This document shows, one piece after another, positions 1 to 34,538 of a stretch of DNA of 34,538 nucleotides (the stretch's first letter is position 1; each line of letters opens with the position of its first letter). The stretch comes from Deltaproteobacteria bacterium (GTDB lineage: Bacteria; Desulfobacterota; Syntrophia; Syntrophales; UBA5619). The stretch is from contig JAFGRP010000186.1 in the NCBI GenBank assembly GCA_016935075.1, forward strand, positions 1 through 34,538, given 5' to 3'. The position numbers were made by a program, and so were the translations under genes. Below the pieces are notes generated by a model that was given only the letters and a program-made list of their open reading frames with translations, ran no database searches and was not told the DNA's origin.

Positions 1-1104
1 ACCCTGAACCCTCACGGGAGGAGGGAGATCACCATATCGCAGGCGTTCGTGAGCCACGGCTCCATAGGCTACCTGATCCTCAACTCGAACATAAGCACCG
101 TCAAAGGGTACACCAAATTCTACCAGCAGGGGCAGTACAGAGCGGCCATTCCCGCGGTAAGCAACATCAACACCTCAGACCTGTACGTATCCCACATCGC
201 CTCGGACGCCGACTGGTGGACCGGGCTCAGCCTGCTGAACACCACGGCGGCAACGAAGGTTCTGACAATCGCCTTCAGCAACGGCCAGAACAGGCAGATC
301 ACCCTCAATGCCAACGAGCACAGGGCGTTGGACATCGCAAGCCTGTTCAACGACCAGCCGCAGCCAGACATCCAATCGGCGGTGATCTCCAATGCGGGTG
401 GCATCATCGGGCTGGAGCTGTTCGGCAGCCGCGGATGGGGCACCCAGCTGGAGGGGATTCTGCTTACAGACAAAACCGCCTCGACCCTGTACTATCCTCA
501 TGTGGCCGGTGGGGACTGGTGGACCGGCATCGTGGCCTACAACCCTTCTGCTTCGGCATGCACGATCATCATCATGCCCTATACCGTTGACGGTAGCCCT
601 CTGACACCCGCAACGCCTCCTCCCATTGCGGGGAAGGGGAAATACATCGGCGCGGTCTCTACGCTCGGGCTTCCCGATCAGACGGCTTGGTTCAGGATCG
701 ATTCCACGAGTCCCCTTTCCGAGTTCGAGCTTTTCGGCACGACCGACGGCCGGCAGTTGGCGGCCTATACGGGAAACGGCGCGACCGGTTCAAAATCAGG
801 TGTCTTTGCCAAAATCGAGAAGAGCGGCTGGACGGGCATTGCCTTCGTCAACACCGAGGCCAATTCAGCAACCGTGACCCTGACCGCGTATAACGACAAT
901 GGCGATGTGATGGGCACCCAGGTTCTTCCCCCCATTAACGGCCATGCTAAAATAGTCAATAACCCGGAGGTGATCTTTACGCAGGACATCAGTGCTGCCA
1001 CCTATATTACCTATACATCGGACCGGAATGTTATGGGCTTCCAGCTCAACGGCAGCGCGGACGGGACCATGCTCGACGGGTTGCCGAGCCTTGCTGGGTC
1101 TTAA
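1..1104 (+). CDS. Secreted/surface repeat protein, C-terminal part (5' truncated by window edge)
   Basis: Frame +1 is open from base 1 (TLNPHGRREITISQAFVSHG...). Degenerate internal repeats around DWWTGLSLLN, DWWTGIVAYN and GWTGIAFVN. Stop at 1104. Confidence 0.6.
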   Translation, partial: TLNPHGRREITISQAFVSHGSIGYLILNSNISTVKGYTKFYQQGQYRAAIPAVSNINTSDLYVSHIASDADWWTGLSLLNTTAATKVLTIAFSNGQNRQITLNANEHRALDIASLFNDQPQPDIQSAVISNAGGIIGLELFGSRGWGTQLEGILLTDKTASTLYYPHVAGGDWWTGIVAYNPSASACTIIIMPYTVDGSPLTPATPPPIAGKGKYIGAVSTLGLPDQTAWFRIDSTSPLSEFELFGTTDGRQLAAYTGNGATGSKSGVFAKIEKSGWTGIAFVNTEANSATVTLTAYNDNGDVMGTQVLPPINGHAKIVNNPEVIFTQDISAATYITYTSDRNVMGFQLNGSADGTMLDGLPSLAGS

Positions 1105-1161
1105 ACACGAGTGACATGAATTGATCTAATGGAAAAGACTATATATTAAAAGGAGGGTGTT

Positions 1162-2049
1162 ATGTCTCTATCTAAGAGGATTACGGAACGAATTGTCCAG
1201 CAAGTAAAGAGATATCAAGGAATCCTGGCAGACGCAAAGAATCGGGACATTAGCGAATCAGACACGGTTATGATCATAGCTAATATGCTTGCTGATGTTC
1301 TTGGGTATAAAAAGTTTATTGAGATAACAACTGAATATTCTATAAGAGGCACTTATGTCGATCTCGCGGTTAAGGTTGGAAACGAAGTTCGCTTTTTGGT
1401 AGAAGCAAAAGCAATTGGATCCCCCCTTAAAGATGCGCATGTCAAACAAGCCATTGATTATGGCGCAAATCAAGGCATTGAATGGATCATCCTTTCAAAC
1501 GGGGCAATCTGGCAAGTTTATAAGATTCATTTCAAGCAACCCATTGAAAAGACTCTTATCTATGAAGTCGATCTTTTGAATATCAATCCCAAAAACCAAC
1601 AACTTATTGAATGCTTTGGAAATCTCAGCCGCGAAGGTTTTACTCAATCCTCAATGGCTGCATTTTGCCAGCAAAAACAGATCACAAGTAAATTTTCAAT
1701 CGCGGCGATTCTAATGAGCCCTCCAATGTTGATGGCTTTGCGTAGAGAAATTAGACGAATTACCCCAGGTGTAAAAGTCGACGAGGAATTACTCAAAACA
1801 ACCCTCCAATATGATGTACTGAAAAGGGAAGTTGTTGATAGTGATGATGCTAAACAGGTATCCGAGTTATTTAAAAAAGCCTCGCGTTGCATAACTAAAG
1901 CAAAGGCGAAGGATATGTCCGAACCGAAGAAAGCTGCAATTATTCCCTTACCACCAATGGTCCCACCGCCAGTTGAAAAATCATTAGAAAATCTCTCAGA
2001 GGTACCTGGGGAAGGCGGTAAACCACCTAATTCTCATCTGGCTAAGTAA
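1162..2049 (+). CDS. Orphan protein with type I restriction enzyme R N-terminal (HSDR_N-like) domain
   Basis: RBS aggagggtgtt before ATG. Motif TEYSIRGTYVDLAVKVGNEVRFLVEAKAIGSPLKDAHVKQAIDYGANQGIEWIILSNG resembles HSDR_N nuclease-fold proteins. No helicase/translocase region. Confidence 0.6.
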   Translation: MSLSKRITERIVQQVKRYQGILADAKNRDISESDTVMIIANMLADVLGYKKFIEITTEYSIRGTYVDLAVKVGNEVRFLVEAKAIGSPLKDAHVKQAIDYGANQGIEWIILSNGAIWQVYKIHFKQPIEKTLIYEVDLLNINPKNQQLIECFGNLSREGFTQSSMAAFCQQKQITSKFSIAAILMSPPMLMALRREIRRITPGVKVDEELLKTTLQYDVLKREVVDSDDAKQVSELFKKASRCITKAKAKDMSEPKKAAIIPLPPMVPPPVEKSLENLSEVPGEGGKPPNSHLAK

Positions 2050-2279
2050 ATAAAATTGCATAATCAAATTTCATTTGAATTCGGGTCGAAAAATTAAACC
2101 TGTAAAGCAATCGTAAACCATCGTGGAAGTCCCTTATCACAATTTCCGGTACTTAGTTATCACCCCCCTCCACATATCAGCGGAGCTGATGAAGATATGC
2201 TTTGAATGCATCGGTAATTTTGGCAAGAGGGATTGTCGGCATGAAGGGGGAGGGTGAAAATTTCGCACCGGCAGAAAAA

Positions 2280-2335
2280 TGTTTCAAGATGAGAAATATG
2301 AAACAAAATTTATTTCATGAAATATATCGTGAAAT
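2280..2335 (+). promoter_or_regulatory. Two tandem inverted-repeat activator sites (putative enhancer/UAS)
   Basis: TGTTTCA-N12-TGAAACA at 2280-2305 and ATTTCA-N12-TGAAAT at 2312-2335. Same arm core (TTTCA/TGAAA) and spacing; sites are 31 bp apart. Confidence 0.65.
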
Positions 2336-2400
2336 GTTTTCTGTCAGCCCTCTGTAAACAATACTCCAGGTTATCCAAGAGATAGCTTCATTTGAAACCA

Positions 2401-2417
2401 TTGGCACGCTGATTGCT
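2401..2417 (+). promoter_or_regulatory. Sigma-54 (-24/-12) promoter
   Basis: TTGGCACGCTGATTGCT. GG at 2403-2404 and GC at 2415-2416, with 10 nt between; matches TGGCAC-N5-TTGC. Confidence 0.85.
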
Positions 2418-2493
2418 AATTTCTCATAATAGAGCGTGGGTAAATTAAAGATGCTTCTTCATATATCGGATAAGAATCGATGGAAAGGAGATA

Positions 2494-3645
2494 GTGACGT
2501 CCGTGAATCTCTACGAATATCAAGTCAAGAAAATATTTGCGGAGTTTGAAGTTCCCACCCCGAAAGGTTACCTGGTTTTGGATGAGAAACAATTGGATGC
2601 AGCTTATAAAGAACTGGGTGCTGAAAAATGGGGCATAATAAAGGCCCAGGTTCCCGTTGGGGGCAGGGGTAAGGCCGGCGGCATCAAAGTTGTTGATTCA
2701 ATGGATCAGGCGAAAGTTGCGTTTCGATCCATTATGGGAATGGAAATCAAAGGATTAAAGGTCGAAAAGATTTTGGTGGAAGAAAAAATTCGGATTCAAG
2801 ACGAATATTTTTTGAGTTTCACCATAGACCCGGATGCAGAACTCCCCGTACTTTTAATCAGCCCGAAAGGTGGAATGGATATCGAGGAAGTGGCGAGAGA
2901 TTACCCTGAGGCATTGGGCAAATATATTATTGAGCCGCAAAGTGGACTGCCTTCCTATGCAATCATCGCAATGCTGGAAAAGCTGGGTTTCCGGAAAGAT
3001 GTATGGCATCAGATCATCAATGTCACCCGTAAACTCTACAGGGTCTTCCGACAAAGGGAAGCCACGTTGGTGGAAATCAATCCCCTGGTGCTAACCAAAG
3101 AACTTGAACTGATAGCCGCAGATGGAAAGTTAAGCAGTGATGATAATGCCTTGTTTCGCCAACCAGAAATAGAGAAGTTACAGGGTGAATTTAAAGATAT
3201 GGTTTTGAAACGGAAAGGGGTCGATTATGTAGATCTGGGAGACGGTGAGGTTGGTTTGCTTTGTGCCGGCGCCGGTATGACCATGTTGACGATGGATTTG
3301 GTTCAGCAATTGGGGGCGAAGGCGCAGTGTTTCATTGATATGAGCCACGGTATTAACCCGGAAAGTTTTAAGACCGCGCTGGAAGTTTTATATACCACTC
3401 CATCGGTTAAATGTATTCTGTGCAACATGTTTGGTGGGTTGACCCGCATGAATGAGGTTGCAACATCCCTTCTCCAGGCCATGAACGCTCTGGGAGGTAA
3501 ATCTCCGAAGCCGATGGTTATGCGTATTCAAGGGACCAATGCAGAGGAGGGCAGGAAAATTTTAAAAGATGCAGGGTATGAGGCGTACTCGGAATTGGAA
3601 GATACATTACAGTATCTGAAAAAACTGCTGGAGGCGAACAGATGA
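2494..3645 (+). CDS. ADP-forming succinyl-CoA synthetase-like (acyl-CoA ligase) beta subunit
   Basis: GTG start with aaaggag RBS. N-terminus MTSVNLYEYQVKKIFAEFEVPTPKGYL, ATP-grasp KAQVPVGGRGKAGGIKV, C-terminal GGLTRMNEVATSL, SucC-like. Confidence 0.85.
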   Translation: MTSVNLYEYQVKKIFAEFEVPTPKGYLVLDEKQLDAAYKELGAEKWGIIKAQVPVGGRGKAGGIKVVDSMDQAKVAFRSIMGMEIKGLKVEKILVEEKIRIQDEYFLSFTIDPDAELPVLLISPKGGMDIEEVARDYPEALGKYIIEPQSGLPSYAIIAMLEKLGFRKDVWHQIINVTRKLYRVFRQREATLVEINPLVLTKELELIAADGKLSSDDNALFRQPEIEKLQGEFKDMVLKRKGVDYVDLGDGEVGLLCAGAGMTMLTMDLVQQLGAKAQCFIDMSHGINPESFKTALEVLYTTPSVKCILCNMFGGLTRMNEVATSLLQAMNALGGKSPKPMVMRIQGTNAEEGRKILKDAGYEAYSELEDTLQYLKKLLEANR

Positions 3646-4508
3646 GCATCCTGGTCGATAAAAGTACACGTGTGGCAGTTCAGGGCATAACCGGCAAGCA
3701 GGGATCATTTCATACGAGGTTGATGATCGAGGAAGGGACCAACATCGTAGCCGGTGTTGTTCCGGGAAAAGGGGGACAAAATTTCAACGGGATTCCTATC
3801 TATGACACAATTCTTGAAGCAAGAATATATCAGAATGTGGAGGCTTGTATCGGTTTTGTTCCACCGCGTGGGGCCGCACAGAGCATATTGGACGCGGTGG
3901 ACGCCGGCATCGAGGTAATTGTCAATATCGCGGACGGCGTTCCAATAAGTGACATGATGGATATCAAAATAAAACTTAAAGACAGCCATTCCTGGTTGAT
4001 CGGTCCTAATACTCCGGGCATGATAACGCCAAGGCAATGTAAATTGGGCATAATGCCTTCTCGGGCTTACAAGCCGGGCTCGATAGGGGTGATGAGCAGA
4101 AGCGGATCCCTTTCCTATGAAACGTGTGATGAATTGAGTAAGGCCGGTCTTGGAGAGAGTACGGTGGTCGGCATCGGTGGAGACAGAATGCCCGGGACGA
4201 GTTTTCATGCACTGATTCAACTTTTTGAAAACGATCCTGAAACAAAGGGTATTGTCATTCTTGGAGAAATAGGCGGTGTTGCGGAAGAAAAAGCCGCTTC
4301 CGTCATTCAAAAAATAGGCACCAAGCCTGTTGTTGCTCTTATGGGAGGGAAAACTGCTCCGCCGGGGAAAGCCATGGGGCATGCCGGGGCTATTATTACG
4401 CAGGGGAAAGGGACCTTTGAATCAAAGAGTGAGGCTTTTCGCGCCGCAGGTGTCCCGGTTGTGCACACGCCGAAAGATGTCGTCAAGACACTTCTCGATC
4501 GCCTATAG
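3642..4508 (+). CDS. Succinyl-CoA synthetase-like (acyl-CoA ligase) alpha subunit
   Basis: VQGITGKQGSFHTRLMIEEGTNIVAGVVPGKGG and active-site HAGAIITQGKGTFESKSEAFRAAGVPV, SucD-like. Overlaps the upstream stop by 4 nt. Confidence 0.87.
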   Translation: MSILVDKSTRVAVQGITGKQGSFHTRLMIEEGTNIVAGVVPGKGGQNFNGIPIYDTILEARIYQNVEACIGFVPPRGAAQSILDAVDAGIEVIVNIADGVPISDMMDIKIKLKDSHSWLIGPNTPGMITPRQCKLGIMPSRAYKPGSIGVMSRSGSLSYETCDELSKAGLGESTVVGIGGDRMPGTSFHALIQLFENDPETKGIVILGEIGGVAEEKAASVIQKIGTKPVVALMGGKTAPPGKAMGHAGAIITQGKGTFESKSEAFRAAGVPVVHTPKDVVKTLLDRL

Positions 4509-4562
4509 AGCGGTTGTCATATAATGCCTTTAAAGGCAAAATATCGCGAAGGGGGAAATAAT

Positions 4563-5357
4563 ATGGCTTTAATAAAGTATGAAAAGCGGGATAAAATCGC
4601 ATACATTTCTTATAACCGTCCCGAAAAAATGAATTCCCTGAGTCCCGAAATGCTGAACGAGTTGGCTGAGGTATGGCTGGAATTTAGAGAAGATAACGAT
4701 TTATGGGTGGCGATATTGAGCGGCGAGGGCAAAGCATTTTGTACCGGTGCGGATTTTGCGGGATTTGGGGCATTTGATTCATATCCACTCCTGAAGGATC
4801 CGATGCCCTCTACGCCTGTAAATACGTCGCCGGCAGTGCTTGCAAGTCCCAACCGCTACGGCATCACAAAACCGATTGTCGGCGCCATACACGGATATGC
4901 ATTGGGGGGGGGAATGTGGTTGGCCCTGGAGACAGACATCAGGATTGCATCTGCAGACACCGTTTTCGGAATGCCCGAACCCAAATTCGGCAACGCGATC
5001 AAAGTAGCCATTCCGTTTTTGTATCACCTGCCCCCGGCAATCGCTCATGAACTTCTTTATCTGGGCGACCGCATGAGTGCACAAAGGGCTTATGAGGTGG
5101 GTTTAATCAATAGGGTTGCAGCCAACCGCGATGAAGCCATGTCCGTCGCAAAAGAGATTGCAGACAAATTATGCGAGAACGGTCCCCTTGCCGTGCGCGC
5201 CATGAAGGAATCCATTATGAGATGGAGAAACTGGATCTTTCAAGGTCAGTATACTTTCATGGAATATATCTGCGGCCCATCGTGGAAGAGTAAGGATTTT
5301 GAAGAGGGGCGACAAGCCTTTTTGGAAAAGAGAAAACCGGTGTGGAGAGCGGAGTAG
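4563..5357 (+). CDS. Enoyl-CoA hydratase/isomerase family (crotonase) protein
   Basis: NRPEKMNSLSPEMLNELAEVW, GEGKAFCTGADF, GAIHGYALGGGMWLAL. Internal ATG at 4563 has a better RBS (gaaggggg) than the 4524 start. Confidence 0.85.
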   Translation: MALIKYEKRDKIAYISYNRPEKMNSLSPEMLNELAEVWLEFREDNDLWVAILSGEGKAFCTGADFAGFGAFDSYPLLKDPMPSTPVNTSPAVLASPNRYGITKPIVGAIHGYALGGGMWLALETDIRIASADTVFGMPEPKFGNAIKVAIPFLYHLPPAIAHELLYLGDRMSAQRAYEVGLINRVAANRDEAMSVAKEIADKLCENGPLAVRAMKESIMRWRNWIFQGQYTFMEYICGPSWKSKDFEEGRQAFLEKRKPVWRAE

Positions 5358-5412
5358 TCACGTGCCGGTTCATAGACATTAATAAAGAAAATAGTTCATT
5401 AAGGAGGCAAAA

Positions 5413-5886
5413 ATGGGTAATGAATCGTTGGTTGGGCCGGATGCCAAAAAGATGATTGGCGCTGAAACCCCGTTGGGCGGACCGCTCGAAATAGAAAAGG
5501 GGGCGGTACTGAAATATCTCAAAGCTATCGGGGAAACATCCCCTCTCCTTACGGATGAGGAATATGCCAGAAAGAGCAGGCACGGAAAGCTTCAGGTACC
5601 CATTGCTGCATTCGTGGACTACAGCGTGCCTTCGGGTGACGAGAGAGAAATAACATGGACGATCCCGGTTCCCGCAACAAAACGGGTGAGAGGCAAAGAT
5701 GAAATCGAATCGCTCCATCCCATTTATGTAGGCGATACCATCAGAGCGAAAACAAAAGTGATTGATGTTTATGAAAAACAAGGGAAAGAAGAAACCCTGG
5801 TTTTTGTTGTTGCCGAAACCCAGTACATCAACCAGCACAATTCCGTAGTCATGAAGCATCGAATTACAAGCATACGGCGAAAATGA
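5413..5886 (+). CDS. MaoC/FAS1-like dehydratase, N-terminal-domain type
   Basis: RBS aaggagg. FAS1-like dehydratase (hot-dog fold) pattern, e.g. PLEIEKGAVLKYLKAIGETSPLLTDEEYARKS...HPIYVGDTIRAKTKVIDVYEKQGKEETLVFVVAETQYINQ. Confidence 0.65.
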   Translation: MGNESLVGPDAKKMIGAETPLGGPLEIEKGAVLKYLKAIGETSPLLTDEEYARKSRHGKLQVPIAAFVDYSVPSGDEREITWTIPVPATKRVRGKDEIESLHPIYVGDTIRAKTKVIDVYEKQGKEETLVFVVAETQYINQHNSVVMKHRITSIRRK

Positions 5887-5902
5887 CGGAGGAGCATGCA
5901 AT

Positions 5903-6352
5903 ATGAGCACATCACAAGTACACTATGAAGATGTCATAGAAGGAATGGAGCTTCCGGGAATCAGTTATGGCCCTGTTACAACGGAAATGATGGTGCGGTT
6001 CATGGCTGCCCGCAATAATTATCATCCGATCCATTATGATAAAGATTTTGCGAGAGCAGAGGGGCACCCGGATGTATTGGTGGAAGGACCGATGAAATTC
6101 GCCCTTTTTGAAAGGCTGATCAGAGATTGGATGGGCGAAGAAGGCACTCTAAGAAAAATCAGTGCCACCTATAGAGGGATCGATATTCCGGGGAATACCT
6201 TATTGATCAAGGGTAAGGTCATATCGAAAGGCATCGAAGGGGATCAGGGCAGTATTCATTGCGAATTATGGGCGGAAAACCAGACGGGGGCAATGACCAC
6301 AAAGGGCAATGCCGTGGTGATGCTGCCGTTTAAATCGAAGGATGCAACATAA
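5903..6352 (+). CDS. MaoC-like acyl dehydratase/hydratase
   Basis: Hydratase-2-like motif RNNYHPIHYDKDFARAEGHPDVLVEGPMKFALFERLIRDWMG. Sits directly after a partner hot-dog gene. Confidence 0.75.
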   Translation: MSTSQVHYEDVIEGMELPGISYGPVTTEMMVRFMAARNNYHPIHYDKDFARAEGHPDVLVEGPMKFALFERLIRDWMGEEGTLRKISATYRGIDIPGNTLLIKGKVISKGIEGDQGSIHCELWAENQTGAMTTKGNAVVMLPFKSKDAT

Positions 6353-6483
6353 AAAGAGTGGAACAGCGTCGGGGAAAGATAGAAAAAACGTAGAGGATTG
6401 GTATTAGAAAGTTCATTGACATCTCAGATGAAGAAAGGCATTTTAAAGAAAAGGGAATTTGGTACAATTCAAAATATTTAGCG

Positions 6484-6500
6484 GTCAAAATCTTTTTGAC
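6484..6500. promoter_or_regulatory. Perfect 7-bp inverted repeat, possible operator
   Basis: GTCAAAA-TCT-TTTTGAC, 48 nt upstream of the 6549 ORF. Confidence 0.3.
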
Positions 6501-6548
6501 ACATAAAATTCCCTAATCATACGCTATTCCTGCAAAGAAGGTTTTACA

Positions 6549-7304
6549 ATGAGCACTCCGACGGAAATCATGGTCTTTGGACCGGGCGGATCAAGGTCCG
6601 CACTTCTCGCTGCCGCGAAATCCTTTGAGCGCGAAACCGGCAACAAGGTGAAATTCACGTTTGGAACGGGCGGAGGAATCCAGAAGCAGGTGGCTGCTGG
6701 GGGGCTGGCCGATGTGACGGTGCTTCCATCTTCGGCCATCGACGAACTCGAATTAAAAGGGCTCACTGTGCAAGGCACGCGCGTTGAGGTCGGCCGCATC
6801 GGCGTGGGCGTTGGGATCAGGGCAGGAACACCGCGGCCGAAAATCGCCACGACGGAAGAATTCAAACGCTCGCTGCTCGCCGCCAACTCCATTACTTACG
6901 CTGATCCCGCCCATGGTGGCACGTCAGGCACGTACTTCGCGACCGTCGTGCTCGGACGTCTCGGCATCGGGGAACAACTAAAGGCAAAGACTGCCCTCAC
7001 GGCCTTCGGCGGAGATGCCGTCCGGCGCGTGGCAAGCGGCGAATCCGAAATGGTAATCGTCCAGGCAAGCGAGATTACAGCCGTCCCGGGTACGGAGCTT
7101 GTCGGACCTTTACCGGCCGAATTCCGGAAAGATTTTCCCTATGCGGCGGTCGTCCTGAAAGCCAGCAAGTTTCCCAACGTTGCTGAGTCTTTTGTACAGT
7201 TCCTGATATCACGGTTGGGACAGGCGGCTTTTCGCGCAGCCGGTTTTACGGCCTTCCGAATTGCCGCAATGAATTCGAACGCGATTCGAACAATGGGTGG
7301 ATAA
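6549..7304 (+). CDS. ModA-like periplasmic-binding-fold (substrate-binding) protein lacking an obvious signal peptide
   Basis: IMVFGPGGSRSALLAAAKSFERETGNKVKFTFGTGGGIQKQVAAGGLADVTVLPSSAIDEL...GVRAGTPRPKIATTEEFKRSLLAA. Molybdate-binding-protein-like; N-terminus is not hydrophobic. Confidence 0.7.
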   Translation: MSTPTEIMVFGPGGSRSALLAAAKSFERETGNKVKFTFGTGGGIQKQVAAGGLADVTVLPSSAIDELELKGLTVQGTRVEVGRIGVGVGIRAGTPRPKIATTEEFKRSLLAANSITYADPAHGGTSGTYFATVVLGRLGIGEQLKAKTALTAFGGDAVRRVASGESEMVIVQASEITAVPGTELVGPLPAEFRKDFPYAAVVLKASKFPNVAESFVQFLISRLGQAAFRAAGFTAFRIAAMNSNAIRTMGG

Positions 7305-7368
7305 GGCATCGATTTGGATGGCAGCGATAGAAACAGTCCGAAACAAAACAATATGAAAGGAGAGAAAA

Positions 7369-8385
7369 ATGAAAAAATTATTGTTCCTGACGTTGTTTAT
7401 TCTGACAATTATGGTCACCATGGTAACCATTCATGGTGAGAGCTCTGCTAAAGAGGTGATTACGTTAAAAGTGACCCATCAGTGGCCGCAGAATCCGGAG
7501 GATCCCCTGATAGCTACTGCGCTGAAGTTTACAGATGCGATAACAAAAAGGACAAATGGAGAAGTGCAGTTTCAATTTTATCCTGCACAGTCACTCGTGA
7601 AGGCCGGGTCGGCATTTCAGTCCATGCAAAAAGGCGTTGTCGATATGAGCATCTTGCCTTACATTTATGCATCCGGGGTCGTCCCGCAGCTCAACTTTTC
7701 TCAATTTGTCTGCGGCTTCGATAGCCACGATTCATATTTTGCATGGAGAAAGACCAAAGGGTACGATTTCCTGGAAAAAAAGGTGAATGAAGCGGGGGTG
7801 AAATCCTTGGTTTGGTTGCACTATTCGGTAGGATTGGCCAGCAAGGGGAAATATATTGCAACCCCGGCCGACGCCAAGGGCATTCTTGGCAGAGCGAACG
7901 GCGTATATCCGGAACTCCTCTTTACCAATGCCGGGGCAGGAATAACTCCCATGGTATCGTCGGAGATATATACGGCTGCCCAAAGAGGGATGATTCAAGC
8001 GATGGTAACGTCTTCTTCGTCGATGGCGGGGTACAAGCTATTCGAAGTGTTTGATCATTACCTATCACCCCTGGGACCTTGTATAGACTACGGAATGGAG
8101 CCAATATGCATCAGTATGAAGACATGGAACAACAAGTTAAATGATGCACAAAGAAAGGCATTTATCGATGAGATCAACGAAGCGGAAGAATTTGGACTGG
8201 CAAGACTCAAAGAATACGATAAAAAGGTAACAAAAATGTTCCGGGATGCAGGGTGTAAGGTACGGGAAATGACAAAAGAGGAATTTGCACAATGGAAAAA
8301 ACTGGCGAAAGACAAGGTGTGGCCGGAAATGATTAAAAAAGTCCCCGATGCGGAATTCTTCTTTAAAACACTTCCCCAAGATTAG
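7369..8385 (+). CDS. dctP: TRAP transporter substrate-binding protein (DctP family)
   Basis: Signal peptide MKKLLFLTLFILTIMVTMVTIHG. LKVTHQWPQNPEDPLIATALKFTDAITKRTNGEVQFQFYPAQSL; followed by DctQ and DctM genes. Confidence 0.85.
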   Translation: MKKLLFLTLFILTIMVTMVTIHGESSAKEVITLKVTHQWPQNPEDPLIATALKFTDAITKRTNGEVQFQFYPAQSLVKAGSAFQSMQKGVVDMSILPYIYASGVVPQLNFSQFVCGFDSHDSYFAWRKTKGYDFLEKKVNEAGVKSLVWLHYSVGLASKGKYIATPADAKGILGRANGVYPELLFTNAGAGITPMVSSEIYTAAQRGMIQAMVTSSSSMAGYKLFEVFDHYLSPLGPCIDYGMEPICISMKTWNNKLNDAQRKAFIDEINEAEEFGLARLKEYDKKVTKMFRDAGCKVREMTKEEFAQWKKLAKDKVWPEMIKKVPDAEFFFKTLPQD

Positions 8386-8399
8386 ACAGAGGAACCCGT

Positions 8400-8436
8400 T
8401 AAGCAATTCCCCGGCCAGTCCCCGGGGAATTGCTTA
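8400..8436 (+). other. Intercistronic hairpin (15-bp perfect stem, 7-nt loop)
   Basis: TAAGCAATTCCCCGG-CCAGTCC-CCGGGGAATTGCTTA, 15 nt after the dctP stop. No U-tract follows. Confidence 0.85.
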
Positions 8437-8608
8437 CAAAGCCAGACGTCTCCAGAAGGTAAGATTGATTTCAGTTACGGAATACAACCACTCGACATTT
8501 ATGAAAAAGAACGAGTATACTGTTGTGCAACTCCTGAAATAGTTTGAAGAAACCGTTGACGGAGGGAGATTGAAAGTTCAACTGAGATGGGATGAAAAGG
8601 AGAGCGGT

Positions 8609-9139
8609 ATGTCGACGCATAGTCCATTCATAAAAGCATGCACAATCGTTGGATCCATCAGTGTCAGGTTGGGGGATGTCAGCGGGATTCTTTTGATGTT
8701 CATTGCTCTGAGCACGAGCTGGGATGTATTCATGAGATATGTGTTTAATAAACCGTCTATCTGGGTGGTTGAGTCTTCTCAATACATGCTGGCCGCTATC
8801 GCTTTTTTAGGCGCCTGTTACACGCTTAAGCTAAGAAGACACCTCTCTGTTGATATACTCGTCGTACGTATCCCTCGTATTATGAGGGGGTATTTAGAGC
8901 TCGCAACGGGAGCCCTTTCCTTTTTGTGCTATGTGATACTGGCTATTCTCTCGTTCGAGATATGGTACGAGGCTATTCTATCCGGAGAGATAACCTGGAC
9001 AACTTTGAGATTACCCTTCGGATTTCTTTATTCTTACTTTTTTGTAGGTATGTTGATCCTTGCTTTACAGTCTCTGTGCAACATTATTGAGGATATTACT
9101 CAAACGACCAGGAAAGCCGAGAACTTGATACAAAGATAA
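8609..9139 (+). CDS. dctQ: TRAP transporter small permease (DctQ)
   Basis: RBS aaaggagagcggt before ATG at 8609. Four hydrophobic segments; FNKPSIWVVESSQYMLAAIAFLGACYTLKLRRHLSVDILVVRIP typical of DctQ. Confidence 0.85.
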   Translation: MSTHSPFIKACTIVGSISVRLGDVSGILLMFIALSTSWDVFMRYVFNKPSIWVVESSQYMLAAIAFLGACYTLKLRRHLSVDILVVRIPRIMRGYLELATGALSFLCYVILAILSFEIWYEAILSGEITWTTLRLPFGFLYSYFFVGMLILALQSLCNIIEDITQTTRKAENLIQR

Positions 9140-9170
9140 ACATCCTGACGTCGTTGAAAGAGGTGCTTGT

Positions 9171-10469
9171 ATGGATCCGATGGTGTTTGGTGCAATATTA
9201 TTATTCCTCATGCTTTTCCTGCTGTTGCTGGGAGTGCCCATCGCCGTTTCGATGATAGCAGTAGCGCTTGGGGGAATCTACTTTTTGCAGGGATCTGATG
9301 GGCTGAATGCGGTGTCTTTACAAATATGGGAAGCGATAACGCCCTTTATATTAACGTGCGTGCCTCTGTACCTGCTCCTCGGTACTATTTTCACAAATAG
9401 CGGTCTTGCAGAAACTTTGTATGATGGGATTTACAAATGGAGTTCCCGGCTGCCCGGAAGTTTGGCTATCGCAACAACTCTATCTTGTGGAATATTTGCG
9501 GCTATCTCAGGTTCCAGCGTAGCTACAGCTGCTATTTTTTCAAAAGTCTCCGTACCGTCGATGCTCAAAAAAGGATATCCGACCGATATTACATCGGCAA
9601 CCGTTGCAGCCGGAGGCACTTTAGGCATTCTGATACCTCCAAGCATTCCGTTCATTTTGTATGGTGTCATCGCGGAAGAGTCCGTCGGAAAATTATTCAT
9701 TGCAGGTGTTATTCCCGGAATGATGGTGATGATTATATTTATACTTTACCAGGTTTGGACGTTTCATAGAAACATGGAACGTGAAGAATCAGAAAGATTT
9801 TCTTTTACCGATAAACTAAAATCAATTAAGGGGATCATCCCCTTCGCCTCGATTATGTTAATTATCATTGGTACTATTTATGGAGGCGTCGCAACCCCAA
9901 CGGAAGCGGCGGCGGTCAGTGTCGTGGCTAGTTTAATCATGGCAATGTTAATATACCGTACCCTTAATCTTAAGGGTATGTGGGTGTCAGTGAAAGAAGC
10001 AGTTGCATCCAGCGCGATGATCTTGATGATCATTATTGGTGCGATGCTCTTTGGCTATCTTTTAACGTTGGCGAATATACCACAAACGATCACTGAAAAT
10101 GTCATGAAACTGAATATGTCAAAATGGTTAATACTCATCGCCATTAATATTCTTCTTGTTTTCTTGGGAATGTTCCTTGAAGTAGTGTCCATTATCGTAA
10201 TCACTGTTCCGATAATTGCCCCTATTATAAAATCGTTAGGATGGGATCTTATTTGGTTCGGTGTAATCCTCGTAATTAATATGGAGATGGCGCTGATCAC
10301 CCCTCCCGTTGGTCTCAACCTCTATGTACTCAAGGATGCTTTTCCAGATCTTCCATTTGAGACCATCGTCAAGGGTGTTTACCCATATATCATCTTTCTT
10401 GCCGCATCACTTGCCATTCTTGCAATTTATCCGCAGATGGCTTTATGGTTACCATCAAGAATGATGTAG
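9171..10469 (+). CDS. dctM: TRAP transporter large permease (DctM)
   Basis: LLLGVPIAVSMIAVALGGIYFL, CGIFAAISGSSVATAAIFSKVSVPSMLKKGYPTDITSATVAAGGTLGILIPPSIPFILYG, ITPPVGLNLYVLK. Confidence 0.92.
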   Translation: MDPMVFGAILLFLMLFLLLLGVPIAVSMIAVALGGIYFLQGSDGLNAVSLQIWEAITPFILTCVPLYLLLGTIFTNSGLAETLYDGIYKWSSRLPGSLAIATTLSCGIFAAISGSSVATAAIFSKVSVPSMLKKGYPTDITSATVAAGGTLGILIPPSIPFILYGVIAEESVGKLFIAGVIPGMMVMIIFILYQVWTFHRNMEREESERFSFTDKLKSIKGIIPFASIMLIIIGTIYGGVATPTEAAAVSVVASLIMAMLIYRTLNLKGMWVSVKEAVASSAMILMIIIGAMLFGYLLTLANIPQTITENVMKLNMSKWLILIAINILLVFLGMFLEVVSIIVITVPIIAPIIKSLGWDLIWFGVILVINMEMALITPPVGLNLYVLKDAFPDLPFETIVKGVYPYIIFLAASLAILAIYPQMALWLPSRMM

Positions 10470-10603
10470 CAACTCCGGCAATGGCCACGATACGGATTTC
10501 GTGCGGGAATCCGGGACAGTGCTCGCTCCGGACGTAAGTATTCCTTGGCTGCGTCATGTTTGATCGATATTCGCAAGTCTAAAAGACAATGCAAAAAGGG
10601 TCA

Positions 10604-12535
10604 TCACCTGGATAGATCATACTTCCTTAATTTCCTCCATAATGTCGCACGACTGACACCCATTGTTTGAGCTATTTGTCCGATCTTCATATCCTTTTTC
10701 GCCAATAATTCTCTTAAGGTACTGGCCTCAGTTTCATCAGTTTCCCTTGAAGCTTTCGTTTTTATCTTGACCGAGTTTTTTCTTTCCGACATTTTGTGCC
10801 AGGACTTGTTTTGCATATCGCCGGCTATGATTTGATTTAATGTAGCCTTTACGGAATCATGTGACAGCGAAATATCCCCTGATGTCAAAACAACCAACTG
10901 GGTCAGGAGGTTCGATAATTCTCGTATATTTCCCTTCCAAGGATATTCTTTCAAATTGCGAATGGCACGTAGATATTTTTCTTTGTCGGAACGCTTCACA
11001 CGCAAGGTATTGAGCATATGTGAGGCTATAGGCAATACGTCTCCTATTCTGTCGCGTAAAGGAGGGATGGAGAGATGGAGCACACTCAAACGATAATATA
11101 AATCTTCGCGAAATCTACCATCGGAAACAATTGCAGATAAGTTCCTGTTGGTCGCTGAAATAATTCTTACATTAACCGGAATGACGCGAGTTCCGCCAAC
11201 CTTAATGATCTCTTTTTGTTCTGTAACCCGTAACAGACGCCCCTGTAAATCGAAAGAAAGTTCTCCGATCTCATCCAGAAATATGGTGCCGTTGTGTACA
11301 ATTTCGAAGTAACCCGGCTTCCCCCCCTTTTTTGCACCCGTAAAAGATCCCTCTTCATAGCCGAACAGCTCGGCCTCCAAAAGATTGGAAGGAATAGCGG
11401 CGCAATTTATAGCTATAAAAGGGTGTGTCCTTCGAGAGCTTTCATTAACGATACTATGCGCAAAAAGTTCTTTGCCCGTGCCGCTCTCACCGGTTATTAA
11501 AATGGTGAAATCCGTTTTTGCATATTTCCGGGCTTTCGTAATGGTTTCCGTAAGTGAGTCGCTCTTGCCGACGATATCACCGAATGTATAGTTTTTGGGA
11601 GTCAATCCTCTCGAGTGAATGGAAAGCCTTATATTCTCCTCCATCTTTTGAACTTTGCAGGCTTCATGTATTGAAGATACTCCTCCTAAATTTCTTTTAT
11701 CAGATATAATGGGAACCGATCGAACAATCACATCCGTACCGTTGATATTCTCTATGAGTTGATGTTTTTTATTGTCAATCATTACTTGAGTAAGATTCGT
11801 TTTATCCAGGATAAAATCACGATGGGTGTCAGCGACATCGGTTCCGGCAAGATGGAATAAACGCTCGGCAGTTGAATTAAAAACGGTTATTTTTTTTCCA
11901 CTATCAACTGCAACAATTCCATGCTCGATTTGATTGACGATTGTCAGTAACTCCATCCTTTTCTGTTTTTCATCAAACTTCGACCGGGCTACCTTATGAG
12001 CATTATCCAACGCATACTCAATCGATTCATCTGCCGACTCAAGCAGTACGGTTTTAAAGCCGAGTTCTTCGGCAACAGAGCATGATAATCCCCCGCCGAC
12101 AACGATCCATTTATCTTTATCAAAATTTTTCAAGATCGCATGATATGCATCCTTTGTTGCAAAACGGATGTCCTGAATAGAAATACCCAGTGCCTTTCCT
12201 ACCTTTGCGACGTTATGATGTCGACCCATGAAATTAGCCAATATGATATTCTTTTGTTGGGTCCCTGATTTCATTATGGCCGCGATAATGTCGAAGTTGC
12301 ATACTTTAATGGGTATTGTGGGAATGTTCAGATGTTCCTTGATGAGAAATTCGGTACCTTCTCGTGCGACAATGACATCCACACCGTCACGTTCCATTGC
12401 CTTAGCTACTGCGATGGCTTGCTCGACAGCGGCATATTGTGCCTTTAAGCACATGCCCTTCTTTTTTGCTATCTTTAGGGCTTTTTCAGCGAGATTGGGA
12501 TATGGTGCCACCAGTCCTATCTTTACATCGATCAT
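10604..12535 (-). CDS. PrpR-type sigma-54-dependent transcriptional activator (PrpR_N - PAS - AAA+ - Fis HTH)
   Basis: Walker A GESGTGKE, loop GSFTGA, Walker B GTIFLDEIGEL, C-terminal HTH IGQIAQTMGVSRATLWRKLRKY. N-terminal MIDVKIGLVAPYPNLAEKALKIA resembles PrpR_N. Start 12535 preferred over 12568 because of aaaagga RBS. Confidence 0.9.
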   Translation of the reverse strand: MIDVKIGLVAPYPNLAEKALKIAKKKGMCLKAQYAAVEQAIAVAKAMERDGVDVIVAREGTEFLIKEHLNIPTIPIKVCNFDIIAAIMKSGTQQKNIILANFMGRHHNVAKVGKALGISIQDIRFATKDAYHAILKNFDKDKWIVVGGGLSCSVAEELGFKTVLLESADESIEYALDNAHKVARSKFDEKQKRMELLTIVNQIEHGIVAVDSGKKITVFNSTAERLFHLAGTDVADTHRDFILDKTNLTQVMIDNKKHQLIENINGTDVIVRSVPIISDKRNLGGVSSIHEACKVQKMEENIRLSIHSRGLTPKNYTFGDIVGKSDSLTETITKARKYAKTDFTILITGESGTGKELFAHSIVNESSRRTHPFIAINCAAIPSNLLEAELFGYEEGSFTGAKKGGKPGYFEIVHNGTIFLDEIGELSFDLQGRLLRVTEQKEIIKVGGTRVIPVNVRIISATNRNLSAIVSDGRFREDLYYRLSVLHLSIPPLRDRIGDVLPIASHMLNTLRVKRSDKEKYLRAIRNLKEYPWKGNIRELSNLLTQLVVLTSGDISLSHDSVKATLNQIIAGDMQNKSWHKMSERKNSVKIKTKASRETDETEASTLRELLAKKDMKIGQIAQTMGVSRATLWRKLRKYDLSR

Positions 12536-12665
12536 AAAAAATCCTTTTACTGATTTTTCTTTCTTCAACCAAGCGCTATCCTCAGGATCACCATCTTCTT
12601 ATCAAAAAAAGAGTTAATTGAAAGTACGGAACGGAATCTTAGGTGTCAAGGGGAATTTATAACCA

Positions 12666-12705
12666 GAATTTATCACGTGGAATTTATCACGTGGAATTTA
12701 TCACA
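12666..12705. repeat. Short tandem repeat, about three 14-bp units (GAATTTATCACGTG)
   Basis: Direct reading: gaatttatcacgtg gaatttatcacgtg gaatttatcaca, in the upstream region of the regulator. Confidence 0.85.
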
Positions 12706-12990
12706 GATTTTTTCACGGAATACGTTCGCGAAAGCGCAGAGCGCCCTGTGGAAATCAGGGGGGGGGGGGGACACGTTACATCGGAAAGCATCTTCTTCAA
12801 CCCGTTGTGATCTCCCGGATTTCCATCATCTCCGTTTTTTTCGCCAATGCTATGACCGCGGCATATTTCTCCAAAAGTATGGTGTCATCGGCAGAGCTGA
12901 TAAGAATATACCCCGAATACATCGGTAATTTGGGCAAGGAGGATTGTCGGCATGAAGGGGGAGGGTAAAAATTTTGCACTGGCAGAAAAA

Positions 12991-13046
12991 TGTTTCAAGA
13001 TGAGGAATATGAAACAAAATTTATTTCATGAAATATATCGTGAAAT
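12991..13046 (+). promoter_or_regulatory. Two tandem inverted-repeat activator sites, copy 2
   Basis: TGTTTCA-N12-TGAAACA at 12991-13016 and ATTTCA-N12-TGAAAT at 13023-13046. Arms identical to copy 1; a substitution falls in the spacer. Confidence 0.65.
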
Positions 13047-13111
13047 ATTTTCTGTCAGCCTCCTGTAAACAATACTCCGGGTTATCCAAGAGATAGCTTA
13101 ATTTGAAATCA

Positions 13112-13128
13112 TTGGCACGCTGATTGCC
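13112..13128 (+). promoter_or_regulatory. Sigma-54 (-24/-12) promoter, copy 2
   Basis: TTGGCACGCTGATTGCC. GG at 13114-13115 and GC at 13126-13127; 10 nt between. Confidence 0.82.
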
Positions 13129-13147
13129 TATAATAGAGCGTGGGTAA

Positions 13148-13330
13148 GGTTTCGACAGTCATAGATGAAACTCCCCGTAGCAAGATGCGGGGCATCTTTA
13201 GCGTAGCTTGTGCCTGCACAGGCCCATGCGAAAATCCGCCAGCACCTATGCTGATAATAGGGGATACTCCGCGCCTCCTTAAACCACCTCGCTAAATAAG
13301 GTTCCCCGCGGCAAGCCGCGGGGTATTCTG
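13148..13330. repeat. Multi-hairpin palindromic element (REP/BIME-like) or structured leader
   Basis: Two related hairpins with CAAG loops: CCCCGTAG-CAAG-ATGCGGGG (13173-13192, imperfect) and CCCCGCGG-CAAG-CCGCGGGG (13304-13323, perfect), plus smaller palindromes between. Absent after repeat copy 1. Confidence 0.55.
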
Positions 13331-13464
13331 CAAAGTATTTTGATAAAGAAATGCATGACATCAGCATACAGCGTGATTCATTCCATGGATAATGGAATTA
13401 CACTATTTCTTCAAAACATATTTTGCAATTGTTAATTTTGACGATGCCTTAGGATTTAAATCAA

Positions 13465-15105
13465 ATGAACCCGAAAATTACCGATACCCCCGTTACAGAC
13501 GTGCTCATCATTGGGGGAGGGATTGCGGGGCTGAAAGCCGCCATCGAAGCGCGGAAACAGGGTGCGGATGTCACCGTAGTTTCCGAGACTCCTCCCGGTT
13601 TCGGCAATAACAGTGCTGTATCACGCGCAGCTTTTGCAGCGGTGGGAATCTCGGAAAAGCCAGATGACTCAGTAGAGGCACACGTGAAGGACACCCTGGA
13701 GTCAGGACGCTTTCTGAATGATGTTAAGCTTGTCCGTACGTTGGTTGAGAACGCTGCCCGGCAGGTACACGACCTGGTGGGCTACGGAGTACCTTTCAAG
13801 CGGCGTAGCGACGGAAGCCTGTTGGTGGGGCTGGCGGCAGGACACTCTTATTACAGGCACGTCTTCAGCAAGGACTTCAAAGGCATAAATATCACCCGCC
13901 CACTGCGGAAGTACGCAGAGAAGAGCGGGGTCAGGTTCGCCGAGGGGATGCTGGTTACAAAGCTGCTTACTGCCGATAAAACGGCCGCAGGAGCACTGGC
14001 GATAGATAAAGACGGGAATATTATCCAGTTCAGCGCGCGGTCGGTTGTCCTTGCCGCGGGAGGCGCCGGAGACATTTACCTGATGACTTCAAACGCGATA
14101 GGATGTACCGGAGATGGTTATGCGCTGGCATACGAGGCGGGACTAACGCTGCGGGACATGGAGTTCGTGCAGTTTCACCCGACGACTACTGGGCGGGGCG
14201 GTCAAGGACTGATTATGTACGAGAGATACCTTCCGAAAGGCGCCACCCTGCGGAACGCCTTAGGGGAGGATATACTGAAACGGCACGGAATGCTCGAAGT
14301 AAACAAGGTAACTCGCGATGTGCTATCCAAGACACTGGCAATTGAAGTGATGGAGGGACGGGGAATAGATGGGAATGTCATTCTAGATTTTACAACGATT
14401 CCCGAAAATGAAGCCAGCCGCATGGTGCAGAGGGGACTGATGGACGGAAAACATTACCACAGCAGCATCAGTGTCAGCCCGACGGCGCACTATTTCATGG
14501 GCGGGGTGAAAATAGACACGGAGGCGGCGACCGAAATAAGGGGATTATTCGCTGCCGGTGAGGTATGTGGCGGGATACATGCCGCGAACCGGCTGGGAGG
14601 AAACGCGATAACCGAAACTCTCGTTTTCGGCACGATTGCGGGAGAGCAGGCAGCAATTAATGCTTTAAAACAACCGCAGAAACTGGCACCAAAGGCACAT
14701 ATTAGCAGTGAAGTCGAAAGGTTGAGCAGAATTGCATCTGGCAGCCAAGCAGCCACGTGGGAAATTTACCGCGCGGTGCAGAATCTGATGTGGGATAAGG
14801 CGGGTATTGTCAGGAAAGGGAAGAGGCTTAACGAAGCCCTGGCGGAAATTCTCAGCCTGCGCAAGGAATCAGAAACACTGACAGGCAGTGCCGAGCAGTT
14901 GATTGATATAATTAAGGTCAATAACATGCTAACGGTGGCGGAGACGGTCTGCCGGGCGGCGCTGACACGGACGGAGAGCAGGGGGTCGCACTACCGAACG
15001 GACTACCCGGAGGAAAACGACAAGAAGTGGATGAAGGTTGTAGAGGTTTGGAGGAGGGGGGAGGTGATGGAACTGAGGAGGGTACCGGTAAAGATTCCCC
15101 TGTAA
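13465..15105 (+). CDS. FAD-dependent fumarate reductase/succinate dehydrogenase-like flavoprotein
   Basis: VLIIGGGIAGLKAAIEARKQGADVTVVSE, RDMEFVQFHPTTTGRGGQGLIMYER, PTAHYFMGGVKIDTEAATEIRGLFAAGEVCGGIHAANRLGGNAITETLVFG. Confidence 0.85.
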   Translation: MNPKITDTPVTDVLIIGGGIAGLKAAIEARKQGADVTVVSETPPGFGNNSAVSRAAFAAVGISEKPDDSVEAHVKDTLESGRFLNDVKLVRTLVENAARQVHDLVGYGVPFKRRSDGSLLVGLAAGHSYYRHVFSKDFKGINITRPLRKYAEKSGVRFAEGMLVTKLLTADKTAAGALAIDKDGNIIQFSARSVVLAAGGAGDIYLMTSNAIGCTGDGYALAYEAGLTLRDMEFVQFHPTTTGRGGQGLIMYERYLPKGATLRNALGEDILKRHGMLEVNKVTRDVLSKTLAIEVMEGRGIDGNVILDFTTIPENEASRMVQRGLMDGKHYHSSISVSPTAHYFMGGVKIDTEAATEIRGLFAAGEVCGGIHAANRLGGNAITETLVFGTIAGEQAAINALKQPQKLAPKAHISSEVERLSRIASGSQAATWEIYRAVQNLMWDKAGIVRKGKRLNEALAEILSLRKESETLTGSAEQLIDIIKVNNMLTVAETVCRAALTRTESRGSHYRTDYPEENDKKWMKVVEVWRRGEVMELRRVPVKIPL

Positions 15106-15151
15106 AACATCATCTCTGTAGACAAGAGGTTATACACGGCATCTTGAGATA

Positions 15152-15394
15152 TTGCGCATAGTCGGCACGAGATGTCGTTTGATCTCCACCCCTGACCTTG
15201 GACAAACTGTCTTATTTAATCTGCCGAAGGATAAAATCAGGGACATTATGGATTCAGAAGCCGACGTCATCATAAGCTGGCGCTTCGGCTTTCTGCTGCG
15301 GATGAGAGATGGTTTGAAAGCGTCGGAAAGAGGGATACCGATAAAGTATCAGCTACACATGTTGGAAGAAGCCTACAGGTTAGGGGACACATAG
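15152..15394 (+). pseudogene. Possible decayed C-terminal fragment of a CCG-domain Fe-S protein (HdrD/TfrB-like)
   Basis: DSEADVIISWRFGFLLRMRDGLKASERGIPIKYQLHMLEEAYRLGD resembles the CCG-domain tail (ADVIVxxCPxCxxxLRDGL...IKVxHxxELLxEAY), with the expected cysteines replaced. In-frame stop just upstream. Confidence 0.4.
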
Positions 15395-15579
15395 ATAATA
15401 ACGAGCTCGGCCTGCCCTTCCCCCTCGCCGGCGTCTGCTTGAGGAACTGGTCGCCATGCTCACTATCCTATACCCTAAAGGGTGACGGGCTCCGCCCGTA
15501 GGGTTCCGGAATGCGAGACTTCACTTGAGATTGTTTAAAAATTTAATTTATTAAAAAGATAACCATTACAGGAGATACT

Positions 15580-16452
15580 ATGAAAAACTATCGAAGTATG
15601 TTGTTTGTGCCGGCCACAGATTCCGGAAAGATCAACAAGGCACTTGCATCGAATGCCGATTGCGTCATTTTAGACTTGGAAGATTCTGTAGCCCTGTCTG
15701 AAAAGAAGACGGCGCAAGTGGTTGTGAAAAATCTTTTGAGAGACCAGGGAAACAGGCATATATACGTGCGGGTCAACAGCATCGATACCCCCTTTCTGTT
15801 CGGGGATCTCACAACCATCATCCCGAGTCGGCCGACGGGTATCATGCTGCCGAAGACCGAATCTGCCGATCACATCAAATGGGTGGATTGGCTGATGGGT
15901 CAGTTGGAAAGGGAATCAGGGTTACCGGCAGGGCAGATCGGGTTGATCGCGCTCATCGAAACGGGTTGCGGCGTGATTCAGGCCGCCTCAATAGCGGGTG
16001 CCAGTGGACGGTTGAAGTGCATCGCATTCGGCGCCATCGATTATACCCTGGACATTGGGACGAAGCTCAGCAAGGAGGGGCACGAGCTTTTCTATGCCCG
16101 CGCCCATATCGTCGCGGCGAGCCGGGCGGGCGGTTGTGAACAGCCCATCGACACGGTTTATCCGAATTTTCGCGATGCGGAGGGGCTGAAACGGGAATCC
16201 GAATTTGTCAGAAATCTGGGTTACCAAGGGAAGATGGTCATTCACCCGGGGCAAATCGAAATCGTTCATCAAGTCTTTTCACCAACGCCGGATGAGATCT
16301 CCTACGCCCGGAAAGTGGTTCAGGCCTTCGAAACGGCGGAAAAACAAGGGATCGCGTCCGTCAATCTGGACGGAAAAATGATCGATTACCCCGTGATGAA
16401 AAGGGCCAAACAATTGTTGAAGAACGTTGATAACGGGGGTGTCATAAAATAA
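15580..16452 (+). CDS. HpcH/HpaI aldolase/citrate lyase beta-like (CitE-like) CoA lyase
   Basis: RSMLFVPATDSGKINKALASNADCVILDLEDSVALSEKKTAQ...IALIETGCGVIQAASIA...GKMVIHPGQIEIVHQVFSPTPDEI. Typical malyl/citramalyl-CoA lyase architecture. Confidence 0.88.
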   Translation: MKNYRSMLFVPATDSGKINKALASNADCVILDLEDSVALSEKKTAQVVVKNLLRDQGNRHIYVRVNSIDTPFLFGDLTTIIPSRPTGIMLPKTESADHIKWVDWLMGQLERESGLPAGQIGLIALIETGCGVIQAASIAGASGRLKCIAFGAIDYTLDIGTKLSKEGHELFYARAHIVAASRAGGCEQPIDTVYPNFRDAEGLKRESEFVRNLGYQGKMVIHPGQIEIVHQVFSPTPDEISYARKVVQAFETAEKQGIASVNLDGKMIDYPVMKRAKQLLKNVDNGGVIK

Positions 16453-16491
16453 CAGCTCATCCTTACGAATTTTGCCTGAAACTCGATAAAT

Positions 16492-16587
16492 TGTCATTCC
16501 TGTGCCGTATCAAGTACGGGATAAACTCCAGTAGCAATCCATTACGTTCAAGACCTTCTAGACATTCCCGCTTCCGCGAGAATGACA
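16492..16587. repeat. Short (~96 bp) inverted-repeat-ended element, MITE/REP-like
   Basis: Terminal TGTCATTC (16492-16499) and GAATGACA (16580-16587), internal cccgcttccgcgag. Lies between citE-like and holA. Confidence 0.5.
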
Positions 16588-16622
16588 AAAAGGGTAGATT
16601 TTCAAAGCTCTCGTCTTTTGTG

Positions 16623-18017
16623 TCAAGGGGATTTACAGACGGCGAGCAGGAAGCGCTCGATGAGGAGACGGGGCTCCTGTCCCGTGGACTTGAGCGCCAG
16701 ATCGATCCGGACCAGCATCTCCAGAAAGCCGGCCAGCTCGGAGCGGGTGAACCGGCCCGCGTTTTTCAGCGACTGATAGACGACGTACGGATGCTGCGAG
16801 ACAAGATCGATCTGCTCTTCCCCCTTGCCGGCCCCCGGCTTGAGGGAGGGATAAACCGTCTTCTGAAAACGGCCGTAATCCATGTTCGCGCTGAAACCCT
16901 TCAGACGCCCGGAGTCGATCAGGAGCTTTGCATGGAGGAGGAAACGGATCTCCTTCGTGATCATGGCCATGATCATCAGGGGGGGGCTCCCCTGATCGAG
17001 AAGATCTTTCATCGCCCGGAGGGCGGCCGCCAGGCTTCTTGCGGCGAGCGCCCCCGTCAGATCGAAAACGGTCTCCTCTTTCGTCCGGCCGACGACGGCT
17101 TCCACATCCGCCGCCTCGATGACCGCCTTATCCCCCGCATAGGCGACCAGTTTCTCGATCTCCCCGAGCGACTCCCGGAGGCTGAAGCCGGTCTTCCGCC
17201 CCAAGGCGTCCCAGGCGCCGGAGGAGAGCCGTTTTCCCCGGCCCTCCAGGAGCCCGGCGGCCATCTCCATCACCGCCTGCTGCTGCCTCGCCTCCCCCTT
17301 GATCTTTGTGAAGGTCAGGATACGCCCCGCGGATGAAACGGCCTTGAAGAGCCTTTTCCGCCGGTCCACCGTGGGGGCCGTCAGGATAAGGTGATTCCCC
17401 TCCGGCATCCCCCCGGCCAGGACCCGCTCCAGGCGGTCGGTCTCCTCCTCCGTCGTTTCCTGGACCGGAACGGCGCCGCGGCTCGCACAGAGATCGACCG
17501 CCCGGGGAAGCCAGGTCTCGCGGTCCCCGCCGCCGTCATCGGGAACGATTCTCCGCCAGGCGTCGTCATCGATCTTCCGCCAGCCGCCGTCCCTGAGGTC
17601 GTCCAACTGCATCCCCGTCAGCGTCAGGAATTGCATGAAATCCGCCGCCGCCCGGGCGGGATCCGGCTCGAGCCGCTCCCGGATCCGCACGATGAGGGAC
17701 GCAAGGAGGTTTTTCGACTGAAAAAGGCGGGTGTTCCGGACGACGACAACCTTGCGTCCGGGGAGAAGGGGCGGTGTGATCAGGGATTCACAGAGCGAGC
17801 CGACATCCTCATGCTCGCCGTCGGTCATAAAGAGATTGAGTTCGCGGTCCCGGGCGTCGGGGATCAGCGCCGCCGTGATTTTGTCGAGGCCGTCCCGGAG
17901 GCGGAACTCCTCTTCCCCATAGAGGAGATAGCAGGGAACGGCCTTCCCCCGCTTCAGCTCGGCAAGGACCGCTTCCAGGGAGGCGCCCCGGCCGGTATCG
18001 TCGTCGTGAAGAGCCAT
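16623..18017 (-). CDS. holA: DNA polymerase III subunit delta
   Basis: LLYGEEEFRLRDGLDKITAALIPD, GRKVVVVRNTRLFQSKN, LSSGAWDALGRKTGFSLRESLGEIEKLVAYAGDKAVIEAADVEAVVGRTKEETVFDLTGALAARS. Confidence 0.85.
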   Translation of the reverse strand: MALHDDDTGRGASLEAVLAELKRGKAVPCYLLYGEEEFRLRDGLDKITAALIPDARDRELNLFMTDGEHEDVGSLCESLITPPLLPGRKVVVVRNTRLFQSKNLLASLIVRIRERLEPDPARAAADFMQFLTLTGMQLDDLRDGGWRKIDDDAWRRIVPDDGGGDRETWLPRAVDLCASRGAVPVQETTEEETDRLERVLAGGMPEGNHLILTAPTVDRRKRLFKAVSSAGRILTFTKIKGEARQQQAVMEMAAGLLEGRGKRLSSGAWDALGRKTGFSLRESLGEIEKLVAYAGDKAVIEAADVEAVVGRTKEETVFDLTGALAARSLAAALRAMKDLLDQGSPPLMIMAMITKEIRFLLHAKLLIDSGRLKGFSANMDYGRFQKTVYPSLKPGAGKGEEQIDLVSQHPYVVYQSLKNAGRFTRSELAGFLEMLVRIDLALKSTGQEPRLLIERFLLAVCKSP

Positions 18018-18023
18018 TTTTTG

Positions 18024-18677
18024 CTATACGATGACGTACTTCTGGATCTGCCTCACGGCCTCGTCCGGATCGTCGAGGATCTGGAAGCGATCCAGATCCT
18101 CCGGAGAGATCCGGTGGTCGCGGAGCATTGTTTCGCGGAGCCAGTCGTAAAGGCCCTTCCAGTATTCGCTCCCCATGAGGATGACGGGAAAGCTCTTGAT
18201 CCTTTTGGTCTGGATGAGGGTCAGCGCCTCGAAGAGCTCGTCCATCGTCCCGAAGCCGCCGGGCAGGATCACATAGGCCACGGCATACTTGACGAACATC
18301 ACCTTCCGGATGAAGAAATACTTGTAGTCGATGCTGACGTTGGCGTAGGGATTGGGCTTCTGCTCCAGGGGCAGGCGGATGTTCATCCCCACCGACTGCC
18401 CGCCGGCCTCTGCAGCCCCCTTGTTGGCCGCCTCCATGATGCCGGGCCCGCCTCCGGTGATGACGCCGAAGCCCTTTTCGACGAGGCGCCGGGCAAGGAG
18501 CTCCGCCTGCTTATAACAGGGGTCGTCCGGCTTCGTTCTCGCCGAGCCGAAGATGCTCACGGCATGTTTCACTCCGGAGAGGGTTTCGATCGCATCGACA
18601 AACTCGGCCATGATCCGGAAGATGCGCCAGGATTCATCGATGGACAGGGCATCCACGACATACTGTTTCTCGTCCAT
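18024..18677 (-). CDS. LOG-family (lysine decarboxylase-like) protein
   Basis: Hallmarks GGGPGIMEAANKGA and LPGGFGTMDELFEALT. Start at MDEKQYVV (18677) preferred. Confidence 0.88.
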   Translation of the reverse strand: MDEKQYVVDALSIDESWRIFRIMAEFVDAIETLSGVKHAVSIFGSARTKPDDPCYKQAELLARRLVEKGFGVITGGGPGIMEAANKGAAEAGGQSVGMNIRLPLEQKPNPYANVSIDYKYFFIRKVMFVKYAVAYVILPGGFGTMDELFEALTLIQTKRIKSFPVILMGSEYWKGLYDWLRETMLRDHRISPEDLDRFQILDDPDEAVRQIQKYVIV

Positions 18678-18792
18678 GTGACACACCTCCACCCGGGGAA
18701 GGCGGCAGAAGAATACGCCGCGCCCCTCGCTCCCGAACCCTTCCCCTGTTCCCGGACCGCCCCAGCGATCCGTCCGACTGCATCCGTAACTT

Positions 18793-18984
18793 TTAAGAGA
18801 CCCTGCGCCGCTGAACCTTCGCCAGTCTCCGGCGGGCCTCGATGGTCTTCCTCTTCTTCTTCACGGAGGGTTTTTCATAGGCGCGCCGCAGTTTGAGTTC
18901 CTTGAACAGCCCGCTCTTGGAAAGCTTGTTCTTGAGAATCTTCAACGCCTTTTCCACATCATTGTCGAATACTTTGACTTCCAA
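18793..18984 (-). CDS. rpsU: 30S ribosomal protein S21
   Basis: MEVKVFDNDVEKALKILKNKLSKSGLFKELKLRRAYEKPSVKKKRKTIEARRRLAKVQRRRVS, canonical bS21. Confidence 0.95.
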   Translation of the reverse strand: MEVKVFDNDVEKALKILKNKLSKSGLFKELKLRRAYEKPSVKKKRKTIEARRRLAKVQRRRVS

Positions 18985-19011
18985 ATTTCTTCTCCTTTTC
19001 TAACCGTTTTT

Positions 19012-22000
19012 TTATGATTGGTATGATTTCACTTCCCGGTGATACTCCTGAATCGTCTTCACACGGCTTTCCCCCTTCAGCATCGCCTCGATGGCATTGA
19101 CTGCCGCCTGGGCGGCGGAGACCGTCGTGATCAGCGGCACGTTGTGGCGGACCGCCGTCGAACGGATGATGCCGGTATCCACCCGCGGCTTCTTGCCGCT
19201 GGAGGTGATGACGATCATGGCCACCTCCCGGTTCTTCATGAGATCGACGATGTTGGGCCTCCCCTCCGCCAGTTTGGGAAGGATTGTCACCGTCACGTCG
19301 TTGTTTTGGAGAACGGCGCCGGTCCCCGCCGTCGTCAGGATCTCAAAACCCAGATGTTCCAACTCCTTGGCGATGAAGACGATCTGCCGCTTGTCCTTGT
19401 TGGTGGCGCTGACGAACACCTTCCCCGATTTCGGCAGAAGCGTCCCCGCCGCGATCTGCGACTTGGCGTAGGCCCTTCCGAACGTGGTGTCGATCCCCAT
19501 CACCTCGCCGGTCGATTTCATCTCGGGCCCCAGGATCGCGTCCACCCCCGGGAACCGGGCAAAGGGAAAGACCGACTCCTTGATCGCCACGTGGCGGACC
19601 GCGATCTCCTTTGTGAAGTTCAGATCCTGGAGCGTCCGGCCGGCCATCACCTGCGTGGCCAGTTTGGCCAGGGACACTCCGGTCGCCTTGCTCACGAAGG
19701 GGATCGTCCGCGACGCGCGGGGGTTCACTTCCAGGACATAGACCACATCGTTCCGGATCGCATACTGGATGTTCATCAGCCCCCGGACCCGGAGTTCCCT
19801 GGCAAGGGCGTAGGTGTTCTCCGCGATCGTCTTCTGCAGCCTCGCATCCAGCGTGAAGGGAGGGATGACGGACGCGCTGTCCCCCGAATGGATCCCCGCC
19901 TCCTCGATGTGCTCCATGATCCCGCCGATGACGGTCGTCTCGCCGTCGGAGATGGCATCCACGTCGATCTCGATGGCATCCTCGAGAAACTTGTCGATCA
20001 GGATCGGATGCTCCGGCGAGACCCGGATCGCCTTCTTCATGAACTCCTCCAGGGCCTCGTCGTCATAGACGATCTCCATGGCCCTGCCGCCCAGCACGTA
20101 GGAGGGCCGGACAATGACCGGATAGCTGATCCGTCCGGCCACCTTTCTGGCCTCCTCGAACGAACGGGCCGTTCCGTTCTCCGGCTGGATGAGGTTCAGC
20201 TTCTTGAGAAGGACCTGGAACCGCTTGCGGTCCTCCGCCCGGTCGATGCTGTCGGGCGTGGTTCCCCAGATGGGGACCCCCGCCTTCTCCAGGGGCAAGG
20301 CAAGATTCAGCGGCGTCTGTCCGCCGAACTGGACGATCACCCCTTCCGGCTTCTCCCGTTCGACGATGTTCAGGACGTCCTCCCGGGTGAGCGGCTCGAA
20401 GTAGAGCTTGTCGGAGGTGTCGTAGTCGGTGCTGACCGTCTCCGGATTGGAGTTGACCATGATGCTCTCGTAGCCCATCTCCTTGAGGGCCAGTGAGGCG
20501 TGGACGCAGCAGTAGTCGAACTCGATCCCCTGTCCGATCCGGTTGGGGCCGCCGCCCAGAATCATCACCCTGGGCCTCCGGCTCCGGACGCTCTCCTCGA
20601 CCTTTTCATAGGTGGAATAATAGTAGGGCTTCTCGGCGGTGAACTCGCCGGCGCAGGTGTCGACCAGCTTGAAAACCGGGGAAATCCGCCGTTTCTTCCT
20701 CATCCGCCGGATCAGGGTCTCTTCCGCGCCGAGGATCCGGGCCAGTTGAACGTCGGAAAATCCGTATTCCTTGGCCTGTCGCAGCAGCGACCCGGAAAAT
20801 GCGTCGGCCCAGGCCCGGTGCTCCTTTTTCCCGCCCTGAAACCGGGCGTCCGTCAGCGTCTGCTCCAGGTCGAAAACCCCTTTCATGTCGGCCAGAAACC
20901 AGCGGTCGATTTTTGTGAGTTCGAAGATCTCGTCGATCGTCATCCCCGCCTGAAAGGCATAGCGGATGTAAAAAAAGCGCTCCGCGTTCGGGATGAGCAG
21001 CTTCTCCCGGATCTTCTCCGTGTCGGGAAGGGGATTCACATCCCTTCCGTCGGCGCCGAACCCGAAGCGCCCTGTCTCCAGGGAGCGGAGCCCCTTCTGG
21101 AACGCCTCCTTGAAGGTTCGCCCGATGGACATCGCCTCACCCACCGCCTTCATCGAGGTGTTGAGCGTCGGATCGGCCGTCGGAAACTTCTCGAAGGTGA
21201 AGCGGGCCACCTTGAAGACGCAGTAGTCGATCGTCGGTTCATAGAGGGCCGAGGTCTTCCCGGTGATATCGTTTTTCACCTCGTCGAGGGTGAATCCCAC
21301 GGCCAGCTTCGTCGCCACGCGGGCGATGGGGAAGCCCGTCGCCTTGGAGGCAAGGGCCGAACTCCGCGAGAGGCGCGGGTTGACCTCGATGATGACCACC
21401 TCGCCGTTGTCGGGATTCACGGCGAACTGGATGTTCACCCCGCCCCCGGTCACGTCGATCTTCCGGATGATCTTCCGGCAGAGGGCCGTCAGGCGGCCGT
21501 ATTCCCGGGCCGTCAGGGTCTGGGCGGGCGCCACGACGGCGCTGTCCCCGGTGTGGATCCCCATCGGATCGACGTTTTCCATCGAGGTGATGATGATCAC
21601 GTTGTCCGCGCAGTCCCGCATCACCTCGAACTCGATCTCCTTCCAGCCGAGGACGGACTGTTCCACGAGAACCTGGCCGACCGGGCTGAATTCGATGGCC
21701 TTGCCCAGGGATTCCCGGAGTTCCTCTTTGTTGTAGGCGATGGCGCCGCCGGTTCCGCCGAGAGTAAACGCCGGCCGGAGGATCAGCGGGAATCCGACCG
21801 CGAGGCCGATGGCCATCCCCTCCCCGACGGAGGTCGCGATGCCGCTCTGGGGAACGCCGATCCCGATCTCCTGCATCGCCGTCTTGAAGAGCTCCCGGTC
21901 CTCCGCCCGCGCGATCGCCTCGGCGGAGGCGCCCAGGACTTCGACGCCGTACTTTTCAAAGACCCCGGCCCGCGCCAGAAAAACCGCGGTGTTGAGACCG

Positions 22001-22281
22001 GTCTGGCCGCCGAGGGTAGGCAGGATCGCGTCGGGCCGCTCCCGGGCGATGATCTTCTCCACGAACTCCGGCGTGATCGGCTCGACGTAAGTGCGGTCGG
22101 CCATGCCCGGATCGGTCATGATCGTCGCCGGGTTTGAGTTGACGAGGATGACGAAGTAGCCCTCCTCCTTGAGGGCTTTGCACGCCTGGGAGCCCGAATA
22201 GTCGAACTCGCAGGCCTGTCCGATGATGATCGGACCCGACCCCACAATCAGTATCTTCTTCAAATCTTCCCGCTTCGGCAT
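19012..22281 (-). CDS. carB: Carbamoyl-phosphate synthase large subunit
   Basis: [41 protein letters not shown], second half [31 protein letters not shown]. Start 22281 (MPKRED) preferred over 22305. Confidence 0.95.
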
Positions 22282-22297
22282 GATATCGTTCCCGTCC

Positions 22298-22324
22298 GGG
22301 GACATGATGCGGCATCGTGTCCCC
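22298..22324. repeat. 27-bp near-perfect palindrome (copy 1)
   Basis: GGGGACATGATGCGGCATCGTGTCCCC, 13-bp arms with one mismatch, in the carA-carB junction. 25/27 identical to 22915-22941. Confidence 0.8.
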
Positions 22325-22326
22325 GT

Positions 22327-23424
22327 TTAACGCCGCCGCTCCATCCGGCGGATGAATTCCGCAAACGGCGCACCCGGCGCGCCGTCATCCGTAAACCCGG
22401 GGATGAACTGCACCCCGGCCGCCTCCAGCCCTTCCGCCGCGATGCCTTCGACGCTGCCGTCGTTCAGGTTCGCGTGTGAAACGCGGAAATCCGTCCCCGC
22501 AAGCGATCCGGCATCAATCACGAGGCGGTGGTTCTGGGTCGTGATCGCATCACGGCCGGTCGCCGTCTCCCGGACCGGATAATTGACGCCGTGGTGGCCG
22601 GTTTTCAGCGCCCCGATGCGGCCGCCCCCCGCCAGGGCGAGAAGCTGGCACCCCAGCGCCACACCGATCACGGGCAACTTCCCGAGGGCCTTCCGGATCT
22701 GCGCGGCCGTTTCCGCCAGATCCCGCGGATCCCCCGGCCCGTTGGAGACCAGGAGGCCTTCCGGCTCCAGGGCGCCGATCTCCTCCCAGGAGACCGTGAA
22801 GGGGACCCGGACCGTCTGGCAGCCGCCCGCTTCCAGCTGTGCGATGCAGCTCCGCCGGACGCCGAGATCCCAGACGACGACGCGGCGCCGCCCGTCATCC
22901 GCGAATCCGGAAGCGGGGACATGATGCCGCATCGTGTCTCCGCCGACCGCGTCGCGGATCAGTTCCGCGGCCGTTGGAACCGGGCAGGTCCGGATTTTTT
23001 CAAGCAACTGCGGGACCGGCAACGCGGCCGGGGCGACCACACCCCGCATCTCGCCGCGATTCCGCAGGCGCAGGGCAAGGGTCCGCGTATCCACCCCGTC
23101 CATCCCCACGACGCCCCGCTCCTTCATCCAATCCTCCAGAGAACCTTCCGCGCGCCAGTTGCTGACGGTCCGGCTCCGCTCCCGGACCAGGAGCGCCGAG
23201 GCCTGTGCGCGGCCGGACTCCCCATCCCCGGCGTTGACGCCGCAGTTGCCGATCAGGGGATAGGTCATGTTCACCAGCATCCCGCGGTTGTCGGGATCGG
23301 TCAACGTCTCCTGATACCCGACGACACCGTAATCGTTGTGGACCCAGCCGCAGACCTCCGCTTCCGCCCCGAACGACTCCCCTGCAAAAGAACTCCCGTC
23401 TTCCAATACCAGCATCATTTTCAT
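22327..23424 (-). CDS. carA: Carbamoyl-phosphate synthase small subunit with degenerate glutaminase active site
   Basis: MKMMLVLEDGSSFAGESFGAEAEVCG start; GPGDP, GHHGVNYPV, TTQNHRLV and NLNDGSVEG conserved. Nucleophile motif reads GVALGCQ instead of GxCxGxQ; VQFIPGF instead of VQFHPEA. Confidence 0.92.
   Translation of the reverse strand: MKMMLVLEDGSSFAGESFGAEAEVCGWVHNDYGVVGYQETLTDPDNRGMLVNMTYPLIGNCGVNAGDGESGRAQASALLVRERSRTVSNWRAEGSLEDWMKERGVVGMDGVDTRTLALRLRNRGEMRGVVAPAALPVPQLLEKIRTCPVPTAAELIRDAVGGDTMRHHVPASGFADDGRRRVVVWDLGVRRSCIAQLEAGGCQTVRVPFTVSWEEIGALEPEGLLVSNGPGDPRDLAETAAQIRKALGKLPVIGVALGCQLLALAGGGRIGALKTGHHGVNYPVRETATGRDAITTQNHRLVIDAGSLAGTDFRVSHANLNDGSVEGIAAEGLEAAGVQFIPGFTDDGAPGAPFAEFIRRMERRR
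22915..22941. repeat. 27-bp palindrome-related repeat (copy 2) inside carA coding sequence
   Basis: GGGGACATGATGCCGCATCGTGTCTCC, 25/27 matches to 22298-22324. Confidence 0.75.
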
Positions 23425-23540
23425 AAGCCGACCCGTCTTGAGATGAAAAACCGGCGCAAAAAAAGGGCAGTACGGCGTCTCGCTGATGGTTGCGTGCCGT
23501 AAACTACCCTGCATTGTCGCCTATATGTGGACCACGCTCC

Positions 23541-24605
23541 TTACTTTGAAAGAATGTCCTGTAACTCCCCTATAAATCTGCTGTTTTCTTCGCGGGTTCC
23601 CACCGTGACGCGCATGAAGTTTTGCATCGCCCCGGGGGCGTTGAAGTTCTTGATCAGGATGCCCCGCTCCATGAGTCTGCTATATACGCGATCCGCATCG
23701 AAATCGCAACCAAAAAAAATAAAATTTGCGTCGGTCGGCCGGGGATGGATTCCCGGGATCTTTTTCATTGCCGCGAAGAGCTCGCCGCGCCAGCGGCGGA
23801 TCTTCTCCGCCTGCTTCAGGAAGGTCTCCTCGTGGTCGAGATAGAATCCGGCGGCCGCCTGCGACAGGGCGTTCAGGTTGTAAGGAAGGCGCACCTTGTC
23901 AAGTTCGTGAACGAGCGCCGGGGGACCGATGAGGAAGCCGATCCGCATGGCGGCAAACCCCGCCTTGGAGAGGGTCCGGAGGATGACCAGGTTTTCATAC
24001 CGGCCGAGGAGCGGCAGGAAGGTCTGCCCGGAAAAATGAAAATAGGCCTCATCGACAACCACGATTCCCGGCGATTCCCGGAGGACCGCCTCGATCCGGT
24101 CGCGGCGGAAACAGTTGCCCGTCGGGTTGTTGGGCCAGGCGAGAAAGGTCAGGGCGGGGGGGTGCGCTGCGATCCGCTCCCGCATGGCCGCCAGATCGAG
24201 ATCGAACTCCCCGTCCAGCGGAACCGCTGCGACCCGGCATCCGGTGTTTTGGGCCGTGATCCGGTACATCGCAAAGGTGGGAATCGGGATCATGACCTCC
24301 GCACCGGGCCGGGCGACGGCCGTGCAGAGAATCTGGATCAGTTCATCCGACCCGTTGCCGAGGACGACCTGGTCCCCCCCGACGCCGAAGACCTTCGCGA
24401 AGCGGGCAGTCAGTGCAGGGGAACCGGCCTCGGGATAACGGTTCAGGGAAACGGAGGCGAGCCGGGACACAAACCGCTTGCGGAGAGGTCCGGGAATCGC
24501 CAGCGGATTTTCGTTGGCATCCAGTTTGACCGGGCAGGCGGCATGCTCCACCCCATAGGCCTTCTGGGCAAGCACCTCCTCTTTGATCAAAGACCGGATA
24601 TCCAT
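23541..24605 (-). CDS. hisC: Histidinol-phosphate aminotransferase
   Basis: VKLDANENPLAIPGPLRKRF...LNRYPEAG, GNGSDELIQIL, PNNPTGN, VVDEAYFHFSG, LRTLSKAGFAAMRIGFLIG. Confidence 0.92.
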   Translation of the reverse strand: MDIRSLIKEEVLAQKAYGVEHAACPVKLDANENPLAIPGPLRKRFVSRLASVSLNRYPEAGSPALTARFAKVFGVGGDQVVLGNGSDELIQILCTAVARPGAEVMIPIPTFAMYRITAQNTGCRVAAVPLDGEFDLDLAAMRERIAAHPPALTFLAWPNNPTGNCFRRDRIEAVLRESPGIVVVDEAYFHFSGQTFLPLLGRYENLVILRTLSKAGFAAMRIGFLIGPPALVHELDKVRLPYNLNALSQAAAGFYLDHEETFLKQAEKIRRWRGELFAAMKKIPGIHPRPTDANFIFFGCDFDADRVYSRLMERGILIKNFNAPGAMQNFMRVTVGTREENSRFIGELQDILSK

Positions 24606-25426
24606 CCGCCCTTTCCCCCTTCCCTGTTCCAGCCCTCGTTGCCGTATTTCTTCACCATCAATTCGCCCCTGATCCCCTCCTCCTCCGGCGTCAACAACCC
24701 TTCCCGGAACCGGACGCCCAGCACGCTTTCGAACCCCTCCCGGATGGCCCGGCAGAGCCTTTCCTCACCGACGGTCTCCCCCGCCTGCTCCCCGACGGAG
24801 GTAATCGCATTCCGCAGCAGACCGGCATCCCTTTCCCTGTCCCGGTGGGGCAGCATGAAGGCGCAGGTCCGGAGGGGATCAAATGCCATCAGCAGCGATC
24901 CATGCTGCAGGAATGCGCCGTGGGATCGCATCTGCGCGGATCCGCAAATCTTCCGTCCGCCGACGAGCAGCTCGTAGCGGGAGAGGGAGGAAAAGCACGA
25001 GGAACAAAGCGTCCCGTCCGGCGCTTGCCTTCCGCCCGTCTCCATCTCCGCCCGGATGCCGATTTCGGCCAGCCCCCGGGCAATGCAACCACTGATCGCG
25101 CGATAGGTCTTCAGGATATCCGGAGGGAAGAGGGGCGAATCCGCGCCGGCGATCACGGCATAAGTCAGTTCTTGTTCATGCAGGACGGCCTTCCCGCCCG
25201 TCGGACGCCGGACGATCTCCACACCGAATTTCCGGCAGGCCTCGCCGTCGACCTCTTTTTCATAATCCTGAAAGCAGCCGATAGAAAGGGCGGGAACCCG
25301 CCAGCCGTAGAAACGGAGCGTCGGAGGCGCCTTTTTACGGATGACCGCCCGGAACAGGGCCTCATCGACGGCCATGTTCTCCGCGGCGCCGGCCTTTTGG
25401 AAAGGAAGAATTCTCCATGCCTCCAC
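24587..25426 (-). CDS. Lipoate/octanoate transferase, LipM/LplA family
   Basis: PTLRFYGWRVPALSIGCFQDYEKEV, VRRPTGGKAVLHEQELTYAV, and SSCFSSLSRYELLVGGRKICGSAQMRSHGAFLQHGSLL, which carries a LipM-like Cys. Confidence 0.85.
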   Translation of the reverse strand: MEAWRILPFQKAGAAENMAVDEALFRAVIRKKAPPTLRFYGWRVPALSIGCFQDYEKEVDGEACRKFGVEIVRRPTGGKAVLHEQELTYAVIAGADSPLFPPDILKTYRAISGCIARGLAEIGIRAEMETGGRQAPDGTLCSSCFSSLSRYELLVGGRKICGSAQMRSHGAFLQHGSLLMAFDPLRTCAFMLPHRDRERDAGLLRNAITSVGEQAGETVGEERLCRAIREGFESVLGVRFREGLLTPEEEGIRGELMVKKYGNEGWNREGGKGGWISGL

Positions 25427-25432
25427 GGCGGG

Positions 25433-25831
25433 TCAATCGACCTCCGTTTCCTGAATCAGGAACTCCTGATAGCCCCTCGCATCCAGGAGATCGTCCAACT
25501 CTGCCGGATCATCTAGGTTCACGATGATCATCCACCCCGTTTCGTTGGGATCGCTGTTGATGACCCCGATCTCATCCGTGAGGTCCTCGTTGACGCTGAT
25601 GACCACCCCGCTGACCGGCGAGATGAGTTCGACCGCCGCCTTCGCCGATTCGATGGTGCCGAACGGCTCATCCCGTTCCACATAGGAATCGGTCTCGGGA
25701 AGATCCAGCGACAGGATCTCTCCCAGTTTCTCCTGGGCATGGTCCGTGATCCCGATGGTGGCCAGATCGTCCTCCACCCGCACCCAGACATGTTCCCGAC
25801 TGTACAGAAGATCATCCGGAATTGATTTCAT
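25433..25831 (-). CDS. gcvH: Glycine cleavage system H protein
   Basis: YSREHVWVRVEDDLATIGITDHAQEKLGEILSLDLPE, lipoyl-Lys site IESAKAAVELISPVSG. Confidence 0.93.
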   Translation of the reverse strand: MKSIPDDLLYSREHVWVRVEDDLATIGITDHAQEKLGEILSLDLPETDSYVERDEPFGTIESAKAAVELISPVSGVVISVNEDLTDEIGVINSDPNETGWMIIVNLDDPAELDDLLDARGYQEFLIQETEVD

Positions 25832-25871
25832 ATCATGGCATCCTGTTCTTCAAGAAATTTTCGCCCGACCC

Positions 25872-25986
25872 TTTATTCCGGGGACATAATACTATTTATT
25901 GCGATAACGGCGAAGGGGGCCTGTTCCGGAAGACGAATGGATCGGAACGTGTCTCCGGATAAATAGTATTATGTCCCCGGAATAAA
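25872..25986. mobile_element. ~115-bp element with 28-bp perfect inverted ends (MITE-like)
   Basis: TTTATTCCGGGGACATAATACTATTTAT (25872-25899) and its exact reverse complement at 25959-25986; 59 nt interior. Confidence 0.7.
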
Positions 25987-25988
25987 TA

Positions 25989-27068
25989 TTATATCAGTGT
26001 AAGATCCTTGGAAGTCCGCGTCAGGATTTCACAGCCCTCTTGGGTGACGAGAACCGTATCCTCGATCCGGATCCCCCAGAGACCGGGAAGATAGACCCCC
26101 GGCTCGACGGTGACCACCATGCCGGCCCGGAGGAGCTCTTCCCGGCCCGCGGCCAGGCGCGGCGCCTCATGGACGTCCAGCCCCACGCCGTGGCCGGTGC
26201 CGTGCGCAAACGCGCTCGCCAGCCCCTCTCCGGCCAGATGGGACCGGGCAACGCCGTCGATCTCCCCGCACGAAACGCCCGCCCGGATCGCCCGGATCGC
26301 CCGGTCGTGGGCCTCCAGCACGTGCCGGTAGACCTCCCGCTGGCGCTCCGACGCGCGCCCCACAAAAAAAGTGCAGGTCTCGTCCGAATGGTACCCGTCC
26401 CAGACCGCCCCGTAATCGATCATCACGCAATCCCCGTCCGCGATCGCGCGTCGTCCCGGCGTCGCGTGGGGGAATGCCGAATTGGCCCCTGCCGCGACGA
26501 TCGTTTCGAAGGAGACCTTTTCCGCACCGCCGCGCCGCATCCGGTATTCCAGTTCGAGGGCGATCTCCTCCTCCCGGATGCCGGGCCGGATCATTCCCCG
26601 CAACGAGGCGAGGGCCTCTGCGGAAATCCGCGCCGCCTCACGGATCCGGTCGATCTCTCCAAGATCCTTGACGGCCCGGAGAAATCCGAAATCCTTCGGA
26701 AGAGGCCGAAGCGCCGCCTCCGGAAGCGCCTCTTTGAGGTTCAGGTACTCCTCCACCGACAGGAAGGGCGATTCAAAACCGACCGATCCGACTCCGTGCC
26801 GACGGGCCGCCGCCGCAATTCCCTCGATCCGGTTGCGGCATTCAAAGATCTCGGCGCCCCGGGTCTCGGCCCGCGCCTGGGTCGCATACCGCCCGTCTAC
26901 GAGGAGCGTCAGCCAGTCCGGACCGGCCATCAGGGCCCCTTCGCCGCCGGTGAAACCGGTCAGATAGCGGATATTCTTTTCATTGAAAATGAGCATGGCG
27001 CCCGTTTCCGGAAATTCCGAACGCAGGCGGCCCACCCGATCCTCGCAGGGCAAGGGATCATGCAGCAT
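25989..27068 (-). CDS. Xaa-Pro aminopeptidase / M24 family peptidase
   Basis: FNEKNIRYLTGFTGGEGALMAGPDWLTLLVDGRY; metal ligands VMIDYGAVWDGYHSDETCTF, AHGTGHGVGLDVHEAP, VVTVEPGVYLPGLWGIRIEDTVLVT. Start 27068 (MLHDPLP) preferred over 27338, which overlaps the TPR gene. Confidence 0.9.
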   Translation of the reverse strand: MLHDPLPCEDRVGRLRSEFPETGAMLIFNEKNIRYLTGFTGGEGALMAGPDWLTLLVDGRYATQARAETRGAEIFECRNRIEGIAAAARRHGVGSVGFESPFLSVEEYLNLKEALPEAALRPLPKDFGFLRAVKDLGEIDRIREAARISAEALASLRGMIRPGIREEEIALELEYRMRRGGAEKVSFETIVAAGANSAFPHATPGRRAIADGDCVMIDYGAVWDGYHSDETCTFFVGRASERQREVYRHVLEAHDRAIRAIRAGVSCGEIDGVARSHLAGEGLASAFAHGTGHGVGLDVHEAPRLAAGREELLRAGMVVTVEPGVYLPGLWGIRIEDTVLVTQEGCEILTRTSKDLTLI

Positions 27069-27744
27069 GGCCGCGCACCCTGCCGATATTGTCCAGCCAG
27101 CGGGAAAGCTCGGCGATAACCCCCGCATACCGCTCTTCGGAGGCGCTCCCGAGAATCCGGCCGCGGACTTCCCGAAGCAGCCCGGAGGCCCTCTCGTTTT
27201 GCGGCTCCTGCCCGACGATCTTCTCCAGAAGTTCCTCGGCCGGCCGGAGATGACCCTGGCGGATATAGAGTTCCGCGAGGGTTGTCGTCCGGAAGTCGGG
27301 GGGAATCCCGGCGTCTTCCTCCGTTTTTCCCTCCGCATCCGTTCCGCGGGGTTCTTCGATGCCCTCCCACCGCTCCATGATTCCCCGGATGCGGGTCTCC
27401 CCGGGATTGAGAGCCATGCATTTCCGGTAAAACGTTTCCGCCGAATCCTCCATCCCCTTTTTCATGCAGAGGTCGCCCATGCAGGCATAGACCCGGGAGA
27501 GACTCGCGATGATCTCCTCCATTTCCTGGAGCATGTCCCTGGTCTCGTCGATTCTCCCCTGCTGGAGCCAGGCGCGGCAGATCCCGAGACGGGCGTCCAG
27601 ATCCCCCGGGTTTCGCCTCAGTCTCGCCCGGGCCATATCCAGGGCCGGCTGTGGTTCGTTCCGGTCAAAGCAGGCCTCTATTTGCGAGAGGAACACCTTC
27701 CTCTCCTGCTCGTATCCCGCAGGGTAGAATTCCCGGTTATCCAT
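27058..27744 (-). CDS. Tetratricopeptide-repeat protein
   Basis: LYIRQGHLRPAEELLEKIVGQEPQNERA, MARARLRRNPGDLDARLGICRAWLQQGRIDETRDMLQEMEE, TPR periodicity. Overlaps the M24 start by 11 nt. Confidence 0.75.
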   Translation of the reverse strand: MDNREFYPAGYEQERKVFLSQIEACFDRNEPQPALDMARARLRRNPGDLDARLGICRAWLQQGRIDETRDMLQEMEEIIASLSRVYACMGDLCMKKGMEDSAETFYRKCMALNPGETRIRGIMERWEGIEEPRGTDAEGKTEEDAGIPPDFRTTTLAELYIRQGHLRPAEELLEKIVGQEPQNERASGLLREVRGRILGSASEERYAGVIAELSRWLDNIGRVRGHAA

Positions 27745-27975
27745 GGGTCATCTTCTGTTCAATATTTCCAGTATGTTAGAGAATTACGGCCGAAAACGGA
27801 TTGAACGCTAACACAGCCCTCAAGAGCGTGTCAAGCGCGAAAAACCCCCGGACCGCCTGCGGCGACATTTTTGATGTTGCGGACGGCAATGATCAAAGGA
27901 TTTCGGGACAAACGGACGGTTTTTCCGATCACCCGGCATTCCGGGCGGATCGGGGCATCCGCTCCGTTATGGAAA

Positions 27976-28003
27976 GCCCCCTCCCCCGGGGCGGGGAGGG
28001 GGC
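27976..28003. repeat. GC-rich hairpin (11-bp perfect stem)
   Basis: GCCCCCTCCCC-CGGGGC-GGGGAGGGGGC, between the TPR gene and the TAXI gene. Confidence 0.7.
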
Positions 28004-28102
28004 GGCGCCCCTTCGGAAGGAATACCCGCCCCGGCTGCACCGCCGCCCGATTTCCGATGACCCTGAAATGCTTTCGGTACAGGCAGCAATGGCAATATGA
28101 TT

Positions 28103-29110
28103 TTATTTCATCCACCCTCTCTCCCGATAATATTTTTCAGCCCCGGGATGAAGGGGAATTTGCATTTGCACCATCTTCCAGGCATCTTCGGGAATGCAAT
28201 TTTTAAAGCCCGCATGCGCCTTGACCAACTGCTCCTTATTCTCCACAATCGACTTCGTGAGAACATAAGCCAATTCCGGATTGAGATCCCGGTGGGCGAT
28301 CAGAATCGACGGATATCCCACCATCGGAACCGCCTGATCCTGACCCTTGAAGGTCTTCTCCGGCAGAACCGATTCCTGAAAGCCGTAATTCTCCAGTTTG
28401 TCTATGATCGCCTGGGAGTAAGGCAAGAAGACCACGTCCGTCGAAATGGCCAGCTCCGAAATCGCCGGATGACCTGCCACAATCACCTGCACCCAGATGT
28501 GGGCTTTCCCATCGATCATCTGATTCGAGGCCACGCCCGTTGAGGTGGGCGTAACGGACCCTCCCCAGGATTTAATATCGTCATAGGTTATCCCATAGGC
28601 CTCCAGGAGTAAACGCAAAGAAACCTCCCCCGAGCTTCCCGTCGGCTGGGTCACAATCCGCACCGGCATCTTCTTTTTGGCCACATCCTCCAGGTTTGTA
28701 ATCCCCGAAGATTTCGTGGCCACGGCGGCCAGATAATATTTATCCAGCGCCCCGACCATCCCGCGAATCTCCGGAACGGGTTTGGGGAAAGCCACTTTCC
28801 CCTGGATGGCCCAGCGGGCAACGGTGGTATTGCAAAAGGCCACCTCGGCGTCTCCTTTTTCGACCAACAGAACATTGGCCGGCGCCCCGCCATAAGGAAG
28901 AACGTCGATGGTCGAACCTTTGGGCAGGACGCCTCTCCACAACTTGGCAAAAGTCGCTCCGTACACATACCAGGCACTGCCCAGATCCATGGAAGCCAGC
29001 CGCAGGTGCACGGGATTTTTAACCGTCTGGGCCTGGACCGGAATGACCAGAAAGGAAAGAATCGCCGCCACGACGATGACGCAATAAACGAACCTCTTTT
29101 TTCTCCGCAT
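28103..29110 (-). CDS. TRAP transporter solute receptor, TAXI family
   Basis: RBS aaggagg before MRRKKRFVYCVIVVAAILSFLVIPVQAQ. LASMDLGSAWYVYGATFAKLWRGVLPKGSTIDVLPYGGAPANVLLVEKGDAEVAFCNTTVA. Confidence 0.85.
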   Translation of the reverse strand: MRRKKRFVYCVIVVAAILSFLVIPVQAQTVKNPVHLRLASMDLGSAWYVYGATFAKLWRGVLPKGSTIDVLPYGGAPANVLLVEKGDAEVAFCNTTVARWAIQGKVAFPKPVPEIRGMVGALDKYYLAAVATKSSGITNLEDVAKKKMPVRIVTQPTGSSGEVSLRLLLEAYGITYDDIKSWGGSVTPTSTGVASNQMIDGKAHIWVQVIVAGHPAISELAISTDVVFLPYSQAIIDKLENYGFQESVLPEKTFKGQDQAVPMVGYPSILIAHRDLNPELAYVLTKSIVENKEQLVKAHAGFKNCIPEDAWKMVQMQIPLHPGAEKYYRERGWMK

Positions 29111-29448
29111 GGTAAGCCTCCTTCTTTCAATGGAATCAATGTTTGGAAGTTTTTGAACCATTGGATTGATTCAATCCCATCCTCCCTCTGCAGCAGACGA
29201 TCATCCGTTCGGGCTTCTTATCATCTAATCCGGATATGACACGGTCAAATACCCGTGCGGTTCATGAATGCATTTCAGATCTGGTACGGCGCAGAGGAGA
29301 ACTGAGGTTATCATGGCGTTTTTCTCACAAGTCGTGACAGCAGCCGAAACACCGGCCTAACTCCGGAAAAACCGGCCTTCCTATACCACAAAAAGCCGTG
29401 TTGTCAAGTCCGACGGTCCGGTCAAAAGTCTAAAATCCACCACGAACG

Positions 29449-29523
29449 CCAACCCGGCAAAAGCCGGTATCCGGAAATATCGGATGGTTACAGGAGCACG
29501 GACCCCGGCTTTCGCCGGGTTGG
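29449..29523. repeat. Inverted-repeat element (19-bp arms, one mismatch)
   Basis: CCAACCCGGCAAAAGCCGG (29449-29467) versus CCGGCTTTCGCCGGGTTGG (29505-29523). Confidence 0.7.
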
Positions 29524-29577
29524 CGGCTTCTTGGGGGTTCGTCAAGCCGGGTGCAGGGAAAATGGGCGCGGCTCCGT

Positions 29578-30828
29578 TCATACCCCCCGCGGCATGCGGT
29601 AAAAAAACCGGAACAGAGCGGCAATCTGCAGGACGGCGGCCGTACCGAAGGCCAGCGCATAGCCCTCCGCAGCGTAAATTCCGCGACCCGCGGGGAAGAG
29701 GTTGATCATGATACCCATACCCCACTGGACCAGGAAGGATGTGACAAACACCATAAAGGCGAGCGCCGTGTTGGCACGGCCCGCCATCGTGACCGGAAAT
29801 GTCCGGGAGAGAATGGCAAAGCTTACGGTTCCCGCGGTGCCGAGAAAACCGAACAGAAGCCAGATGAGGGGCTGCATTTCCGAGTAGCCCAGAACCAGCG
29901 TCGTCTGAACCAGCACTGCAAAGCCGACCCCGATTCCCACGACATAACTCGGCGCAATGCCGGCGCGCTCCAGACGAGAGGCAAGGTTGCCCATGGTCAT
30001 GTGACCCGCCACCATAGCGACGGCCGCAAGCAGAAGATAATTCGCGATTTCAACGCGCGTGAAGCCCCCGACGTCTTTCATCCAGCGCGCAGCCCAAAGC
30101 CCCTGCAGGGACATGAAGATCGATTGGGAAAGCATGGTGAGCGGGGCAATGCGCCGGAATTCACTGTTTCTGACGATCTGTCCGAAACCGTTGAATTGTT
30201 CCCTGATCGTCATGTGGGACGCCGCTGCGCGCCGCTCCGGGACAAGACCGAAGATGAGCGCGCTGTTGACGGCGAAGGCAACGGCAACACCGGTAAACAG
30301 GATGCGCCAATCGACCCGCTGCAGCGCCCATTCGACCGGCGCGGTGGAGACGAGGGCGCCGATCCCGCCGGCAGCGAGGATCCAGCCGTTGAGTCCCGCA
30401 AGCCGCTGCCGGGAAAACCAGATTGCATTCGCCTGGAACCCCGCCATCAGGCACGCGCTGACCCCCAGACCGATGAGCGCGCGTCCGACGACCAGCTGAA
30501 AAATGCCGCTGCCCCAGGCGAACAACAGCGATCCCGCGGCCGCGACAAGCAGCAGGGATCCCTCCACGCGGCGCGGCCCGAAGCGGTCGAGCAGTACGCC
30601 GAGCATGGGTTGAAACATCGCGAACGTGAGAAAATAGACGCTGGTCAGGAGTCCGAGATCGGAGGCGCCGAGATGAAACGTCCTCACCAAATCGGGTGCG
30701 ATGACGGCGTTCACGTTGCGGGTGAGATAGGAGAGGAAATATCCGCAGGCGAACGGTCCAAGCAGCGCCGGCAACAGGATACGGCCTTCCGGCGGGTCGG
30801 GCACTTGGGATGCGGCGATATCTTTCAT
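29578..30828 (-). CDS. Major facilitator superfamily transporter
   Basis: About 12 hydrophobic segments; LLTSVYFLTFAMFQPMLGVLLDRFGPRRVEGSLLLVAAAGSLLFAWG typical MFS loop 2-3 motif. Confidence 0.88.
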   Translation of the reverse strand: MKDIAASQVPDPPEGRILLPALLGPFACGYFLSYLTRNVNAVIAPDLVRTFHLGASDLGLLTSVYFLTFAMFQPMLGVLLDRFGPRRVEGSLLLVAAAGSLLFAWGSGIFQLVVGRALIGLGVSACLMAGFQANAIWFSRQRLAGLNGWILAAGGIGALVSTAPVEWALQRVDWRILFTGVAVAFAVNSALIFGLVPERRAAASHMTIREQFNGFGQIVRNSEFRRIAPLTMLSQSIFMSLQGLWAARWMKDVGGFTRVEIANYLLLAAVAMVAGHMTMGNLASRLERAGIAPSYVVGIGVGFAVLVQTTLVLGYSEMQPLIWLLFGFLGTAGTVSFAILSRTFPVTMAGRANTALAFMVFVTSFLVQWGMGIMINLFPAGRGIYAAEGYALAFGTAAVLQIAALFRFFYRMPRGV

Positions 30829-31114
30829 GGTTGGCGCCGAATTGCCTCAAACAAAATCTTATTCCCCTTTTCAGTCGCCTTCAGGATTTCCATGCGCCCT
30901 GTCCTTAAAGTTCAAGCAGAATCTTCCGATATAAATCTTTTTCCCGCTCCGGCAGCCTCTCCAGGACGGGGATGGCCGGGGAGAAGTCCGGCGCCTCCCC
31001 TTCGCTGATCTGCCGGAAATGCCGTCCCCGGCTGTAAGACCGCAGGGCGGCATCCCCTTGAAACGGCTATCCCCTCCAGGGAATAACCACACCTGAGAGC
31101 CTGCAATTTCCCAA

Positions 31115-31621
31115 TCAAACGCGCCCGGTTTTGTCTATAGGATTTTTCGTTGCACTGTGGTTTGGGGATGCGTCGATCTTCCGGTTTCGATGCCGAAGCC
31201 ACTCCCACTGGTTGAGCTTTTGGAGCCGCGCTATCATGACGAGCAGGATGCGTCTGAGTAACTTTAACTGGAGTTCCAGGGTGAGTTCGTTGAGATGATC
31301 CGCATCGAACGTCAAAACAAGACATTCCGTCTTGGCTTCAACACTCGCCGTACGGGGAGTTCCCATCAGGCCGACCTCGCCGAATATATCCCCGGTACCG
31401 AGCACCGACATGACTTTTCCATTCAAGATGACTTCAGCCTGCCCCACGATCAGGATGAACATACGGAAGTCGATTTCTCCCGCCGTGATGATCCGGTTGC
31501 CGGGCGATACCTTGATCCACGAACATTTCTCCAGAAGAATGCCGATTTCATCATGGTTGAAGCAGTCGAAAAACGGGATATCTTCGATCAGCGGCAAGAT
31601 TGTTTTTTTCAAATCTTCCAT
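31115..31621 (-). CDS. Cyclic-nucleotide-binding-domain protein (no HTH)
   Basis: ILLEKCSWIKVSPGNRIITAGEIDFRMFILIVGQAEVILNG...LGTGDIFGEVGLMGTPRTASVEAKTECLVLTFD, CNB-fold signature. Confidence 0.8.
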   Translation of the reverse strand: MEDLKKTILPLIEDIPFFDCFNHDEIGILLEKCSWIKVSPGNRIITAGEIDFRMFILIVGQAEVILNGKVMSVLGTGDIFGEVGLMGTPRTASVEAKTECLVLTFDADHLNELTLELQLKLLRRILLVMIARLQKLNQWEWLRHRNRKIDASPNHSATKNPIDKTGRV

Positions 31622-31933
31622 CGTTCAAGCAGGACAGGCCTTCGGACCGTCGCAAGTCATAACCTGTCGTTTATATTTATAATTGTTTGATAACTGCTAC
31701 GTCCGTTTATACAAAAATATTTTCAGGATGTCAAATGGTTTCATCCCGGCGGCGCTTCCGGTAACCTTTCAGTGACTTTCGCAGAGGCTCCCCGTGGTCA
31801 TGAGGTGCAGCCTGCAATTGTGCTGCTGAGGCCTTGCGGATTCTCTCTTTGGTACCTCGGTCGATCAGCGGCAAATCCCCAACGCGAAAAGCGGGATAAA
31901 GGACCACCGCCCGGACAGGCGGGGAACAAAAAA

Positions 31934-31965
31934 GGGGCGGCGCCCTGAATCATGGGCGCCGCCCC
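31934..31965 (-). terminator. Rho-independent terminator for the minus-strand Ig-like lipoprotein gene
   Basis: GGGGCGGCGCCC-TGAATCAT-GGGCGCCGCCCC (12-bp stem) followed on the minus strand by a T-run (TTTTTTGTT). Confidence 0.75.
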
Positions 31966-32010
31966 CCTGTTCTTGGTGTCCGTCTGTTTTCCGTTTCCCT
32001 GTTCTGCCGG

Positions 32011-32049
32011 TCCTTGGTTTCCCCGCCACCAAGACGGGGAAACCGAGGA
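32011..32049. repeat. Second hairpin between the Ig-like gene and its terminator
   Basis: TCCTTGGTTTCCCCG-CCACCAAGA-CGGGGAAACCGAGGA, 15-bp arms with one wobble. Confidence 0.65.
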
Positions 32050-32096
32050 CTACCGTGAACCTTTGAGACCGTGACTGCCGCAAACCGAAAACCGTT

Positions 32097-34106
32097 TTAC
32101 GGATTCAATGTTATTGTAACAAATGCATCCGCCCCGCCCGAACTTGCCTTCACCAGAACACTGGCAGCAGGACCTAAGTTGCGAGTAAAGACCACACTTG
32201 CCTTGCCGGTTCCGTCCGTGACCGCCGAGGCACTGGAGAGGGTGACCGTTACACCTGCAACGCTCACGCTCTCAATCGAGAAGGTGACCGTCCTGCCGCT
32301 GACCGTCTGCGAAGGATCCGCACTGCTGACCGCTGCGGTCAGGACGCTGGTCCCCCCTAAAGGCACGGTTGCCGGATTTGCAGCCAGGGCAAGGCCGTAG
32401 CCCGCAACCGTCGCCGGATACGTGATGACCGCGGCATTCGTGTAGGTATAGCCGCCGATCGCGATGCTTGCCGTTACCACATTGGTATGCGCCCCGGTAA
32501 CGCCGCTGCCCGTGTATGTGACCACCGCGTTGCCGTTGCCGTCGGTGGTCGCCGTTGCCGGGAACAGCGAACCGCCGGTGGCGGTAAACGTAACCGTGAC
32601 ACCGCTGATCGGCTCGTCCGCGTTGTTCTTCACGTTTGCGGTGATGACGCTGTTGGACGTCGAGGTCGCCAGTGTCGTGGGCTTCGCCTCAACGGTGATT
32701 CTGAAAGCCGCGGTCGACGAGCCCGTGACCGTGATCGCCACGGCGTCCATCGCCGTGCCGACGGCCGCCTGGACCGTATCCTGAACGGTCGCTGTGTTGC
32801 TTCCCGGCCGGTAGATCACGATCGCGTTGCCGGTGCCGTCCGTCATCACGGCCGCCGCGGAGAGCGTCGCTCCGCTCGAGTTGACCGGCAGCGTGAAGAG
32901 CACCGTGACGCCGGGGGCGGCCTTGTCTGTTCCATCCGTGTCGGTCGTGGTCACCTTGGCGTTAATGATGCTGACATCCCCCGCCTTCACGCTCGTGGGC
33001 GTTGCGGTGATATCCACCGTGTAGATCGACGGCTGCGCCGACGTCCGCGTGACAATGACCACGGCGCTCCTGCCGTCCGCCAGCAGGCCCTGGACCGTAT
33101 CCTGGACCGTGGTGCCCGGCGCCAGGTTGCCCGCCCGGTAGACAATTGTCTGGCCGACCGGAACCGTGATCGTGTTGACGGCGAACCCGCCGCTGTTGAT
33201 GAAGGCGCCGCCGCTGGCGTTCACCGGGATGGTGTAGGTCACATCCCCTTCCGCACCCGTGGCCGTGATGATCGTCGTCTGGCCCGCGGGAACCGATGTC
33301 GGATTCGCAGTGAGTGTGAATGCCGGTGGAGCCACGCCGGCCGAGCGCGTGATGTTCACGGCCTTGCTGGAGTAAAAGTCGCTCCCGATCAGTTCGGCCA
33401 TGACCGAGTCGAAAACCTCACTGGTCGCGTAGTTGTTCCCGGCCTTGTAGACCGCCGTCGCGAAACCGCTGCTGTCGGTGTAGGTCGTGTAGACCGCGCC
33501 GGTCTGCCCGCCGTAGGAGAAGACGGCGCCGCTGGTGTTCACGGGCATCGTGAACGTGACGGGCACGCCCATGACGTGGTTGCCGCCTCCGTCGACGACC
33601 TCCACCGTGACCACGGAGGTCTGGCCGGCGACCACCTCTTCGGGTTTTGCCTCCATCTTCGTAATGCTGGGCTGGACCAGTCCACCGGACTTGTTGATGT
33701 AGATCGAAGCCGTGGCACCGGTTGACGTGGTCACGCGCACATTGTCCGAATACATGCTGCTTCCCGACGTAAACAGGCACGTGGCCGTGCCGTCGCTGCC
33801 CGTACGGTCGCTCGAGGCGACCAGCGAGCCGCCGTTGCCTGAATTTACGATCGAAAAGGAGACCTTCTCGTTGACCACCGGCACGACGGTCCCGTCGCTG
33901 CGGGTATTGCTGACATAGGCTCTCAGGGTGATGGTGCCGTTCACACCGACGGTTGCGGAGGTGATGATGGATCCGGCATCATCGATGAACCGAACGGTCC
34001 CCGTCCCCATCGGATCGGCCGTGCTGCCGCCGCCGCTGCCGCAACCGCAGATGCAGAGCGCCAGGATGCAGAGAAACAGTCCTGATAGATAAAAATTCTT
34101 ACGCAT
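32097..34106 (-). CDS. Lipoprotein with tandem bacterial Ig-like (Big/invasin-type) domains
   Basis: MRKNFYLSGLFLCILALCICGCGSGGG (signal plus lipobox Cys); repeated ...VTFTATGGSLFPATATTDGNGNAVVTYTG... units. Confidence 0.82.
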   Translation of the reverse strand: MRKNFYLSGLFLCILALCICGCGSGGGSTADPMGTGTVRFIDDAGSIITSATVGVNGTITLRAYVSNTRSDGTVVPVVNEKVSFSIVNSGNGGSLVASSDRTGSDGTATCLFTSGSSMYSDNVRVTTSTGATASIYINKSGGLVQPSITKMEAKPEEVVAGQTSVVTVEVVDGGGNHVMGVPVTFTMPVNTSGAVFSYGGQTGAVYTTYTDSSGFATAVYKAGNNYATSEVFDSVMAELIGSDFYSSKAVNITRSAGVAPPAFTLTANPTSVPAGQTTIITATGAEGDVTYTIPVNASGGAFINSGGFAVNTITVPVGQTIVYRAGNLAPGTTVQDTVQGLLADGRSAVVIVTRTSAQPSIYTVDITATPTSVKAGDVSIINAKVTTTDTDGTDKAAPGVTVLFTLPVNSSGATLSAAAVMTDGTGNAIVIYRPGSNTATVQDTVQAAVGTAMDAVAITVTGSSTAAFRITVEAKPTTLATSTSNSVITANVKNNADEPISGVTVTFTATGGSLFPATATTDGNGNAVVTYTGSGVTGAHTNVVTASIAIGGYTYTNAAVITYPATVAGYGLALAANPATVPLGGTSVLTAAVSSADPSQTVSGRTVTFSIESVSVAGVTVTLSSASAVTDGTGKASVVFTRNLGPAASVLVKASSGGADAFVTITLNP

Positions 34107-34266
34107 GACCCATCCTCCTTGAAAGACCAATCCCCTTCATGATGTGATCCGGAAAGGCTTCGGCGCGGGGGTCAAAATCCGCGCGGCCGTTGCCGTCTCC
34201 GGGAAAATACGTTGTGCCTGCAAAGATCCCCATTCTTCTGCCGCTCACCCGATTCGCGCGCCGGTC

Positions 34267-34538
34267 TTATTTCCCCGCCGTCTTGAATGCGCGCGCCAGG
34301 CTCTGGGCCTCGGCGACCTGATCCGGAGACATCCAGACCGTCAGACGGTCCCGCTCGGTCGTCGCCCTCGCCTCGCCCTTGGCTGAAGCCAGGATATAAA
34401 ACGACAGCGCCACGACGTCGCTCTGGGGGACGCCCTGCCCCTTTTCGTAAAGCCTGCCGGCGTAGAACTGGGCCTGCGTGTTCCCCTGCTCCGCCGCCTT
34501 GAGATACCACTTGGCCGCTTCCTGGTAGTCCTGGGGAA
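34267..34538 (-). CDS. Sel1-repeat protein, C-terminal fragment (truncated by window edge)
   Basis: Minus-strand translation PQDYQEAAKWYLKAAEQGNTQAQFYAGRLYEKGQGVPQSDVVALSFYILASAKGEARATTERDRLTVWMSPDQVAEAQSLARAFKTAGK*. Not in the supplied ORF list because its start lies outside the window. Confidence 0.8.
   Translation of the reverse strand, partial: PQDYQEAAKWYLKAAEQGNTQAQFYAGRLYEKGQGVPQSDVVALSFYILASAKGEARATTERDRLTVWMSPDQVAEAQSLARAFKTAGK

Follow-up and report, generated by a model that had tools for sequence, protein, structure and literature searches.

A clade of carbamoyl-phosphate synthetase small subunits lacking the glutaminase triad, part of a probably ammonia-dependent bacterial enzyme

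The window considered here, that is, the whole 34,538-nucleotide stretch of DNA that was analysed, comes from a MAG of the Syntrophia-type Desulfobacterota that is 90.7% complete with 7.9% contamination; it is labelled G000 below, with the MAGs of its relatives bearing other G-numbers and their loci L-numbers. The window contains adjacent genes for the two subunits of a carbamoyl-phosphate synthetase (CPS), here termed carA* and carB*, within a block of genes on the minus strand:

25433..25831, minus strand: gcvH (profile search and neighbourhood comparison)
24587..25426, minus strand: lplA-like lipoate-protein ligase (profile search and neighbourhood comparison)
23541..24605, minus strand: hisC-like aminotransferase, the upstream neighbour in the conserved block (profile search and neighbourhood comparison)
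23458..23509, minus strand: GC-rich hairpin and a run of seven T in the gap from hisC to carA*, shared by relatives whether or not they have carA*B*
22327..23424, minus strand: carA*, a CarA paralogue of 365 aa without the catalytic triad (profile search and AlphaFold2)
23290..23292, minus strand: Asp45, at the position of the glutamine-binding residue Ser47 of E. coli CarA; 7/7 CarA* have Asp here and 112/113 others have Ser (alignment)
22657..22659, minus strand: GCG codon, giving Ala where E. coli CarA has its nucleophile Cys269 (translation and alignment)
22396..22404, minus strand: Ile-Pro-Gly replacing the catalytic His-Pro-Glu (His353, Glu355) (translation and alignment)
19012..22305, minus strand: carB*, full-length CPS large subunit, with all the catalytic residues checked being kept (profile search and residue comparison)
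21586..21588, minus strand: Thr in CarB* aligned with E. coli Cys232, the ammonia-tunnel gate (Cys648 of CPS1, PMC4655335) (alignment)
21487..21489, minus strand: Thr in CarB* aligned with E. coli Arg265 (alignment)
18793..18984, minus strand: rpsU, ribosomal protein S21 with a TTG start, downstream of carB* (sequence reading)
18024..18692, minus strand: LOG/TIGR00730-type Rossmann protein
16623..18017, minus strand: holA, DNA polymerase III delta

The likely start of carA* is the ATG at 23424, because the relatives align from this position and the longer reading frame, which extends to 23514, enters the hairpin and T-run; the true start of carB* is probably the ATG at 22281. The carA* start follows the hairpin and T-run by about 35 nt; in relatives without the pair, these stand before rpsU. 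An Rfam search of the region before carA* returned nothing meaningful, and its folding z-score was weak (-1.6); hence, a riboswitch or other known RNA was rejected. Two plus-strand reading frames, 17391-18896 (+) and 16491-17336 (+), lie opposite holA and the LOG gene; the former matches no family in Pfam or NCBIfam and the latter none in Pfam, and both resemble spurious antisense frames caused by high GC.

Translation of 22327-23424 (-) bears out the claim of an earlier note, made from the sequence alone, that this CarA has lost its entire triad: the nucleophile motif reads GVALGCQ, with the Ala codon GCG at 22659-22657, and the second motif VQFIPGF, with Ile-Pro-Gly at 22404-22396. The accompanying signatures that it listed (GPGDP, GHHGVNYPV, TTQNHRLV, and NLNDGSVEG) are likewise present, the carA* frame is unbroken, and the carB at 19012-22305 is full-length. 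Both Pfam CarA domains are recognised in CarA*, and the AlphaFold2 model of the window protein (pLDDT 91.4) most closely resembles the solved structures of E. coli CarA (TM-score 0.90 to 1jdb_C) and of the glutaminase-like part of human CPS1. Sequence and predicted structure thus combine a lost nucleophile (Cys to Ala) with a retained CarA fold, in the manner of CPS I. The window CarA* scores 315.4 bits against TIGR01368, the NCBIfam profile of the ‘glutamine-hydrolyzing’ small subunit, and so passes its cut-off of 307.35 bits with A-I-G in place of the Cys-His-Glu triad that goes with membership; those of G027 and G026 fall below it, at 304.7 and 303.3 bits. This sets a trap for mis-annotation, as automatic annotation would label the window protein active.

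Alignment with related CarA sequences showed that six relatives among 61 related genomes share the triad loss, namely G008 (90%), G027, G024, G058, G026, and G044, none of the seven CarA* having a complete triad. These 7 MAGs span four families of a single class (Syntrophia-type Desulfobacterota), and their CarA* proteins form one clade in the tree (SH-aLRT 100). A class-wide search of 155 genomes yielded no further CarA*, and one scan of an 85k-species contig set found it only in the genomes already known. Among about 122 distinct CarA sequences in the fetched loci, the Cys, His, and Glu are kept in 112; those without them comprise the window gene, the six relatives, and three unrelated cases, with one truncated sequence among the rest. 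Two Clostridia-type MAGs encode CarA proteins with GIGLGHN/VQFEP (L095:8001-9077) and GIGLGHE/VQFYP (L140:8001-8996); their triad loss is independent of the CarA* clade, and the CarB adjoining the former has both Cys232 and Arg265. A further CarA, at L167 of G140, has Cys replaced by Tyr with His and Glu kept; it is nested among intact copies, and this single change could be an error.

Within the clade, the catalytic His is absent in 7/7 and the Cys in 6/7 (A, A, A, S, S, G), with the CarA* at L012 still having it. Glu occurs at His+2 in 0/7, this loss being the least clean of the three, since a 4-residue insertion after VQF-x-P is followed in the alignment by acidic residues nearby, off His+2. 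Of 69 E. coli positions that are at least 97% conserved in a reference set of 113 ordinary CarA, 43 are kept in all CarA* and 11 are lost in all, the latter including His353, Pro360 (tunnel loop), Ser47, Tyr48, and Glu29 (E. coli numbering). The last three are replaced uniformly (Ser47 by Asp, Tyr48 by Asn, and Glu29 by Trp, each in 7/7), with Ser, Tyr, and Glu in the others, and the alignment also reveals that Pro360-His361-Asp362 is missing through deletion of the PGPHD loop. In the glutamine pocket, then, Ser47 has become Asp, with Gly241, Gly243, Leu270, Gln273, and Asn311 mostly kept (Leu270 and Gln273 are retained), and the motifs NMTYPL and GYQExLTDPDN are strictly conserved in CarA*. 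The invariance of the replacement residues argues against free decay.

We consider it fairly probable, from sequence comparisons, that CarA*B* is a bacterial CPS that depends on ammonia and in which CarA* has a structural or regulatory role. CarB* would phosphorylate bicarbonate, take free NH3, and phosphorylate the resulting carbamate as usual, with CarA* hydrolysing no glutamine and staying bound to stabilise or regulate CarB*; the old glutaminase-to-synthase tunnel would be abandoned, and NH3 would come in by another route. Here, we infer NH3 as the donor in vivo, its entry route, the CarA*-CarB* complex, and the role of CarA*. When the tunnel of E. coli CPS is blocked or perforated, glutamine use is lost and the use of external NH3 is kept (PMC4655335). 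Against this reading, the E. coli enzyme requires very high concentrations of NH3 when this is the donor (PMC6245113). The earlier note had likewise proposed a CPS I-like loss of the glutaminase with CarA retained. This has gained from the existence of the clade, the purifying selection on carA*, the changes at the tunnel gate and wall in CarB*, and the genomes with CarA*B* as their sole CPS (the last three are considered below). Its picture of CarA as a kept structural subunit has to be modified: CarA* is not an unchanged scaffold, for Trp29, Asp47, and Asn48 are invariant in the old pocket region. These pocket residues, which a pure scaffold would leave unexplained, and the Cys of the L012 protein count against the ammonia-dependent reading.

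Such residues might mean that the glutamine pocket of CarA* was rebuilt for another small molecule, making it a sensor for a CarB* with NH3 as its substrate, or that an amine other than NH3 is used. The 7/7 invariance of Trp29, Asp47, and Asn48 and the strict conservation of the two motifs speak for this; against it, identical residues could merely close the pocket, the rest of CarA* drifts fast, and no ligand is known. We regard this as unlikely, though a repurposed pocket is possible and would fit the ammonia-dependent reading.

The ammonia-dependent reading draws further on the partner subunit. CarB* passes TIGR01369 (1483 vs 1027 bits), keeps the catalytic Arg, Glu, Asn, and His of the two ATP-grasp halves, and on residue comparison retains most ornithine and UMP/IMP contacts; in the tree, it forms a clade (support 100) apart from canonical CarB. 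A set of 86 other CarB sequences has 268 positions with a conservation of at least 95%, of which just 8 are lost in all eight CarB*: T31, C232, R265, V297, V304, F348, P360, and E550. All eight lie in the half of CarB to which ammonia is delivered, within the carboxyphosphate or oligomerisation parts, which contact the small subunit (PMC6245113), and the chance of their all falling there is ~0.016 by a hand calculation that ignores relatedness. Position 265 is Arg in 86/86 other CarB and Thr or Val in 8/8 CarB*. We take Arg265 of E. coli CarB to be an ammonia-tunnel wall residue near Pro360 and His361 of CarA; CarA* is without these two residues, and the counterparts of Arg265 are changed in CarB*. 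As for the gate, comprising Cys648, Ala667, and Ala729 in CPS1 (PMC4655335), its alteration in E. coli CPS harmed glutamine-dependent and free-NH3 activity alike (PMC4655335), so that C232T could be harmful or neutral. The two genes are adjacent wherever both are readable. The eighth CarB*, in G022, represents a fifth family beyond the four with CarA* and lies at a contig edge; the 104 nt preceding it contain no recognisable CarA* frame.

A search for a second carA found a canonical one in the same genome, on G000:C164 (GICLGHQ/VQYHPEA), in a glnA-carA-guaA-carB cluster whose CarB is a fragment at the contig edge. The base composition of this contig is somewhat unlike that of the window, but its CarA is 93% identical to the canonical CarA of G008 and it is therefore probably no binning contaminant. 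Hence, in G000, CarA*B* would be a second, specialised CPS, and the ammonia-dependent reading does not extend to the organism as a whole, which is probably not ammonia-restricted given this canonical glutamine-type CarA and CarB fragment. Canonical CarA is also found in G008, G024, G027, and G058; contamination as the source of the G058 contig was rejected as its composition matches that of the CarA* contig, and G058 is treated as having both. Elsewhere in G000, an allantoinase-like protein, three transcarbamoylase-family genes, and a carbamate kinase are clustered (L350, G000:C171:14000-33900), suggesting by their gene content ureide/purine breakdown to carbamoyl phosphate and ATP; the other seven CarB* genomes are without these extra transcarbamoylase-family matches.

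The situation is different in G026 (98% complete, 3% contamination) and G044 (75% complete), where CarA*B* supplied the only CarA and CarB found by profile searches. In both, no class I GATase domain scores above threshold except CarA* itself, and GMP synthase is matched only by a C-terminal half, 320 residues long and devoid of the glutaminase (loci for the glutaminase-less observations are L319:9626-10588, L345:2358-3320, and L340:2287-3249). Transcarbamoylase-family genes number two in G026 and one in G044. Provided that these MAGs are correct, carbamoyl phosphate in both must come from CarA*B* with no functional class I glutaminase to help. As all CarA* genomes are MAGs, the absence of a canonical CPS from these two could be a gap, and the missing class I glutaminases could reflect either lineage-wide loss or assembly gaps. 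No CTP synthase N-domain was found in either genome, an oddity that calls for caution about the assemblies or the lineage.

These distributions also bear on the alternative that CarB* borrows the canonical CarA, with CarA* being a competing decoy or brake that tunes a glutamine-dependent CPS. A canonical CarA is available in five of the genomes (G000, G008, G024, G027, and G058), and CarB* retains A251, A314, and most tunnel residues. However, none was found in G026 and G044, and CarB* lacks two residues, Arg265 and Cys232, that never vary among the compared CarB; both points make sharing of CarA in trans less likely. The constant company of carA* and carB* also speaks against it, and we judge it quite improbable.

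The conserved gene order is gcvH-lplA-hisC-[carA*-carB*]-rpsU-LOG-holA, with the pair in the same slot in four families and hisC missing or degenerate in some CarA* members; in 40 relatives examined, the block occurs without carA*-carB*. In G013, a stretch 84% identical to the final 32 codons of CarB* survives (L239:1238-1333) in the otherwise empty slot, which implies that an ancestor had the pair and that it was then deleted. On this sequence remnant, we conclude that the slot is ancestral and that the pair was deleted in many relatives. A protein-level search limited to the empty slots gave no matches, missing the G013 tail itself, and is therefore given no weight.

Where it is retained, carA* is, by codon comparison, under purifying selection: dN/dS between the window and G008 is 0.23 for carA*, 0.11 for carB*, 0.27 for hisC, 0.20 for gcvH, and 0.30 for holA. 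In comparisons of more distant genomes, identity is 50-56% for CarA*, 67-76% for canonical CarA, and 82-85% for CarB*; CarA* thus drifts faster than canonical CarA while CarB* stays high, indicating that the glutaminase came under weaker constraint and the synthase did not. The lost triad, this faster divergence, and the G022 CarB* with no CarA* frame before it might favour a decaying relic hitch-hiking in the carB operon; we nevertheless reject a pseudogene as very unlikely, for the reading frames are unbroken in seven genomes of four families, including six independent relatives, with conserved fold, constrained dN/dS, and the 43 of 69 near-invariant positions kept. A sequencing or assembly error, conceivable for a single MAG of this completeness and contamination, is practically eliminated by the recurrence of the same losses in six other assemblies.

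A parallel to the ammonia-dependent CarA*B* may exist in the same class as orphan CarB proteins (L071-L076, L078; e.g. L071:8436-11636 -), which are 52-55% identical to CarB* and have no neighbouring CarA. Position 265 is Gln in 7/7 of those read; they share four more changed positions with CarB* (V304, F348, P360, and E550) and have lost 28 near-invariant positions in all. The eight CarB* genomes have no orphan CarB (0/8), and it is found in 42 of the remaining 53 of the 61 genomes (Fisher 2.6e-5 for this complementarity, from a hand-compiled table uncorrected for relatedness). The pattern offers a hint that orphan CarB and CarA*B* solve the same task, and the former may be a stand-alone ammonia-type CPS. 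More speculatively, and with low confidence, one may picture CarA* as the regulatory subunit of a dedicated ammonia-type CPS, its dead site rebuilt as a sensor pocket around Trp29, Asp47, and Asn48, with the lineage having kept CarA*B* or orphan CarB interchangeably and at least one genus (G026, G044) having shed its class I glutaminases to aminate from free ammonia.

The enzyme family is a known one, and the triad-less CarA* is a new variant within CPS; a literature search with partial coverage found no report of a triad-less bacterial CarA. All CPS types save the vertebrate CPS I have been stated to use glutamine (PMC4655335), and glutamine has, by extension, been considered the relevant donor for bacterial CPSs generally (PMC6245113). 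Like E. coli CarAB (1JDB/1C30), CarA*B* has two subunits encoded by adjacent genes, the CarA fold, and the catalytic, ornithine, and most UMP residues of CarB; unlike it, CarA* is without the triad and the PGPHD loop and has Ser47 changed to Asp, and CarB* has C232T and R265T/V. The orphan CarB of Syntrophia-class genomes resembles CarB* in being a second CarB beside canonical CarAB with Arg265 lost, and differs in having no adjacent CarA, a long-branched clade of its own, and the 28 lost near-invariant positions. The carbamate-kinase-like synthesis of carbamoyl phosphate in Pyrococcus (PMC6245113) shares the ammonia donor, the enzyme being unrelated.

The closest likeness is with tetrapod CPS I (human CPS1, 5DOT), which keeps a glutaminase-like part without the catalytic Cys next to an intact synthase and uses free NH3 (PMC4655335), as we infer CarA*B* to do. 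CarA*B* is thus likely to correspond, in bacteria, to the ammonia-only enzyme at the entry to the mammalian urea cycle; as a conserved, glutaminase-less CarAB, it would be an independent, two-subunit equivalent. The analogy drawn in the earlier note does not extend to the route of the loss. In human CPS1, glutamine use was lost via Cys to Ser, and the tunnel is blocked at Gly293 by Gln, with Cys648 at the gate unchanged (PMC4655335); the Gln-binding pair is usually missing from CPS I (PMC7657897). CarA*, in contrast, retains Leu270 and Gln273 and has lost all three triad residues, and the CarB* gate is changed. CPS I also requires N-acetylglutamate. CarB* mostly keeps the E. coli-type ornithine and UMP residues. 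Finally, CPS I is one fused chain, whereas carA* and carB* are separate genes, and their separable proteins allow one to ask what purpose a dead glutaminase subunit serves.
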